From Erythrobacter sp. ANT-B3C2 (lineage in GTDB: Bacteria; Pseudomonadota; Alphaproteobacteria; Sphingomonadales; Sphingomonadaceae), in the NCBI GenBank assembly GCA_001683845.1, contig LXQI01000007.1:62001-126000 (forward strand): a stretch of DNA of 64,000 nt, read 5' to 3'. The notes beneath the pieces are model-generated. The model did not search any database. It was not told the origin of the DNA and worked only from the letters and a program-made list of their open reading frames with translations. The number at the start of each line of letters is the position of its first letter. Position 1 is the stretch's first letter. This document shows, piece by piece, positions 1 to 64,000 of the stretch. The translations under genes and the position numbers were made by a program.

Positions 1-354
1 CTCTTCGGCAGCGAAAAGAGCTGCGGTATCAAGGGCCTGCGGCTCGATCCCGAGAGCTTCTCTCTGAAAGTGGTCGAGGTGCCCCCCAGTGACTCCGGGG
101 CGGATTGGCAGGCCGCCGGCGTGCTGGTCCACAACGCCCGCAACCGCACCCTCGCGCACATGCTGGTGGAAATGCCCTTCGGTGCCTTCCCGATGGCGCT
201 GGGCGTGATCTACGATCACCCCGCAGCGACCTTCGAGGCCGGCATCATCGCAGAGCGCGCCAAGGCCAGTGAGGGCAAGGATTCCAGCCTCGCCCGCCTG
301 CTCGCCAAGGGCCAGACCTGGACCGTTTCCGGCACCGCTGCGGATCCGATCTGA
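1..354 (+). CDS. 2-oxoacid:ferredoxin oxidoreductase beta subunit, C-terminal fragment
   Basis: Only the last 117 codons lie in the window; the frame is open from base 1. The protein family is the thiamine-diphosphate-binding beta subunit of 2-oxoglutarate/2-oxoacid:ferredoxin oxidoreductase, which decarboxylates a 2-oxoacid to acyl-CoA while reducing ferredoxin. The visible part is the C-terminal tail, recognised from 'GIKGLRLDPESF' and 'HNARNRTLAHMLVEMPFGAFP', followed by the usual 'GVIYD' stretch. The TPP-binding core and cysteines lie upstream and cannot be checked. The alpha subunit gene is expected upstream on the same strand. The ORF track starts at an internal GTG-type codon (base 70), but coding clearly runs in from the edge. 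Confidence 0.85.
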   Translation, partial: LFGSEKSCGIKGLRLDPESFSLKVVEVPPSDSGADWQAAGVLVHNARNRTLAHMLVEMPFGAFPMALGVIYDHPAATFEAGIIAERAKASEGKDSSLARLLAKGQTWTVSGTAADPI

Positions 355-579
355 CCCGCCCGCAACTGGCTTAGGAGCCGCTTGCGGCGGCGTTCTACCC
401 GCGTTGCAAATCGCCAATCAGAGCCGATTTGCGCTCCCGATGTACCCGGCTTGCAGCCCATTGCACCACCGATGCAAACCCGTCCCACCCCGCTTTCCAT
501 GGCGGCGTAACCCGGTGCAAAAGCCCATCTTGCGGCCCCTAATCGCAGCGCGTAATCGCCTCCCGGTGGAGCGCATCGC
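355..579. other. Intergenic spacer rich in phased TGCA motifs
   Basis: This 225-bp spacer has no convincing gene. It carries five TGCA tetranucleotides (about one expected by chance) at 405, 452, 462, 473 and 516, several as TTGCA or TGCAA and some spaced one helical turn apart (10-11 bp). A very similar spacer precedes dnaE2 at 54784-55076. Its function is unknown. Confidence 0.4.
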
Positions 580-1497
580 ATGGACAATCTGACGCACAGC
601 CTCGTGGGCGCGCTCATTGGGCAGGCGGGGCTGAAGCGGAAAACCGGCCTTGCCATGCCCGCGCTGGTGATCGGCGCCAACCTGCCCGATATCGACGCCG
701 GCTGCGTTCTGCTGGGCGACATGCAGCACCTCGCCCTGCGCCGCGGGATCACCCACGGTCCCATTGCCTGGGTGCTGCTCCCGCTCGCCTTGGCCGGCCT
801 GCTTTACGGATGGGACCGATGGCAAGCCCGACGCGGCAGGCGTCCGGAAAGCCGCCGCCCGGTGCACTTCGGCTGGCTCTATGCGCTCGCCTTCATCGGC
901 TGCCTCTCACACCCGGCGCTCGACTGGCTGAACAGCTACGGTGTCCGTCTGCTCGCACCTTTCAGCAGCCGCTGGTTCTATGGCGACGTGCTGTTCATCA
1001 TCGATCTGTGGCTGTGGCTCGGCCTCGGCTTCGCCACCTGGCTTTCGCTGCGACGCGAGAAGCGAGGCGGGGAGTGGCGCCGCCCGGCGCAGGTCGCACT
1101 GGCGGCGTCGCTGGCCTATGTCGGGCTGAACGCCGCCATCACCTGGCAGGCCGAACGCTCGGTCGCCGATGCGCCCACCGGAACCGAGCAGGTTATCGCC
1201 AATCCGCAGCCGCTGGCCTCCTACCGCCGCTCGGTAGTCTCCGGGGGCAACGGCCTTTACGCGGTGGATGGTGAGACCCTGCCTGGAGTGCCGCTCGATC
1301 GCTGCGATCTAGCGGCGGCGCGCGCGGCCGTTCCGGCGGTGGACAATTTCCTGATCTGGGCGCGCGCACCCTTCGTCACCCCGCGCGAGGATGGCACCCA
1401 CCTGCTCGGCGATGCCCGCTTCGCCGATTCCCGCAGCCAAAGCCGCTTCAGTGTCGTTCTGCCCCAGGGGACCTGCCCGGAACGCCCCGGCGCCTGA
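580..1497 (+). CDS. YdjM-type membrane-bound metal-dependent hydrolase
   Basis: A 305-residue integral membrane protein of the YdjM / DUF457 family (LexA-regulated YdjM is the E. coli relative). The N-terminus shows the family metal-site pattern: 'MDNLTHSLVG' (H6), 'GANLPDID' (D37, D39) and 'RGITHGP' (H59). Hydrophobic stretches around residues 60-80, 105-120 and 145-170 suggest several membrane helices; the C-terminal third is soluble. The substrate of this family is not firmly known. It stands alone, with the photolyase gene starting 31 bp downstream, so the two may be co-transcribed. The family call is good; the exact reaction is not known. Confidence 0.8.
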   Translation: MDNLTHSLVGALIGQAGLKRKTGLAMPALVIGANLPDIDAGCVLLGDMQHLALRRGITHGPIAWVLLPLALAGLLYGWDRWQARRGRRPESRRPVHFGWLYALAFIGCLSHPALDWLNSYGVRLLAPFSSRWFYGDVLFIIDLWLWLGLGFATWLSLRREKRGGEWRRPAQVALAASLAYVGLNAAITWQAERSVADAPTGTEQVIANPQPLASYRRSVVSGGNGLYAVDGETLPGVPLDRCDLAAARAAVPAVDNFLIWARAPFVTPREDGTHLLGDARFADSRSQSRFSVVLPQGTCPERPGA

Positions 1498-1528
1498 GCC
1501 GCTTTGAAGTGCCAGAGGGGATGAGAAT

Positions 1529-2911
1529 TTGACCGCACCGCACATCGTCTGGCTCCGCCGCGACCTGCGCCTCGCCGACCAACCCGCCTTCGCCTGCGCC
1601 GCCGAAGCAGGCCCGGTAATCGCGGTCTATGTGCTCGACGACGAACGCGCCGGCGAGCGCCAGCTGGGCGGCGCCTCGCGCTGGTGGCTGCACCATTCGC
1701 TGATCTCGCTGGGCGCGGAACTGGAGCGGCGCGGCTCCCGCCTGATCCTGCGCCACGGCAACAGCGCGGAGCAAATTGCCCAACTCGCCGCCGAAACCGG
1801 CGCCGCCGCCGTCCACGCCCTGCGCCATTACGAGCCGTGGTGGCGTAACGCCGAAGACGAACTCGCCGGCCGCACCCGGCTGTGCCTGCACGATGGCAAT
1901 TACCTCGCCCCGCCGGGCAGCGTCACCACCGGCTCAGGCCAAACCTACAAGATCTACACCCCCTTTGCGAACGCACTGATGGAGCACATGCCGCCCGGCG
2001 ATCCGCTGCCCGCGCCCGAGCTTCGCGCGCCCGGTGCATGGCCCGCCAGCGACAGCCTCACCGATTGGCACCTCCTGCCGACCACCCCCGACTGGGCGAC
2101 GGGTTTCGTCGTCCATTGGCAAGTGGGCGAGCAGGCCGCTCACGCGAGGCTCGACGATTTCCTCGGCCGGGTCCGGGATTATGCGGGGCACCGCAACCTG
2201 CCCTCGGTCGATGGTTCCTCGCAACTGTCCCCACACCTGCACTGGGGCGAGATCTCGCCCGCACAGGTGTGGCACGCGCTGCAAGGGACGGCCGGCGAGG
2301 GCGCGGACACTTACCGCCGTGAGATCGTCTGGCGGGATTTCACGCAGAACATCATCTACGCGTTTCCGCACTATCCTGACGGTAATTACCGCCAGCAATT
2401 CGACAATTTCCCTTGGCGCGACCCGGCCACCGACCCGGCCGCCGCTGCCGATCTTGCCGCCTGGCAGCAGGGCCGCACCGGCTACCCGATCGTCGATGCC
2501 GGGATGCGCCAGCTGTGGCGGATGGGCTGGATGCACAATCGCGTGCGGATGATCACCGCCAGCTTCCTCATCAAGCACCTGCTGATTGACTGGCGCCACG
2601 GCGAGCGCTGGTTTTGGAATGCGCTGGTGGATGCCGATCATGCCAATAATTCGGTCAACTGGCAGTGGGTCAGCGGCACGGGCGTCGATACCCAGCTGTT
2701 CACCCGCATCATGGCCCCGCTTAGCCAGTCCGAGAAGTTCGATGCCGCCGGCTATATTCGCGAGTTCGTGCCTGAGCTGGCCGAGCTGCCCGACGCCGAC
2801 ATTCACGATCCGGCCGACGAGCCTCGCCCGGCGGCCTATCCGCCGCGGCTGATCGGCCACAGGGAAGCGCGCGAGCGGGCGCTCGTCGCCTATCGCATGC
2901 TGCGCGGTTGA
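1529..2911 (+). CDS. phrB: Deoxyribodipyrimidine photo-lyase
   Basis: A 460-residue flavoprotein that splits cyclobutane pyrimidine dimers with blue light. The N-terminal antenna-binding alpha/beta domain opens with 'IVWLRRDLRLADQPAF'. The C-terminal FAD-binding helical domain contains 'MRQLWRMGWMHNRVRM' and 'VNWQWVSGTGVD', both hallmark photolyase segments. The length is normal for class I CPD photolyases. The start is a TTG preceded at about 8 bp by a purine-rich site (AGAGGGG); no ATG gives a complete N-terminus. A member of the cryptochrome branch cannot be excluded by eye. The cfa-like gene begins 4 bp after the stop, so an operon is likely. Confidence 0.93.
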   Translation: MTAPHIVWLRRDLRLADQPAFACAAEAGPVIAVYVLDDERAGERQLGGASRWWLHHSLISLGAELERRGSRLILRHGNSAEQIAQLAAETGAAAVHALRHYEPWWRNAEDELAGRTRLCLHDGNYLAPPGSVTTGSGQTYKIYTPFANALMEHMPPGDPLPAPELRAPGAWPASDSLTDWHLLPTTPDWATGFVVHWQVGEQAAHARLDDFLGRVRDYAGHRNLPSVDGSSQLSPHLHWGEISPAQVWHALQGTAGEGADTYRREIVWRDFTQNIIYAFPHYPDGNYRQQFDNFPWRDPATDPAAAADLAAWQQGRTGYPIVDAGMRQLWRMGWMHNRVRMITASFLIKHLLIDWRHGERWFWNALVDADHANNSVNWQWVSGTGVDTQLFTRIMAPLSQSEKFDAAGYIREFVPELAELPDADIHDPADEPRPAAYPPRLIGHREARERALVAYRMLRG

Positions 2912-2915
2912 GCCG

Positions 2916-4214
2916 ATGGGTCGTGCCTTGCCGCCGCCACGGTGCACGGCCATAGAGCGGCGTATGGGCGGGCAGGGCCCTTTACGCGGCACGGCATTGC
3001 TGGCAGCAGGGCGGCGCTTTCGCTCCCGGCATGGCATCTTCGCGCGGGCCTTTACGCGCCTGTGCGGCTGGGGCCTGCAGCGAGTGGTCGAGCGGATCGA
3101 CGCCGGGCTCCAGACCGGCGCCATCCACGCCACGCTGCCCGATGGCTCGCGCCTGATGCTCGGAGGGCGCCGCCCCGGTTTTGAGCCGATCGTGGAACTG
3201 CGCGACTGGCGGGCGCTGCTGCGGCTGGCGACCGGCGGCTCGGCCGGCTGGTACCAGGCGTGGGAGGCGGGCGAGTGGGCGAGCCCCGATCCGGTGCCGC
3301 TGTTCGCCCTGTTCATGGCCAATGGCGAGAGCTTGGGCGACGCGGCCCGCGCCAAGGGCCCGTGGCGCTGGGCGGCGAGGGCGCTGCATGCGCTCAACCG
3401 CAACACCCGGGCGAGGGCGCAGCGCAACATCCAAGCCCATTACGATCTGGGCAACGATTTCTACGCCGCCTGGCTCGATCCGACGATGAGCTATTCGAGC
3501 GGGATGGGAGTGGGCGCGGACGGGCTCGAGGCGGCGCAGCACCGAAAATGGGCGCGCCTGGCCGAGCGGATTGGCACTCCCGCCACCGTGCTCGACATTG
3601 GCTGCGGCTGGGGCGGGCTGTGCACCTTCCTGGCCGAGCGCGGCGCAGCGGTGACCGGCATCAGCCTTTCCGCCGAGCAGCTGGCCTGGGCGAGGGCACA
3701 CCACCATCCGGTCGTCCGCTTCGAAAAGCGTGATTACCGCGATGTAGCGGGGCCGTACGACGCCATCGTCAGTGTGGAGATGGTCGAGGCGCTGGGCCGT
3801 GAATATTGGCCGGCCTATCTCGATGCCATCGCCCACGCACTGAAACCCGGCGGGCAGGCGGCGATCCAGTTCATCTCGTTGAAGGAGGTACTGTTCGAGG
3901 CCTATGCCGCCAGCGCCGATTTCATCCAGGCCTATATTTTCCCCGGCGGGCTGCTGATCAAGACCAGCGAATTCCGCTCACTCGCCGCAGAGCGCGGGCT
4001 CGATTGGCAGGACCAAGAGGATTTCGGCCCCGACTATGCCGAAACGCTGAAGGCCTGGCGCGAGCGGTTTGAGGCGGCGGTGGCGCAGGGCCGGCTGCCG
4101 CCCGGTTTCGACCGGCGGTTCTGCGACCTGTGGCGCTATTACCTGATGTATTGCGAGGGCGGCTTCCGCGGCGGCGGGATCGACGTCAGCCAGATCACGC
4201 TGGTCAAGCGCTGA
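2916..4214 (+). CDS. cfa: Cyclopropane-fatty-acyl-phospholipid synthase
   Basis: A SAM-dependent methyltransferase that methylenates cis double bonds of membrane phospholipid acyl chains, 432 residues. 'NIQAHYDLGNDFYAAW' (about 171-186) and the SAM-binding glycine motif 'VLDIGCGWGG' (225-234) are typical of the CFA synthase family. 'SVEMVEALGREYWP' matches the region after motif I. The predicted start directly follows the photolyase stop without an obvious ribosome site; an in-frame ATG at 2964 is an alternative. Related plant or mycolic-acid-type enzymes share these motifs, so the exact lipid product is inferred. Confidence 0.9.
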   Translation: MGRALPPPRCTAIERRMGGQGPLRGTALLAAGRRFRSRHGIFARAFTRLCGWGLQRVVERIDAGLQTGAIHATLPDGSRLMLGGRRPGFEPIVELRDWRALLRLATGGSAGWYQAWEAGEWASPDPVPLFALFMANGESLGDAARAKGPWRWAARALHALNRNTRARAQRNIQAHYDLGNDFYAAWLDPTMSYSSGMGVGADGLEAAQHRKWARLAERIGTPATVLDIGCGWGGLCTFLAERGAAVTGISLSAEQLAWARAHHHPVVRFEKRDYRDVAGPYDAIVSVEMVEALGREYWPAYLDAIAHALKPGGQAAIQFISLKEVLFEAYAASADFIQAYIFPGGLLIKTSEFRSLAAERGLDWQDQEDFGPDYAETLKAWRERFEAAVAQGRLPPGFDRRFCDLWRYYLMYCEGGFRGGGIDVSQITLVKR

Positions 4215-4226
4215 ACCGCGGAGGCT

Positions 4227-5285
4227 TCAGCCCCGGCGCTCCAGCAGCGGGCGCCACCAATCCTCATTCTCAAGATACCACGCCAGCGTCTGCGCGAAGC
4301 CTGCAGTGAAGTCGCGCTGCGGCGCGTAGCCCAGTTCGCTCTCGATCTTGGAGCAATCGATCGCATAGCGCCGATCGTGGCCGGCGCGATCGGTGACGTA
4401 GGTCTTCAGCGATGCGGAAGGATCGCCACGCGCGGCTGGCGCATCGGGGAAGCGGGTGGCGAGGTCCGGCCGCTCCGTAAAGGCGCGGTCCACCGCGGCG
4501 CAGATCTCGTCGATTACCTGCATGTTCGGCAGCTCGGCCCCGCCGCCGATATTGTACATCTCGCCCGGCCGCCCATCCTCGATCACGCGCTCGATGCCGT
4601 AGCAATGATCCTCCACATGCAGCCAGTCGCGCACGTTCATTCCGTCGCCGTAGATCGGCAGGTTGCGCCCCTCCAGGCAGTTGAGGAGGAACAGCGGGAT
4701 CAGCTTCTCAGGGAATTGGTAGGGCCCGTAATTGTTCGAGCAATTGCTGGTGGTGGTCTGCAGGCCAAAGGTGTGGTGATAGGCGCGCACCAGATGATCG
4801 GAGCCCGCCTTGGAGGCCGAGTAGGGTGAGTTCGGCGCATATTGCGTGGCCTCGCTGAAGGCCGGATCCTGCGGGCCGAGCGAGCCGTAGACCTCGTCGG
4901 TCGAGACATGGTGGAAGCGATGCGGGCGCCCGCCATCGTCCAGCCACACCGTGCGCGCCGCCTTCAGCAGGCTGTGCGTGCCAATGACGTTGGTGGAGAC
5001 GAAGGCGTCTGGCCCGGTGATGGAGCGATCGACATGGCTCTCGGCGGCGAAGTGCACGATCGTGTCGATCCCGCGCTGGCGCAGCAGCTGCTCGACCAGT
5101 TCGGTGTCGAGGATATCGCCCTCAACCAGCTCCACTCCCGGGAGGCCGGCGATGTTGGCCGGATTGCCGGCATAGGTGAGCAGGTCGAGCACGGTGATTG
5201 TATCGTCCGGATGCCGTGCCCGCCAGAAATGCACAAAATTGGCGCCGATGAAGCCGGCGCCGCCGGTGACGAGAAGTTCAGCCAT
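4227..5285 (-). CDS. rfbB: dTDP-glucose 4,6-dehydratase
   Basis: Second enzyme of dTDP-L-rhamnose synthesis, converting dTDP-glucose to dTDP-4-keto-6-deoxyglucose with bound NAD+. The 352 residues show the Rossmann motif 'TGGAGFIG' (7-14), the catalytic 'STDEVYG' segment (D130, E131) and the SDR Y155-x3-K159 pair in 'YSASK'. 'CSNNYGPYQFPEKLIP' is also diagnostic. It is the last gene of the minus-strand block and its start overlaps the end of rfbD by 8 bp, which implies translational coupling. Confidence 0.95.
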   Translation of the reverse strand: MAELLVTGGAGFIGANFVHFWRARHPDDTITVLDLLTYAGNPANIAGLPGVELVEGDILDTELVEQLLRQRGIDTIVHFAAESHVDRSITGPDAFVSTNVIGTHSLLKAARTVWLDDGGRPHRFHHVSTDEVYGSLGPQDPAFSEATQYAPNSPYSASKAGSDHLVRAYHHTFGLQTTTSNCSNNYGPYQFPEKLIPLFLLNCLEGRNLPIYGDGMNVRDWLHVEDHCYGIERVIEDGRPGEMYNIGGGAELPNMQVIDEICAAVDRAFTERPDLATRFPDAPAARGDPSASLKTYVTDRAGHDRRYAIDCSKIESELGYAPQRDFTAGFAQTLAWYLENEDWWRPLLERRG

Positions 5286-6135
5286 CGTTGTTCAACTCTT
5301 CTAGCATGTGCCGCAAATTGACCCGCCAGTGCGGCGCGGGGCCGCCGAGCAGACGCCAGGTCGCGCTCTTCTCAAGCACGGAATAGGCCGGGCGCTGCGC
5401 GGGGGTGGGGAAATCTTCGGTGGCGATCGGCACGATCTGCGCAGCCGTTTGCAGCAGGCCGAGCGCCAGCGCCTCCTCCTGGATCGCGACGGCGAAATCG
5501 TACCAGCTGGCGACGCCGCTATCGGTGTAGTGATACAGGCCCGTGGCGCCTTGCTGCGCAAGCGCCCAGATCGCCGAAGCCAGCGCAGGCGCCCAGGTGG
5601 GGGTGCCGATCTGGTCGGCGACCACGCGAACCTCCTCGCGCTCGCCCATCAGGCGCAGCATGGTGCGCACGAAATTGGCACCCTGCGCATCGTAGACCCA
5701 GGCGGTGCGGACCACCAACGCATCGGAGCCGGCGGCTTGTTCGCCGGCGAGCTTGCTGCGGCCATAGGCGCCGAGCGGGGCGGTGGAGGCGTCGGGCGGG
5801 AAGGGGCGGCCGGCGGTGCCGTCGAACACGAAATCGGTCGAGACATGCACCAGCTGCGCGCCCGCCTCCGCGGCAGCGGCGGCGAGGTGGCCGACGGCGT
5901 GGCCGTTGATGGCCAGCGCGGCTGCTTCCTCGCTCTCGGCGCGGTCGACGGCGGTATAGGCGGCGGCGTTGAAGATGTGCGTGGGGGCAAGCTCGCTCAC
6001 GAAGCGCTCGACCGCGGCGGCATCGGCAATGTCGAGCGTGGAATGATCGGCGGCGACGGTCTCGGCCCCGGCTGGCGCCGAGGCGAGCAGCGCCCGGCCG
6101 AGTTGCCCGCCCGCTCCGGTGACGAGCACCTTCAT
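5278..6135 (-). CDS. rfbD: dTDP-4-dehydrorhamnose reductase
   Basis: Last step to dTDP-L-rhamnose: NAD(P)H-dependent reduction of dTDP-4-dehydrorhamnose. The extended-SDR fold is visible as 'VTGAGGQLG' (5-13), 'VSTDFVFDG' and 'YGRSKLAGE' (Y-x3-K). The ORF track runs 86 codons further upstream, but that is read-through into rfbC. The ATG at 6135 gives '[13 protein letters not shown]', the canonical N-terminus, and overlaps the rfbC stop as ATGA. The product is 285 residues, normal for RmlD. Confidence 0.95.
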   Translation of the reverse strand: MKVLVTGAGGQLGRALLASAPAGAETVAADHSTLDIADAAAVERFVSELAPTHIFNAAAYTAVDRAESEEAAALAINGHAVGHLAAAAAEAGAQLVHVSTDFVFDGTAGRPFPPDASTAPLGAYGRSKLAGEQAAGSDALVVRTAWVYDAQGANFVRTMLRLMGEREEVRVVADQIGTPTWAPALASAIWALAQQGATGLYHYTDSGVASWYDFAVAIQEEALALGLLQTAAQIVPIATEDFPTPAQRPAYSVLEKSATWRLLGGPAPHWRVNLRHMLEELNNDG

Positions 6136-6677
6136 GTGAAGGCCGTGATCTCGGCAAAAGGCTGCGCCGCCTTGTCTTTGGCCGATAGCTGCGGCTCGAT
6201 GCCGTCCAGCGGCCATTCGATGCCGAGCGTGGGGTCGTTCCAGAGCAGGCTGTGCTCGCTCGCCGGATCGTAGAAGGCGGTGCACTTGTAGAGAAAGTCC
6301 GTGCCGTCCTCCAGGCACAGGAAGCCGTGCGCCATGCCCGGCGGGGCCCACAGCATGTGCTTGTTGGCCGCGCTCAACTCGGCCCCGAACCATTTGCCGA
6401 AGCTGGGCGAGGAGCGCCGAACATCCACGATCACGTCGAACACCGCGCCGCTCGCCACCCGCACCAGCTTGCCCTGGGGGTTGGGGCTCTGGAAGTGCAG
6501 CCCGCGCAGCACGCCCCTGGCCGAGCGGCTATGATTGTCCTGCACGAATGCAAAGTCCAGCCCGGCTTCGGCAAAGGCGCGTGCGTTCCAGCTCTCCATG
6601 AAGAAGCCGCGCTCATCGCCGAACACGCGCGGCTTGATCAGCCACGCGCCGTCGATGCCGGTCTCGATCAGTTCCAC
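6132..6677 (-). CDS. rfbC: dTDP-4-dehydrorhamnose 3,5-epimerase
   Basis: Cupin-fold epimerase acting at C3 and C5 of dTDP-4-keto-6-deoxyglucose; 181 residues, the normal RmlC length. Recognised from '[15 protein letters not shown]', the catalytic histidine in 'GVLRGLHFQ' (H61), and '[22 protein letters not shown]'. The start overlaps rfbA by 10 bp and the stop overlaps rfbD, so the order A-C-D-B is fully coupled. Confidence 0.95.
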
Positions 6678-7555
6678 CGCGTGCCACCCGCGAGCAACTT
6701 CATCAGATATTCGCCATAACCGGACTTACGCAGCGGCGCGGCGACCCGTTCCAGCTGGGCATCGTCGATGAAGCCCATCCGCCAGGCGAGCTCTTCCGGG
6801 CAGGCGATTTTGAGGCCCTGCCGCTCCTCGGTGATCCGCACGTAATTGCCCGCATCGCTGAGCGAGGCGTGCGTGCCGGTATCGAGCCAGGCATAGCCGC
6901 GGCCCATGATCTCGACATTCAGTTCGCCCGCTTCGAGATACATCCGGTTGAGATCGGTTATCTCCAGCTCGCCGCGTTCGGACGGCTCGATCCGGTGCGC
7001 CATCTCCACCGCGCGGCCATCGTAGAAATAGAGCCCGGTCACCGCATAGTTCGACCGGGGGCGCTCGGGCTTCTCCTCGATCGAGATCGCGCGGCCCGCA
7101 TCGTCGAACTCGACCACGCCGTAGGCCCGTGCATCCTCGACGTGGTAGCCGAACACCGTTGCGCCGGTTTCTCGGCCGGAGGCGCGCTGCAGCAGTTCGG
7201 TCAGTCCGTGCCCGTAGAAGATGTTGTCGCCCAGGATCAGCGAGGAGGGCGCCTCGCCCACGAAATCGGCGCCGATGTGATAGGCTTGCGCCAGCCCGCC
7301 CGGCTCCGGCTGCACCGAATAGCTGAGCGACAGGCCAATCTCCGACCCGTCGCCGAGCAGCGCCTGGAACGCCGGCTGGTCGTGCGGGGTGGTGATGATC
7401 AGGATTTCGTGGATGCCGCTGAGGATCAGAACGCTCAGCGGATAATAGATCATTGGCTTGTCGTAGACCGGCATCAACTGCTTGGAGACGCCCTTGGTCA
7501 GGGGATAGAGCCGCGTGCCCGAGCCTCCGGCCAGGATGATGCCCTTGCGTTCCAT
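6668..7555 (-). CDS. rfbA: Glucose-1-phosphate thymidylyltransferase
   Basis: First enzyme of the dTDP-L-rhamnose route: dTTP plus glucose-1-phosphate gives dTDP-glucose. The 295 residues begin '[20 protein letters not shown]', the nucleotidyltransferase signature, followed by '[20 protein letters not shown]' and '[11 protein letters not shown]'. The length matches RmlA. It is the first gene of the coupled rfbACDB set. The promoter is expected in the 169 bp between it and the upstream UDP-xylose synthase gene, although read-through from that gene is possible. Confidence 0.95.
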
Positions 7556-7724
7556 AAGACGATCCCCTGTGGCCGATCGCAGCCGGTCGCGCTGTTGCAG
7601 ATCGCCCTGCCTATATCAACCGGTGGCTGCGGCGGCTTGGGTGCAGTGCAGCAATGGCACGCCGCCGTTGGCCCTTCGCAACAGGCTCGCTCGATCCCGC
7701 GAGCCTGCAGCCCCGACCCACCTT

Positions 7725-8687
<963 letters not shown>

Positions 8688-8869
8688 GCGAGGTTCTCCA
8701 AGAGAGTCGCCGCCAGTCCAAGGCCGGCAGCGCGCCTATAAGGCAGTGCTCCTACTCATGAATGACGCCTCGCGTCGAGCCCTCGCGAGCCGGAATAGCA
8801 TACACGGTGGAGCGAAGAGGCAGCCTGCGGTCCGCCACGTCAGCGAGGCGGGCCGCGCCCCCGCTGCGC

Positions 8870-9607
8870 CTATCCCTCCACCCGCTCGCGATGACCAGTG
8901 GGGAAATCCTCGGCCACCAGCGCGGCGATGCGTTGCGCGACGGTCTCCGGCGGTTTGACGGTTTGCGGATCTTCGCCGGGAAAGGCGCGGGCGCGCATGG
9001 TGGTGCGGGTTGCGCCCGGATCGAGGATCGCCACGCGGATGGACGAGATCCGCTCCACTTCCTGCGCATAGGTGGCCAGCAGGCAATCGAACGCCGCCTT
9101 GGTGGCACCATAGGCGCCCCAATAGGCGCGGGGAGCCGCGCCAACGGAGCTGGTGAGGCCAACCACGCGGGCGACTTCGCTGCGTCGCAGCAGCGGATCG
9201 AAGGCGGCAATCAGCGCCTGGGTCGCCATCACGTTGAGCGTCAGCACGCGGGTGAACTCCTTGGCTTCGATCTGTGCGACCGGCCCGAGCTGCGGCAGGA
9301 CCGCGGCGTTGAGGACGAGGATGTCGAGCCGCTCCCACCGTTCAGCGACGGCGGCGGCGAGGCGGGGGAGAGCATCGCCCTCGGCAAGGTCGAACGGGGC
9401 AATGGTGGCGCTGCCACCAGCCTGGTGGATCGCATCCTCCACCCGCTCGAGATCAGAGACGGTGCGGCCACTGATCAGCACATGCGCACCCGCCGCTGCG
9501 AGCGCCTGCGCGGTGGCCGCGCCGATGCCGCGGCTGGCGCCCGTGACGTACGCAATGCGCCCGCCCAGCGGCCCAGTGGCATGCGACCCGGTGGCATCCT
9601 CGACCAT
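8870..9607 (-). CDS. SDR family NAD(P)-dependent oxidoreductase
   Basis: A 245-residue classical short-chain dehydrogenase of unknown substrate. It has the cofactor motif 'VTGASRGIGAA', 'LVLNAAV' (NAG-like), the catalytic serine region 'VGLTSSVGAA' and Y-x3-K in 'YWGAYGATK'. The chosen ATG at 9607 gives a complete Rossmann start and shares one base with the purF stop (TGATG), so it is translationally coupled to purF. The longer ORF-track start lies inside purF. The purF-SDR pairing is a genomic habit of sphingomonads as I recall it, and says little about substrate. Confidence 0.85.
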   Translation of the reverse strand: MVEDATGSHATGPLGGRIAYVTGASRGIGAATAQALAAAGAHVLISGRTVSDLERVEDAIHQAGGSATIAPFDLAEGDALPRLAAAVAERWERLDILVLNAAVLPQLGPVAQIEAKEFTRVLTLNVMATQALIAAFDPLLRRSEVARVVGLTSSVGAAPRAYWGAYGATKAAFDCLLATYAQEVERISSIRVAILDPGATRTTMRARAFPGEDPQTVKPPETVAQRIAALVAEDFPTGHRERVEG

Positions 9608-11091
9608 CAGGCGACCTGCGGAACGGCCGGGTTGACCGGCAGTGAGAGCTGCGCGTCCGCCTCGTGCCGCTCGGCGATGTCGGTGAGCCGGGTGGGGTAG
9701 TCGCCCGTAAAGCAGGCGTCGCAATATTGGGGGCGGGCCGCGTTACGACCCTCCAGCCCGACCGCGCGATAGAGCCCCTCGATGGAGACGAAGGCCAGGC
9801 TGTCGGCCTTGATGAAGGCGCACATCGCCTGGACATCCATCCGCCCCGCCAGCAGCTTGGACCGCTCGGGCGTGTCCACGCCGTAGTAGCAGCCGTGCCC
9901 CGTGGGCGGGCTGGCGACGCGGAAGTGGACCTCGCGGGCGCCGGCATCGCGCATCATCTCGACGATCTTCATGCTGGTGGTGCCCCGCACGATCGAATCG
10001 TCGATCAGGACGATGCTCTTGCCCTCCACCAGCTTGCGGTTGACGTTGTGCTTGCGCTTCACGCCTGCGTGGCGAGCGCTGTCCGAAGGCTGGATGAAGG
10101 TGCGCCCGACATAATGCGAGCGGACGATCCCCAGCTCGAATGGAATGCCCGATTGCTGCGAGAAGCCGATCGCCGCCGGAACGCCGCTATCGGGCACCGG
10201 CACGACGATCTCGGCCGAGACCGGCGCCTCGCGGGCCAGCTCCACGCCGATCTGCTTGCGCGATTCGTAGACCGAGCGCTTGTCGAGGATGGAATCGGGT
10301 CGGCTGAAATAGACGTGTTCGAAGATGCAGGGGCGGCCCGGCTGGTTGCCCAACGGATGGTGGCTGGTGATCTTACCGTCGAGATCGACCTCGATCAGCT
10401 CGCCCGGCTCCACCTGCCGCTCGAACTCCGCGCCGACAACGTCGAGCGCAACCGTTTCACTGGCGAAGGTGACCGCATCGCCCAGCCGTCCCATCACCAA
10501 CGGACGGATGCCCAGTGGATCGCGGCAGGCGATCATCCCCGCGGGCGTCATGCAGATCAGCGACCAGGCGCCCTCCAGCATCCGTAGCGCATCGATGAAT
10601 TTGTCGAGCAGGGTCGGGTAGCGGCTGGTGGCGACGAGGTGGATGATCACTTCGGTATCGGAGGTGGACTGGAAGATCGCGCCCTTGCGCACCAGTTCCT
10701 GGCGCACGGTGCGCGCATTGGAGATATTGCCGTTGTGCGCCACCGCGAAACCGCCCGTGGCGAGATCGGCATAGAGCGGCTGGACGTTGCGCAGGCCGGC
10801 GCCACCGGTGGTGGAATAGCGGACGTGGCCTGCAGCCATGATGCCCGGCAGCTCGGCGATCGATACGCCGGTCGCAAAATTGTCGGCCACATGGCCAAGG
10901 CCACGGCGGGTGTAGAACTCGGCCCCGTCGAAGCTGGTGATCCCCACCGCCTCTTGTCCGCGATGCTGAAGCGCGTGCAGGCCCAAGGCACAAGCGGCGG
11001 CAGCCTCGGCCGCACCGATAACGCCGAACACGCCGCACTCTTCGCGCAGCTTGTCACCATCCAAGTCGAGGAAGGGGTGGGTGAGGTTCAT
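9607..11091 (-). CDS. purF: Amidophosphoribosyltransferase
   Basis: Commits PRPP to purine synthesis by making phosphoribosylamine from glutamine. The 494-residue protein has a short propeptide ending at 'REECGVFG', so C19 should become the N-terminal nucleophile of the glutaminase domain. The phosphoribosyltransferase domain carries the PRPP loop 'IVLIDDSIVRGTTS'. 'CRDPLGIRPLVMG' and 'PVPDSGVPAAIGFS' are also diagnostic. It leads a two-gene unit with the SDR. The 234 bp upstream, up to the subtilase stop, hold no gene I can support. Confidence 0.97.
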   Translation of the reverse strand: MNLTHPFLDLDGDKLREECGVFGVIGAAEAAAACALGLHALQHRGQEAVGITSFDGAEFYTRRGLGHVADNFATGVSIAELPGIMAAGHVRYSTTGGAGLRNVQPLYADLATGGFAVAHNGNISNARTVRQELVRKGAIFQSTSDTEVIIHLVATSRYPTLLDKFIDALRMLEGAWSLICMTPAGMIACRDPLGIRPLVMGRLGDAVTFASETVALDVVGAEFERQVEPGELIEVDLDGKITSHHPLGNQPGRPCIFEHVYFSRPDSILDKRSVYESRKQIGVELAREAPVSAEIVVPVPDSGVPAAIGFSQQSGIPFELGIVRSHYVGRTFIQPSDSARHAGVKRKHNVNRKLVEGKSIVLIDDSIVRGTTSMKIVEMMRDAGAREVHFRVASPPTGHGCYYGVDTPERSKLLAGRMDVQAMCAFIKADSLAFVSIEGLYRAVGLEGRNAARPQYCDACFTGDYPTRLTDIAERHEADAQLSLPVNPAVPQVA

Positions 11092-11325
11092 CGATTCCAG
11101 TGGGATGCCGAGAGCGTTTTCCCAATGGCGATATTACGGGACGATTACAAGGCCGCGGCCGATCTGGCTTACGAGAGTTGACCCCGGGTCCGGCCGATTG
11201 AGCGAGAGAGAAAGCAGACATCACAATCCTTAAGGTTGCCGCGGAATCCTCCCCTATCGCTGCGATCAGCATGCAGCCGTGGCCACTGCGAGACGCAGTA
11301 GACCACGACGACATATCAGCTGAAA

Positions 11326-13134
11326 TTAGCGGAGTGGCACACCCGCCTTTGCAAAGGCAGCCTTCGCATTCACGAGCTTCGTGCGCCCTTCCTGGTCGGC
11401 GGTCGACACCAGCAGATCGCGAAGCTCCACGGCAGTCAAGGACGGCTTCATCGCCACCAGTTTCGCCGCAATGCCTGCCACTTGAGGGCTTGCCATGGAC
11501 GTGCCCGACAGCGCCCTGCGCTGCCCTCCTGGAAAGAAGCTCTCCACGTTCACGCCGTTGGCATACACCGCCACCGTTCCTCCGATGGAGGTGAAGAGGG
11601 CTTCGCGTCCGGCCCGGTCGACTGCCCCGACGGTCAGCAAATTGGGAGCGGTCAGCCCAGCGGGAATGTAATCTGAAAAGGTGGAGTCGTTCGCCTCGTT
11701 GCCCGCTCCCGCAACAAACAAAATGTTTGGTGCCGCCTTGATTGCGGCATCCAACGCGGTTTTCTCGATCAAGTAGAGCTCCTGGGCAAGCTTCTTGCGA
11801 GCCTCGGCTTCGGAGTGTCCGCCTTGCAACTGCAGCATGCCATCATACGCCGCAGGGCTCACCCGCCAGCTCATGTTGACGACGCGCACGCCATCGCGCT
11901 TCATCTGCTCCACGATCTCCCGGTAGAACTTCGCTCGTCCCTCCGCTCCCGCTCGATCGAGCCTGAAATCCTCTAGCCGGAACGGCCAGTAATTGGCGAT
12001 CGCCTGCACCCGGGCGAAAGGGTTGCCTTCGGTGGCAATGCCGGCGACGTGGGTGCCGTGGATGTAGTTGCCGATGAAGCCGAGGAAGTCGGCGACCTCC
12101 TTTGCCTGCTCCGGTTTCAATCCACGCATGTACGATTGGAAGGCGGTTGCCTCGGCAGTCTGTTGCCCCGCCTGAAGGTCCATCGAGCCCTTTACGAGGT
12201 CCATCAGCCGTTGAGTATCGTTCTGGTACGGGCCGGCGGCGCGAAGGAGCGGAGCCTCTGTGATCGTGCCGTCCCACGAGACTGCAACGCCGGGGTTGGC
12301 CGCGGCGTTGAACAGGCTCATGTCGACGCCCGAATCCCAAATGGTGACCGTTACGGCCTCGCCGGGCATTGCGGTTGTCAGGAAGACGTCGCGCTCCGTC
12401 CAAATATCGATGTCAGGCGCGGCCGCAGCCTGCTGGGCGATGATCGTCCCGATTGCAGCATCCATCGCCGCAGCGACGGGCAGGACGCATTGCAAGGCCA
12501 TTCGGGACGCGACGATGCTGCTGGCTGTACCCATATCGACCTTGTTGCCGTTCTTGGCCACGACGGGGTCGAGCTGCTGCTTAAACGCGCCGACGATGAG
12601 GCCGGGATTTGCAGTCGAGAAGCTCGCACGGGTCTGATTCATCCAGCTATCGACCTGGGCCCAGGGGAGGGTGCCGAGCCGCGCCGGAACAAGCGCGTTC
12701 ACTGTGGCTTCGGGGTCGTTTGAGGCGCAGCTTTCTGCTATTATCTCACTGACAAGCCCCGCAGTCAGTTTTCGATCCTCGCGCTGCTGGATCGAGCGCA
12801 GCTCAGCCGCCGTCGCCTTGACCGTGGCAACGTCACGTTTGAGCGCCGCAACGGTAATTTTTCGCCCCAGCAGCCCCTCCCGCGTCGACAGGTCGGCTAT
12901 GTCATAGGCGGCAAGCGTCTTAGCATCGTCGCGCAGTATTTGATCGGCCAAGGAGAGTATTGGCTCGATGGGCCCCTCGAGTAAGACCGAGGGCGCTGCG
13001 GGCAATTGGTAGCTGTAGACCGGAAGCTGTTCTGCGCGCGTCACCAACGTCTTTTCCTGCGTTGCCGCCGCGCCTCCTGCAGGCGCGAGAGCGAAGACGA
13101 GTACCAGTGCCGACATTGTCTTTGTTATCTTCAT
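11326..13134 (-). CDS. Secreted S8 family (subtilisin-like) serine peptidase
   Basis: A 602-residue exported protease. A signal peptide is visible (positively charged start, hydrophobic run to 'GGAAA', about residue 24). The catalytic triad is D267 in 'IWDSGVD', H362 in 'HGTHVAG' and S546 in 'SGTSMASPQVAG'; N479 in 'GAGNE' is the oxyanion residue. Between signal and catalytic Asp lie about 240 residues, far longer than a usual inhibitor propeptide, with no domain I recognise. About 95 residues separate the Asp and His motifs, longer than in compact subtilisins. It has no obvious partner; the membrane protein/XRE pair lies upstream on the same strand. Confidence 0.88.
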   Translation of the reverse strand: MKITKTMSALVLVFALAPAGGAAATQEKTLVTRAEQLPVYSYQLPAAPSVLLEGPIEPILSLADQILRDDAKTLAAYDIADLSTREGLLGRKITVAALKRDVATVKATAAELRSIQQREDRKLTAGLVSEIIAESCASNDPEATVNALVPARLGTLPWAQVDSWMNQTRASFSTANPGLIVGAFKQQLDPVVAKNGNKVDMGTASSIVASRMALQCVLPVAAAMDAAIGTIIAQQAAAAPDIDIWTERDVFLTTAMPGEAVTVTIWDSGVDMSLFNAAANPGVAVSWDGTITEAPLLRAAGPYQNDTQRLMDLVKGSMDLQAGQQTAEATAFQSYMRGLKPEQAKEVADFLGFIGNYIHGTHVAGIATEGNPFARVQAIANYWPFRLEDFRLDRAGAEGRAKFYREIVEQMKRDGVRVVNMSWRVSPAAYDGMLQLQGGHSEAEARKKLAQELYLIEKTALDAAIKAAPNILFVAGAGNEANDSTFSDYIPAGLTAPNLLTVGAVDRAGREALFTSIGGTVAVYANGVNVESFFPGGQRRALSGTSMASPQVAGIAAKLVAMKPSLTAVELRDLLVSTADQEGRTKLVNAKAAFAKAGVPLR

Positions 13135-13234
13135 ATGTTTGTCCCTTCTAAGACTGAGCTTGGAATTTCGGGTGACACGACCACATGCGACGGAGATCAG
13201 GGATCAACTATTTATCGTTCGATTGAAAGGCTTG

Positions 13235-13897
13235 TCACTTATCGTTTGCAGGAACCATTAGCCCGCGCCTTGCGGCCACCCAGAAGATCGCGAGCAACTG
13301 GAGCAGCGCCATCCCGGAGACAAACGCCAGCGGCTCTATCCAGTTAGTGAAGCCGAGGTGCGCCAAGCAGGCCCAGCCTCCGAAGACGAGAAAGCCTCCC
13401 TGCAACGCGAGTGCAGATGCTTCCAGGCTGACCTGGCGCGACAGTTCGTCCACCCGGCGAGTGGTCAGCCGCGTCAGAGCGGTCAGCCCAATCAGGCAAA
13501 TACCCACTACGACCGCAGCTACCTCTGGGCTGAACGGCCCGGTCCTGTCGGCAGCCGAAATCGCCGCCAGAACCAGGAACAGCAGCCCGATCAGTACACA
13601 TGCAGCGGAGCTGAGCCCAAGGACGAGGCGCTGATCGCGCAAATCATCGGCATCCTCGACATTAAGATAGCGGGCCCCCGTACGTGGCGCGAACGCACCG
13701 AAGCCAACCATCAAGCCTAGCAGCGCATAGATCATGCCAGTGACAAGCGCGATCATTTGCGACGGATCCGCGAAATCGTGACCACCGCGGTCCAACGCAA
13801 ACAAGACTGCCCCCATGGACGCGCCCCCGACCGCTGCGCCGGAAAGCGTCTGCACGGATAATTTCTTCCAGTTCAGTTGAGCGACGTTGCCAGTCAT
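13235..13897 (-). CDS. Multi-pass membrane protein of unknown function, partner of XRE regulator
   Basis: I do not recognise a named family. The 220-residue product has hydrophobic segments around residues 20-36, 50-70, 100-125, 135-155 and 165-210, i.e. about six helices, with a charged loop 'ARYLNVEDADDLRDQRL' after helix two. The ATG at 13897 overlaps the XRE stop as ATGA and is preferred over the track start seven codons upstream. Such small-XRE plus membrane-protein pairs recur in bacteria, often with the regulator controlling both genes; that role is inference here. Confidence 0.6.
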   Translation of the reverse strand: MTGNVAQLNWKKLSVQTLSGAAVGGASMGAVLFALDRGGHDFADPSQMIALVTGMIYALLGLMVGFGAFAPRTGARYLNVEDADDLRDQRLVLGLSSAACVLIGLLFLVLAAISAADRTGPFSPEVAAVVVGICLIGLTALTRLTTRRVDELSRQVSLEASALALQGGFLVFGGWACLAHLGFTNWIEPLAFVSGMALLQLLAIFWVAARRGLMVPANDK

Positions 13898-14106
13898 CGA
13901 GAATGCTCCGGATGCCAATGGTCGAGGAACAGTTGGTCCACCGGCTCAGCGAAGAGTTTCGCCAGCCGCAGGGCCAGTGGGAGGCTCGGATCATATTTGT
14001 CGGTCTCGACAGCATTGATCGTCTGGCGCGAGACGCCAAGGCGCCGGGCGAGCTCACCCTGGCTCCACCCTTGCGCTTCGCGAAAAGACCTGATCCGGTT
14101 CTCCAT
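13894..14106 (-). CDS. XRE family transcriptional regulator (short, single HTH)
   Basis: A 70-residue protein that is almost entirely one Cro/C1-type helix-turn-helix: 'WSQGELARRLGVSRQTINAVE' occupies about residues 14-34, followed by 'KYDPSLPLALRLAKLFAEPVDQLF', typical of the small YgzD/YozG-like class. It is the first gene of a coupled pair with the membrane protein. Directly upstream lies a 35-bp palindrome overlapping a TTGACA box, the likely autoregulatory operator. Confidence 0.85.
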   Translation of the reverse strand: MENRIRSFREAQGWSQGELARRLGVSRQTINAVETDKYDPSLPLALRLAKLFAEPVDQLFLDHWHPEHSR

Positions 14107-14118
14107 CAGCTGGATATC

Positions 14119-14153
14119 TGTAAAGAGCTCTTGTCTGTCAAGACCTCTTTACA
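14119..14153 (-). promoter_or_regulatory. 35-bp near-perfect palindrome, likely XRE operator/promoter
   Basis: On the plus strand the outer arms are TGTAAAGAG and CTCTTTACA and the inner arms TCTTG and CAAGA, around a 5-bp centre; only one pair per half is mismatched. Read on the minus strand it contains TTGACA, a good -35 element, placed for transcription of the XRE gene starting 13 bp beyond the palindrome. Operator function is inferred. Confidence 0.6.
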
Positions 14154-14470
14154 GGCTGGCAGTCCCGTGGCCCACCAAGCCACAGACCGACCCAGCCATG
14201 CGAGGGGCGGCAGCTATTGTCGGGGACACGGCAAAGTGGAGCGGGCTAGGGTAGCAAGGCGCGGGCGTGAGGCGCTCCACATCTTCTAGAGTTCTTTGGA
14301 GAACAGCGCCGCTTAATGTCCACGCGAGCGTGGACGGGACAGCGCGCGACCAATGAGGCGTCGCGCCCATAGGATCCTGATGATCACGAGCTAGTCAATT
14401 CTACCGCTCGCTGCGGCCAGACCTCAAGTGGACGCCCAACCGACCGTTCGCAATATCGGCGTTCAAGCTT
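14154..14470. other. Intergenic region without recognised gene
   Basis: No ORF here has convincing protein character. One perfect 8-bp inverted repeat (GTCCACGC-GA-GCGTGGAC, 14318-14335) is visible, without a T-tract. It separates the XRE pair from the sulfoquinovose locus and is the natural left boundary of that locus. Confidence 0.4.
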
Positions 14471-15574
14471 TTACAAAAGCAAGAGCGAGAAACCGAGCGC
14501 GGCGACGAAGCTGGCGAGCGTTGCCGTCAGTGTGGGAACGGTGGCGCGCCAGCCCATCTGCATCAGCAGGTCCATCCGGCTGCGCATCGCAGTTGCGGTG
14601 ACCGCCAGCAGCAGCAGGCCCTTTGACACGGTCAACGCACCATCCGAAAGGTTGCGCGGAAGCGGCGCGAGCGAATTGACCGTGACGATCACAAGAAACG
14701 CGATGATGAACCATGGCGGCACGAGACGCCGGAACCACGGGCGGCCTACACCCGATCCGCTGCCTCCGATGGCCAAAGCCACAAGTGCCACCAGCGGGGC
14801 GAGCAGGGCCACCCGCGAGAGCTTGACTACCGTGGCGTAGGACCCGGCGGGATCGGAAAACGCGTAGGCACCCCCGATCGCCTGCGCGACATCGTGGATA
14901 GACGCGCCGATCAGGAAACCGGCCTGCCGGTCGTCGAGGCCGAGCACGGCGGCGAGCAGCGGATAAAGGGACATTGCCAGCGCGCTCGCGAGTGATACGC
15001 CGACCAACGTTAACGCGAATTGCGCCTGGCTCATCCGATCCTTGCCGATCACCCCATAGAGCGCGAGCGCGGCGCTCGCCCCGCAGATCGCCGTAGCTCC
15101 GCCCGCGAGCACGCCGGCATATTGAGTCTGCCCGGCTAGGCGCGCGCCGGCGAGACCGGCGGCGAAGGTGAGCGCCATCACGACGAGCAACGCGGCAAAG
15201 GGTGCCGGGCCGAGTGAGCTGATCTGGCCGATGGTTACCTGCAAGCCAAGCAGCACAATGCCCATCCGCAGGAAACTACGCGCGGCAAAGTCGAGCCCGC
15301 GGTGGGTGCTCGGCTCGCGCGCGACGAAATTCAGCGACAGGCCGACCAGCAGGCCCAGGAGAATGATCGGAAATCCGTAATGCTCAGACAGCCAAGCGGC
15401 GGCTGCTGCGGCCACGCCGCAAGCGACCAGTCCCGGCCAGAGGGTGTTTTCGGTTGGTTGGGCGAGGACCTCCTTCGCCTCTTGCTCGGCAAGGTAGAGT
15501 TCGCCGAACAGATCGCCTCCATTAGGAACAGCATCCCAGTCGATCGGGCGGTCGCGGTTGTCCGACGGTGTCAT
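14471..15574 (-). CDS. YeiH family (PSE/UPF0324) putative sulfate/sulfite exporter
   Basis: A 367-residue membrane protein with a soluble N-terminal 40 residues and about ten hydrophobic helices. Family signatures: 'FPIILLGLLVGLSLNF', 'LGLQVTIGQI', 'GGATAICGASAALAL' and 'GFLIGASIHDVAQAIGGAYAFS'. The YeiH/PSE family was named as putative sulfate exporters because members occur beside sulfonate-degradation genes. Here it lies divergently, 75 bp from the sugar-type MFS transporter and close to the sulfoquinovosidase and monooxygenase. Export of the sulfite released from sulfoquinovose is therefore the best guess; the ion is not proven. Confidence 0.85.
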   Translation of the reverse strand: MTPSDNRDRPIDWDAVPNGGDLFGELYLAEQEAKEVLAQPTENTLWPGLVACGVAAAAAAWLSEHYGFPIILLGLLVGLSLNFVAREPSTHRGLDFAARSFLRMGIVLLGLQVTIGQISSLGPAPFAALLVVMALTFAAGLAGARLAGQTQYAGVLAGGATAICGASAALALYGVIGKDRMSQAQFALTLVGVSLASALAMSLYPLLAAVLGLDDRQAGFLIGASIHDVAQAIGGAYAFSDPAGSYATVVKLSRVALLAPLVALVALAIGGSGSGVGRPWFRRLVPPWFIIAFLVIVTVNSLAPLPRNLSDGALTVSKGLLLLAVTATAMRSRMDLLMQMGWRATVPTLTATLASFVAALGFSLLLL

Positions 15575-15649
15575 ATGGATCTTCCTTTACGCCTCCGAGC
15601 CGCTATCGTGCAAGCTGCGCCGCGTACGTGGGCGAGTGGGGAGAGAGCG
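15575..15649. promoter_or_regulatory. Divergent promoter region, yeiH-like / MFS
   Basis: This 75-bp gap separates the divergent start codons of the exporter and importer and must hold both promoters. A GGGGAGAG ribosome site precedes the MFS ATG. I see no clear palindrome shared with the 19.6-kb promoter region. Confidence 0.4.
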
Positions 15650-16927
15650 ATGGCGACCGAAGGACGGGTGGACGCGACGCAAGAAGCGCCGGAGGATCCG
15701 GGGCTGGTTCGAACCCGCCGGCTCCTTATCGCGTTGCTCTTTTTCGGCACGATCATCAACTACGTCGATCGGCAGGTGCTCTCGCTGCTTAAGCCGACGA
15801 TTTCGGCCGAGTACGGTTGGGGCGACGCCGAATTTGCCCACTTTGCTGCGGCCAGCCAGCTCGCCGCCGCGGGCGCGCTGCTGTTCGTGGGGTGGATTAT
15901 TGATCGTTTCGGGGTTCGTCTCGCCTACGGTGCGGCGGTCGCGCTCTGGTCGGTAGCCGGCATGGCGCACGCGGTTGCCGCAACCGTGACCCAGTTCGTC
16001 AGCGCGCGCGTAGCTCTGATCGCCTTCGAGTCGGTGAACACGCCGGCCGTCGTAAAGGCGGCAGCCGAATACTTGCCGATCCAGCAGCGCACGATCGGCC
16101 TGGGGATCATCAACACCGCCCCCAATATCGGCAACATCCTGGCGCCACTGACCGTGGTGCCGTTTGCGATGGTCTTCGGATGGAAAGCGGCGTTCATCGT
16201 TACCGGCCTGCTCGGCTTTGTGTGGCTGGCATTTTGGATCGCAGGAACCGCGAAGCTGCGTCCACTACCGCGGGCCAGGGCGGCCGAGAAAGGCACACCC
16301 GCGCGCTCATCCTACAGCGAGGCTTTCGCCGATCGCAAGACGTGGGCGATCGCGGGCGCCAAAGCGATTACCGACATGTTTTGGTGGTTCTTCACCTTCT
16401 GGCTTCCCGACTTGTTCAACAAAGTGTTCAATCTCTCGCAGACCGAGCTTGTCGGCCCGACCGCATTGGCATTTTCGCTTGCCGCGCTCGGCGCGCTGTT
16501 TGCCGGCAAACTTTTTGGGGTGCTTCTGGGAACCGGGAGGACAGTCAATTCAGCGCGCAAGACCGGGATGCTGCTGTTCGCCTGCGTGATCGTGCCAATC
16601 CCGCTTGCGTTGTCGGTGGAGAGCGCATGGACCGCAGCTGCGATCATCGGCCTTGGGCTGTTCGCGCACCAGGGCTTCTCGACCAATATCTTCGGCTTTG
16701 CGGCTGATGCGGTCCCTGCGCGGCGCGTCGCGACGGTCATGGCGATCGGTGCGATCGCGGGCAACATCGCCGGCTTCGGTATTCAGGAGGTCACCGGGGT
16801 GCTTCTCTCATCCGGCGTTGGCTACGCACCGCTGTTCTGGGCCGCCGCAGGGGCCTACCTGCTGGCGTTGGCCTGGATCCACTTACTGGTGCCCCGGATC
16901 GTGGCCGAAGACGAAAGGATGGGCTGA
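15650..16927 (+). CDS. MFS transporter, hexuronate/anion-cation symporter type
   Basis: A 425-residue major facilitator with twelve likely helices. 'NYVDRQVLSLL' at the end of helix 1 and 'AAEYLPIQQRTIGLGIINTAPNIGNILAP' (helices 4-5) are typical of the anion:cation symporter (ExuT/GudP-like) branch, which carries sugar acids. The ORF track begins far upstream inside the yeiH-like gene; the ATG at 15650 has a good ribosome site and the right N-terminal length. Placed among sulfoquinovose genes, it probably imports sulfoquinovose or its glyceride across the inner membrane, replacing the ABC importer of the Agrobacterium locus. That substrate is inferred. Confidence 0.88.
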   Translation: MATEGRVDATQEAPEDPGLVRTRRLLIALLFFGTIINYVDRQVLSLLKPTISAEYGWGDAEFAHFAAASQLAAAGALLFVGWIIDRFGVRLAYGAAVALWSVAGMAHAVAATVTQFVSARVALIAFESVNTPAVVKAAAEYLPIQQRTIGLGIINTAPNIGNILAPLTVVPFAMVFGWKAAFIVTGLLGFVWLAFWIAGTAKLRPLPRARAAEKGTPARSSYSEAFADRKTWAIAGAKAITDMFWWFFTFWLPDLFNKVFNLSQTELVGPTALAFSLAALGALFAGKLFGVLLGTGRTVNSARKTGMLLFACVIVPIPLALSVESAWTAAAIIGLGLFAHQGFSTNIFGFAADAVPARRVATVMAIGAIAGNIAGFGIQEVTGVLLSSGVGYAPLFWAAAGAYLLALAWIHLLVPRIVAEDERMG

Positions 16928-17157
16928 TCCCTCGGACAGGTTCGCGCCTACTTGCTTGCGGACTAAGGCAAAGCAACACGATCTTCGCTAGTTATGGTGC
17001 GATTTTGGGGTGCGGATGTCACCCGCGCCGGGTAACGGCAGAGCCGCGACGGGCTGCAGGCAGGCGCTACCGGCGAGGCGCAGGCGAGCGGGTTGCCTGA
17101 CTCTATCGCGAGCGAATGGGAGGAAGCCGCCGACATTGCATGATCGTGATCAAGAAA

Positions 17158-17180
17158 GGGCCCGGCTTTTAGCCGGGCCC
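17158..17180 (-). terminator. Rho-independent terminator of the TonB receptor gene
   Basis: A 9-bp GC-rich stem (GGGCCCGGC/GCCGGGCCC) with a 5-nt loop lies 27 bp beyond the receptor stop codon. On the minus strand it is followed by TTTCTT, so it terminates the receptor transcript. It may also block read-through from the convergent MFS gene. Confidence 0.75.
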
Positions 17181-17207
17181 TATCGTGTGCCGCTTGGGCG
17201 ATAATGG

Positions 17208-19541
17208 TCAGTTGATCTGAGCGCGCAGGCTAATCCCAAAGTAGCGATCCGCATCGCGCGCGATCTGCAAGCGCTGGCCTGCGCTAATATTGAGCAGCGC
17301 GTAGCTCTCGTCGGCTATGTTTCGCGCGTGGAACGTTAAGCGATAGCGGTCTTCGGCGTCCGAAAAGCCGAGTGAGGCGTTCCAGATCCCGTAGGGGTCG
17401 ATCAGGCCCTGTTCGCCAAGGTCCGAGAACTGCTTGCTGGCGTGGCGGTAGTCGGTGTCCAAATACGTCCTGAAGCGACCGAGATCGGCCTCGTAGCTGC
17501 CGCCCAATGTGTAGACGAACTTTGGCGCCAGCGGCAGCTGCGTGCCGTCGCGCGCGTCAGGCGCATTGGTCAGCGGATTGGGGTTGAACCGCTTGACCCG
17601 TGCATCGGCGGACGCAGCGCTCGCGCGCAAGGTCAGTCCTTCGACCGGAACCACCAGCAGATCGGCTTCGAAGCCATCGGACTTCACTGTGCCCGCGTTG
17701 GTGAGGTTGGTCACGACGGCGCCGTTCAGCGTCACGAAGTTGTTGGCCTGGAAGCCGTCATATTCGACGGTGAAAGCCGCGACGTTGAGCTGCACACGGT
17801 TGTCGAGAAACTGCGTCTTGGCGCCGATCTCGAACGCGTCAGAAGTTTCCTCATCGATGGGGATCGCGTTGACGGGGGCGGTGTGGTTGAAGAAGACGTT
17901 GAAAGCGGGCCCCTTATATCCGCGCGTGTAGCTGCCGTAGAGCATGACGTCGTCGAGCGGCGTAAGCTGCAACACAGCCTTGCCCGAGAGGTTGCCGTTG
18001 TTGCTGCTGCCCCGCGAGGTATTGGTGCCGTTGCCGCCCGAAGCGAGCGTCCCGCCCGCCGGGTTGGCCGAGATACCGGGGCCGGTAGCCGGCGCGCCGT
18101 TCGTCGCGTTCACGCCCGGCGCGCGGGTGTGAATGAACGACAGATCGTCCCAAGTATAGCGCAACCCGCCCGTTACGGCGATCAGATCGCTCAGACGATA
18201 AGTGGCCTGCCCGAACACCGCATAGTTCGATGAACTGACATCGCTTTGGGAGGTTGCGGTCGGGAACAGCGTGCTGACCGTATCGGCGATGTTGCACGGG
18301 CGCCCACCGGAGGGGGCAACCGGAAGCGTCGAGCTCGCGCACGTGATATCGCGGCGGGTGAAAACCTGCGAATTGTCCGAATGCCAGAGTAAGCCGCCGA
18401 CCTGGTAGAAGAACGGAAGGGCAGGATCCGACGCGATCCGTGCCTCCAGCGAGATTTGCCGCGTTTCGACCAGGCCGTTGTCGTGCAGCTCGGCGGTGCC
18501 GACGAGCGCGCGCGGAAGAAAGTCGCCTTCGCGCAGCTCACGGTTTCTCCAGTCGCGATAGCCGTAGATCACGCTGAGCGTGTGGGAATCGGTCAGGTCA
18601 AAGTCGGCGTTGGCGGTCAGGCTCCACTGCGTATCCCTGGTCTGGGTGACGAGGTTGTGGTTCACAAAGCGTTGGTTGAGCCCTTGAGCGACGCCACCTG
18701 GAAGGCCCAGTTCGGCGTCAAGCACCGCGCCGCGGCTGACTGTGGTCACGTCGGCGCAGCAGTCGTCGTCGGCGCGGAAGTAGTCGGCGATGAACCGCAG
18801 TCGGGCGATCGCCCCATCGTAGTCGACGATGCCGCGGGCGCCGTAATGCTCGTAGCCGTTCACGTTGTTGCGTTCGCCACCGAAGACATTGGTGATGTTG
18901 CCGTCGTAAGACCCGTAGAAGCCGGTTACGCGTGCGGTGAGGTCCATGCCGATCGGTCCGGAGAGCGCGCCACGGAACCGATATTCGTCGCCTTCGAACC
19001 ACTCGGCGCGAGCCTCAGCCTCAAAGCTGTCGCTGCCGCCCTTGGAGATGATGTTGACGAGACCCGCGCTTGCGTTCTTACCGAACAGCGTGCCCTGAGG
19101 CCCGCGCAGCACCTCGAGCCGCTCGATGTCGACCAGGTCCATGAAGGCCTGCCCCGAGCGGCTTAGTACGATGCCGTCGACGACGGTGGACACGCTCGGC
19201 TCGGCGGCGATCGAGAAGGTGATGGTTCCCACTCCGCGCATCACAATCGCACTATTGGCGCTCGTGGTGCCCTTGCGGAAGGTGACCGAGGGAACGAGCT
19301 GGCTCAGTCCCTCGAGGCTCGTTGTGCCCGCCGCCTCGAGCCGCTCGGACGTGAGCGCGGTGATCGAGATCGGCACGTCCTGGACGTTTTCCGCGACCCT
19401 CTGCGCGGTGACGATGATCTCCTGAATGCCCGCCTCGTTGGCTGGCTCGGCGCTGACATCCTGCGCCGCTGCGGGTGTGGCCAGAATTGTAGCGAGCCCG
19501 GCGAACGTCAGCGCGCTCGTGGCGCGAAGCATGCAATTCAT
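17208..19541 (-). CDS. TonB-dependent outer-membrane receptor
   Basis: A 777-residue receptor. The signal peptide ends near 'ATPAAAQD' (residue 27), followed by a TonB-box-like 'QEIIVTAQRVAENVQDVP' and the plug domain (about 50-160, 'VLRGPQGTLFGKNASAGLVNI'). The remainder is a beta-barrel ending in 'YFGISLRAQIN'. This is the sphingomonad-expanded class related to carbohydrate and small-molecule uptake. The gene diverges from the sulfoquinovosidase across a 148-bp promoter region, so it likely brings sulfoquinovosyl glycerol or related sulfoglycolipid fragments through the outer membrane. The substrate rests only on context. Confidence 0.9.
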   Translation of the reverse strand: MNCMLRATSALTFAGLATILATPAAAQDVSAEPANEAGIQEIIVTAQRVAENVQDVPISITALTSERLEAAGTTSLEGLSQLVPSVTFRKGTTSANSAIVMRGVGTITFSIAAEPSVSTVVDGIVLSRSGQAFMDLVDIERLEVLRGPQGTLFGKNASAGLVNIISKGGSDSFEAEARAEWFEGDEYRFRGALSGPIGMDLTARVTGFYGSYDGNITNVFGGERNNVNGYEHYGARGIVDYDGAIARLRFIADYFRADDDCCADVTTVSRGAVLDAELGLPGGVAQGLNQRFVNHNLVTQTRDTQWSLTANADFDLTDSHTLSVIYGYRDWRNRELREGDFLPRALVGTAELHDNGLVETRQISLEARIASDPALPFFYQVGGLLWHSDNSQVFTRRDITCASSTLPVAPSGGRPCNIADTVSTLFPTATSQSDVSSSNYAVFGQATYRLSDLIAVTGGLRYTWDDLSFIHTRAPGVNATNGAPATGPGISANPAGGTLASGGNGTNTSRGSSNNGNLSGKAVLQLTPLDDVMLYGSYTRGYKGPAFNVFFNHTAPVNAIPIDEETSDAFEIGAKTQFLDNRVQLNVAAFTVEYDGFQANNFVTLNGAVVTNLTNAGTVKSDGFEADLLVVPVEGLTLRASAASADARVKRFNPNPLTNAPDARDGTQLPLAPKFVYTLGGSYEADLGRFRTYLDTDYRHASKQFSDLGEQGLIDPYGIWNASLGFSDAEDRYRLTFHARNIADESYALLNISAGQRLQIARDADRYFGISLRAQIN

Positions 19542-19627
19542 GGAAACCCTCCCTGAAATTCGCTCGGCAAAACAGTACCTTGCGAAGCTTAAGATCGGCG
19601 GGTTTTGTCACCCGCTCGCTTGGTCCA

Positions 19628-19667
19628 TTGATTTGCGTAAAACGACACGATATGTCAAGCGGTGTCA
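19628..19667 (+). promoter_or_regulatory. Candidate promoter and operator of the sulfoquinovosidase operon
   Basis: TTGATT and TATGTC, 17 bp apart, form a plausible -35/-10 pair for the rightward operon. Over the -10 lie GACA-N5-TGTC and two direct TGTCA copies (19653, 19663) one helical turn apart. The region also serves the divergent TonB receptor gene. A LacI-family operator here is expected, but the exact site is a guess. Confidence 0.35.
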
Positions 19668-19689
19668 TACTTCTAGGACAGGCCGCATT

Positions 19690-21699
19690 ATGCAGCTGCG
19701 CGAGTGCCACAATAGCAAGGGCTTCGAACTCGTGGTGGCGGACCAGGTTGTGCTGCGCCATGCACCTGATTGTCCGGCGGTGGCCACCGCGCGAGGATGC
19801 CCGGACATCGACATGGTTCGCGGCAACTTCCGGATCGAGGATGCACCGTTCGACCGGGTCGTTGCCGATGGCTGGCGGCACGGTGGAGCCGGCGCCGAGT
19901 TGCTCGAGCAAGGAAGGCCGGTCGCGCTGCTCGAATGGGACGAGCGGTCGCTCCGCGTCCGCGCGCTGACGGCAGGCCATGATCGTCTTTGGGTGCGGTT
20001 TCACGCCGAACCGGGCGAGGCCGTGTGGGGCGGGGGCGAGCAGATGAGCTACCTTGCTCTCAACGGCCGGCGTTTCCCGATGTGGACCAGCGAGCCCGGC
20101 GTCGGCCGGGACAAGTCGACCGATCTCACCCGCGCGATGGACGAAGCCGGCATGGCAGGCGGCGACTACTGGACGAGCAACTACCCCCAGCCGACGTTCG
20201 TCACCTCGCGCTGGCTGGCGGTCCACCTCGACGCGAGCTGCTATAGCGCACTCGATTTCACTGATCCGACCCGTCACGAGGTCGAAGTCTGGACGGGAGA
20301 TGCGCGGTTCGAATTCTTCGCCGCCGACGGCCCGCAACCACTTGTGAGCCAGATGGCCGACCGTTTCGGCCGCCAGGCCGCGCTTCCGGATTGGGCGATC
20401 ACCGGCGCCATCATCGGCCTCAAGTCGGGTGCATCGAGTTTTGACCGGCTCGAGCGGTTCATCGAGGCCGGCGCAGCGGTCTCGGGCCTGTGGTGCGAGG
20501 ATTGGGCGGGCATTCGCGAAACCAGCTTCGGCCGCCGCCTTTTCTGGGATTGGCACATTGGCAAGCGCAGCGAAGCCCGATTTCCCGACCTCCGCCGCCG
20601 CTTAGCCAAGCTCGACGAGCGCGGCATACGGTTCCTCGGCTACTCCAATCCCTATCTCGCCAACGACGGCGAGCTGTTCGTCGAGGCGCGCGAGGGTGGG
20701 CACCTCTGTCTCCAGCGAGGCAGCGGCAAGGTTTACCTGGTCGATTTTGGCGAGTTCGACTGCGGAGTGGTCGACTTCACCCGGGATGAAACTCGCGAGT
20801 GGTTCGCCGAGCGCGTGTTGGGTCGCGAGCTGCTCGACGCGGGCATGGCCGGTTGGATGGCCGATTTCGGCGAATACCTGCCGGTCGACCTGGCGCTCGC
20901 CGACGGCTCGGATCCGATGGTCATGCACAACCGCTGGCCGGTGCTGTGGGCCGAGGTGAACGCGCGCGCGCTCGAGAGCCGCGGCAAGACCGGCGATGCG
21001 GTGTTCTTCATGCGCGCCGGCTTCTCTGGAGTGCAGGAGCATTGTCCCCTGCTGTGGGCGGGTGACCAGTGTGTCGATTTCACTCGGCACGACGGGATCG
21101 GCACGGTGATCACCGCGGCACTGTCGGCGGGCTTAGTGGGCAATGCATACAGCCATTCGGACTGCGGCGGCTACACCTCACTCCTTGGCCACGTACGCAG
21201 CGAAGAGCTGATGATGCGCTGGTGCGAGCTCGCCGCGTTCACGCCGGTGATGCGCAGCCACGAAGGCAACCGACCCGATGACAACCTGCAGTATGACAGC
21301 ACACCCGAACTGCTCGCGTGCTTTGCGAAGTGGAGCCGGGTCCACGCCGCGCTTGCGCCTTACATTCGCGCGCTGAGCGACGAGGCAGCCACTAGCGGAT
21401 TGCCGCTGCAGCGGCCTTTGTTTCTCGAGTTTCCGGACGATTCTGAGCTGTTTGCGGTGCAAGACCAGTACTTTTATGGGCCTGACCTGATCGTAGCACC
21501 AGTGATTGAGGAAGGCGCAGCCGCCCGGGAGGTCATCCTGCCGGGCGATGCGCATTGGCGGCATGTCTGGACCGGGGCGGACTTCGCCCCGGGCACGCAT
21601 GCAATTGCCGCGCAGATCGGTCAGCCGCCGGTGTTTTACCGCCCTGGCAGCCTGTACGCAGAGCTGTTCGCAGCCTTACCTGAGGCGCTTGGCGGATGA
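19690..21699 (+). CDS. Sulfoquinovosidase (GH31, YihQ/SmoI type)
   Basis: A glycoside hydrolase family 31 enzyme that should release sulfoquinovose from sulfoquinovosyl glycerol; 669 residues against about 678 for E. coli YihQ. Catalytic aspartates: D392 in 'GWMADFGEYLP' and D491 in 'HSDCGGYTS'. The sulfonate-binding residues that separate sulfoquinovosidases from alpha-glucosidases are present: K245 ('GLKSG'), E270 ('WCEDW'), R283 and W286 ('GRRLFW'), i.e. the K-E-R-W pattern of the Agrobacterium-type enzyme. The ATG at 19690 matches the YihQ N-terminus; the longer track ORF runs back into the divergent promoter. Its stop overlaps the regulator start (ATGA). No signal peptide is seen, so hydrolysis is cytoplasmic. 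Confidence 0.93.
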   Translation: MQLRECHNSKGFELVVADQVVLRHAPDCPAVATARGCPDIDMVRGNFRIEDAPFDRVVADGWRHGGAGAELLEQGRPVALLEWDERSLRVRALTAGHDRLWVRFHAEPGEAVWGGGEQMSYLALNGRRFPMWTSEPGVGRDKSTDLTRAMDEAGMAGGDYWTSNYPQPTFVTSRWLAVHLDASCYSALDFTDPTRHEVEVWTGDARFEFFAADGPQPLVSQMADRFGRQAALPDWAITGAIIGLKSGASSFDRLERFIEAGAAVSGLWCEDWAGIRETSFGRRLFWDWHIGKRSEARFPDLRRRLAKLDERGIRFLGYSNPYLANDGELFVEAREGGHLCLQRGSGKVYLVDFGEFDCGVVDFTRDETREWFAERVLGRELLDAGMAGWMADFGEYLPVDLALADGSDPMVMHNRWPVLWAEVNARALESRGKTGDAVFFMRAGFSGVQEHCPLLWAGDQCVDFTRHDGIGTVITAALSAGLVGNAYSHSDCGGYTSLLGHVRSEELMMRWCELAAFTPVMRSHEGNRPDDNLQYDSTPELLACFAKWSRVHAALAPYIRALSDEAATSGLPLQRPLFLEFPDDSELFAVQDQYFYGPDLIVAPVIEEGAAAREVILPGDAHWRHVWTGADFAPGTHAIAAQIGQPPVFYRPGSLYAELFAALPEALGG

Positions 21700-22709
21700 G
21701 CGGACGGTCGAACATCCGCGATGTTGCCGCGTGCGCGGGTGTGGCGGTGAAAACCGTCAGCCGAGTGCTGAATGGCCATGCCTATGTCAGTGAGGCGACC
21801 AGAAAGCGGGTCGAAGAAGCGATGGACGCGCTCGACTTTCGCCCCAGCATCGCGGCGCGCATCCTGTCAGGCGCCAAATCCAACCAGATCGCGCTGATTT
21901 ACGACAATCACAGCCCATACTACACCTTCCAGATTCAGAAGGGCTGTTGGGAACATTGCCATGCGCACGGCACTCGCCTGCTCGCACAGCCGATCGACGT
22001 CGACGATCCGGCGGTTGGCGCTCAAGTGCGCGGGCTGATCAGCGAAACCCATGTCGACGGTATCATCCTATCCTCGCCGGTGACCGACTGCGCCCCCGTC
22101 CTCGCGGTGCTCGACATGCTCGACATTCCCTTCGTTCGCATCTCGCCAGGGACCAACCACGCGCTCACCAGCTCGGTGTTCATGGACGACGTGCAGGCGG
22201 GCGACGATATGACGACCCACCTCGTCAACCACGGTCATCGACGCATTGGTTTCATCAAGGGCCACCCGAGCCACATGGCGACCGGGGAGCGACTCCACGG
22301 CTATCGCAAGGCGCTCGACCGCGCGGGGATCGGCTTCGAGCCGGCGCTGGTCATCGACGGCGAGTTCGACTTCGACAGCGGGGTGCGCGCCGCTGCGGTG
22401 CTGCTCGATCTGCCCAAGGCGCCGACGGCGATCTTCGCTTCGAACGACGACATGGCCGCCGGCGTGCTCGCCGAAGCGCACGGCCGGGCGATCGAGGTGC
22501 CGACCGAGCTATCGGTGGCCGGGTTCGATGATACCACGCTCGCGCGCACCGTCTGGCCGCCCCTGACAACGATCCACCAGCCGATGGCGGAGCTGGCGCG
22601 TACCGCGGCAGAGATTCTCATCACCGGCGGCGAGATCAGCCACCGCCGCTTGCCGCACCAGTTGGTCGAGCGCGGCTCTGTCGCGCCACCACCCAGGAGA
22701 ATTGCATGA
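21696..22709 (+). CDS. LacI family transcriptional regulator of the sulfoquinovose locus
   Basis: A 337-residue repressor. The N-terminal HTH reads 'NIRDVAACAGVAVKTVSRVLNG' (about 6-27) with the hinge helix 'RPSIAARILSG'. The periplasmic-binding-protein-like effector domain follows, ending with 'VPTELSVAGFDDTTLARTVWPPLTTIHQP', typical of LacI/GalR proteins. It is embedded in the operon it probably controls, coupled by ATGA overlaps on both sides. Sulfoquinovose or a derivative is the likely inducer, by context only. Confidence 0.92.
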   Translation: MSGRSNIRDVAACAGVAVKTVSRVLNGHAYVSEATRKRVEEAMDALDFRPSIAARILSGAKSNQIALIYDNHSPYYTFQIQKGCWEHCHAHGTRLLAQPIDVDDPAVGAQVRGLISETHVDGIILSSPVTDCAPVLAVLDMLDIPFVRISPGTNHALTSSVFMDDVQAGDDMTTHLVNHGHRRIGFIKGHPSHMATGERLHGYRKALDRAGIGFEPALVIDGEFDFDSGVRAAAVLLDLPKAPTAIFASNDDMAAGVLAEAHGRAIEVPTELSVAGFDDTTLARTVWPPLTTIHQPMAELARTAAEILITGGEISHRRLPHQLVERGSVAPPPRRIA

Positions 22710-23620
22710 GCCTTCTGCCCGCCCCGCCCGCCGGCCGCTCTCTTGGGCAATCCGGGGTCGGCATGTCGCCGATCGCCTGGGGCATGTGGCGGCTCGCCGA
22801 TGATAGGCGGAGCGCGGGCGAGGCGGCGCAGCTGGTCAACGCTGCGCTCGATGCGGGGATCACGTTGTTTGACACAGCCGACATTTACGGTTTCGACGGA
22901 GTAAGTGGCTTCGGCGACGCCGAAGCGCTGCTGGGTGAAGTGCTCGCGGCCGAACCCGGGTTGCGCCGCCGGATGGTTCTGGCGAGTAAGGGTGGCATCC
23001 GGCCACCGTTGCCATACGATCAGTCGCCAGCATACCTCGCCGAGGCAATTGAAGGGTCGCTGAGCCGCCTGCAGGTCGAGACGATCGACCTATGGCAGAT
23101 CCACCGGCCTGACATCCTTTCCCACCCTCAAGAGGTCGCCCGCACGCTTGAGGACGCGCTCTCCGCCGGCAAGATCCGCGCACTTGGAGTGTCCAACTTC
23201 ACGACCGCACAGGCCGAGGCGTTAGTGGCGTTTCTCGACACGCCGCTTGCCGCGACGCAGCTCGAAATCAGCCCGCTGCGGATTGATAGCTTCGCCAACG
23301 GGGATCTCGATCAGGCGATGCGCCTAGGCCTTACTGCGCTAGCATGGTCGCCGCTGGGCGGCGGACGGCTGCTCGCGCCCAAGACCAACCGCGAGCGTGC
23401 GACCGCCGCCGAACTCGACCGGATCGCGGAGGAGCAGGGGGTGAGCCGCAGCGTCGCAGCCTATGGCTGGCTGATGGCGCACCCCGCGGGGATCGTCCCC
23501 CTCGTCGGCTCGCAAAATCCGGGCAGGATAGCCGAGGCGGCTGGAGCGCTGGCGATGCGATGGACCCGGCAGGATTGGTATGCGGTGCTCGTCGCCGCCC
23601 GAGGAGAAAAGCTACCATGA
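22706..23620 (+). CDS. Aldo/keto reductase, candidate 6-oxo-glucose reductase (SmoB-like)
   Basis: A 304-residue TIM-barrel oxidoreductase with the complete AKR tetrad: D56 and Y61 in 'FDTADIYG', K95 in 'LASKGG', H133 in 'WQIHRPD'. The NADPH-binding C-terminal part contains 'IVPLVGSQNPGRIAEAAGAL'. In the oxidative sulfoquinovose pathway an AKR reduces 6-dehydro-D-glucose, the product of the monooxygenase, to glucose. The position between regulator and monooxygenase, with ATGA overlaps on both sides, fits that role. The family is certain; the substrate is inferred from neighbours. Confidence 0.88.
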   Translation: MSLLPAPPAGRSLGQSGVGMSPIAWGMWRLADDRRSAGEAAQLVNAALDAGITLFDTADIYGFDGVSGFGDAEALLGEVLAAEPGLRRRMVLASKGGIRPPLPYDQSPAYLAEAIEGSLSRLQVETIDLWQIHRPDILSHPQEVARTLEDALSAGKIRALGVSNFTTAQAEALVAFLDTPLAATQLEISPLRIDSFANGDLDQAMRLGLTALAWSPLGGGRLLAPKTNRERATAAELDRIAEEQGVSRSVAAYGWLMAHPAGIVPLVGSQNPGRIAEAAGALAMRWTRQDWYAVLVAARGEKLP

Positions 23621-24702
23621 CGAAACAGTGCGAGATCGCGTGGTTTTCCGCGTTGTGCGATGACGATTACGAGTTTCTCGGCGTCCCCGATCCCGCTCTA
23701 CGGTCGAGTTGGGAGCATTGCCGCAATATCGTCCTCCGAGCGGAGGAGGGTGGGTTCGACAATATCTTGCTTCCATCAGGCTACCAATTGGGCCTCGACA
23801 CAACGGTCTTCGCCGCGGCGATCGCACCCATGCTCACGCGGATGAAGCTCCTGTGGGCGACCCGCATCGGGGAGGACTGGCCGCCGCAGCTCGCCCGCCG
23901 GATCGCAACCCTGGACCGCATCCTCGGCCCCAATATGGAAGGGACCGCTGGGCGGCTCAACGTCAACATCATCTCTTCCGACATGCCCGGGCAGACAATG
24001 GCGGGCGGCCCGCGCTATGCCCGCGCAACCGAGGTGATGAAGATCGTTCGCGCCTTGCTCAATGGCGAGAGCATTGACCACCAGGGCGAGCACTACCAGC
24101 TCAAGCTCGATCCCCCGCGGATCAGCACGATCAGCGGCAAATGCCCGCCGTTCTATTTCGGTGGCCTCAGCCACGAGGCGCGCGAGTGCGCGGCAGAGGC
24201 ATGCGACGTCTACCTGATGTGGCCTGACAGGATGGAACAGGTACGCGAGATCATAGCTGACATGACCGCGCGTGCGGCGAAGTACGGCCGCACGCTTCGG
24301 TTTGGCTACCGCGTCCATGTCATCGTGCGCGAGACCGAGGACGAGGCACGGGCCTACGCCGACCGGCTGCTGTCCAAGCTCGACGACGAGAAGGGCCGCG
24401 CGATTCGCGAAGCCTCACTCGATGCAAAGAACTACGGCGTCCAGCGCCAGGCCGAGCTGCGCGGTGCAGCCGACGGCGACGGCTTTGTTGAGGACAACCT
24501 CTGGACCGGTATCGGACGCGCGCGTTCGGGCTGCGGATCGGCAATCGTGGGAACGCCCGATCAGGTCCTGGCCAAGCTGCGCGCCTATCAGGCCGAAGGG
24601 ATCGAGGCGTTCATCCTGTCCGGATACCCGCATACCAACGAATGCGACATGTTCGCCCGCTACGTGCTGCCGCATATCGAACACGGCCCGCTGACGTTCT
24701 GA
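23617..24702 (+). CDS. LLM-class flavin monooxygenase, candidate sulfoquinovose monooxygenase (SmoC/SsuD-like)
   Basis: A 361-residue FMNH2-dependent luciferase-like monooxygenase related to alkanesulfonate monooxygenase SsuD. SsuD-like features: 'LLPSGYQLGLDTTVFAAAIAP', 'LLWATRIGEDWPPQLARRIATLDRI', 'RLNVNIISSDMPGQ', and 'FYFGGLSHEARECAAEACDVYLMW'. The ATG at 23617 has a GGAG site and overlaps the AKR stop; the long track ORF upstream is shadow. The expected reaction is oxidative C-S cleavage of sulfoquinovose to 6-oxo-glucose and sulfite. It needs reduced flavin, but no flavin reductase gene is in the window. Activity on another alkanesulfonate remains possible. Confidence 0.88.
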   Translation: MTKQCEIAWFSALCDDDYEFLGVPDPALRSSWEHCRNIVLRAEEGGFDNILLPSGYQLGLDTTVFAAAIAPMLTRMKLLWATRIGEDWPPQLARRIATLDRILGPNMEGTAGRLNVNIISSDMPGQTMAGGPRYARATEVMKIVRALLNGESIDHQGEHYQLKLDPPRISTISGKCPPFYFGGLSHEARECAAEACDVYLMWPDRMEQVREIIADMTARAAKYGRTLRFGYRVHVIVRETEDEARAYADRLLSKLDDEKGRAIREASLDAKNYGVQRQAELRGAADGDGFVEDNLWTGIGRARSGCGSAIVGTPDQVLAKLRAYQAEGIEAFILSGYPHTNECDMFARYVLPHIEHGPLTF

Positions 24703-24767
24703 TTCAGGCCATGCGCCCTTCGGAACCGATGCTGTCATGAAGCAACACCTGCTCAACGGACGGGACG

Positions 24768-26291
24768 ATGAGCGATAGACCCGCGTCTGCCCCCCCTGAG
24801 CCTGTTGAAGCACGCGAGGGCACGACATACGACCTCGCTGTGATCGGCGGCGGGGTGAACGGCTGCGGCGTGGCGCGCGATGCCGCGGGGCGCGGCGCGG
24901 AAGTTCTTTTGCTCGAGCAGAACGACCTCGCCTCGGGTACTTCGTCGGCCTCGACGAAGCTGATCCATGGAGGCTTGCGCTACCTCGAGCATTACGAGTT
25001 CGGCCTTGTGCGTGAGAGCCTGTCCGAGCGTGAGCGATTGTGGAGCATCGCCCCGCACATCGCCTGGCCGATGCGTTTCGTGCTGCCGCACGTACCGGGC
25101 GTGCGCCCCCGCTGGCTCGTGCGCGCGGGGCTGTTCCTCTACGACCACATCGGCGGGCGAAAGCGGCTTCCGGCGACCGAGACCATTGCGCTCTATACCC
25201 ATCCCGCCGGCGCGCCGCTCAAGAGGGATTTCACCAGCGCCTTCGTCTATTCCGACTGCTGGGTCGACGACGCGCGGCTGGTCGTGCTGAATGCCCGCGA
25301 TGCAGCCGACCGCGGTGCGGATATCCGCACCCGCTGCCGGGTGACACGGGTACGGCGCGTTGACGCGGGGTGGTCAATCGATGCCGGCGGCGAAACGTTT
25401 AGCGCCCGCGCTGTCGTTAATGCCGCGGGCCCCGGTGTGGTCGATCTGCTTTCAACCAGTAAACTGCAACCGGACAAGGCCCTCCGGCTGGTTCGCGGAT
25501 CGCACATCGTGGTGTCCAAGCTGTTCGACCACCAATATGCCTATTTCTTCCAGTTGCCGGATCTCCGCATCTTCTTCGCAATTCCTTATGAGCAGGATTT
25601 CACCCTTATCGGAACGACGGATGTCGATCACGATGGCGGACCGATCGCGGCGAGCGCAGAAGAAATCGCTTATTTGTGCGAAGGCGCGAGCCGCTTCTTC
25701 CGCCAACGGATCGCCCCCGCCGACGTAGTCTGGACCTTTTCTGGAGTGCGACCGCTGATCGACGACGGTTCAGGTCGGCCCGAGGCAGCAACGCGCGGGT
25801 ACGATCTCGACCTGTCGGACGAGAGCGAAGGTGCGGCGCTGCTGTCGATCTACGGGGGCAAAATCACCTCCTATCGCCACCTGGCCGAGGATGCGGTCGG
25901 CAAACTTGCGTCCCGGCTCCCCATTTTGCGCGGAAAAGGGTGGACGGGCCTCGAAGCACTGCCGGGTGGGAATTTTCCGGTCGACGCGCTGCCGCAGGTC
26001 GAGGCCGAGTTTCGCCAGCAATTCCCGTTCTTAGGCGATACTGCCGGCCGGCTCGTCCGCGCTTACGGAATGACTGCCTTCGCGATCTTCGGTGGCGTCA
26101 GCAGCTGGTCGGACTGTGGTCGGGATTTCGGGCATGGATTCACCAAGCGTGAGCTCGACTATCTTGTGCGACACGAGTGGGCGCAGACGGCAGACGACGT
26201 GCTGTGGCGCCGGACAAAACTGGGCCTGCGCTTTAGCCCCGAGCAGCGGCAGCGATTGGTCAACCACATGACCGAGGAGCTTGTCATTTAG
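24768..26291 (+). CDS. glpD: FAD-dependent glycerol-3-phosphate dehydrogenase
   Basis: Respiratory enzyme oxidising sn-glycerol-3-phosphate to dihydroxyacetone phosphate at the membrane; 507 residues. The FAD motif is 'LAVIGGGVNGCGVARDAAGRG' (about 23-43), followed by 'SSASTKLIHGGLRYLEHYEF' and 'PYEQDFTLIGTTDVDHDG', diagnostic of GlpD. It starts 65 bp after the monooxygenase on the same strand. Hydrolysis of sulfoquinovosyl glycerol frees glycerol, so GlpD would feed that half into glycolysis after phosphorylation; no glycerol kinase is nearby. Confidence 0.93.
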   Translation: MSDRPASAPPEPVEAREGTTYDLAVIGGGVNGCGVARDAAGRGAEVLLLEQNDLASGTSSASTKLIHGGLRYLEHYEFGLVRESLSERERLWSIAPHIAWPMRFVLPHVPGVRPRWLVRAGLFLYDHIGGRKRLPATETIALYTHPAGAPLKRDFTSAFVYSDCWVDDARLVVLNARDAADRGADIRTRCRVTRVRRVDAGWSIDAGGETFSARAVVNAAGPGVVDLLSTSKLQPDKALRLVRGSHIVVSKLFDHQYAYFFQLPDLRIFFAIPYEQDFTLIGTTDVDHDGGPIAASAEEIAYLCEGASRFFRQRIAPADVVWTFSGVRPLIDDGSGRPEAATRGYDLDLSDESEGAALLSIYGGKITSYRHLAEDAVGKLASRLPILRGKGWTGLEALPGGNFPVDALPQVEAEFRQQFPFLGDTAGRLVRAYGMTAFAIFGGVSSWSDCGRDFGHGFTKRELDYLVRHEWAQTADDVLWRRTKLGLRFSPEQRQRLVNHMTEELVI

Positions 26292-26816
26292 GCTCTCAGA
26301 TCGCCGCCATCGGCGGCTCCGTTAGCCTGCGCAGCACCGTCGCATCGTCGCTTAGAACCGCAATGGCCAGCTTAGCCGGCCGGAGCCTAGGTCACGCTCT
26401 ATAACGGGCTGTTCCTGACGCGGCTGCCGCACTATCGGAGCGAGGAGCACATGCCCAAGGACGGTGCCAAGAGGGTGGAGGCGGTCCGCCAAGCGGATGG
26501 CCCGCTGATCGCGGCGTGATCTCGGGTGATTGGATCTACGCCGCGAGTTTGCGCCAAAGGTTCAGCGGCGCAAAGAAGATACGATCCACGCGATGCGCGC
26601 CAACAGCTCGTCGCGGTCAGCGACCTTGAGGCAGAATGGTGCAACGAGCGCAGCGAAGTACGCGTGCCGGGCCATTTCTTCCTCGTCGGATGCCAAGCAA
26701 CCTTGGCTGCTTGGGGGGCGGGGCAGGGCACGGTGCAAACACGCTCTACGGCACAACCGGCGGCATAGCCGGTAGGAAAGATTGCCAACCCCTTTCCACG
26801 ATTAATGCGCGAACAT
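26292..26816. other. Gene-poor 525-bp region with possible remnants
   Basis: No complete gene is supported. A small GCCGCC/GGCGGC hairpin (26303-26317) follows glpD without a T-tract. Two stretches look protein-like but are cut by stops: a plus-strand piece ending 'GAKRVEAVRQADGPLIAA' (stop at 26518) and a minus-strand piece ending 'DRDELLARIAWIVSSLRR' (stop at 26562). I recognise neither; they may be relics of genes lost at the locus edge. Confidence 0.35.
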
Positions 26817-26893
26817 TGGTCGGGGAGAGAGGATTCGAACCTCCGGCCCCTGCCTCCCGAAGACAGTGCTCTACCAGGCTGAGCTACTCCCCG
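26817..26893 (-). tRNA. tRNA-Pro (anticodon CGG)
   Basis: A 77-nt cloverleaf on the minus strand. Acceptor arm CGGGGAG/CTCCCCG, D-arm GCTC...GAGC, anticodon stem CTGTC/GGCAG with loop TTCGGGA (anticodon CGG), T-arm GGAGG-TTCGAAT-CCTCT, encoded ACCA end. C1-G72 is typical of proline tRNAs. Its 3' end faces the sulfoquinovose locus. Confidence 0.95.
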
Positions 26894-27003
26894 ACCGGCG
26901 CCCGCTTTGACCGGCGAACCGGGGCGGGGTGAGGCAGAGGCGGGCCTATAGGGTTGGCCCGGCAGGCTGGCAAGCGGCCATTTGGAGTGGTAGCGCAAGC
27001 CTC

Positions 27004-27960
27004 ATGCACGCGCACCGTAAGTCCTCCAAAGCCGCACCGGAACAGGATTGGGAGCGGCATTATCTCGCGCTGATTCGCCGTATCTGGCACGAGGGGGACG
27101 AGCGGCTCGATCGCACCGGAGTGGGCACCCGCTCGATCTTCGGGCCACAGCTGAGGATTGACCTGGCAGAGGGCCGGGTACCGCTGCTGACCACCAAGCG
27201 GGTGTTCTGGAAGGCTGCGGCACGCGAGATGCTGTGGTTCCTCACTGGCTCCACCAACATCCGCCCGCTGCTTGAACAGGGCGTGACGATCTGGAGCGAC
27301 TGGCCGCTGGCCCGCTACCGCCGGGAGACGGGCAGAGCGATCGGGCAGGAGGTGTTCGAGCGGCGGATCGTGGAGGATGAGGCGTTCGCACAGCGGTGGG
27401 GCGATCTCGGGCCAGTCTATGGCAAGCAATGGGTCGACTGGCCGACCTATCAGTACGGGCCGGACGGGAAGTTCACGCGCGGCCCCGGCATAAACCAGGT
27501 GGCACTGCTGGTGGAGGGATTGCGGCGCGATCCCGCCGGGCGGCGGCTCATCATCGAGGGGTGGAATGTCGCCGAGCTGGACCAGATGGCGTTGCCGCCG
27601 TGCCACAAGACCTACCAATTTCATGTGGTGAAGAACCGCCTCAGCTGCCAGCTGTACCAGCGCAGCTGCGATGTGGCGCTGGGGCTGCCGTTCAACCTGT
27701 TCGGCGCCGCTTTGCTGACCCGCATGGTGGCGGCGCAGGCGGGCTACGAGCCCGGCGAGCTGGTGTGGACGGGGGGCGACACGCACCTCTACCTCAACCA
27801 TGCCGAGCTGGTCGCCGAGCAGCTGGCGCGGGAACCCGCCGGCGAGCCACGGCTTGCGCTCGCAAGGGTGCCCGCATCGATCTTCGACTATCGCTTCGAA
27901 GACATTGTGGTAACCGATTATCACCCTCAGCCGGCGATCCGCGCGCCGGTTGCGGTTTGA
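27004..27960 (+). CDS. thyA: Thymidylate synthase
   Basis: Makes dTMP from dUMP using methylene-tetrahydrofolate. The 318-residue protein carries the dUMP-binding arginine in 'RLDRTGVGTRSIFG', the nucleophile C200 in 'ALPPCHKTYQF', 'QRSCDVALGLPFNLFG' and 'GDTHLYLNH'. It is longer than the E. coli enzyme because of an insert around 100-130. The ATG at 27004 is preferred to the track start 25 codons upstream, which lies in the tRNA-proximal spacer. Transcription is away from tRNA-Pro. Confidence 0.96.
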   Translation: MHAHRKSSKAAPEQDWERHYLALIRRIWHEGDERLDRTGVGTRSIFGPQLRIDLAEGRVPLLTTKRVFWKAAAREMLWFLTGSTNIRPLLEQGVTIWSDWPLARYRRETGRAIGQEVFERRIVEDEAFAQRWGDLGPVYGKQWVDWPTYQYGPDGKFTRGPGINQVALLVEGLRRDPAGRRLIIEGWNVAELDQMALPPCHKTYQFHVVKNRLSCQLYQRSCDVALGLPFNLFGAALLTRMVAAQAGYEPGELVWTGGDTHLYLNHAELVAEQLAREPAGEPRLALARVPASIFDYRFEDIVVTDYHPQPAIRAPVAV

Positions 27961-28055
27961 GCCGGGGCGTTGACCGCTCGCCTGCTTCGCAATATTGTGG
28001 CAGGAAATTGGAACAAAGTGTCTCGCTCAGCGGGGCCGGGTTGGAGCAGGAAAGC

Positions 28056-29336
28056 ATGGCCAGCGAGGCAGCCAAGGAGGGCGCAAACCGCCCGCGCCTC
28101 TCGCTGCACGTGCCCGAGCCGCGCTCCCGCCCGGGCGACACGGCCGATTTCTCGTACCTTGATCTTCCCCCGGCCGGGGCCCAGCCGCGGCCCGATGAAG
28201 CCTGTTCCGCTGCCGCCACCTATCCTTTGTGCAACGATCTCATTCGCGTGCTGGGCGAGGACAACCGGACACATGGGCCGTGGAACCCCCAGCTCTCGCC
28301 CGATGCCATGCGGCAGATTTTGCGGCAAATGGCGCTGGTGCGCGCCTTCGACAACCGGATGTACCGCGCCCAGCGGCAGGGGAAGACCAGCTTCTACCTG
28401 AAGTGCACGGGGGAGGAGGCGACATCGGTTGCGGCCACCCATGCGCTCGATTTCGAGGACATGATCTTTCCCTCTTATCGCCAGCAGGGCTGCCTGATCG
28501 CGCGGGAATATCCGCTGGTGGAGATGATCAACCAGATCTTTTCCAACCGGGCGGACAGGCTGATGGGCCGGCAGCTGCCGATCCTCTATTCGGCGCGCGC
28601 GGTGAACTTCTTCACCATTTCGGGCAATCTCGCCACGCAGCTGCCGCAGGCGACCGGATTTGCCATGGCGAGTGCGATCCGCGGTGATTGCAAGCTGGCC
28701 GCCGCCTGGGTGGGCGAGGGCTCGACGGCGGAGGGCGATTTCCACTGCGCGCTGACCTTTGCTGCCGTCTACAACGCGCCCACCATCTTCAACGTGGTGA
28801 ACAATCAATGGGCTATCTCCAGCTTCTCGGGGATCGCCGGGGCCGAGCGGGCGACCTTCGCCGCTCGGGCGATCGGCTACGGCATCGCCGGGCTGCGGGT
28901 GGACGGCAACGATGCGCTCGCGGTCTATGCGGCCGAGCGCTGGGCAGCCGACCGCGCGCGTTCGAACCACGGACCGACTTTGATCGAGTTCTTCACCTAT
29001 CGCGTGGAGGGCCACTCCACTTCCGATGACCCGAGCGTCTATCGCCCCGCGCAGGAGGGCAAGGACTGGCCGCTAGGCGACCCGATCGAGCGGCTGCGCG
29101 ACCACCTGTTCGAGATCGGCGAGTGGTCGATCGAGGCGCACGAGGCGATGGATGCCGAGCTGGACGCGCAGGTGCGCGCCGCCTCTCGCGCGGCGGAGGC
29201 CAACGGCATTCTTGGCCATGGCCTGCACCAGCCCGACCGCACGATGTTCGAGGATGTGTTCGAGACCATGCCTTGGCACCTCAAGGAACAGAGCGAGCAG
29301 GCGGTGCGCGAGCGGAGCGTCAAATGGCCGGACTAG
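28056..29336 (+). CDS. bkdA1: Branched-chain 2-oxoacid dehydrogenase E1 component, alpha subunit
   Basis: TPP-dependent decarboxylase subunit for 2-oxoacids from Val, Leu and Ile; 426 residues. 'RMYRAQRQGKTSFYLKCTGEEA' and the TPP motif 'AWVGEGSTAEGDFHCALTFAAVYNAP...NN' identify the BCKDH E1-alpha family rather than pyruvate E1. 'RVEGHSTSDDPSVYR' is the phosphorylation-loop region of the family. The ATG at 28056 with an upstream GGAGCAGGA is chosen; the track ORF begins inside thyA. Its stop overlaps the E1-beta start by 13 bp. Confidence 0.93.
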   Translation: MASEAAKEGANRPRLSLHVPEPRSRPGDTADFSYLDLPPAGAQPRPDEACSAAATYPLCNDLIRVLGEDNRTHGPWNPQLSPDAMRQILRQMALVRAFDNRMYRAQRQGKTSFYLKCTGEEATSVAATHALDFEDMIFPSYRQQGCLIAREYPLVEMINQIFSNRADRLMGRQLPILYSARAVNFFTISGNLATQLPQATGFAMASAIRGDCKLAAAWVGEGSTAEGDFHCALTFAAVYNAPTIFNVVNNQWAISSFSGIAGAERATFAARAIGYGIAGLRVDGNDALAVYAAERWAADRARSNHGPTLIEFFTYRVEGHSTSDDPSVYRPAQEGKDWPLGDPIERLRDHLFEIGEWSIEAHEAMDAELDAQVRAASRAAEANGILGHGLHQPDRTMFEDVFETMPWHLKEQSEQAVRERSVKWPD

Positions 29337-30388
29337 ATACCGCTCCGGCGGCGGAGGCAGAGAGCGAAGTGCCCGAGCGCGAGCTGACGATGATCGAAGC
29401 GATCAACGATGCGCTCGACGTGATGCTGGCACGCGACCCCGACGTGGTGCTGCTGGGCGAGGATATCGGCTATTTCGGGGGCGTGTTCCGCTGCACCGCC
29501 GGCCTGCAGGAAAAGCACGGCAAGACCCGCGTGTTTGATACGCCGATTAGCGAGAACGGCATCATCGGTGTGGCGGTGGGAATGGGCGCCTATGGCTTGC
29601 GGCCGGTGCCCGAGATCCAGTTTGCCGATTACATCTATCCCGGGCTCGATCAGATCGTCAGTGAGGCGGCGCGGCTCCGCTACCGCTCGGCGGCCGAGTA
29701 CATCGCGCCTATGACGATCCGCTCTCCGTTCGGCGGCGGCATCTTTGGCGGGCAGACCCACAGCCAGAGCCCGGAGGCGATCTTCACCCACATTTGCGGG
29801 CTCAAGACGGTGGTGCCGAGCACTCCCTACGATGCCAAGGGCCTGCTGATCGCCGCGATCGAGGACAACGATCCGGTGATCTTCTTCGAGCCCAAGCGGA
29901 TCTACAACGGCCCGTTCGACGGCTATTACGACCGCCCGACCAAGAGCTGGAAGGGCCAGCCCGGCGCGATGGTGCCCGAGGGGCATTACACCGTGCCGCT
30001 GGGCAAGGCCCGCATTGCACGCGCAGGCGAGGCGCTGACGGTGCTGGCCTATGGCACGATGGTGCATGTCGCCGCCGGTGTTGCGCAGGAGAAAGGCGTG
30101 GATGCCGAGATTATAGACCTGCGCACGTTGCTGCCGCTCGATATCGAGACGGTGGAAAAGTCTGTGCAGAAAACCGGCAAATGCCTGATCGTACACGAGG
30201 CTACCCGCACCTCCGGCTTTGGCGCCGAGTTGAGCGCGCTGGTGACCGAGCGCTGCTTCTACCACCTGGAGGCGCCGGTCGAGCGCGTCACCGGGTTCGA
30301 CACTCCCTATCCCCACAGCCTTGAATGGTCCTATTTCCCCGGTCCGATCCGCGTCGGCGAGGCGATGGACCGGCTGCTGAACGAGTAA
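29324..30388 (+). CDS. bkdA2: Branched-chain 2-oxoacid dehydrogenase E1 component, beta subunit
   Basis: Partner of the upstream E1-alpha; 354 residues. 'LGEDIGYFGGVFRCTAGL', 'DTPISENGIIGVAVGMGAYGLRPVPEIQFADYI' and 'EATRTSGFGAELSALV' are standard for the transketolase-like beta subunit of the BCKDH branch. The start at 29324 lies inside the last codons of E1-alpha. The E2 start is 5 bp after the stop, so the three form one operon. Confidence 0.93.
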   Translation: MAGLDTAPAAEAESEVPERELTMIEAINDALDVMLARDPDVVLLGEDIGYFGGVFRCTAGLQEKHGKTRVFDTPISENGIIGVAVGMGAYGLRPVPEIQFADYIYPGLDQIVSEAARLRYRSAAEYIAPMTIRSPFGGGIFGGQTHSQSPEAIFTHICGLKTVVPSTPYDAKGLLIAAIEDNDPVIFFEPKRIYNGPFDGYYDRPTKSWKGQPGAMVPEGHYTVPLGKARIARAGEALTVLAYGTMVHVAAGVAQEKGVDAEIIDLRTLLPLDIETVEKSVQKTGKCLIVHEATRTSGFGAELSALVTERCFYHLEAPVERVTGFDTPYPHSLEWSYFPGPIRVGEAMDRLLNE

Positions 30389-30393
30389 ATCCG

Positions 30394-31725
30394 ATGGCCC
30401 GCTACACCTTCCGCCTGCCCGATATCGGCGAGGGCATCGCCGAAGCCGAGATCGTCGCATGGCACGTCGCCGTGGGCGACGAGGTGGCCGAGGATGGCCG
30501 CATTGCCGACCTGATGACCGACAAGGCGACCGTGGAGATGGAAAGCCCGGTCGCCGGACGGGTGATCGAGATCGCCGGCGAGGCGGGCGAGGTGATCGCC
30601 ATCGGCTCGCCGCTGGTGGTGCTGGAAACAGCCGAGGCCGAGGGCGAGGAGCCCGGCAGTTCGGCGGAGCCTGTGGCGGCAGTTGAGCAGAAGGTCACCG
30701 AAGCGCCCGAAAGTAGGGAAGGCGTGCCTGTTCAAGAGGTTGCCCCGGAGAGTTCAAACTCGAAGAAGGAGGTTTCGCCAGCGCCGCAGGGCCATGTTGC
30801 CGATCCGCCGCCCGCATCCGCTCAGCAACACGCAGCGAGGGCCGCGGTCCTCGCAAGCCCAGCCGTGCGCAAGCGAGCGAGTGAGCTCGGTGTCGATCTG
30901 GCCCAGTTGCGCCCGGCGGCGGACGGCCGCGTGCGCCACGCCGATCTCGATGCCTTTCTCAGCTATTCGGGCGGGCAGGGCTACGCTGCTTCCGGCCGTG
31001 CGCGGCCGGACGAGACCATCAAGGTCATCGGCTTGCGGCGCCGGATCGCCGAGAACATGGCAGCATCCAAGCGCCACATCCCGCATTTCACCTATGTCGA
31101 GGAATGCGACGTCACCGAGCTGGAGCAGGCCCGCGCGCAGCTCAACGGCGCATCGGCCAGCTCGGGAGGCGAGCGGCCCAAGCTGACGCTCCTGCCGCTG
31201 CTGATCGCCGCACTCTGTCGCGCTTTGCCCGACTATCCGATGCTCAACGCCCGCTATGATGACGAGGCGAATGCCGTCACCCGCCACGGCACGGTGCATC
31301 TGGGCATGGCCACCGCGACGCCGGCCGGGCTGATGGTGCCGGTGATCCGCAATGCGCAGGGGCTGAACCTGTGGCAGCTGGCGGCTGAGATCGTGCGGCT
31401 TTCGCAGGCATCGCGCGACGGCAGTGCGCGCAGTGAAGAGCTTTCGGGCTCCACCATCACCGTTTCCTCGCTGGGCCCGCTGGGCGGGATTGCCTCGACC
31501 CCTGTGGTCAACCGGCCCGAGGTGGCGATCCTCGCGCCCAACCGCATCGTTGAGCGGCCGATGTTCGTTTCCGACGGGCTGGGGGGCGAGCGGATTGCCC
31601 GGCGCAAGCTGATGAACCTTTCGATCAGCTGCGATCACCGGGTGGTCGACGGGCACGATGCCGCCGCCTTCGTGCAGGCGGTCAAGCGGCTGCTGGAAGC
31701 GCCCGCGCTGCTGCTCGCAAGCTAG
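30394..31725 (+). CDS. bkdB: Branched-chain 2-oxoacid dehydrogenase E2 (dihydrolipoyl acyltransferase)
   Basis: A 443-residue E2 core protein. One lipoyl domain (about 1-80) with the lipoylated K44 in 'MTDKATVEME'; a flexible Ala/Pro/Glu linker; a peripheral subunit-binding domain (about 150-190, 'SPAVRKRASELGVDLAQL'); and the acyltransferase domain with catalytic 'SCDHRVVDGHDAA' near the C-terminus. It completes E1a-E1b-E2; the E3 (lipoamide dehydrogenase) gene is not in the window. The acyl specificity is inferred from the E1 type. Confidence 0.93.
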   Translation: MARYTFRLPDIGEGIAEAEIVAWHVAVGDEVAEDGRIADLMTDKATVEMESPVAGRVIEIAGEAGEVIAIGSPLVVLETAEAEGEEPGSSAEPVAAVEQKVTEAPESREGVPVQEVAPESSNSKKEVSPAPQGHVADPPPASAQQHAARAAVLASPAVRKRASELGVDLAQLRPAADGRVRHADLDAFLSYSGGQGYAASGRARPDETIKVIGLRRRIAENMAASKRHIPHFTYVEECDVTELEQARAQLNGASASSGGERPKLTLLPLLIAALCRALPDYPMLNARYDDEANAVTRHGTVHLGMATATPAGLMVPVIRNAQGLNLWQLAAEIVRLSQASRDGSARSEELSGSTITVSSLGPLGGIASTPVVNRPEVAILAPNRIVERPMFVSDGLGGERIARRKLMNLSISCDHRVVDGHDAAAFVQAVKRLLEAPALLLAS

Positions 31726-31819
31726 TGGCGGAACGGGTTTGCGGGGCGGTTGACAGCCCCAGACCGCCCCACTAGAGGCGCTGCTTCCCAAGCGGAGAGG
31801 CGCCCCAGGCGGCCATGAT

Positions 31820-31896
<77 letters not shown>

Positions 31897-31949
31897 CTTG
31901 GCGGATTTTTTAGGTCATTATAGCTCAGGCCCTCGAGGTCCCCGGCCGT

Positions 31950-32162
31950 TCAGCGCCAGCGGCCGGTTTCCATCCAGATCAGGAATCGCCGGAGCGGCAG
32001 CAGCCAGGCAAGGCCCAGCACGAGGTAGGCCAGCGTCTGCGCCAGCACCGGAAGTCGCTCGATTAGCGGAGAGGCGAGCACCACCGCCAAGGCATAGAGC
32101 ACCAGCCCCACGAGCAGCGCAAGAATGCCGACTGGGATGCGCCAGGTGGGCTTGTCGCGCAT
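31950..32162 (-). CDS. DUF2842 small membrane protein
   Basis: A 70-residue protein with two hydrophobic helices (about 9-28 and 36-54) and the family ends 'PTWRIPVGILALLVGL' and 'LPLRRFLIWMETGRWR'. DUF2842 is a conserved alphaproteobacterial family of unknown function. The ATG at 32162 shares one base with the cyclo-ligase stop (TGATG); the extra 35 codons of the track ORF lie in the neighbour. Confidence 0.8.
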   Translation of the reverse strand: MRDKPTWRIPVGILALLVGLVLYALAVVLASPLIERLPVLAQTLAYLVLGLAWLLPLRRFLIWMETGRWR

Positions 32163-32758
32163 CAATCCGCTCCAAACGGCCCAAGCACACGGGTCGGCGT
32201 GACGATCGCCACCAGCGGACGATCGTGGGACTCCAGTGGCAGGGAAGCGATCTCCTGCATGTCCCATGCGAGCCCAATCGCCACGGTCTGCGGGTGGGTT
32301 GCCAGCCAGCGATCGTAAAACCCGCCGCCCTGGCCGAGCCGCTCGCCGGTAGGGGTGAAGCCGAGCAAGGGTACGAACAGCACGGCGGGCAGCACCTGCG
32401 GTGCATCGGCACGTGGCTGGCGCAGGCCCATCGGGCCGGGGACAAGATCGCTCTCCTCGAATGGGTCGGTGTGGCGGTGGAAGGCCATGGTGGCGCCGTC
32501 CGGGGAGATGCGCGGCAGGGCGACCGCATGGCCCGTCTTGAAAAAGAAGCGGGTGTAACCGGCGGTCGGCGCCTCGCCGGCGCTGGCGCGGTAGAGGCCG
32601 ATCACGGCCTCTTGCGGCACCATCGCCAGCACCGCTGCGGGTGGGCGCTTGAACACCAGCGCACTGACTTCGCGCGGGAGGGCGCCGGCATGGGCGCGGC
32701 GCGATGCTCGCAGTTCCTCGCGTAGCTGCCGCTTCAGCTCGCCGGCCTGCTCGTCCAT
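32162..32758 (-). CDS. 5-formyltetrahydrofolate cyclo-ligase
   Basis: ATP-dependent conversion of 5-formyl-THF to methenyl-THF. 'KRQLREELRASRRA' at the N-terminus is the usual start of the family and 'GERLGQGGGFYDRWLA' is the ATP/folate-binding signature. I take the ATG at 32758 (198 residues); one 15 codons upstream is possible. It lies immediately downstream of a 6S-RNA-like region, the same arrangement as in many proteobacteria. Confidence 0.9.
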   Translation of the reverse strand: MDEQAGELKRQLREELRASRRAHAGALPREVSALVFKRPPAAVLAMVPQEAVIGLYRASAGEAPTAGYTRFFFKTGHAVALPRISPDGATMAFHRHTDPFEESDLVPGPMGLRQPRADAPQVLPAVLFVPLLGFTPTGERLGQGGGFYDRWLATHPQTVAIGLAWDMQEIASLPLESHDRPLVAIVTPTRVLGPFGAD

Positions 32759-32804
32759 TCGCTCAACCTGCCTGCCTTTGATGGGGTGTGACGGAACCAC
32801 CATG

Positions 32805-32945
32805 GGTCGTTTGCCGGGAAATCCACTGACGCGTCGACGTCAGGTGGGCGCCATATACACCGGCCCTCGGGGCGAACCCCGCGAACCGGGTAGGGACAGC
32901 TCCCAAGGATTTGCTTATAGCCTCAGGGATTTTCTAACGGCTCGT
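32805..32945 (-). ncRNA. ssrS: 6S RNA (ssrS) candidate
   Basis: The gap between zapA and the cyclo-ligase, the classic site of ssrS in proteobacteria, can fold on the minus strand into a long rod. The closing stem is AAATCCCTGA with TCAGTGGATTT (one bulge), and an inner hairpin CGGGG-TTCG-CCCCG is present. No ORF fills the gap. Ends are approximate and the sequence was not scored with a covariance model. Confidence 0.6.
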
Positions 32946-32992
32946 TCCGGGCAGTCCCGCCAACTCTTATCTAAGCGTTCGTGGCCGTTCTC

Positions 32993-33361
32993 TCAAGCAC
33001 CTGCGTGATCATTCGCGCCGGCCTCCAGCGCCTCGGCGGTGCGCTCGAGCCGTGTGGCGAGCGCCTCCAATGCTTCCAGCGCGGCGGCGGAAGGGCCTGG
33101 CGCCCCGGCCGAGGCTGCGGCTGGCGGCTGAGATGGAGTTCCGCCGCCTTGCGCCATCTCGTGCAGCTCGTCGGCCAGCAGCAGCGCGGCGTAAAGCAGG
33201 CGCCTTGCCTCCGGCTGGCCGGTAAAACCGGCTTGGCCCGCGAGCCGCTGGTCGATCATACGCCCCAGCATCGCAAGGTGCTGCTCCTCGCCCGCGGCGC
33301 AGGTGAGCGCATATTCGCGCCCGGCGATCGCCAAGGTGACGTTGCTCGTGGCGCTGCTCAT
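32993..33361 (-). CDS. zapA: Cell division protein ZapA
   Basis: A 122-residue FtsZ-ring-associated protein. The globular head 'VTLAIAGREYALTCAAGEEQHLAMLGRMID' and 'RLLYAALLLADELHE' match ZapA; a Pro/Ala/Gly linker then leads into a C-terminal coiled coil ('ALEALEALATRLERTAEALEAG'). Its start overlaps the preceding small coiled-coil gene as ATGA. Confidence 0.88.
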   Translation of the reverse strand: MSSATSNVTLAIAGREYALTCAAGEEQHLAMLGRMIDQRLAGQAGFTGQPEARRLLYAALLLADELHEMAQGGGTPSQPPAAASAGAPGPSAAALEALEALATRLERTAEALEAGANDHAGA

Positions 33362-33519
33362 GGCTCGATCCGCGCGATCAGCCGGTCCAGCTCGGCCAGC
33401 GCGCCCTGCGCCTCCCGCCGCAGCGCCGCATCGGCGCCGGCCTGCCGGGATGCGCGCTCGATCCGCCCGGCGGCCGCCTCGATCCGTGACAGGGCACGCG
33501 AAAATCGATCATCTTCCAT
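33358..33519 (-). CDS. Small coiled-coil protein upstream of zapA
   Basis: A 53-residue, highly charged and wholly helical-looking protein ('RFSRALSRIEAAAGRIERASRQ...EAQGALAELDRLIARIEP'). I chose the ATG at 33519, since the track start adds an unlikely 12-residue extension. ATGA overlap with zapA and the coiled-coil character suggest a divisome accessory role, but no function is established. Confidence 0.65.
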   Translation of the reverse strand: MEDDRFSRALSRIEAAAGRIERASRQAGADAALRREAQGALAELDRLIARIEP

Positions 33520-33722
33520 CGCTTGGAGCCCGTTGCTTGAAACCGGCGACAACACCGCCGACTACAAAAGCATTGTTTAGACCAGATGTGAACAGGCGAG
33601 GGACTGGCAGAGCCCGACAGGGCTCAGCTTGGGCGCCGCCGCCTTGACGCGGGGGGCGGCGCTCCCCCAAGGAACGCGCAGCCGAATCGCGGCCCGGACA
33701 TGCTTTTCCAGGAGCCTTCGCC

Positions 33723-35720
33723 ATGCGCCACGATCCTGCTCGCTTCGCCCCCATGGCCAATGCCATCCGCGCCCTGTCGATGGATGCGGTCGAGGCGGCC
33801 GAATCGGGCCATCCGGGCATGCCGATGGGAATGGCCGATGCGGCCACCGTGCTGTGGAGCGAATATCTGCGCTTCGACGCCAGCGCACCGCACTGGCCCG
33901 ATCGCGACCGCTTCGTGCTCTCCGCCGGCCATGGCTCAATGCTGATCTACTCGCTGCTGCACCTCACGGGGTTCGCTCAGCCGACGATGGACGACATCCA
34001 GAACTTCCGCCAGGTCGGCAGCCGGTGCGCCGGGCACCCGGAGAATTTCCTGATCGAGGGGGTGGAGGCCACCACCGGGCCGCTCGGCCAGGGGCTTGCG
34101 ATGGCGGTGGGCATGGCGCTGGCCGAGCGGCACCTCAACGCAATCTATGGCGATGCGCTGGTCGATCACCGCACCTGGGTAATTGCCGGCGATGGCTGCC
34201 TGATGGAAGGCATCAACCACGAGGCGATCGGGCTGGCTGGCCATTTGAAGCTGGGCCGGATGAACGTGCTGTGGGACGATAACCGCATTACCATCGATGG
34301 CAGCACCGATCTTTCCACCAGCGAGGACGTGCGCGCCCGCTATCTTGCCACCGGCTGGCACGTGGTCAGCTGCAACGGGCATGATGCTGACGATGTGCGC
34401 CGCGCGCTGGACGAGGCGCTGGCCGACCCGCGCCCCTCGCTGATCGCCTGCCGCACGGTGATCGGCAAGGGTGCCCCCAACAAGGCGGGCACCTCCAAGG
34501 TCCACGGCGCGGCGCTGGGCGCGGACGAGGTGGCCGCCGCGCGCGAGATGCTCGGCTGGGATACGCTGGCTTTCGAGATCCCCGAGCGGATCCTCGCAGA
34601 TTGGCGCGCGGCCGGTACGCGCGGGCAGGAAGCTCACGCGCAGTGGCGCGATCGGCTGCAGGCGAGCGGGCAGGCCCACGAATTCACCGCTCGGATGAAG
34701 GGCGAACTGCCAGAGGTCTCGCAGTGGGCCGATTGGGCCGATTACAAGGCGCAAGTGGCCGAAGCGAAGCCCGAGATGGCCAGCCGCAAGGCAAGCGAGG
34801 CGGCGCTGGGCGTGTTGACGCAAAGCCTGTCGCAGATGGTGGGCGGATCGGCCGATCTCACCGGATCGAACAACACCAAGACGCCCTCCACCACGCCGCT
34901 GATGGCGGACGACTACGCCGGGCGCTACATCTATTACGGCATCCGCGAATTCGGCATGGGCGCGGCGATGAACGGCATGGCGCTGCATGGTGGTATCATC
35001 CCGTTCGGCGGCACCTTCCTGATCTTCTCCGATTATTGCCGCCCGGCGGTTCGCCTTTCGGCGCTTCAGCAGGCGCGCGTGATCTATGTGTTCACGCATG
35101 ATTCGATCGGCTTGGGCGAGGATGGCCCGACCCATCAGCCGGTCGAGCACCTGCAGTCCCTGCGCATGGTCCCCGATCTGTTGGTGATGCGCCCGGCCGA
35201 TACGCTGGAGACCGCCGAGTGTTGGGAGCTTGCGCTAAAGGAGAGCGCCCGGCCGAGCGTGCTCGCACTGAGCCGGCAGAACCTGCCCGCCCTGCGCTTC
35301 GATGCGAGTGAAAACCTCTGCGCGCGAGGTGCCTACCGCCTGCGGGCGGCGCAGGCGGACCGGCGGGTGATCCTCATTGCCACCGGCTCCGAGGTCTCGC
35401 TCGCCTGCGCCGTCGCCGAGGTGCTGGAAGGGCAGGGGATCGGCGCCGATGTGGTCTCCATGCCCTGCGCCGAGTTATTCGACGAGCAGCTGGCCGCTTA
35501 TCGCAACGAATTGCTGCCCGAGGTGCTGCCGTCCGAGATCCTGCGCGTGTCGATCGAGGCGGGCACCACCTTCGGGTGGGAGCGCTACACCCTGCTCGAC
35601 GGCCTTCGCATCGGGCTCGATCGCTTCGGCTCGTCGGGCAAGGGCGAGGATCTGTTCGAGAAGTTCGGTTTTACGCCGGAGGCGATCGTGCCGCAAATCA
35701 CCGCTCGTCTGGGCCAGTAA
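33723..35720 (+). CDS. tkt: Transketolase
   Basis: TPP enzyme of the pentose phosphate pathway; 665 residues, standard length. 'ANAIRALSMDAVEAAESGHPGMPMGMAD' opens the protein, the TPP motif is 'GDGCLMEGINHEA...LWDDN', and 'FTHDSIGLGEDGPTHQPVEHL' is the transketolase signature of the second domain. It is followed at 14 bp by gap, beginning a central-carbon run. Confidence 0.97.
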   Translation: MRHDPARFAPMANAIRALSMDAVEAAESGHPGMPMGMADAATVLWSEYLRFDASAPHWPDRDRFVLSAGHGSMLIYSLLHLTGFAQPTMDDIQNFRQVGSRCAGHPENFLIEGVEATTGPLGQGLAMAVGMALAERHLNAIYGDALVDHRTWVIAGDGCLMEGINHEAIGLAGHLKLGRMNVLWDDNRITIDGSTDLSTSEDVRARYLATGWHVVSCNGHDADDVRRALDEALADPRPSLIACRTVIGKGAPNKAGTSKVHGAALGADEVAAAREMLGWDTLAFEIPERILADWRAAGTRGQEAHAQWRDRLQASGQAHEFTARMKGELPEVSQWADWADYKAQVAEAKPEMASRKASEAALGVLTQSLSQMVGGSADLTGSNNTKTPSTTPLMADDYAGRYIYYGIREFGMGAAMNGMALHGGIIPFGGTFLIFSDYCRPAVRLSALQQARVIYVFTHDSIGLGEDGPTHQPVEHLQSLRMVPDLLVMRPADTLETAECWELALKESARPSVLALSRQNLPALRFDASENLCARGAYRLRAAQADRRVILIATGSEVSLACAVAEVLEGQGIGADVVSMPCAELFDEQLAAYRNELLPEVLPSEILRVSIEAGTTFGWERYTLLDGLRIGLDRFGSSGKGEDLFEKFGFTPEAIVPQITARLGQ

Positions 35721-35734
35721 TCAAGGAGTTCGCT

Positions 35735-36742
35735 ATGGCGACCAAGGTATCCATCAACGGCTTCGGCCGCATCGGCCGGCTCGTCGCGCGGGCGATCCTG
35801 GAACGCGACGATCACGATCTGGAGCTCGTGGCAATCAACGATCTCGCCGAGCCGAAGGACAATGCGCTGCTGTTCGCCTATGACAGCACGCACGGGCGCT
35901 TTCCCGGCAAGGTCACCAGCGACGGTAACTCCATGCAGGTCGACGGACGCGACATCGCTGTCACCAAGGAGCGCGATCCGGCGAAGCTGCCGCACAAGGA
36001 CATGGGCGTAGACATCGTGCTGGAATGCACGGGCTTCTTCCAGAGCCATGATGCCGCCAAGCCGCATCTCGATGCCGGCGCCCGGCGGGTGCTGATCTCG
36101 GCCCCGGCCAGCGGTGTTTCGGCCACCATCGTATATGGCGTGAACCATGCGGCGCTGACGGCAGGGGATGTGATCGTTTCCAATGCCAGCTGCACCACCA
36201 ACTGCCTAGCACCGGTCGCCAAGGTCCTGAACGACAGTTTCGGGATCGAGCGTGGCTTCATGACCACGATCCATTCCTACACCAACGATCAGCGCATGCT
36301 GGACCAGATCCACAAGGATCTGCGCCGCGCCCGCGCCGGGGCGATGAACATGATCCCCACCACCACCGGCGCCGCCCGCGCGGTGGGGTTGGTGCTGCCC
36401 GAGCTGAAGGGCAAGCTGGATGGATCGTCGGTGCGGGTGCCCACGCCCAACGTCTCGATGATCGACCTGGTGTTCGTGCCCGGACGCGCAGTGACCAAGG
36501 ACGAGATCAACGCCGCGCTCAAATCCGCCGCCGAGGGCGAGATGAAGGGCGTGCTGGACTATACGGACGAGCCGCTCGTCAGCAGCGATTTCAATCACTA
36601 CCCGGCCAGCTCCACCATCGACAGTCTGGAGACGGCGGTGCTCGAAGGCCAGCTGGCCCGCGTGGTTTCGTGGTACGATAATGAATGGGGCTTCTCCAAT
36701 CGCATGATCGACACCGCCGGGGCGATGGCAAAGCTGCTCTGA
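35735..36742 (+). CDS. gap: Glyceraldehyde-3-phosphate dehydrogenase, type I
   Basis: A 335-residue glycolytic dehydrogenase: 'VSINGFGRIGRLV' (NAD fold), catalytic C153 in 'SNASCTTNCLAP', and 'SWYDNEWGFSNRM' near the C-terminus. D36 in 'AINDL' points to NAD+ preference. The ATG at 35735 follows an AAGGAG site; the longer track ORF lies in tkt. Confidence 0.97.
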   Translation: MATKVSINGFGRIGRLVARAILERDDHDLELVAINDLAEPKDNALLFAYDSTHGRFPGKVTSDGNSMQVDGRDIAVTKERDPAKLPHKDMGVDIVLECTGFFQSHDAAKPHLDAGARRVLISAPASGVSATIVYGVNHAALTAGDVIVSNASCTTNCLAPVAKVLNDSFGIERGFMTTIHSYTNDQRMLDQIHKDLRRARAGAMNMIPTTTGAARAVGLVLPELKGKLDGSSVRVPTPNVSMIDLVFVPGRAVTKDEINAALKSAAEGEMKGVLDYTDEPLVSSDFNHYPASSTIDSLETAVLEGQLARVVSWYDNEWGFSNRMIDTAGAMAKLL

Positions 36743-36753
36743 TCGGCACGGGC

Positions 36754-37230
36754 GTGGGCGGACGGCTGGCGGGGATCGGGCGGCGAAGCCGGCCGCACGG
36801 GGAGATCGAACTGATCGATCATGTCCATGTCAGCCGCACGCACGGTGTGGCCCAGGATTTCCGGGGTGCGCTGGCGGCCAGCAAGGGCAATTACCGGCGG
36901 CAGGTCTCGCTGATTGAGGCCGAGAGCTGGGCCGAGGCGCTGGCCGATCTGTCGCAGGCCGCACTGCACTCGGCCGAGCCCTGGTGGCGCCGCCGTGCCA
37001 ATTTGCTGGTTGAGGGCATCCGCCTGCCGCGCGCGGAAGGCACGCGCATCCGCATCGGCGCCGGCTGCCTTTTCGAGGTCATAACGGAGTGCAATCCGTG
37101 CCACCGGATGGAAGAGGTCGCGCCCGGCCTGAAGGCAGCGCTGACGCCCGGCTGGCGCGGCGGCTTCTTGTTGCGAGTGTTGGAAGATGGTGAGATTGCC
37201 ATCGGAAACGAGGTGAGGATCGAGCCATGA
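36754..37230 (+). CDS. MOSC domain-containing protein
   Basis: About 158 residues of a MOSC (molybdenum cofactor sulfurase C-terminal) domain: 'GIGRRSRPHGEIELIDHVHV', 'GVAQDFRGALAASKGNYRRQVSLIEAE' and the conserved cysteine in 'ITECNPCHRMEEVAPGL'. These proteins bind or transfer sulfur or metal-sulfur ligands; the substrate is unknown. The likely start is the GTG at 36754, 12 bp after gap; the in-frame ATG at 36685 would overlap gap by 58 bp. Its stop overlaps the pgk start (ATGA), embedding it in the glycolytic run. Confidence 0.82.
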   Translation: MGGRLAGIGRRSRPHGEIELIDHVHVSRTHGVAQDFRGALAASKGNYRRQVSLIEAESWAEALADLSQAALHSAEPWWRRRANLLVEGIRLPRAEGTRIRIGAGCLFEVITECNPCHRMEEVAPGLKAALTPGWRGGFLLRVLEDGEIAIGNEVRIEP

Positions 37231-38438
37231 GTCACTTCCGCACGCTGGATGATCTGGAGAACGATCTGGGGGATGTCTCCGGCAAGGTCGCGCTGGTGCG
37301 GGTCGATCTCAACCTGCCGATGGCCGATGGCGCGGCGACCGATCTCACCCGTGCCCGCGCGGTGGCCCCCACTATTCTCGAACTCGCCGATGCCGGCGCC
37401 AAGGTGCTGCTGCTGGCACATTTCGGCCGGCCCAAGGGTGAGCGCCACTCGACCCTGTCGACCAGCCTCGTCCAGCCCTCCATCGAAGGCGTGCTCGGGC
37501 GCGAGGTGATGTACATCTCCGAGGTATCGGGCACGGTGGTAGAGCAGTCGCTCGCCATCCTGCGGCCGGGCAACATCGGCCTGCTGGAAAACACCCGCTT
37601 CTGGCCGGGCGAGGAGGCGAATAATCCCGATTTCGCCCGCGCCATCGCGGCGAACGGCGATTTCTATGTCAACGATGCCTTTTCCGCCGCACACCGGGCG
37701 CATGCCAGCACCGAGGGGCTCGCGCATCTGCTCCCCGCCTACGCGGGCCGCGCGATGGAGGCCGAACTGCAGGCGCTGAACCGGGCGCTGGGCAACCCTG
37801 AGAAGCCGGTGGCTGCGGTGGTCGGCGGGGCCAAGGTCTCGTCCAAGCTGGCGGTGCTGAAACATCTGGTGGCGCGGGTCGATCATTTGATCATCGGCGG
37901 CGGCATGGCCAACACCTTCCTCGCAGCGCGCGGCGTGGATGTGGGCAAGTCCTTGTGCGAGCACGATCTCACGCCACAGGCCGAGGGGATCATGGACGCC
38001 GCCGACCGCGCGGGCTGCACCGTGCACCTGCCCTACGACGTGGTGGTGGCGCGCGAATTCGCCGCCAACCCGCCGGGTTTGCGCACCTGCAACGTGCACG
38101 AAGTCGCGCCCGACGAGATGATCCTCGACGTCGGCCCGCAGGCGACCGAAGCGCTGGCCGACGTGCTCAAGACCTGCCGCACGCTGGTGTGGAACGGCCC
38201 GCTGGGCGCCTTCGAGACGCCGCCGTTCGAGGCAGCCACCGTGGCGCTGGCGCAGACCGCCGCCGCGCTGACCAGTGAGGGCTCGCTGGTCACGGTCGCG
38301 GGCGGGGGCGATACGCTGGCAGCGCTGGCGCAGGCGGGGGTGGTGGACCGCTTCAGCTATGTCTCGACCGCTGGCGGCGCGTTTCTCGAATGGATGGAAG
38401 GGCGCGAACTGCCGGGCGTGGCTGCGCTTGCCCGCTAG
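37227..38438 (+). CDS. pgk: Phosphoglycerate kinase
   Basis: Glycolytic kinase of 403 residues: 'KVALVRVDLNLPM' (the usual RVDLNVP), 'LLLAHFGRPKGE', 'DAFSAAHRAHASTEGLA', 'AVVGGAKVSSKLAVL' and the nucleotide segment 'VAGGGDTLAAL'. Start coupled to the MOSC gene by ATGA. Part of the tkt-gap-MOSC-pgk-fba run. Confidence 0.97.
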   Translation: MSHFRTLDDLENDLGDVSGKVALVRVDLNLPMADGAATDLTRARAVAPTILELADAGAKVLLLAHFGRPKGERHSTLSTSLVQPSIEGVLGREVMYISEVSGTVVEQSLAILRPGNIGLLENTRFWPGEEANNPDFARAIAANGDFYVNDAFSAAHRAHASTEGLAHLLPAYAGRAMEAELQALNRALGNPEKPVAAVVGGAKVSSKLAVLKHLVARVDHLIIGGGMANTFLAARGVDVGKSLCEHDLTPQAEGIMDAADRAGCTVHLPYDVVVAREFAANPPGLRTCNVHEVAPDEMILDVGPQATEALADVLKTCRTLVWNGPLGAFETPPFEAATVALAQTAAALTSEGSLVTVAGGGDTLAALAQAGVVDRFSYVSTAGGAFLEWMEGRELPGVAALAR

Positions 38439-38507
38439 AAGCGCCCACTCAAATCGTACTGCGGCAAGCCACTGGCTGGACCGCGCCGGAAAGCAGAGGA
38501 ATTTGGC

Positions 38508-39407
38508 ATGACCTACGAAGAGATGAAGGCCCGCATCGAGGCCGGCAACGGCTTCATCGCCGCGCTCGACCAGTCGGGCGGCTCCACCCCGAAGGCGCTG
38601 CGGGGCTATGGCGTCGCCGACGCGGAGTGGAATGGCGAGGATGAGATGTACCGCAAGATCCACGAGATGCGCTGCCGCATCATCCGCTCGGCTGCGTTCA
38701 CCGGCGAGCGCGTGGTGGGCGCGATCCTGTTCGAAAAGACGATGGACGGAACGGTTGACGGCACCCCCGTGCCGCAGGCGCTCGCCGCAAAGGAGATTGT
38801 CCCCTTTCTCAAGATCGACAAGGGTCTGGAAGACGAGGCGAACGGCGTGCAGCTGATGAAGCCGATGCCGGAACTCGATGGCCTGCTCGCCCGCGCGAAG
38901 AGCCTCGGCGTGTTCGGCACCAAGCAGCGCTCGGTGATCAATGCCGCCCATCGCCAGGGCATTGCCGCAGTGGTGGCGCAGCAGGTCGAGATCGGGCGGC
39001 AGGTGCTGGCTGCGGGGCTGATGCCGATCCTGGAGCCGGAATATTCGATCAGATCCGAAGGCCGCGCCGAAGGCGAGGCGATGCTGCGCGAGGCGATCCT
39101 CACCCATCTCGCCCAGCTGCCCGAGGGCGAGCAAATGATGCTCAAGCTATCGATCCCCGGCGAGCGCAACGCCTATCGCGCACTAATCGCGCATCCCAAG
39201 GTGCTGAAGGTGGTCGCGCTCTCGGGCGGCTATTCGCGCGAGGAGGCCTGCGCCGAACTGGCGAAAAACGAGGGCATGATCGCCAGCTTCAGCCGCGCCC
39301 TGCTCGACGAGCTGCGCGCCCATCAGGCCGACGCGGAGTTCGACGCGACGCTGGATACGGCGATTGCCGCGATCCATCATGCAAGCGTGGAGAAGGTGGC
39401 CGCATAG
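38508..39407 (+). CDS. fba: Fructose-bisphosphate aldolase, class I
   Basis: A 299-residue Schiff-base aldolase: 'GFIAALDQSGGSTPKALRGYG' at the N-terminus, 'GTKQRSVIN', 'MPILEPEYSI' and 'MLKLSIPG' (the Schiff-base lysine region), then 'VVALSGGYSREEAC'. This short class I form is the one used by many alphaproteobacteria. An AGAGGA ribosome site precedes the start, 70 bp after pgk. It is the last glycolytic gene of the run. Confidence 0.93.
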   Translation: MTYEEMKARIEAGNGFIAALDQSGGSTPKALRGYGVADAEWNGEDEMYRKIHEMRCRIIRSAAFTGERVVGAILFEKTMDGTVDGTPVPQALAAKEIVPFLKIDKGLEDEANGVQLMKPMPELDGLLARAKSLGVFGTKQRSVINAAHRQGIAAVVAQQVEIGRQVLAAGLMPILEPEYSIRSEGRAEGEAMLREAILTHLAQLPEGEQMMLKLSIPGERNAYRALIAHPKVLKVVALSGGYSREEACAELAKNEGMIASFSRALLDELRAHQADAEFDATLDTAIAAIHHASVEKVAA

Positions 39408-39658
39408 CGAGATCGCTGCGCGGTCGGGGCACGGTGGAGGCGCTGGTGTCGGAGGCCGGTGCGCTTCGCGTTGTTCGAGCTGAAACCGGCAGCTAGGGCG
39501 AGCTGCACCAGCACCGGCTGCCGCCAATGCGGTCCGCGGAGTGGCTTCGGCCTGGCTGCAATGATTGCGAGGCCGGCCACTCCCGCCTCGGCAAAGAGCT
39601 GCGGGTTGTGGAATAGCAAGTACTTGTGGAAAGCCCCGCTCCGGTGCTTGTGGGTCAC
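39377..39658 (-). CDS. Hypothetical protein, doubtful
   Basis: A 93-codon minus-strand ORF fills most of the 292-bp gap between fba and thiE. Its first 60 residues ('GAFHKYLLFHNPQLFAEAG...RPKPLRGPHWRQPVLVQL') look more protein-like than an ordinary shadow frame, but I recognise no family and the C-terminus overlaps fba. It may be a relic or spurious. Confidence 0.25.
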   Translation of the reverse strand: MTHKHRSGAFHKYLLFHNPQLFAEAGVAGLAIIAARPKPLRGPHWRQPVLVQLALAAGFSSNNAKRTGLRHQRLHRAPTAQRSRYAATFSTLA

Positions 39659-39699
39659 GCACGCCGACGTATCCGTACCGGCATAGCAGGAGCCATGGC

Positions 39700-40374
39700 T
39701 TGAGCGTTGATCGCGATACCAATTCGCTCGAAAAGCGCGGCGCTGCAGCCCGCCGGAGCGCTTGCCAGCTCTATCTGATCTCCCCGAAGGACGTGTCCGG
39801 CGCCTTTTCCGAACGGCTGGCCCGGGCGATCGACGCGGCGCTGCCCTCGATGCCGGTGGCGGCCTTTCAGCTGCGGCTGAAGGGGCTTGACCAGCACGAA
39901 TGCGCTCGGCTCGCAGCGCCGTTGCTGGCGGTGTGCCGGGAGCGGGAGGTGGGTTTCATCGTCAATGACGATGTCGCGCTTGCGAAGCGGTTGAAAGCCG
40001 ATGGCGTGCATCTGGGCCAGCAGGATGGCGCCATTGCCGAGGCGCGCGAGACGCTGGGCCCGGGGGCGCAGATCGGCGTGACGTGCCACGCCAGCCGCCA
40101 CCTGGCGATGGAAGCGGGCGAGAGCGGCGCCGATTACGTCGCCTTTGGCGCGTTCTACTCCAGCACCACCAAGCCCAGCGAGCACCGCGCCGAGCCTGAG
40201 TTGCTCGAATGGTGGCAGCGGCTGATGGAGATCCCCTGCGTCGCCATCGGTGGCATCACGCCCGCCAATGGCGCCCCGCTGGTGACTGCCGGCGCCGACT
40301 TTCTCGCGGTCTCCGCCGCAGTGTGGTCGGGCGACGAGGCGGCGGCGGTGCGGGCCTTCGGAGAGGCACTTTGA
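39700..40374 (+). CDS. thiE: Thiamine-phosphate synthase
   Basis: Joins HMP-pyrophosphate and thiazole phosphate to thiamine phosphate. The TIM-barrel signatures are 'CQLYLISPKDV', 'FIVNDDVALAKRLKADGVHLGQQDG', 'GVTCHASRHLAMEAGESGADYVAFGAFYSSTTK' and 'VAIGGITPANGAPLVTAGADFLAVSAAVW'. The start is TTG at 39700 behind a CAGGAG site; the nearby ATG at 39695 is out of frame and closes immediately. About 224 residues. No TPP riboswitch is visible upstream. Confidence 0.9.
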   Translation: MSVDRDTNSLEKRGAAARRSACQLYLISPKDVSGAFSERLARAIDAALPSMPVAAFQLRLKGLDQHECARLAAPLLAVCREREVGFIVNDDVALAKRLKADGVHLGQQDGAIAEARETLGPGAQIGVTCHASRHLAMEAGESGADYVAFGAFYSSTTKPSEHRAEPELLEWWQRLMEIPCVAIGGITPANGAPLVTAGADFLAVSAAVWSGDEAAAVRAFGEAL

Positions 40375-40426
40375 GGGAGCCTTTCGCGGTTTCGACTGTT
40401 CATCCGGGAACAAACGGGAGACACCA

Positions 40427-41737
40427 ATGCGCCACCTGATCGCCCCGCCGCTACTGCTGCTGCTCGCCGCCTGCGGCCTCAGTGGAACCGATCGCAACGA
40501 CGCAGAGGAGGAGGGCGCCACTGCAGCCACCGCCGACGCGAGCGCGGTCGATCCCCTGGCCTCGCGCGATCCCGCTCCGGGCGAGCGGATGCAGGAGGAG
40601 ATCGCTGATTCCGAACAGCGGCCGTTAATGCAGGCGCAGGTGGTGCTCGATCGGCAGGGCTTCGGCCCAGGCGTAATCGACGGGAACATGGGCATTTCCA
40701 CCCGCAATGCGCTGGAAGGCTTTCAGGAGGCAAACGACCTCGAGATCACTGGGGAGCTGGACGAGGCGACGCGTCGGGCACTCGCACGGTGGAACAACAT
40801 TCCGGCCACGCGGGTGGTGACGATCCCCGAAAGCTGGAGCCGCATCTCCTTCCAGCCGGTGCCCGACAACCCGGCCGAGCAGGCGCAGATGGAGGCGCTC
40901 GGATACGAAAGCCTGGACGAGAAGCTCGCCGAGCGCTTCCACACTACGGTCGAGGTGTTGCGCCAGCTTAACCCCGGCGGGCGTCCGGCCGGGATGGCAG
41001 CCGGAACGGCAGGGCAGGGCGGAGCCACGGGGCAGGGCGGAGCCACGGGGCAGCGCGGAGCCACGGGGCAGGGTTCGCTCCCGCGCACCGGTGCCACCGC
41101 CTCGCCATCGCCCACCCCGAGCCCCACCGCCACTCGGTCGCCCGCCGCCGGCGCATCGCCTCGCGCAGGCAGCACGACCGCTGCGGCGCCGCAATCCACC
41201 TTCCGCCCCGGGCAGATGGTGCGCGTGCCCAATGTCGGCGCCGATCGGATCGACCGCGCCTCGGTTGACAACCAGGATTGGCTGCGCACGCTTGCCTCGC
41301 TTGGGGTGGGTACCGAGCAGCCGAAGCTCTCTCGCCTCGTGGTGAGCGAAGGGGGTGGATGGCTCAAGGGATATGACAAGGACGATCGCCTCGTCGTCAC
41401 CTTCACCGTCACCACCGGATCGCAGAACGATCCGCTGCCGCTGGGCGAGTGGGGGATCACCGGCGTCGGCCGCAACCCCACCTTCTCGTACAATCCGGAA
41501 TTGTTCTGGGATGTGCCGGACAGCGATGCCAAGCAGCAGCTGCCGCCCGGCCCCAACGGCCCGGTGGGCGTGGTGTGGATCGATTTGACCAAAGAGCATT
41601 ATGGCATCCACGGCACTCCCGAGCCCGAGACGATCGGCCGTACCCAGAGCCATGGCTGCGTGCGCCTGACCAATTGGGACGCGGCACGGCTCGCGCAGAT
41701 GGTCGATACCTCCACGAAAGTGATCTTCGAGGCCTAA
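40427..41737 (+). CDS. L,D-transpeptidase family lipoprotein
   Basis: A 436-residue envelope protein. A lipobox is visible ('LLLLLAAC', C16). A peptidoglycan-binding domain follows (about 66-125, 'VLDRQGFGPGVIDGNMGISTRNALEGFQ'), then a low-complexity Gly/Ala/Thr/Pro/Ser linker (about 185-265). The YkuD catalytic domain (about 300-436) has 'HYGIHGTPEPETIGRTQSHGCVRLTNWDA' with H and C of the active site. It probably forms 3-3 crosslinks or tethers proteins to peptidoglycan. An M23 peptidase gene follows 4 bp later, so the pair likely acts together on the wall. Confidence 0.9.
   Translation: MRHLIAPPLLLLLAACGLSGTDRNDAEEEGATAATADASAVDPLASRDPAPGERMQEEIADSEQRPLMQAQVVLDRQGFGPGVIDGNMGISTRNALEGFQEANDLEITGELDEATRRALARWNNIPATRVVTIPESWSRISFQPVPDNPAEQAQMEALGYESLDEKLAERFHTTVEVLRQLNPGGRPAGMAAGTAGQGGATGQGGATGQRGATGQGSLPRTGATASPSPTPSPTATRSPAAGASPRAGSTTAAAPQSTFRPGQMVRVPNVGADRIDRASVDNQDWLRTLASLGVGTEQPKLSRLVVSEGGGWLKGYDKDDRLVVTFTVTTGSQNDPLPLGEWGITGVGRNPTFSYNPELFWDVPDSDAKQQLPPGPNGPVGVVWIDLTKEHYGIHGTPEPETIGRTQSHGCVRLTNWDAARLAQMVDTSTKVIFEA
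41013..41075 (+). repeat. 18-bp in-frame tandem repeat in the L,D-transpeptidase linker
   Basis: Three copies of GGCAGGGCGGAGCCACGG plus half a fourth encode GQGGAT repeats. The copies are nearly identical at DNA level (third copy has one or two changes), indicating recent slippage expansion; copy number may vary between strains. Confidence 0.85.
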
Positions 41738-41741
41738 AGCC

Positions 41742-42416
41742 ATGCACCTTGCAGATCGCCTGCTGACGATCGCCATCACCGCCACGCTGACGAGCGCCGC
41801 GTGGGTGGTGTTCGGCAGCGCTTACATCGATCGGGGCCGCCCGGCCGGCCCCGTCACTCCTGCGGATCAGGCTGAGGTGGCGGAAGCGGGGTCTGGCGAA
41901 GGTGCCAGCTCGCCTGCGACGCAGGCCGCTCGCGCGCCGCTTGAACGTGGCGCCCCGGTGCGTCCGGGCCGGGCGGAGGTCAGCCGGCTGATGATCCCCG
42001 TAGCCGGTGTGCGGCCTGATCAGCTGGTCGACAGCTTCACCGATGGGCGGGACGAGGGGCTACGGCTGCACGAGGCGATCGACATCATGGCACCCACCGG
42101 CACCGCAGTGGTGGCGGCGGCGGCCGGCTCGGTGGAACGGGTGTTCAATTCCGAGGCTGGCGGCAACACGATCTACATCCGCACGACCGACCGCGAGACA
42201 ATCCATTATTACGCCCACCTTGATGGCTATGCGCCGGGCCTGCGCGAGGGCCAGCAGGTCCGCCGCGGCCAGCGTCTGGGTACGGTGGGCTCCAGCGGCA
42301 ATGCCGAACCCACCGCGTCGCACCTGCATTTCGCCATCCTGCGCACCGCGCCCGATGCCGAATGGTGGGAGCCGGCGACTGCGCTCAATCCCTACCGGCT
42401 GCTCGCCGGCCGGTAA
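41742..42416 (+). CDS. M23 family metallopeptidase (LytM-like)
   Basis: A 224-residue protein with an N-terminal membrane anchor (about 5-26) and an Ala/Pro linker. The C-terminal LytM domain has 'LHEAIDIMAPTGTAVVAAAAG' (metal-ligand H and D), 'HYYAHLDGY' and 'SSGNAEPTASHLHFAIL' (the HxH pair). It is probably a peptidoglycan endopeptidase or, if inactive, an amidase activator; the metal ligands appear intact. Likely co-transcribed with the L,D-transpeptidase. Confidence 0.9.
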   Translation: MHLADRLLTIAITATLTSAAWVVFGSAYIDRGRPAGPVTPADQAEVAEAGSGEGASSPATQAARAPLERGAPVRPGRAEVSRLMIPVAGVRPDQLVDSFTDGRDEGLRLHEAIDIMAPTGTAVVAAAAGSVERVFNSEAGGNTIYIRTTDRETIHYYAHLDGYAPGLREGQQVRRGQRLGTVGSSGNAEPTASHLHFAILRTAPDAEWWEPATALNPYRLLAGR

Positions 42417-42460
42417 GTCCGGCGCATGGTGTGGGTTAGCGCCCTGGCGCAGGGAGCGGC

Positions 42461-42820
42461 TTAGCGCCCCTGGCGCACGCAGCGCAGGCGGCCCGGCTGC
42501 CCGACCTCCATCCGGCGCATGAAAGTGGCCGAGATGAGCTGATATTGCTCGCCACTGCGCGGCCCGCTGGTGAAGGTCAGCACATTGCCGCGCCGCAGGT
42601 AGGTGCCCGCCCCCTGCGCCGAGGAATAGCGCGAGGCGCTCTCGATGCTAAAGCCCAGCTCCTCCTGCACGATCCCGCGCGGGCCCGCGGCATCCCCCGG
42701 CAGTTCGCACACATAGCGCCCCTGCCCGACGGTGCCGATCGGCCCCACCGCCGCGGCGGATGCGGCGAGTGGCGCGGCGCACAGCACCGCAAGCGACAGC
42801 GAGAAAACAGCCCCCTTCAT
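42461..42820 (-). CDS. Hypothetical secreted protein
   Basis: A 119-residue product with a clear signal peptide ('MKGAVFSLSLAVLCAAPLAASAAA', cleavage near residue 24) and a small mature domain with two cysteines ('RYVCELPG' and 'GRLRCVRQG') that could form a disulfide. I know no function. The longer track ORF extends into the divergent efp gene; the ATG at 42820 gives the signal peptide. Confidence 0.7.
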   Translation of the reverse strand: MKGAVFSLSLAVLCAAPLAASAAAVGPIGTVGQGRYVCELPGDAAGPRGIVQEELGFSIESASRYSSAQGAGTYLRRGNVLTFTSGPRSGEQYQLISATFMRRMEVGQPGRLRCVRQGR

Positions 42821-42916
42821 CGGCAGCCCTATACAGCCGGTCCGCTTGCATTGCCATGAACGCCGCCACCCGCTAGTGCGCGGCACCTTTCCCGACCAGA
42901 CCCAAGGTTTTGCGCG

Positions 42917-43480
42917 ATGAAGATCAGCGGCGTGGACATCCGTCCCGGCAACATCCTCGAATATGAAGGCGGCATCTGGAAGGTCGCCAAGATCCAGCAC
43001 ACCCAGCCGGGCAAGGGCGGGGCCTACATGCAGGTCGAGATGAAGAACCTGCAGGATGGCCGCAAGACCAACGTGCGCTTCCGCAGCGCCGACACGATCG
43101 AGCGCGTCCGGCTCGACACGCAGGAATACCAGTTCCTCTATGCCGAAGGCGACATGCTCGTCTTCATGGACAAGGACACGTACGAGCAGATCCAGCTCCC
43201 CGCCGATCTGCTGGGCGAGGCCGTTGCCTTCTTGGAAGACGGCATGGAGGTGACCCTGGAACTGTGGGACGAAAAGCCCATCAGCGTGGCGCTGCCCGAG
43301 CAGATCGAGGCCACCATTGTGGAGGCCGATGCGGTGGTGAAGGGGCAGACCGCCTCCTCCAGCTTCAAGCCGGCGATCCTCGAAAACGGCGTGCGCGTGA
43401 TGGTGCCGCCGCATATCGGGGCGGGCACGCGTATCCTGGTCGACGTGTACGAGCGCACCTATGTCGGCAAGGCCGGCTGA
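42917..43480 (+). CDS. efp: Elongation factor P
   Basis: Translation factor that relieves stalling at polyproline stretches; 187 residues, three OB/KOW-like domains. '[23 protein letters not shown]' starts domain I, with the loop lysine K33 in 'QPGKGGAY', the position modified in other bacteria. '[29 protein letters not shown]' closes domain III. How K33 is modified here cannot be told. Confidence 0.97.
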
Positions 43481-43490
43481 AGGCTGAGTT

Positions 43491-44327
43491 ATGGCAGCGA
43501 TTTCCGGTCTCATCCGCGTCATGGAAAAGGCCGCCCGCAAGGCCGGCGGCCGGCTGCGCCGCGACTTCGGCGAGGTCGAGCAGCTGCAGGTCAGCCGCAA
43601 GGGCCCGGCCGACTTCGTCTCCCGCGCCGATCGCCACGCCGAACGCACCCTATGGGACGAGTTGCGCGTGGCCCGGCCGGACTGGGGCTTTGTGCTGGAA
43701 GAGGGCGGCACGATCGAGGGCGATCCGCGTCTGCCGCGCTGGATCATCGATCCGCTCGATGGCACCACGAATTTTCTTCACGGAATCCCGCATTTCGCCA
43801 TCTCCATCGCGGTGCAGGAGCCCGCGCTAGACGGCAAGGGAGCGGATGGCAGCGGCTGGGGCGATGTCACCGCCGGGCTGGTCTACCAGCCGATCACCGA
43901 CGAAAGCTTCTGGGCCGAAAAGGCCCGTGGCGCGTGGCTGCAGGATGCGCGGCTGCGCGTCTCCGGCCGGCGCCAGTTGTCGGAAGCGCTGGTCGCCACC
44001 GGCATCCCGTTTCACGGTCACGGCAATTTCGCCGAATGGTTCGCGATTCTCGCGCAGATCGGCCCGCAGGTCGCCGGTATCCGCCGCTTCGGCTCGGCCG
44101 CGCTGGATCTCGCCTGGGTCGCGGCGGGCCGGTACGACGGGTTCTGGGAAAGCGACCTCCAGCCATGGGACACCGCGGCGGGCTGCCTGCTGGTGCGCGA
44201 GGCCGGCGGCTTCGTCACCGATTACCGCGGCCGCTCCCTGCCGATCTGCGCCAAGCAGCTGATCGCCGCCAACGATCCGCTCCATTCGCGCCTTCACAAG
44301 CTGGTCGCCGGCGCCCTGCGCGACTGA
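43491..44327 (+). CDS. suhB: Inositol monophosphatase family protein
   Basis: A 278-residue Mg-dependent phosphatase: 'EEGGTIEGD' (metal site), 'RWIIDPLDGTTNFLHGIPHFAISIAV' and 'ESDLQPWDTAAGCLLVREAGG' are the three family motifs. Substrates could be inositol-1-phosphate, fructose-1,6-bisphosphate or others; SuhB may also act as an rRNA antitermination factor. It starts 10 bp after efp. Confidence 0.9.
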   Translation: MAAISGLIRVMEKAARKAGGRLRRDFGEVEQLQVSRKGPADFVSRADRHAERTLWDELRVARPDWGFVLEEGGTIEGDPRLPRWIIDPLDGTTNFLHGIPHFAISIAVQEPALDGKGADGSGWGDVTAGLVYQPITDESFWAEKARGAWLQDARLRVSGRRQLSEALVATGIPFHGHGNFAEWFAILAQIGPQVAGIRRFGSAALDLAWVAAGRYDGFWESDLQPWDTAAGCLLVREAGGFVTDYRGRSLPICAKQLIAANDPLHSRLHKLVAGALRD

Positions 44328-44411
44328 GCCTGTGGGCTCGGCTCTGCAACGCCGTGCCGCGTTGAGCGTTGATGCCCGGCCACCCTGCCGCTAGGGCAAG
44401 GCATGACGGGG

Positions 44412-44497
44412 GCCCCTGTGGTGGAATCGGTAGACGCGCTCGACTCAAAATCGAGTTTCCTCGTGAAGTGCCAGTTCGAGTCTGGCCAGGGGCACCA
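44412..44497 (+). tRNA. tRNA-Leu (anticodon CAA)
   Basis: An 86-nt class II tRNA: acceptor GCCCCTG/CAGGGGC, D-arm TGGTGGAATCGGTAGACGC, anticodon stem CTCGA/TCGAG with loop CTCAAAA (CAA), a long variable arm, T-loop TTCGAGT, discriminator A and encoded CCA. Confidence 0.96.
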
Positions 44498-44506
44498 ACC
44501 TTGTCT

Positions 44507-44659
44507 GCGCTATCGCGCTTCGCGCTACTTGAGCGCGAGTTCGGTGCGCTACCGCGCTTCGCGCTACTTGAGCGCGAGTTCGGTGCGCTACCGCGCTTCG
44601 CGCTACTTGAGCGCGGGTCTGCGCACCCGCGCTATGCGCTGCCTGAGCGCGGGTTTGCG
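44507..44659 (+). repeat. 39-bp tandem repeat behind tRNA-Leu
   Basis: Three nearly identical 39-bp units (44507, 44546, 44585), beginning GCGCTACCGCGCTTCGCG, differ at only a few bases; a fourth, diverged copy runs to about 44659. Each unit contains GCGC-TTC-GCGC, able to form a small hairpin. No gene is supported here; the ORF readings (RYRASRYLSASSV) are a by-product of the repeat. It lies between tRNA-Leu and the SLC13 gene. Confidence 0.85.
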
Positions 44660-44741
44660 TCGCGACGGCGCCAGCCGCTTGTCGATTGTACTCTGCGCGC
44701 GGGACCGCGGCGGCCAGCCGGTTACTGTCTGAGCGCTCGAC

Positions 44742-46544
44742 GTGGAGCCCTTCGCAGCGCCTTCCTTCCACGCGATCGCGGCGATGGCAGTCACTGTCGC
44801 GATGTTCGTCGCCTTCGCGCGCGGCACCTTCTCCACCGAGATCGTCTCGCTCCTGACCATCGCCGCCATCGCGCTGTTCCTCTACTTCTTTCCGCTGCCG
44901 GGGGAGGGACCCACGGACGGGCTGCAGCTCGCCTTCTCGGGCTTCGGGCATTACGCGCTCATCACCATCTGCTCGCTGATGATCATGGGCCGCGGCCTCG
45001 TCGTCACCGGCGCGCTGGAGCCGGCGGCGCGGTTCCTGGAGCGGATCTGGCGGATCAACACCCAGCTGGGCCTGCTCGTCTCGCTGCTGCTGGCGATGGG
45101 CCTGTCGATGATCGTCAACGATACGCCGGTGCTCGTCCTGCTGCTGCCCATCTTCGTCTCGCTGGCGCAACGCGGCGCCATGCCGGCCTCCAAGACGCTG
45201 ATCCCGCTCAACGCCGCAGTGCTGATCGGCGGCATGGCCACCACCATCGGCACCTCCACCAACCTGCTGGTCGTCTCGATCGCGACCGATCTGGGGATGC
45301 CGGAGATGAGCGTGTTCCACTTCACGCCCATCGTCCTTGCCGCGGCCGTCGTCGCGCTGCCCTATCTGTGGCTGGTCATGCCGCGCCTGCTGGGCGACAA
45401 CAGCCCCGATCAGGTGCAGGCCCAGCGCCGCTTCATCACCCGCCTGCGCGTGCCCGTCGGCAGCGAGATGGTCGGCAAGCGGATGGAAGAGGCGATGGTC
45501 GGCCTGCCCGAGGATTTCGCCTTCGAGGAACAGCCCCGTGGCGCGTTCGAGGCAGGCCAGCGCCTGCGCATCTCGGGCACGCATGAGGCGCTGGAGGAAG
45601 CTCTGCGCCAGCTCAAGGGGCAGGTCGCACCCGGCTGGGTGATCGACCGCATCCGCCGCACCGCCACCAGCCGCAGCGAAGATGTACAGGTGGTGGAAAT
45701 GGTCGTCACCGCCGATTCGCGCATCGTCCACCGCACACTCGCCACCTCGGGCATCGCAGACCTTTACGGCGTCGCGGTGATCGGCATCCACAAGCCGCAA
45801 AAGCTGATGCACAACGAACCCTTCGACGAGCGCGGAGACATTCGCCTTGCGGAAGGCGACGTGCTGCTGGTGATGGGCCTGCAGGACGGGCTGACGGAGT
45901 TCGCCACTGCCGATAGTCTGCTCCAGCTCGAAGGCGCGAGGGAGGTGCCGCGCCGCTCCAAGGCGGTACTGGCCGCGGCGATCATGTTCGGCTCGGTCGG
46001 ATTCGCCTCGATCGGCCTGCTACCCATCGCCATTGCGGCGCTTGGCGGGGCGATCGCGATGTTCGTCACCGGCTGCGTGAAGTTCGACCGGGTGGGCCGC
46101 GCCCTCTCGGCCAAGGTCATCGTTCTGGTGGCGGCGAGCATCGCTATCGGCCGGATTATCCTCGATAGCGGAGCGGCCGAGTGGCTGGGAGCCCTGATGG
46201 CCAGCGGCCTCCAGCACCTTGTCCCCGCCGCGGTGCTGGCGTGCATCATGCTGTTCGTGACGCTGCTGACCAACTTTGCCTCCAACGCCACCGCCGCCAC
46301 CGTGGGCACGCCGATCGCCTTCGCCATCGCCGCGCAGCTGGGGTTGCCCGCAGAGCCGCTGATCCTCGCCGTGCTGTTCGGCTGCAACCTCTGCTACGCC
46401 ACGCCGATCGCTTACCAGACCAACATGCTCATCATGGCCGAGGGTAGCTACGAGTTCCGCGATTACCTGCGCACCGGCGTGCCGCTGGTCCTGCTGATGG
46501 TCGTCACGCTGAGCATCCTGCTGGTGATCAGCTACGATATGTAG
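44742..46544 (+). CDS. SLC13 family permease with central TrkA-C domains
   Basis: A 600-residue divalent-anion:Na+ symporter-type protein. Membrane halves (about 1-215 and 410-600) contain 'MIVNDTPVLVLLLPIFVSLA', 'GMATTIGTSTNLLVVSIATDLGM' and, in the second half, 'NFASNATAATVGTPIAFAIAAQ'. Two cytoplasmic RCK/TrkA-C domains (about 225-395) sit between, e.g. 'RLRVPVGSEMVGKRMEEAMVG' and 'ADLYGVAVIGIHKP'. Such proteins carry sulfate, carboxylates or other anions; substrate unknown. The start is GTG (44742); ATG 14 codons later is an alternative. Confidence 0.88.
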   Translation: MEPFAAPSFHAIAAMAVTVAMFVAFARGTFSTEIVSLLTIAAIALFLYFFPLPGEGPTDGLQLAFSGFGHYALITICSLMIMGRGLVVTGALEPAARFLERIWRINTQLGLLVSLLLAMGLSMIVNDTPVLVLLLPIFVSLAQRGAMPASKTLIPLNAAVLIGGMATTIGTSTNLLVVSIATDLGMPEMSVFHFTPIVLAAAVVALPYLWLVMPRLLGDNSPDQVQAQRRFITRLRVPVGSEMVGKRMEEAMVGLPEDFAFEEQPRGAFEAGQRLRISGTHEALEEALRQLKGQVAPGWVIDRIRRTATSRSEDVQVVEMVVTADSRIVHRTLATSGIADLYGVAVIGIHKPQKLMHNEPFDERGDIRLAEGDVLLVMGLQDGLTEFATADSLLQLEGAREVPRRSKAVLAAAIMFGSVGFASIGLLPIAIAALGGAIAMFVTGCVKFDRVGRALSAKVIVLVAASIAIGRIILDSGAAEWLGALMASGLQHLVPAAVLACIMLFVTLLTNFASNATAATVGTPIAFAIAAQLGLPAEPLILAVLFGCNLCYATPIAYQTNMLIMAEGSYEFRDYLRTGVPLVLLMVVTLSILLVISYDM

Positions 46545-46700
46545 CCTGTGTTGCCCGCGTGATCGCGCCCGTGGCGGAGCGCCGGTCGAGGAGCGAATGC
46601 CGCACTGTACCGGCGCAAGACACTGGGTTGTTAAGCATTCCTCCCTAGGAACCGCCGCGCTCGTTGCTGGTTTGGCGCGCAGCACGTGGGAGATAGCTAG

Positions 46701-46994
46701 ATGACCGAAGAACGCATCGTCGAAACCCGCTCGCCCGAGGGGCAGAGCAACACACACACCACCGTCATCACCGATGGCGCATCCGAGAGCCGCCGCAGTA
46801 GTGGCGGGGGCATGCTGGTGATCCTGCTGGTGGTCGCGCTGGTCGCCATCGCGGGCATCTGGATGATGACCAATGTTGGCGGAGCCGAGATCGCCAAGGA
46901 CAATGCGATCGCCGATGCCGCGGGCGAAGTCGGCGCCGCCGCCGGAGAGGTTGGCGCGGCCGCGCAGGATGCCGCAGGCGCCGTCACCGACTGA
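46701..46994 (+). CDS. Small single-pass membrane protein of unknown function
   Basis: A 97-residue protein: polar N-terminus rich in Thr/Ser/Glu, one transmembrane helix ('GGMLVILLVVALVAIAGIWMMT', about 36-57) and an Ala/Gly/Glu C-terminus with a repeated 'AAGEVGAA' pattern. No family recognised. A GGGAG site precedes the ATG and codon use is normal, so it is probably real. Confidence 0.65.
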   Translation: MTEERIVETRSPEGQSNTHTTVITDGASESRRSSGGGMLVILLVVALVAIAGIWMMTNVGGAEIAKDNAIADAAGEVGAAAGEVGAAAQDAAGAVTD

Positions 46995-47042
46995 TCCGGC
47001 GCTCCGTCCCATGCCCCTCGAACGGGGCGGATACGCAAACAC

Positions 47043-47080
47043 GCAGGTGGAGGGCGGGCCTTGGCTCCTTCTCCACCTGC
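47043..47080. terminator. Inverted repeat between convergent genes
   Basis: A perfect 10-bp inverted repeat, GCAGGTGGAG/CTCCACCTGC, with an 18-nt loop lies between the convergent small membrane protein and DUF475 genes. There is no T-tract on either side, so terminator function is only suggested by position. Confidence 0.35.
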
Positions 47081-47097
47081 TGCGGGGAAATGGGCCG

Positions 47098-48177
47098 CTA
47101 GTCCGCCCCCAGGCCAGGCACTGCCGCCGCTTCCCGCTCGGCGTGCTTCCTGTGCCGGATCGACCACCACAGCGAAATGCCGATCAGCACCGCGCCAATC
47201 AGCCCGGTGATGGTCTCGGGAATATGGAACCGGGCGGACAGCAGCATGATCGAGCCCAGCACGATGATGGCCCAGAACGCACCGTGCTCGAGGAAGCGAT
47301 ATTGCGCCAGCGTCCCCTGCTCCACCAGGTGGATGGTCATGGACCGCACGAACATGGCCCCGATCGAAAGGCCCAGCGCGATCACGATCATGTTGTTGGA
47401 AAGCGCGAAAGCGCCGATCACCCCGTCGAAGCTGAAGCTGGCATCGAGCACCTCGAGGTAGAGAAACCCGCCTAAGCCAGAGCGCACGACCAACCCTGCG
47501 GCCTTCTTCGCCTCCTCGCGCAGCCTGAGCCAGGTGCCCAGGGCATCCACCGCGATATAGGTGACGAGGCCCAGCAGCCCGGCGGTGAGGAAGGTCAGCG
47601 CATCCTCTGCCGGCAGCATCGAGGAAATGCCCCACAGCACCACCAGCAGCAGCGCGATCTCCATCGCCGGCAGCACCGAGACGCGCACCAGATGTTTCTC
47701 GATCGCGGCAATCCAGTGCACCTCCTTGTCGGCATCGAAGAAGAACTTCAGGCCCACCATCGCCAGGAAGGCGCCGCCGAATCCGGCGATTCCGATATGC
47801 GCGCCCGAGACGATGCGCTCGTATTCCACCGGGTTGTTCAGCGAGAGATCGATGGTCTCCAGCGGCCCCAACCCGGCGGCGATCGCCACGATCGCGAGCG
47901 GGAAGAAAATCCGCGTGCCGAACACGGCGATGGCGATGCCCCACAGCAGGAAGCGCTGCTGCCACACCGGATCCATGTCGCGCAGCACGGTGGCGTTCAC
48001 CACCGCATTGTCGAAGCTGAGCGAGACCTCGAGAATCGAGAGGACCACGATGATCCACAGCATCGCGGCCATGCCGCCCACCGTCCCGGTGCTCGCCCAG
48101 CCATACCAGGCGCCCAGCGCGATGCAGGTCACCGTGAAGACAAGCGAGAATTTGTAGAAGCGCAGCAGCGTGGCCAT
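47098..48177 (-). CDS. DUF475 (TerC-like) membrane protein
   Basis: A 359-residue multi-pass protein. 'EVSLSFDNAVVNATVL' and 'SFSFDGVIGAFALSNNMIVIALGLSIGAMFVRS' resemble the paired acidic motifs of the TerC/DUF475 family, thought to move or sense metal ions. Around nine helices; the central charged loop is 'WLRLREEAKKA'. No tellurite-resistance genes are nearby, so a specific function is not supported. Confidence 0.88.
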   Translation of the reverse strand: MATLLRFYKFSLVFTVTCIALGAWYGWASTGTVGGMAAMLWIIVVLSILEVSLSFDNAVVNATVLRDMDPVWQQRFLLWGIAIAVFGTRIFFPLAIVAIAAGLGPLETIDLSLNNPVEYERIVSGAHIGIAGFGGAFLAMVGLKFFFDADKEVHWIAAIEKHLVRVSVLPAMEIALLLVVLWGISSMLPAEDALTFLTAGLLGLVTYIAVDALGTWLRLREEAKKAAGLVVRSGLGGFLYLEVLDASFSFDGVIGAFALSNNMIVIALGLSIGAMFVRSMTIHLVEQGTLAQYRFLEHGAFWAIIVLGSIMLLSARFHIPETITGLIGAVLIGISLWWSIRHRKHAEREAAAVPGLGAD

Positions 48178-48323
48178 CGGCGGGCGGGCACCTGTGATCG
48201 ATCGAAAAGTGTGGAGCGGCAGCTAGAGGCTCAGCCCGTCGCCTGCAATCACCTGAGTAGAAGCTCTACCTGGCGCAGAAGATCCACACTTTCGGTCGTG
48301 CCGCGCGTCGGCGAGAGCGCGGA

Positions 48324-48363
48324 GGTGCTCCCGCCTCCAAGCCCAGCTTGCGCCGGGAGCACC
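48324..48363 (-). terminator. Hairpin downstream of panB
   Basis: A perfect 10-bp stem (GGTGCTCCCG/CGGGAGCACC) with a 20-nt loop starts 8 bp after the panB stop. No T-tract follows on the minus strand, so this is a weak call. Confidence 0.35.
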
Positions 48364-48371
48364 CCGCGCCG

Positions 48372-49238
48372 TCAGTCTTCGCGGTAGATCGCTTCCGGCC
48401 CCGGAAAGCTGCGCTCGCGCACCTCGTGGGCATAGCGCTCCACCGCCTCGGCGATGGTCTGGCGCAAATCCGCATAGCGCTTCACGAAGCGCGGCACCCG
48501 CTCGAACATTCCCAGCATGTCGTCGGTCACCAGCACCTGCCCATCACACCGCGGCGAGGCGCCGATGCCGATCACCGGGCAGCCCACCGCCTCCGTCGCG
48601 CCGATGGCGATCGGCTCCATCACCCCCTCCATCACGATGGCGAACGCGCCCGCCTCGTCGAGCGCCCGCGCATCGCTCACGATCTTGGACGCCTCGGCCT
48701 CACTGCGCCCGCGCGCGGCATAGCCGCCCAGCACGTTCACCGCCTGCGGGGTCAGCCCCACATGGCCCATCACCGGAATTCCGCGCTCGACCAGAAAGCG
48801 CACGGTCGGCGCCATCGCCGCGCCGCCCTCCAGCTTCACCGCCGCCGCGCCGCTCGCCTTCAGCAGCCGCACAGCGCTGGCGAACGCCTGCTCCGGGGCC
48901 GCTTCGTAGCTGCCGAAGGGCATGTCGATCACCACCAGCGCATGGAACGATCCGCGCACCACCGCCGCCCCATGCGCCTCCATCATCTCCAGCGTCACCG
49001 GCACGGTGGAAGGCAGGCCGTAGATCACCTGCGCCAGCGAATCGCCCACCAGCAGCATGTCGCAATGCTCGTCGAGCAATTGTGCCTGTCGCGCAGTGTA
49101 AGCGGTGAGCATCACGATTGGCTGGGCAGTGGCGCCATCCACCTTTCGTCGGCGGATCGCCGGCACGGTCAGCCGCCGCATCGGCTGGGGCGTGGGGTGG
49201 GCGCGGCTGGTGGCGGTATCGAGCTGGTGGATGGACAT
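48372..49238 (-). CDS. panB: 3-methyl-2-oxobutanoate hydroxymethyltransferase
   Basis: First committed step of pantothenate (CoA) synthesis; 288 residues. '[34 protein letters not shown]' and '[11 protein letters not shown]', 'AVKLEGG', '[18 protein letters not shown]' and '[15 protein letters not shown]' are PanB signatures. The ATG at 49238 is a reasonable start; the track start adds 24 unlikely residues. A further in-frame ATG at 49181 is possible. No panC or panD is adjacent. Confidence 0.94.
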
Positions 49239-49417
49239 GGCCCGCACTTGTAGCCGCGCGCGGCCCGGTGCGCAAAGCACCCTGACAGGTTGCCGTTTCT
49301 TGGTGTGCATTGCGGTAAATGCCCATTGCCACCGTCACAAAACTGCATAGAACTGCGCGCCGCGGGCTGGCGGAGTGAGCGGGGACTCACTGGGCCCGGC
49401 GGGGAGCCTGATTGCCC

Positions 49418-50995
49418 ATGATACTCGGCCGTGTGAAGCCGCTCGATGCCATTCTGGCGACGGCCCGCAAGAAATCGCTGCACCGCACGCTCGGCGCCTT
49501 CCAGCTAATGCTGTTCGGTATTGGCTGCATCATCGGCACCGGCATTTTCGTGCTCACCGCGGCGGGCGCGCAGAAGGCGGGCCCCGGCCTGATGCTGGCC
49601 TTTGTCATCGCGGGCCTCGTGTGCATCGTGGCGGCGCTCTGCTATGCAGAGATCGCGGCGATGATCCCGGTCGCCGGCTCGGCCTACACCTATTCCTACG
49701 CCACCACGGGTGAGATGCTCGCCTGGACGGTCGGCTGGGCGCTGATCCTCGAATATGCCATCGCCGCCGCGGCCGTTTCGGTCGGCTGGTCGGGTTATTT
49801 CGCAGGCACCATCCTCAACGAGTTTTTCGGATTAGAGTTGCCCCGCTGGCTGGCCGCGGGCCCGCTGGCTCTGGGTGGACAGCCGGGTGGCTTCATCAAC
49901 CTGCCGGCGATGATCATCGCCCTGCTCGTCACCTGGTTGCTGATGGTCGGCACCAGCGAGAGCGCGCGGGTCAATGCCGTGCTGGTGGCCATCAAGGTGA
50001 TCGCGCTGACCGTCTTTATCGGGCTTACCCTCACCAGCCCCTCCTTCGATACAGACCAGTTCAACCCGTTCCTGCCTGCGGGCGTGTTCGGCGGCTTCGG
50101 TTCGGGCGTCGGCGCGGTCGGCGCGGCGGCAACGATCTTCTTCGCCTATGTGGGCTTCGATGCGGTCTCCACCGCGGCGGAGGAAACCAAGAACCCGCAG
50201 CGCAACGTGCCGATTGGTCTGGTGGGTTCGCTGCTGTTCTGCACCGTCTTCTATATCCTCGTGGCGGCGGGCGCGATCGGTACGATCGGCGGCCAGCCGA
50301 TCATGGGCCCGGGCGGCGTCCCGTTCCCCGCCGGCTCGGAAGCGCTCGCTCGCCAGTGCGCCATGCCGCAATATGCCGCGATGCTGGTCTGTTCGGACGA
50401 GGCGCTGGCCCACGTGCTGCGCCAGATCGGCTTTTCGGGCATCGGCAATGCGCTGGGCATCGCCGCTTTCCTCGCTTTGCCCTCGGTCATCCTGGTGCTG
50501 CTCTTCGCACAGACCCGCGTGTTCTTCGTGATGAGCCGCGACGGATTGCTGCCCGAAGGTCTGTCCAAAGTGCATCCCAAGTGGCGGACGCCCTATGTCG
50601 TCACCGCGATCACCGGCGTGATCGTGGCGATCGGCGCGGCGTTCTTCCCCGTGGGACAGTTGGCGGATATCGCCAATGCCGGCACGCTCTACGCCTTTCT
50701 GATGGTGGCGGTGGCGGTGATGCTGCTGCGCAAGCGCGAGCCCGATCGCAAGCGCGATTTCCGCACCCCGGCCATCTGGTTCGTCGGCCCGGCCACGGTG
50801 CTGGGTTGCGCCTTCCTGTTCGTCAACCTGCCCACCGCGGCGATGCTGGTGCTTCCCATCTGGACGGGGATCGGCCTGCTGATCTACTTCGCCTACAGCC
50901 GCCGCAACAGCCATCTGGGCAAGGGCATCGTCGAGGTGGTGGACGATATCGAGGGCGACGGGACCATGATCCCGATCGATCCGCCCCGCAATTGA
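49418..50995 (+). CDS. Amino acid permease (APC superfamily, cationic amino acid type)
   Basis: A 525-residue transporter with about twelve helices. 'LGAFQLMLFGIGCIIGTGIFVLTAAGAQKAGPGL' is the APC helix-1 signature; 'FFAYVGFDAVSTAAEETKNPQRNVPIGL' and 'FAQTRVFFVMSRDGLLPEGLSKVHPKWRTPY' are typical of the CAT/YfnA branch. I start at the ATG 49418; a TTG two codons upstream with GGGGAG in front is equally close. The substrate amino acid is unknown. Confidence 0.9.
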   Translation: MILGRVKPLDAILATARKKSLHRTLGAFQLMLFGIGCIIGTGIFVLTAAGAQKAGPGLMLAFVIAGLVCIVAALCYAEIAAMIPVAGSAYTYSYATTGEMLAWTVGWALILEYAIAAAAVSVGWSGYFAGTILNEFFGLELPRWLAAGPLALGGQPGGFINLPAMIIALLVTWLLMVGTSESARVNAVLVAIKVIALTVFIGLTLTSPSFDTDQFNPFLPAGVFGGFGSGVGAVGAAATIFFAYVGFDAVSTAAEETKNPQRNVPIGLVGSLLFCTVFYILVAAGAIGTIGGQPIMGPGGVPFPAGSEALARQCAMPQYAAMLVCSDEALAHVLRQIGFSGIGNALGIAAFLALPSVILVLLFAQTRVFFVMSRDGLLPEGLSKVHPKWRTPYVVTAITGVIVAIGAAFFPVGQLADIANAGTLYAFLMVAVAVMLLRKREPDRKRDFRTPAIWFVGPATVLGCAFLFVNLPTAAMLVLPIWTGIGLLIYFAYSRRNSHLGKGIVEVVDDIEGDGTMIPIDPPRN

Positions 50996-51025
50996 CCGGC
51001 CCGCCGCCGCTCGAGGCGCGGCGTC

Positions 51026-51071
51026 AAAAAAAAGGGTCCGCGCCTGGATATCGAAACCCGGGCGCGGACCC
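51026..51071 (-). terminator. Rho-independent terminator of the PEP-CTERM pseudogene
   Basis: An 11-bp stem GGGTCCGCGCC/GGCGCGGACCC with a 16-nt loop, followed on the minus strand by eight T residues. It lies 26 bp after the stop of the decayed PEP-CTERM gene and is its original terminator. Confidence 0.85.
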
Positions 51072-51097
51072 ATTCATTCATCGAGCGAAGCGCTCAA

Positions 51098-51595
51098 TCA
51101 GGCATAGGCGACGGTGGTGCGGGTGGCAGCACGGCGACGCATTGCTGCGCCGATCGCGCCGAAACCGATGATCATCATCGCCCAGGTGGCCGGCTCCGGC
51201 ACCGCCGAGATCATCCCGGAGGCAACCGGGAGCGCAGCCGAGTAATTGCCTTGCATGCCGTTGATTTCATGGGGCGTCCCCACACCCGCATTCGGATCGA
51301 CAAAGGCGCCGTGCAGCACGATCTCGCGGAAATCCAGCGGGAGCAGATCGGCACCATTGAAGCCGCCGCAAAGATCGAAGTGTCCGTAAGGTCGAACATC
51401 ATCGAGTAATTGAGGATCCCGCCGGGAGTATTTCCGATGCCAGGCAGATTCAGGATAATTGGCCCGTAGAACGGCACGCCCTCGGCAACCTCGATAAAGC
51501 CGTCACCGTCGGTGTCTGCAGAGGGAGGGGGGGTTAACCGAGTTGATCGGCACGCCCATCCCATTGAAGCGCCCATGGATATGCGCGACATGCGG
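51098..51595 (-). pseudogene. PEP-CTERM secreted protein remnant, frameshifted and 5'-truncated
   Basis: Three consecutive pieces in different minus-strand frames join into one protein: 'HIHGRFNGMGVPINSVNPP', then 'SADTDGDGFIEVAEGVPFYGPIILNLPGIGN', then 'LPLDFREIVLHGAFVDPNAG' through to the sorting signal 'VPEPATWAMMIIGFGAIGAAMRRR'. The pieces resemble CHRD-like extracellular proteins anchored by PEP-CTERM/exosortase. One shift coincides with a run of seven C/G near 51525, the other is near 51370. The N-terminus and signal peptide are missing because a truncated hydrolase gene abuts it. The homopolymer shift could be a sequencing error; the truncation could not. Confidence 0.75.
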
Positions 51596-51944
51596 CCTGG
51601 CTCACGCCCTTGCCGCCATGGCGCGACATGTAGCGGGCGATCTCGCCGCCCCCCATCGAAAATCCAACCAGCGCCACGTCCTCGCTCGCGCCGGTGGCCT
51701 CCATCACATCGGCCAGATCATCGGCGAAGGTGTCGTAATCATAACCCGCGGGCGGCTGGTCGGATCGGCCGAAACCGCGCCGGTCATAGGCGATCGCCTG
51801 GAAGCCGGCCTCCGCCAAGGCGATCATCACCGGGTCCCAGCTGTCGGCCGAAAGCGGCCAGCCGTGGATCAGCACCACCGGCCGCCCGCTGCCGAGTGTC
51901 TTCACATAGAGCTGGGTGCCATCGCGCGCGTCGATCCGGTTCAT
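51534..51944 (-). pseudogene. Alpha/beta hydrolase, C-terminally truncated
   Basis: The ATG at 51944 opens a non-heme haloperoxidase/esterase-like alpha/beta hydrolase: 'VVLIHGWPLSADSWDPV' (oxyanion region), 'AYDRRGFGRSDQP' and the nucleophile elbow 'LVGFSMGGGEIARYMSRHGGKGV'. Homology stops at about residue 116; the last 20 codons are out-of-frame PEP-CTERM-gene sequence. The Asp and His of the triad are lost, so the product (136 residues rather than about 275) should be inactive. Confidence 0.75.
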
Positions 51945-52049
51945 ACAGCGTCCGCCTTTTGGAAATGTTGAGGTTGCCCTTCCAACCCGCGCCTCGCCAA
52001 TCGGTTGCCCACCATCGCCACTCATCAGGACTAGCCGAATCCAACACGC

Positions 52050-52064
52050 GAACATATATGGAAC
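52050..52064 (+). promoter_or_regulatory. LexA (SOS) box, GAAC-N7-GAAC
   Basis: A perfect match to the alphaproteobacterial LexA site (GAAC, seven bases ATATATG, GAAC; equivalently GTTC-N7-GTTC). It overlaps the first possible ATG (52058) of the radical SAM gene, which argues that translation begins at 52067 or later and that the radical SAM-UdgX pair is induced by DNA damage. Confidence 0.75.
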
Positions 52065-52066
52065 AA

Positions 52067-53338
52067 ATGGATCGCCCCAAAACCTCCAGCGGAACCCCCC
52101 ATTCCATCATGGAAAAGCTGGCGGTGCTGGCCGATGCGGCGAAGTACGACGCCTCCTGCGCCTCCTCCGGCACCGCCAAGCGCAACAGCGCTGGCAGCGC
52201 CAAGGGTATCGGCTCGACCGAGGGCATGGGCATCTGCCACGCCTACGCGCCCGATGGCCGCTGCATCTCGCTGCTCAAGATTTTGCTGACCAACCACTGC
52301 ATCTTCGATTGCCACTATTGCATCAACCGCAAGAGCTCGAACGTGCGCCGCGCGCGCTTCACCCCGGCCGAGGTGGTCGACCTCACGCTCAGCTTCTATC
52401 GCCGCAACTATATCGAAGGGCTGTTCCTCTCCTCGGGCATCATCAAGAGCTCCGATTACACGATGGAACAGCTGGTCGAGGTCGCGCGATCACTGCGCGA
52501 GGACCACCACTTCCGCGGCTACATTCACCTCAAGACCATCCCCGATGCCGATCCGCAGCTGGTCCACCAGGCCGGGCTCCATGCGGATCGCGTCTCGATC
52601 AATGTCGAACTGCCCACCGATGCCGGCCTCGCCCGCCTCGCGCCGGACAAGGACGCACGCGGCATCGAAGGCGCAATGGGCGGGATGAAGATGGCGATCA
52701 AACAGGCGCGCGACGAGACCAAGCGCTTCAAGCACGCCCCCCGCTTCGCCCCCGCCGGGCAGTCGACGCAAATGATCATCGGCGCCGATGCCGCCAGCGA
52801 TGCCGATATCGTGGGCAAGGCCAGCCGCCTTTACGATGGGTTCGGCCTGCGCCGCGTCTATTACTCCGCCTTCAGCCCCATTCCGGATGCCAGCGCGGTG
52901 CTGCCATTGAAGCGCCCGCCGCTGATGCGCGAACACCGGCTGTACCAGTCCGATTGGCTGATGCGCTTCTACGGCTACACTTCAGGCGAGGTGATGCAGG
53001 CCACCGGCGATGATGGGATGCTGCCGCTCGATATCGATCCCAAGCTCGGCTGGGCGCTGAAGTTTCGCGAGCAATTCCCGGTGGATGTGAACCGTTCCTC
53101 ACGCGAGATGTTGCTGCGCGTGCCAGGGTTGGGGGTGAAGGCGGTGAACCGGATCATCACCTCGCGCCGCCACCGCACGCTGCGGCTGGAGGATGTGGGC
53201 AAGCTCACCGTCTCGCTCACCAAGGTGCGCCCGTTCATCGTCACCGTCGACTGGCGCCCCACCTTGCTGATCGACCGGGGCGATCTGCGCCGCCTGCTCG
53301 CGCCGAAGAAAGAGCAGCTGGAGCTGTTCGCCGCATGA
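52067..53338 (+). CDS. Putative DNA modification/repair radical SAM protein
   Basis: A 423-residue radical SAM enzyme with the cluster motif in 'HCIFDCHYCINR' (CxxxCxxC). The N-terminus 'LAVLADAAKYDASCASSG' and 'GICHAYAPDGRCISLLKILLTNHC' are typical of the family always paired with a TIGR03915/UdgX-like protein. A C-terminal helix-hairpin-helix ('LLRVPGLGVKAVNRIITSRRHRTL') suggests DNA binding. The reaction is unknown. The start is uncertain among 52058, 52067 and 52109; 52067 clears the LexA box. The stop overlaps the UdgX start (ATGA). Confidence 0.88.
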   Translation: MDRPKTSSGTPHSIMEKLAVLADAAKYDASCASSGTAKRNSAGSAKGIGSTEGMGICHAYAPDGRCISLLKILLTNHCIFDCHYCINRKSSNVRRARFTPAEVVDLTLSFYRRNYIEGLFLSSGIIKSSDYTMEQLVEVARSLREDHHFRGYIHLKTIPDADPQLVHQAGLHADRVSINVELPTDAGLARLAPDKDARGIEGAMGGMKMAIKQARDETKRFKHAPRFAPAGQSTQMIIGADAASDADIVGKASRLYDGFGLRRVYYSAFSPIPDASAVLPLKRPPLMREHRLYQSDWLMRFYGYTSGEVMQATGDDGMLPLDIDPKLGWALKFREQFPVDVNRSSREMLLRVPGLGVKAVNRIITSRRHRTLRLEDVGKLTVSLTKVRPFIVTVDWRPTLLIDRGDLRRLLAPKKEQLELFAA

Positions 53339-54783
53339 ACGCGCTCCAGCATGTCCGGCTTGGCACCTACTACGTGGCGCAATTGCCCGAACAGGACGAT
53401 TTCGAGTTCTGGCGCGATCGGGCGCGCGCGCTCGTCCAGTGCGACGTGCCACCCGATCGCATCGCCTGGGTGCCCCCCGGCGGCAATGGCGATCTGTTCA
53501 CTCATGGCGAGCGCCGTGCCCCCGTGCCCCCCGCCGATGCCGCGATGGTGCGCGCCAGCAAGCCCTTCATCCAACTCGCCAGAAGCGCGATCTGCCACAG
53601 CGACCCCGATCGCTTCGCGCTGCTCTACCGCCTGCTCTGGCGCCACCAGGCCAACCCGAAAGTGCTCGAAGACCGCGCCGATGGCGACGTGCGCCGGCTG
53701 GACGAACTCGCCCGCCATGTGCGGCGCGACATTCACAAGATGCGCGCCTTCGTCCGCTTCCGCCTGGTTGAAGATGAGGCGGCCCAAGGCGGCGAGAGCG
53801 AGGAGCATTACGTCGCCTGGTTCGAGCCCGAGCACCACATCCTGCGCGCCAATGCCGGCTTTTTCACCCGCCGCTTCGCCAATATGCGCTGGTCGATCCT
53901 CACCCCGAAAGGCTCGCTCCACTGGGACACGCAGGCACTGGCGGAAGGCCCCCCGGCCGAACGCGCCGATGCCCCCGCCGGCGATCCGGTGGAGGCCCTG
54001 TGGCGCAAATATTACGCCTCCACCTTCAACCCCGCGCGTTTGAAGGTCGGGGCGATGCTGAAGGAAATGCCCCGCAAATATTGGAAGAACATGCCCGAAA
54101 CATCGCTCATCCCCGAGCTGGTCGCGGGCGCACAGGCGCGGGAGGCGGCCATGGTCGATGCAGGGTCAATCGAACCGAGCGAGCGCCCCGATACGCTCGA
54201 CGCCATCGCCAGCGCGATTCATTCCTGCCGCCGCTGCCCGATCGGCGAGCTGGAAAACCAGGCGGTGATGGGCGAGGGGCCGCGCCGTGCTGCGCTGATG
54301 GTGGTGGGCGAACAGCCCGGCGATCAGGAGGATCTCGCCGGCAAGCCCTTCGTCGGCCCCGCCGGGCAGGTGCTCGATCGTTTCCTGCAACAGGCCGGGA
54401 TCGACCGCGAGCAAACCTACGTCACCAACGCGGTCAAGCATTTCAAATTCACCCAGCGTGGTAAGCGCCGACTGCACCAATCGCCCACCGCCAAGGAGAT
54501 CGACATCTGCCGCTGGTGGCTGGAGGGCGAGCGTGCGCTGGTGCAGCCCCGGCTGGTGCTGGCGCTGGGCGCCAGCGCCGCGCGCGGCCTGCTCGGCAAG
54601 ACGGTGAGCATCTCCAGGGTGCGCGGCGCCGCGCAGATGCTGGAGGATGGCAGCGAACTGTGGGTCACCGCGCATCCATCCTATCTGCTGCGGCTCGAAG
54701 GCCCCGCACGCGAGGAGCAGGAGCGCCTGTTCGCCGCCGATCTCGCCGCGGTGGCCGAGCGACTGGCCGAGCTGGCGCAATGA
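53335..54783 (+). CDS. udgX: DUF4130 / UdgX fusion: uracil-DNA crosslinking glycosylase
   Basis: A 482-residue fusion. Residues about 1-255 are the DUF4130 (TIGR03915) domain ('FALLYRLLWRHQANPKVLED', 'RRDIHKMRAFVRFR', 'ILTPKGSLHWD'). Residues about 285-482 are a family-4-like uracil-DNA glycosylase of the UdgX type: 'GEQPGDQEDLAGKPFVGPAG' (325-344), 'TNAVKHFKF', and the loop 'GKRRLHQSP', whose H381 is the residue known in mycobacterial UdgX to bond covalently to DNA after uracil removal. C298/C301 are candidate Fe-S ligands. Coupled to the radical SAM gene and probably LexA-controlled. Confidence 0.92.
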   Translation: MNALQHVRLGTYYVAQLPEQDDFEFWRDRARALVQCDVPPDRIAWVPPGGNGDLFTHGERRAPVPPADAAMVRASKPFIQLARSAICHSDPDRFALLYRLLWRHQANPKVLEDRADGDVRRLDELARHVRRDIHKMRAFVRFRLVEDEAAQGGESEEHYVAWFEPEHHILRANAGFFTRRFANMRWSILTPKGSLHWDTQALAEGPPAERADAPAGDPVEALWRKYYASTFNPARLKVGAMLKEMPRKYWKNMPETSLIPELVAGAQAREAAMVDAGSIEPSERPDTLDAIASAIHSCRRCPIGELENQAVMGEGPRRAALMVVGEQPGDQEDLAGKPFVGPAGQVLDRFLQQAGIDREQTYVTNAVKHFKFTQRGKRRLHQSPTAKEIDICRWWLEGERALVQPRLVLALGASAARGLLGKTVSISRVRGAAQMLEDGSELWVTAHPSYLLRLEGPAREEQERLFAADLAAVAERLAELAQ

Positions 54784-55076
54784 GCGGCGGTTACGCTCCA
54801 ATTGCAAGGCGGCTGCAAACCGGCCTGCGCGTGCGTTCCGACGCCGCATTTTGCGCGGCCCGTGCAAGCTGCGGCGGAGCAGATGCAGCACCGGTTCACC
54901 CCGGTTTCGGGCGGGATGCAAGGCGCCGCAAGGCGGGTGCATTTGCCCGCCGAACGGGTGGTGGCGTGGGCTTCGTCCGGTGCCGTTGCGCCCCCGATGC
55001 AACCCCCTTGCAAGGCGGTGCAAAGCGGCCTTCGCGGCCCGCTGTTGCGCTCTAGCGGCAGCGCGGGGCGCGCCCG
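54784..55076. other. Spacer before dnaE2 with helically phased TGCA motifs
   Basis: No gene is supported. Nine TGCA tetranucleotides occur in 293 bp (54803, 54814, 54863, 54884, 54917, 54938, 54998, 55009, 55019), mostly as TGCAA within GCAAGGCG contexts, with several spacings of 10, 11, 21 and 33 bp. An imperfect LexA-like GTTC-N7-TTTC lies at 54894-54908. The spacer resembles the one at 355-579. Confidence 0.45.
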
Positions 55077-58000
55077 ATGCCCGATCCTTCCTCCACTCCC
55101 GACAAACGCACAATCGAGCTCGATCCCGAGCTGATCGACGCGCCGCCGCGCGCACCTTTCGTCGAGCTTGGCATTGTCTCGTGCTTCAGCTTCCTGCGCG
55201 GTGCATCGGATGCGGTGGACCTGGTGACGGCGGCCCGGGCGCTCGGCTACGATGCGCTCGGCATCGCCGATGGCAATTCGATGGCCGGCGTGGTGCGCCT
55301 GCATACCGAAGCGAAAACACTGAAACTGCATCCGCTTATCGGCTGCAGAATAGAAACGGTGGAAGGTCTTTCCTTCCTCGCCTATCCCACCACGCGCGCG
55401 GCCTATGGCCGCCTGTGCCGCCTCATCTCGGCCGGACGCATGGCCACGCTCACGGGCGAATGGCAGGAGAAAGGCGCCTGCGAGATCAGCCTCGCCATGC
55501 TGGCTCAGCATGCGTCTGGGGCGGGAGAAGGGGCGGTGCAGCTGGTCCTGCTGCCTCCGAGCGATCTCGAGGCCGCGTTCACGATTGAGGTGCCGAGTAA
55601 CGTCATCCCCCTTCCCGTGCGGGGAGAGGATGGGGAGGGCGGACCGCCTGCGCCCAACACCCTCCAGCGCACGCTTCCCTTCACACAGGTGTTGCCACAC
55701 CTCGCCGCGCTGCTGCCCAGTCTGCGGCACCTCGCCGCGAATTACCTCTACACCGGCGACGATATTGCCCGGATCGACCGGCTCGATGCGCTTGCCCGCG
55801 CCAGTGGGCTGGGCCTGCTCGCCACCAACGACGTGCATTACCACGCGCCGGATCGCCGCCCGCTGCAGGACGTGATGACCGCCATCCGCCACAAGACCAC
55901 CGTCGCCGCGGCCGGCCACCTGCTCCACGCCAATGCCGAGCGGCACCTGAAATCGCCGGCCGAGATGGTCCGCCTGTTCGCCCGCTGGCCGCACGCCATC
56001 GCCGCCGCGCGCGCAGTTGCCGATGCCTGCCGCTTCTCGCTGGACGAATTGGCCTACGAATACCCGCAGGAGATCACCCCCACCGGGATCAGCCCGCAGG
56101 AACACCTGACCCGGCAGACCTGGCAGGGCGCAAATGAGCGTTATCCCAATGGGATACCGGACACAGTTGCTGAAACACTCGAACGCGAGCTGGCACTGAT
56201 CGGCAAGCTCGATCTCGCGCGGTACTTCCTCACTATCCAGGACATCGTCGATTACGCGCGGAGTGTGAATCCGCCGATCCTGTGCCAGGGGCGCGGTTCG
56301 GCAGCCAATTCGGCGGTGTGCTATTGTCTGGGCATCACCGCGGTGGATCCGGCGAAACACCAGCTGCTGTTCGATCGCTTCATCTCCGAAGAGCGCCGCG
56401 AGCCGCCCGATATCGACGTCGATTTCGAGCACGAGCGGCGCGAGGAGGTAATCCAGCACATCTATCGCAAATATGGCCGCCACCGCGCCGGGCTGTGCGC
56501 CACCGTGGTCCACTATCGCCCGCGCATGGCGATCCGCGAGGTGGGCAAGGCAATGGGGCTGAGCGAAGACGTCACCGCCGCGCTCGCCGGCACGGTGTGG
56601 GGCGGGTGGGGCAAGGAGATCGGTGATGCCCATGCCGAGGAGGTGGGGCTGGACATCACCGACCCGCATCTCAAGCGTGTGCTCCAGCTCACCCGGCAGA
56701 TGATCGGCATGCCGCGCCACCTCAGCCAGCATGTCGGGGGCTTCATCCTCACCGAGGGCGCGCTGAGCGAGACGGTGCCGATCGGCAATGGCGCCATGCC
56801 CGAGCGCAGCTTCATCGAATGGGACAAGGACGATATCGAAGCGCTCGGCATCCTCAAGGTCGATGTGCTCGCGCTGGGGATGCTGACCTGTGTGAAGAAG
56901 TGCCTCGATCTACTTGAAAAGCATCACGATCGTGCGCTGACCTTGGCCAGCGTGCCGCGCGAGGACCCGGAGGTCTACGCCATGCTGCGCAAGGGCGATT
57001 CACTCGGCGTGTTCCAGGTGGAGAGCCGGGCGCAGATGAACATGCTGCCCCGCCTGCGTCCGCGCGAATTCTACGATCTCGTCATCCAGGTGGCGATCGT
57101 GCGGCCCGGGCCGATCCAGGGCGATATGGTGCACCCCTATCTCAAGCGCCGGCGCGGGGCGGAACCCGTCCGTATCCCCTCGCCCGCCCCCGAGCATGGG
57201 CCCCCCGACGAGCTTTCCAGCATTCTCGCCCGAACCCTAGGCGTGCCGATCTTCCAGGAGCAGGCGATGAAAATCGCGCTCGATGCGGCGCGGTTCTCCA
57301 GCGCCGAGGCCAACCGGTTGCGCAAGGCAATGGCCACCTTTCGCAGCCGTGGGATGGTGGACGAATTGCAGGACATGATGGTGGAACGAATGGTGAACCG
57401 TGGTTACAATCGCGAGTTCGCCCAGCGCTGCTTCAACCAGATCCGCGGCTTCGGGGAATATGGCTTTCCCGAGAGCCACGCCGCTAGCTTTGCGCATATC
57501 GTCTATGTCAGCAGCTGGCTGAAGTGCCACTTTCCGGCCGCCTTCACCTGCGCGCTGCTCAACTCACAGCCGATGGGCTTCTACGCCCCGGCGCAGATCG
57601 TGCGTGATCTGCGCGAGCATGGCGGCACGGTGCTGCCGGTGGACGTCAACCATTCCGGGTGGGACTGTACGCTGGAAGAGATCGGCGAGCGGGAACCGGG
57701 CGGGGCGGACACCGGTCGGCTCGACTGCCACCTCGCATTGCGCCTCGGGCTGCGGCAGGTTGACGGGCTGCCCGAGCATGTCGTCGCCCGCCTGGTCGCC
57801 GCGCGCGAGGAGGGCGGCGGCCCCTATCGCGCCGTGGCCGATGTGCAGAGCCGGGCCGGGCTCGGCCCTGCGCAGATCGAACGGCTCGCCAGCGCCGATG
57901 GCTTTGGCTCGATGGGCCTTTCCCGCCGGCAGGCGCTGTGGGATGCGCGCAGCCTGATCGCCGCGCCCGACCTGCCGCTGTTCCGCGCCGCCGCCGCGCG

Positions 58001-58679
58001 CGACGAGGGGGCCGAGCGGGTGCAGGTGGCGCTCCCCCCCATGCCGCTCTCCGAGGAGGTGGTGGCCGATTACCAGACCACCCGCTTCAGCCTGAAGGCG
58101 CATCCGCTCGCCTTCCTCCGCGCCGATCTGGCGGAGCGCGGCTTCGTGCGCGCCTGCGACCTGCGCTCGCGCAAGTTCCGCAGCCAGGTGCAAGTGGCCG
58201 GCGTGGTGCTGATCCGTCAGCGGCCGGGCAGCGCCAAGGGTGTGTGCTTCATCACGCTGGAGGACGAGACGGGGGTGATCAACCTCGTCGTCTGGCCCGA
58301 CCTGAAGGAGAAGCAGCGCCGCGTGGTGATGGGCGCGCGGCTGATGGAGGTGCGCGGCCGGGTGGAATATGACGACGAGGTGATCCACGTGATCGCCGCG
58401 CATATGGTCGACGCGACCGGGCGGTTGCACGCATTATCGGAGGATCTGCTCAAGCCCACCTTCGCCCGCGCCGATCATGTCACCAGCCCGCTACCCGCCC
58501 GTTGGGGACCGAGCCGAGGCGAGGGCGGAGACGATCCGCAAGCGCCTGACAAGCCGCCAATCGATCCATGGCAGCCGCCGCCGCCCGGCAATCGGGAGTG
58601 CGGGTTCGTGCAGGGCGGCCACCCGCGCGATGCCCGGATCATCCCCCGCATCCTGCCGCATCCGCGCGATTTTCATTGA
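55077..58679 (+). CDS. dnaE2: Error-prone DNA polymerase DnaE2
   Basis: A 1200-residue C-family polymerase of the damage-mutagenesis type. It has a PHP domain at the N-terminus ('VELGIVSCFSFLRGASDAVDLV'), the palm with 'PPDIDVDFEHERREEV', 'GFILTEGALSETVPI', 'GRAQ...MLPRLRPREFYDLVIQVAIVRPGPIQGDMVHPYLKRR' and, near the C-terminus, an OB-fold ('VQVAGVVLIRQRPGSAKGVCFITLEDETG'). DnaE2 extends past lesions with ImuA/ImuB, which are not in this window; here it follows the SOS-type UdgX pair. A low-complexity insert at about residues 172-205 ('VIPLPVRGEDGEGGPP') is unusual for the PHP region. Confidence 0.95.
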   Translation: MPDPSSTPDKRTIELDPELIDAPPRAPFVELGIVSCFSFLRGASDAVDLVTAARALGYDALGIADGNSMAGVVRLHTEAKTLKLHPLIGCRIETVEGLSFLAYPTTRAAYGRLCRLISAGRMATLTGEWQEKGACEISLAMLAQHASGAGEGAVQLVLLPPSDLEAAFTIEVPSNVIPLPVRGEDGEGGPPAPNTLQRTLPFTQVLPHLAALLPSLRHLAANYLYTGDDIARIDRLDALARASGLGLLATNDVHYHAPDRRPLQDVMTAIRHKTTVAAAGHLLHANAERHLKSPAEMVRLFARWPHAIAAARAVADACRFSLDELAYEYPQEITPTGISPQEHLTRQTWQGANERYPNGIPDTVAETLERELALIGKLDLARYFLTIQDIVDYARSVNPPILCQGRGSAANSAVCYCLGITAVDPAKHQLLFDRFISEERREPPDIDVDFEHERREEVIQHIYRKYGRHRAGLCATVVHYRPRMAIREVGKAMGLSEDVTAALAGTVWGGWGKEIGDAHAEEVGLDITDPHLKRVLQLTRQMIGMPRHLSQHVGGFILTEGALSETVPIGNGAMPERSFIEWDKDDIEALGILKVDVLALGMLTCVKKCLDLLEKHHDRALTLASVPREDPEVYAMLRKGDSLGVFQVESRAQMNMLPRLRPREFYDLVIQVAIVRPGPIQGDMVHPYLKRRRGAEPVRIPSPAPEHGPPDELSSILARTLGVPIFQEQAMKIALDAARFSSAEANRLRKAMATFRSRGMVDELQDMMVERMVNRGYNREFAQRCFNQIRGFGEYGFPESHAASFAHIVYVSSWLKCHFPAAFTCALLNSQPMGFYAPAQIVRDLREHGGTVLPVDVNHSGWDCTLEEIGEREPGGADTGRLDCHLALRLGLRQVDGLPEHVVARLVAAREEGGGPYRAVADVQSRAGLGPAQIERLASADGFGSMGLSRRQALWDARSLIAAPDLPLFRAAAARDEGAERVQVALPPMPLSEEVVADYQTTRFSLKAHPLAFLRADLAERGFVRACDLRSRKFRSQVQVAGVVLIRQRPGSAKGVCFITLEDETGVINLVVWPDLKEKQRRVVMGARLMEVRGRVEYDDEVIHVIAAHMVDATGRLHALSEDLLKPTFARADHVTSPLPARWGPSRGEGGDDPQAPDKPPIDPWQPPPPGNRECGFVQGGHPRDARIIPRILPHPRDFH

Positions 58680-58710
58680 CCACTGTGGCGCCGCGGCCAA
58701 GGGCGGCCCG

Positions 58711-59358
58711 ATGATCGACCCGGCCAAGCTCGCCGCCTTCGCCGCCGTGACGGGGCTGGTGAGCATGGTGCCGGGGCCGCAGGTGATCTTCGTGCTGAGC
58801 CAGGCCGCCTGGCGCGGTCCGCGAGCGGGCGCGGTGGCGCTCGCCGGGCTGCAGCTGGGCAATGCGGGGTGGTTCGTGCTGGCGGGGCTGGGGCTGGGCG
58901 CGCTGGCGCTGGCCTGGCCCCATGCGTTCACCGCCCTCACCGCGGGCGGAGCGCTCTATCTCGCCTGGCTCGGCTTCAAGGCCTGGCGCCACTCCCGGAC
59001 AGCGGCGGAGGAGGGTGGCGCCGAGCCGCCTCGGGCGCGCGTCGGCCATGCGCTGCGCGACAGCCTTGCCGTAGCGATGAGCAACCCCAAGTCGCTGGTC
59101 TACGTGCTCGCGCTGCTGCCGCCATTCGTCGATGCCACGCGGCCTGTCGCGCCGCAGCTGGCGATGCTGGGAGCGGTGGCGATTGCCCTCGATACGCTGG
59201 TGGGGGCGGTTTACGTGGCCGCGGGCGGCGGGCTGGCGGCGACGATGCGGCGGCCGGCGGTGCGGCTGTGGCTGGAGCGCGGCGTGGGCACCACCTTCCT
59301 GTTGCTTGCAGCACTGATCCTGGCCGATCTGGTGCGGCGGGGCGGCGCCATCGCCTGA
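58711..59358 (+). CDS. LysE/RhtB family amino-acid exporter
   Basis: A 215-residue protein with about six helices. 'FAAVTGLVSMVPGPQVIFVLSQAAWRGPRAG' is the LysE-family N-terminal signature, then 'ALYLAWLGFKAWR' and 'SLAVAMSNPKSLVYVLALLPPFVD'. Exported substrate unknown. The ATG at 58711 gives the proper start; the track ORF runs back into dnaE2. Confidence 0.9.
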   Translation: MIDPAKLAAFAAVTGLVSMVPGPQVIFVLSQAAWRGPRAGAVALAGLQLGNAGWFVLAGLGLGALALAWPHAFTALTAGGALYLAWLGFKAWRHSRTAAEEGGAEPPRARVGHALRDSLAVAMSNPKSLVYVLALLPPFVDATRPVAPQLAMLGAVAIALDTLVGAVYVAAGGGLAATMRRPAVRLWLERGVGTTFLLLAALILADLVRRGGAIA

Positions 59359-59413
59359 GCCTCATTCTGCCGGCCGGCCGGAACCCATGCGCCATCCGGG
59401 GCTTGGCGCCAGT

Positions 59414-60166
59414 ATGAGGATATCCCGCCGCATCGGCCAATTCGGGCTCGATCGGGCGGTTTTGGGGCTGCTGGTGCTGGCTGCGCTGCTGCTGGCCGGC
59501 CGGGCATGGCTGGCGGACAATCCGCAGCACGACCCCTGGGCGCCGCTCAGCCTCGATCATCCGCCAGGCTGGGCCACCCAGCGCAAGCTTGCCGCCCTGC
59601 GCGACGATCCGGCCGAATGCCGCGCGGTGCTCAAACGCAGCGATGTGGCTTTCCAAGCGCTCGATCCGGCGGGCGAGGGTGAATGCCGGCGCGAAGACCG
59701 CACCCTGCTCAGCGCCGCGCCGTTGAGCCCCACCCCTCCGGTCAGCACCTGCGCCGTGGCGGCGGGGGTGGAGCTGTGGCTGAGGCAGGGTGTGCAACCC
59801 GCGGCCGAGGCACTGCTGGGCTCGGAAGTGGCGCGGGTGGAGCATTACGGCACCTTCAGCTGCCGGCGCATCTCCGGTGGCGACACCGGCCGCTGGAGCG
59901 AGCACGCCACCGGCAATGCGATCGATATCGCCGCTTTCGTGCTGGAAGACGGGCGGCGGATCAGTGTGTTGGGAGACTGGGCCGAAGAGGGCGAAGAGCA
60001 AGGGGGCGGGGAGGATCAGGCTGACGAGGCCGTCTTCCTGCGCCGCGTGCGGGACGAGGCCTGCGGCGTGTTCGGCACCGTTCTTTCCCCCGATTACAAC
60101 GCCGCCCATGCAGACCACTTCCATTTCGATCAGGAAGCGCGAGGGTTGGGCGGGGTCTGCCGATAG
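59414..60166 (+). CDS. Extensin-like C-terminal domain protein
   Basis: A 250-residue protein with an N-terminal membrane anchor or signal ('RAVLGLLVLAALLLAGRAWL'). The extensin-like domain (about 80-250) has 'STCAVAAGVELWLRQGVQPAAEALLGS', 'SEHATGNAIDIAAFVLEDGRRISV' and 'SPDYNAAHADHFHFDQ'; the His and Asp residues in these motifs look like a peptidase-type metal site related to D-Ala carboxypeptidases. A cell-wall role is likely but unproven. I chose the ATG at 59414; one 9 codons upstream is possible. Confidence 0.85.
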   Translation: MRISRRIGQFGLDRAVLGLLVLAALLLAGRAWLADNPQHDPWAPLSLDHPPGWATQRKLAALRDDPAECRAVLKRSDVAFQALDPAGEGECRREDRTLLSAAPLSPTPPVSTCAVAAGVELWLRQGVQPAAEALLGSEVARVEHYGTFSCRRISGGDTGRWSEHATGNAIDIAAFVLEDGRRISVLGDWAEEGEEQGGGEDQADEAVFLRRVRDEACGVFGTVLSPDYNAAHADHFHFDQEARGLGGVCR

Positions 60167-60502
60167 CAGCGGGTCCTCGCTTGCTACGGAGGTGGGGGGT
60201 GTTATCCAGCAGCGGCCGCTCGCCCATGCGACCTCTGCTCACGACGACACCGAGGGCCGGGCGGCCCTTCTGTTCGCGCAGCGCATCGTGGCAGGTATGC
60301 ACCACTAGGATGGCGCGCTCATGGGAGGCGATGGTAAACGCGCCAGCCGCTGATGCTCGGCACTCGAACGGCCCGGACCAGCTTGGCGCTTGCCGCCGCC
60401 GCCCGTCCGACACGGCGCATGCGTGACTACGAGCGTGATCCTCTCATCACCGTCTTGCCTCTCCGCCCAGCGGCCTTTGGCAAGACGCGGCGCATCAGGA
60501 GG
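60167..60502. other. Intergenic region, nothing recognised
   Basis: This gap lies between the convergent extensin-like and phoB genes. ORFs on both strands have no protein character and I find no RNA gene, repeat or strong terminator. Confidence 0.4.
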
Positions 60503-61192
60503 CTACACCGGCTCCAGCGCGTAGCCGGCGGAACGCACGGTGCGGATCGGGTCGCGCATGTTATCAAGCGCGATCGCCTTTCTCAAGCGGCGGATGTGCA
60601 CGTCGACCGTGCGCTCCTCGATCTCGCTGCCCGTGCCCCAGACCGCGTCAAGCAGCTGGCTGCGGCTGAACACGCGGCGCGGGTGCTCCATGAAGAATTT
60701 GAGCAGCCGGTATTCGGTGGGGCCAATCTGTAGCTGGCGGCCGCGCCGCTCCACCCGGTGAGCAACGGGGTCGAGCTTCATGTCGCCGGCCTCGATCGTC
60801 TCGCCGGCCAGTGCCGGGCGCACGCGGCGCAGGACCGCCGAGACGCGGGCGAGCAGTTCGCGCGGGGAGAACGGCTTGGTGACGTAATCGTCAGCCCCGG
60901 TTTCGAGGCCCCTGATGCGATCGTCTTCCGCCTCGCGCGCGGTGAGCATGATGATGGGTACGTGCGCGGTGGCCTTGTCGCGCCGCAATCGGCGGCAGAC
61001 CTCGATGCCGCTGGTGCCTTCGATCATCCAGTCAAGGATCACCAGATCCGGCGCATCCTCGCTGGCGAACACCAGCGCCTCGTCGCCATCGGCGGTGACG
61101 CGCACCTGGTAACCTTCGCTTTCGAAGCGATATTCGAGCAGTTCGGCAAGGGCCAGGTCGTCTTCGACCAGAAGCAGCTTGGGCGCGGACAT
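60503..61192 (-). CDS. phoB: Phosphate regulon response regulator PhoB
   Basis: A 229-residue OmpR-class regulator. The receiver domain has the acidic pair in 'LLLVEDDLALAELLEY' and phospho-acceptor D54 in 'LVILDWMIEG'; 'MLTAREAEDDRIRGLETGADDYVTKPFSPREL' is the alpha4-beta5 face. The winged helix contains 'LLKFFMEHPRRVFSRSQLLDAVWG' and 'RTVDVHIRRLRKAI'. It follows pstA-pstB-phoU on the same strand after a 99-bp gap. The partner kinase PhoR is not in the window. Confidence 0.94.
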   Translation of the reverse strand: MSAPKLLLVEDDLALAELLEYRFESEGYQVRVTADGDEALVFASEDAPDLVILDWMIEGTSGIEVCRRLRRDKATAHVPIIMLTAREAEDDRIRGLETGADDYVTKPFSPRELLARVSAVLRRVRPALAGETIEAGDMKLDPVAHRVERRGRQLQIGPTEYRLLKFFMEHPRRVFSRSQLLDAVWGTGSEIEERTVDVHIRRLRKAIALDNMRDPIRTVRSAGYALEPV

Positions 61193-61291
61193 GTGTTCCC
61201 CCTTGGCGCACCGCCGAACCGGGGCGAGCGCTGACGGTGGGCTTATGACAGAACTGCGTCAGGAATGTTGCAGCCGCCGGGCCGCGCGGGT

Positions 61292-61963
61292 TTAGCGCTC
61301 GATATCGGTCGGATAGTGGCCCACAGCGGCGAAGTGGACCATTTCGGCCACGTTGGTGGCGTGATCGCCGATCCGCTCGAGATTGCGCGCGACGAACAGC
61401 AACTGTGCGGCGCTGCTGATGGTGGCCGGGTTTTCCATCATGTGGGTGACGAGGTTGCGGAAGACGCTGTCGTAGAACGCATCCACCTTGGCGTCGCGCT
61501 CGATCACCTCGCGGGCCGAGAGCGGATCGCGCGCGGCATAGGCGGTGAGCACGTCGTGCACCATCTCGGCCGCCAGCTCGCCCATCGAGGCGAGCAGGGT
61601 CAGCGGCTCGAACCGGCCGCGTCCCTCGATTCGCCCGACGCGCTTGGCAATGTTCTTGGAATAATCGCCGATCCGTTCGACCATTCCGGCGATCTTCAGC
61701 GCGGCGATGATCTCGCGCAGATCGTCAGCCAGAGGCGCGCGCAGGGCGAGCAGGCGCACGACCATCGCATCGATCTCGCCTTCGAGCCGGTCAAGCTTCT
61801 TGTCGCGATCGACGACCTGCTGGGCGAGTTCCTCGTTGCCGGTGACCAGTGCCTCCAGCGCTTCCTGGATGGCCAGCTCGGCCAGGCCGCCCATCTCGGC
61901 GATCAGACCACGCAGCCGCGTGATGTCCTCGTCGAACGCCTTTACCGTGTGTTCCACCATCAA
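61292..61963 (-). CDS. phoU: Phosphate-specific transport system accessory protein PhoU
   Basis: A 223-residue two-repeat helical protein that links the Pst transporter to PhoR signalling. '[38 protein letters not shown]' and '[14 protein letters not shown]' and '[16 protein letters not shown]' show the duplicated E/D-x3-D metal motifs. Start overlaps the pstB stop (ATGA). Confidence 0.96.
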
Positions 61964-62751
61964 CCGTACCGCCCTGTGATGTAGTCCTGCGTCCGGCTCT
62001 CGCGCGGGGTGGTGAAGATCTGCGATGTTTCGCCGAACTCGATCAAACTGCCGAGGTGGAAGAAGGCGGTGCGCTGCGAAACGCGGGCCGCCTGCTGCAT
62101 CGAGTGGGTGACGATTACGATGGCGTAGCGGCCGCGCAACTCGTCGATCAGCTCCTCGATCTTGGCGGTGGCGATCGGATCGAGCGCGCTACACGGCTCG
62201 TCCATCAGGATCACCTCGGGTTCCACCGCGATGGCGCGTGCGATGCACAGCCGCTGCTGCTGCCCGCCCGAAAGCGCGGTGCCCGATTCAGCCAAGCGGT
62301 CCTTTACCTCTTCCCACAAGCCGGCGCGGCGCAGCGAGCGTTCCACGATGGCGTCCAGATCGGCCTTGCCTTCCGCAAAGCCGTGAATCCGCGGCCCGTA
62401 GGCGACATTCTCGTAAATCGATTTGGGGAACGGGTTGGGCTTCTGGAACACCATACCCACGCGGGCGCGCAGCTGCACCACGTCCATTCCCGATTTGTAG
62501 ATATCCTCGCCATCAAGCTCGATGGTCCCCTCCACGCGGGCCGAGGCGATGGTGTCGTTCATGCGGTTGAAGGCGCGCAGGAAGGTCGACTTGCCGCAGC
62601 CCGAGGGGCCGATAAAGGCGGTGACATACTCGCTGGGAATATCGATCGAGACCGCGTCGATCGCTTTCTTGTCACCGTAGAACACGGAAACGTCGCGCGC
62701 GCGCATCTTGGGCTCGGCATTGGAGCGTTGGGAGAGGGGTTCGGTCACCAT
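61960..62751 (-). CDS. pstB: Phosphate ABC transporter ATP-binding protein PstB
   Basis: A 263-residue ATPase: Walker A 'GPSGCGKST', signature '[19 protein letters not shown]', Walker B '[16 protein letters not shown]', and '[12 protein letters not shown]' for the switch histidine. '[20 protein letters not shown]' is typical of PstB. Overlaps pstA by 7 bp upstream. Confidence 0.97.
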
Positions 62752-63995
62752 GTTTTCTCGAAGCGGTTGCGCAGGTAGATGGCAAGCCCGTTCATCAGCA
62801 GCAGGAATGCCAGCAGCACGATGATCGCGGCGCTGGTCCGCTCGACGAAGCCGCGGTTGATCTCGTCGGACCAGAGGAAAATCTGCACCGGCAGCACCGT
62901 GGCCGGGTCGGTAAAGCCGCCGGGCGGGGTGGCGACGAAGGCGCGCATGCCGATCATCAGCAGCGGTGCGGTCTCACCCAGCGCGCGGGCCATGCCGATG
63001 ATCGTGCCGGTGAGGATGCCGGGCAGGGCCAGCGGGAGAACATGGTGGAACACCACCTGCACGGGGCTGGCGCCGACCGCCAGGGCCCCATCGCGGATCG
63101 AGGGCGGCACCGCCTTCACAGCGTTGCGGCCGGTGATCACGATCACGGGCATGGTCATCAACGCCAAGGTCATCCCGCCGATCAGGGGCGCGGACCGCAG
63201 ATTGGGAAACAGCCCCAGGAACACCGCCAGGCCGAGCAGGCCGAAGATGATCGACGGCACCGCGGCAAGGTTGTTGATCGAGACCTCGATGAGATCGGTC
63301 CAGCGGTTGCGCGGCGCATATTCCTCCAGGTACAGCGCGGCCAGCACGCCGATCGGGAAGGCCAGTGCCAGCGTCACCAGCATGGTGAGCATCGAGCCCT
63401 TCAGCGCTCCCCAGATACCGGCCAATTGTGAATTGGTGGCGTCGGAGCGGGTGAGGAAGCCGGGATCGAAGCTGTTGCCGAGCACGCCCTGTGCGGCGAG
63501 CTGCCGGGCGAGCGGCTGCAACGCGGTCTGGCCGTCGCCCGAATAGGCCGCCGACAGGCTTTCGCTCGTAGGGAGAGCCATCTCGACGCGCTGCTGCAGG
63601 ATGGTGGGATCGCTGATGATGCGCTCGGCCACCATCCGCCAGGCATCGGCGCTGACCTCGTTCGCTGCCTCCTCGCCGATCGCCTGCGCGGCCGCGAAGC
63701 TGACCACCTCCGGCAGCCCTTGGCCTTCGAGTGAGCGGATCGCCACGCCCTGGCCCTCGATGCCGGCGGGCAACACGAGGCCAACCTGGGTGAAATCGAT
63801 CGGCACGGTGAGGGTGGCGCGCTGGAAGCCGCCGATGCCGTTGTAGGTCATCGTAACGAGCAGGAACAGCAGCACCGCGACGGAGAACAGGATCGCCGCG
63901 AGGCCGGCGAAGCGGAACCGCTTTTCCGCCGCATAGCGCTGCTTCAGCCGCTTCTCGAAGCTGGCGGTGCGGGTCAGGTTGAGGGTCTCACTCAT
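62745..63995 (-). CDS. pstA: Phosphate ABC transporter permease PstA
   Basis: A 416-residue membrane subunit. One N-terminal helix (about 28-50) is followed by a periplasmic region of roughly 150 residues (DUF3333-like), then the permease core with '[46 protein letters not shown]' and '[17 protein letters not shown]' (coupling loop). The start ATG lies six bases inside the right edge, so the gene is complete. pstC and pstS are expected upstream, beyond the window. Confidence 0.94.
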
Positions 63996-64000
63996 AGGCT

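Follow-up and report, generated by a model that had tools for sequence, protein, structure and literature searches.

The question raised by this locus is whether a short direct repeat lying across the apparent start of a radical SAM (rSAM) gene is a genuine LexA operator and, if it is, what an rSAM protein made under DNA damage might do in the company of UdgX and an error-prone DNA polymerase. The window, by which we mean the whole stretch of 64,000 nucleotides analyzed from Erythrobacter sp. ANT-B3C2 (contig LXQI01000007.1), carries the following features:

52031..52037, + strand: -35-like block, CTAGCCG here (family consensus C-T-N-G-N-C), conserved in 77 aligned family promoters
52050-52064, + strand: LexA operator GAAC-N7-GAAC, GAACATATATGGAAC, an exact match, kept in position in 79/80 loci of the family and 38/38 loci of other Alphaproteobacteria
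52055..52060, + strand: putative -10-like element TATATG inside the operator, in the conserved spacer
52067..53338, + strand: rSAM gene, TIGR03916/COG4277-like, 423 aa from ATG 52067 (match to TIGR03916; box-to-ATG distance)
53335..54783, + strand: DUF4130-UdgX fusion, 482 aa (TIGR03915 for DUF4130, TIGR03914 for UdgX)
55077..58679, + strand: dnaE2, error-prone DNA polymerase (NF004225), probable distal member

A first-pass annotation of the sequence had claimed a perfect GAAC-N7-GAAC over the first ATG of the rSAM gene, and the repeat is indeed there at 52050-52064, with an ATG (52058-52060) inside GAACATATATGGAAC that is in frame with the gene. One such box taken alone is near the chance level and constitutes weak evidence: the bare pattern occurs twice in the window versus 1.16 times expected, 33 of 100 shuffled sequences reach the same count, and genome-wide it is found 67 times versus 71 for a reversed control pattern, i.e. 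without enrichment. The bare frequency is uninformative.

Judged by position and conservation, the box upstream of the rSAM gene stands far above chance. The annotation had staked its reading on the box being conserved upstream of orthologues, and it is kept there, within 150 nt of the gene, in 79 of 80 orthologous loci of the same family and, in either orientation, in every one of the 38 loci that could be read in other families of the Alphaproteobacteria; the fraction expected by chance to have a box within 150 nt is 0.0024-0.0044. A binomial P for this conservation is not to be taken literally because the sequences are related, though, apart from three short blocks, the flanking sequence is randomised. 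Counted over named genome loci, the box is present in 77 of 80, the exceptions being Luteibacter, Niveispirillum and a Rhodospirillales MAG. On the coding strand the direct repeat usually reads GAAC at rSAM genes (loci L061-L140) and GTTC at lexA (L290-L319), and some rSAM copies carry it in the opposite orientation.

The E. coli-type LexA motif is CTGT-N8-ACAG. Outside the class, in other classes of the phylum, this motif occupies the same place in 14 of 20 loci; the other six are without an exact LexA box, two of them matching with one mismatch. The GAAC-N7-GAAC repeat is absent upstream of the rSAM gene in all 20 of these loci, and CTGT-N8-ACAG was not found upstream of any alphaproteobacterial rSAM copy examined. 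The GAAC-type repeat is stated to be the LexA motif of Alphaproteobacteria (PMC8565304), and the operator follows the motif that each group's own LexA should recognise; a neutral or unrelated element would not change in this way. In a positive control, lexA itself was found to have the direct repeat in 28 of 30 family genomes. The organism's own lexA (C11:27810-28490, - strand) has it at C11:28522, and its imuA has a LexA-type box, GAACATAAACAGAAC, 17 nt before the ATG (box L321:29-43; genes L321:61-3207). Conservation together with the clade-matched change of motif strongly supports LexA/SOS control of the rSAM operon, which we regard as nearly certain; LexA would be expected to bind the operator and DNA damage to induce the genes. 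Nearly all of the related genomes tested keep this damage-responsive switch, so damage to its DNA most likely leads the cell to express these genes.

The operator also bears on the start of the gene. The start codon lies exactly 2 nt past the box in 67 of 79 boxed genomes (64 ATG, 3 GTG) and 3 nt past it in three more, and because this distance is conserved, the real rSAM start is ATG 52067. ATG 52058 was ruled out as a start, since the in-box ATG is not conserved but mostly replaced in relatives (by AAG, AAA, GTG and others); the annotation's claim that SOS control corrects the start codon was right. When 77 family promoters are aligned over the region that begins 60 nt before the box and ends with the start codon, conservation is confined to the -35 block, the box including its TATA, and the ATG. 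In the -35-like block, at -19 to -14 from the box, T, G and C reach 88, 86 and 69% at -18, -16 and -14, and the box spacer reads T A T A at 97, 97, 81 and 82%, although it lies outside the GAAC half-sites. The 17 nt between the -35-like hexamer and TATAAG/TATATG, followed by 6 nt to the A of the ATG, would fit a sigma-70 promoter from which transcription begins at the start codon (+1). Since a generic sigma-70 scan recognised no promoter in the rSAM upstream region, we infer the promoter from conservation. No Shine-Dalgarno sequence is conserved in the aligned family promoters, and the rSAM mRNA is probably leaderless or nearly so.

The rSAM protein matches TIGR03916, which we take to be the same family as COG4277, with 574 bits versus a cut-off of 343.5. 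The CxxxCxxC motif (C78, C82 and C85) is present in 44 of 44 sequences, and a C-terminal helix-hairpin-helix (HhH; HHH_3) in all 44 proteins. Three further cysteines, C31, C57 and C66 (numbered from ATG 52067), are invariant in 44 of 44 TIGR03916 sequences, down to 49% identity. Their position before the core suggests a possible auxiliary Fe-S cluster, offered here as a lead only; the predicted structure is of low confidence at residues 31-55, the region of these cysteines. The fold neighbours include HydE, PflAE, HydG, lipoyl synthase, viperin and MiaB. An rSAM relative is found on 158 plasmid records, many of them in Phaeobacter, Paracoccus, Azospirillum and Leisingera. One record labelled as an Acinetobacter phage (L324, CAKLQH020000003.1) has rSAM and DUF4130 genes beside glyS, glyQ and aidB, and is probably bacterial DNA.

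The ATGA coupling of the rSAM gene to the DUF4130-UdgX fusion, likewise noted in the first-pass annotation, is present at 53335-53338, where the rSAM stop TGA (53336-53338) overlaps the ATG (53335-53337) of the fusion gene, and the gap between rSAM and DUF4130 is 20 nt or less in 60 of 78 family loci. In locus L103 a hemerythrin HHE gene (Pfam PF01814, 6.5e-19) lies between rSAM and DUF4130-UdgX, and a similar intervening gene was judged by eye to be present in L107, L122, L129 and L137. In the fusion protein the UdgX motifs are motif A, GEQPG (325-329), the R-loop KRRLH (377-381) and motif B, HPSYLLR (447-453; HPSxLLR); the equivalent of the crosslinking histidine, H381, is found in 32 of 32 fused proteins and the Q in 31 of 32. 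The crosslinking chemistry of UdgX is well studied in vitro. Read against mutational data (PMC10359453), the UdgX part keeps the residues needed for crosslinking, a chemistry (PMC10359453, PMC10776899) that leaves UdgX attached to the DNA, from which it would have to be removed (PMC10776899). The DUF4130 part has the invariant residues H134, R141, P165, R180, W223, Y226, R235 and E255, and in a fold search with the fusion protein the best 50 matches were all to the UDG domain.

Outside the class, the DUF4130 gene is without a UdgX motif at 13 of 21 loci (20 genomes). The constant pair is thus rSAM and DUF4130, because most of these loci lack a fused UdgX, and UdgX as a constant partner of rSAM was ruled out on the same count. 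The annotation had argued from SOS control to a joint chemistry of rSAM and UdgX: the SOS control stands, by conservation and the motif switch, and UdgX turns out to be an optional part, so that any joint chemistry would concern rSAM and DUF4130 first, presumably in the processing of damage.

The link to dnaE2 is real but loose. DnaE2 matches NF004225 with 1358 bits versus a cut-off of 939, and the 293 nt that separate its gene from UdgX (54784-55076) contain repeated TGCAAGGCGG units and near-palindromes. The nearest thing to a separate LexA box for dnaE2 is a one-mismatch match at 54894. Among 80 family genomes dnaE2 adjoins the fusion in 26, with a gap of 1-15 nt in most of these. On the rSAM protein tree the adjacent cases all belong to a single large clade and imply some 14 gains or losses, and on these grounds dnaE2 was ruled out as a fixed operon member in general. 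The genus to which the window belongs is represented by three further genomes, none of which has it adjacent, and some genomes with rSAM have no DnaE2 above the cut-off. The remaining mutagenesis genes, imuA (a weak but specific ImuA match) and an ImuB-like gene following it with IMS and DUF6504 domains, lie with their own LexA box on contig C10, and dnaE2 lies behind rSAM-UdgX on C41; a contiguous three-gene imuA-imuB-dnaE2 cassette does not occur in this genome.

These observations lead us to propose the following model. LexA bound to the direct repeat, which spans the putative -10 element and stops two bases short of the start codon, would keep the promoter shut. RecA filaments formed on damage would cause LexA to cleave itself, releasing a leaderless or nearly leaderless mRNA from about ATG 52067. 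This mRNA would encode an rSAM protein that has an HhH for DNA binding and may hold two Fe-S clusters, its partner DUF4130, which at this locus is joined to UdgX, and, in many members of the lineage, DnaE2 as well. The rSAM-DUF4130 pair would most likely process a damaged base in DNA chemically, and UdgX would remove uracil and remain attached by a covalent bond to its R-loop histidine, so that the AP site is capped until it is either bypassed by DnaE2 with ImuA-ImuB or excised.

To the whole reading, i.e. an SOS operon for damage processing by rSAM-DUF4130, AP-site capping by UdgX and bypass by DnaE2, we would give a probability of about 0.72. It builds on the operator, its conservation, the motif switch, the start codon, the gene order, the domains and the catalytic residues, all of which are read directly from sequence; the substrate, the reaction and the cooperation with DnaE2 are proposed on that basis. 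Damage processing by the rSAM-DUF4130 pair is, in our judgement, somewhat favoured, and the specific division of labour among rSAM-DUF4130, UdgX and DnaE2 is put forward with considerable doubt. Tentatively, the pair may be a two-cluster, SOS-induced radical enzyme acting on DNA, with a reaction (transformation of a base or reversal of a lesion) of a kind not yet described, to which the UdgX cap and DnaE2 are optional additions.

Other explanations have to be weighed against this. The operon may serve chiefly in uracil base-excision repair, dealing with uracil or ribonucleotides left by SOS polymerases, with rSAM and DUF4130 in the service of UdgX, e.g. by removing the UdgX-DNA crosslink. The intact catalytic residues of UdgX would agree with such a purpose, which has been proposed (PMC8565304), as would the need to remove DNA-bound UdgX (PMC10776899), but the 13 of 21 loci outside the class that have rSAM and DUF4130 without the UdgX motif imply that the pair is not solely a servant of UdgX, and we consider this explanation unlikely. 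Less likely still is a direct-reversal role for rSAM, in which it would repair a UV lesion in the manner of spore photoproduct lyase (SplB). DUF4130-linked rSAM proteins have been named SplB-like photolyases (PMC3765255), and SOS control and the HhH would be compatible with this role, but spore photoproduct lyase is neither among the best 50 fold matches nor among the sequence hits. The three extra invariant cysteines and the HhH domain are also atypical, being to our knowledge no features of spore photoproduct lyases. That rSAM-DUF4130 modifies bases for protection or marking rather than repair, with UdgX sensing unmodified or faulty bases, accords with the NCBIfam name ("putative DNA modification/repair") and with the occurrence of UDG-like domains also in a phage polymerase, but LexA control across classes argues for action under damage only and makes this quite improbable. 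Finally, a chance origin of the repeat, or its use by a regulator other than LexA, is hardly credible, since, for all that the bare pattern stays at background level in window and genome alike, its conservation is tied to position, the LexA motif switches between classes, and lexA and imuA have this repeat too.

The preferred reading, a damage-processing operon under LexA, can be set beside several known systems. The NCBIfam families TIGR03916, TIGR03915 and TIGR03914 are all three matched far above cut-off, and their names give no reaction; we know of no mention of SOS control in their records. SOS control of an rSAM/UdgX gene pair is not new, having been published for other clades: a 2021 study in Nucleic Acids Res (PMC8565304) predicted LexA control of the COG1573-COG4277 pair in Bacteroidetes, and a passage of the same paper mentions a UDG-based system under SOS control as reported for Verrucomicrobia and Alphaproteobacteria, with credit to papers on Verrucomicrobia and Caulobacter. 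Like the COG1573-COG4277 operon (PMC8565304), the present one places a UDG and a COG4277 partner behind the LexA motif of its clade. Its distinguishing points are an rSAM gene in first position, a UdgX fused to DUF4130, an operator that stops 2 nt short of the start codon, and a dnaE2 downstream. A link of DUF4130 to rSAM proteins and UDGs is also on record (PMC3765255), and our literature search returned no paper tying UdgX to radical SAM or LexA by these names. As in the imuA-imuB-dnaE2 mutagenesis cassette, DnaE2 is present and imuA-imuB is LexA-boxed, but here the cassette is split across contigs C10 and C41. The UdgX domain is 46% identical to the solved UdgX of Mycobacterium smegmatis (PDB 6ajp and others), with a TM-score of 0.87 on target and with GEQPG and KRR-x-H conserved in both; the solved protein consists of a UDG domain only, whereas the present one is joined to DUF4130 and encoded in an rSAM operon. 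What is added to these systems is the start and promoter anatomy, DUF4130 as the constant partner, the extra cysteines, the C-terminal HhH and the linkage to dnaE2. A core pair standing behind LexA operators of two clade types suggests a reaction that matters under DNA damage, its separability from UdgX shows where to look first for function, and with the start corrected and the promoter mapped, tests by induction and knock-out become straightforward.
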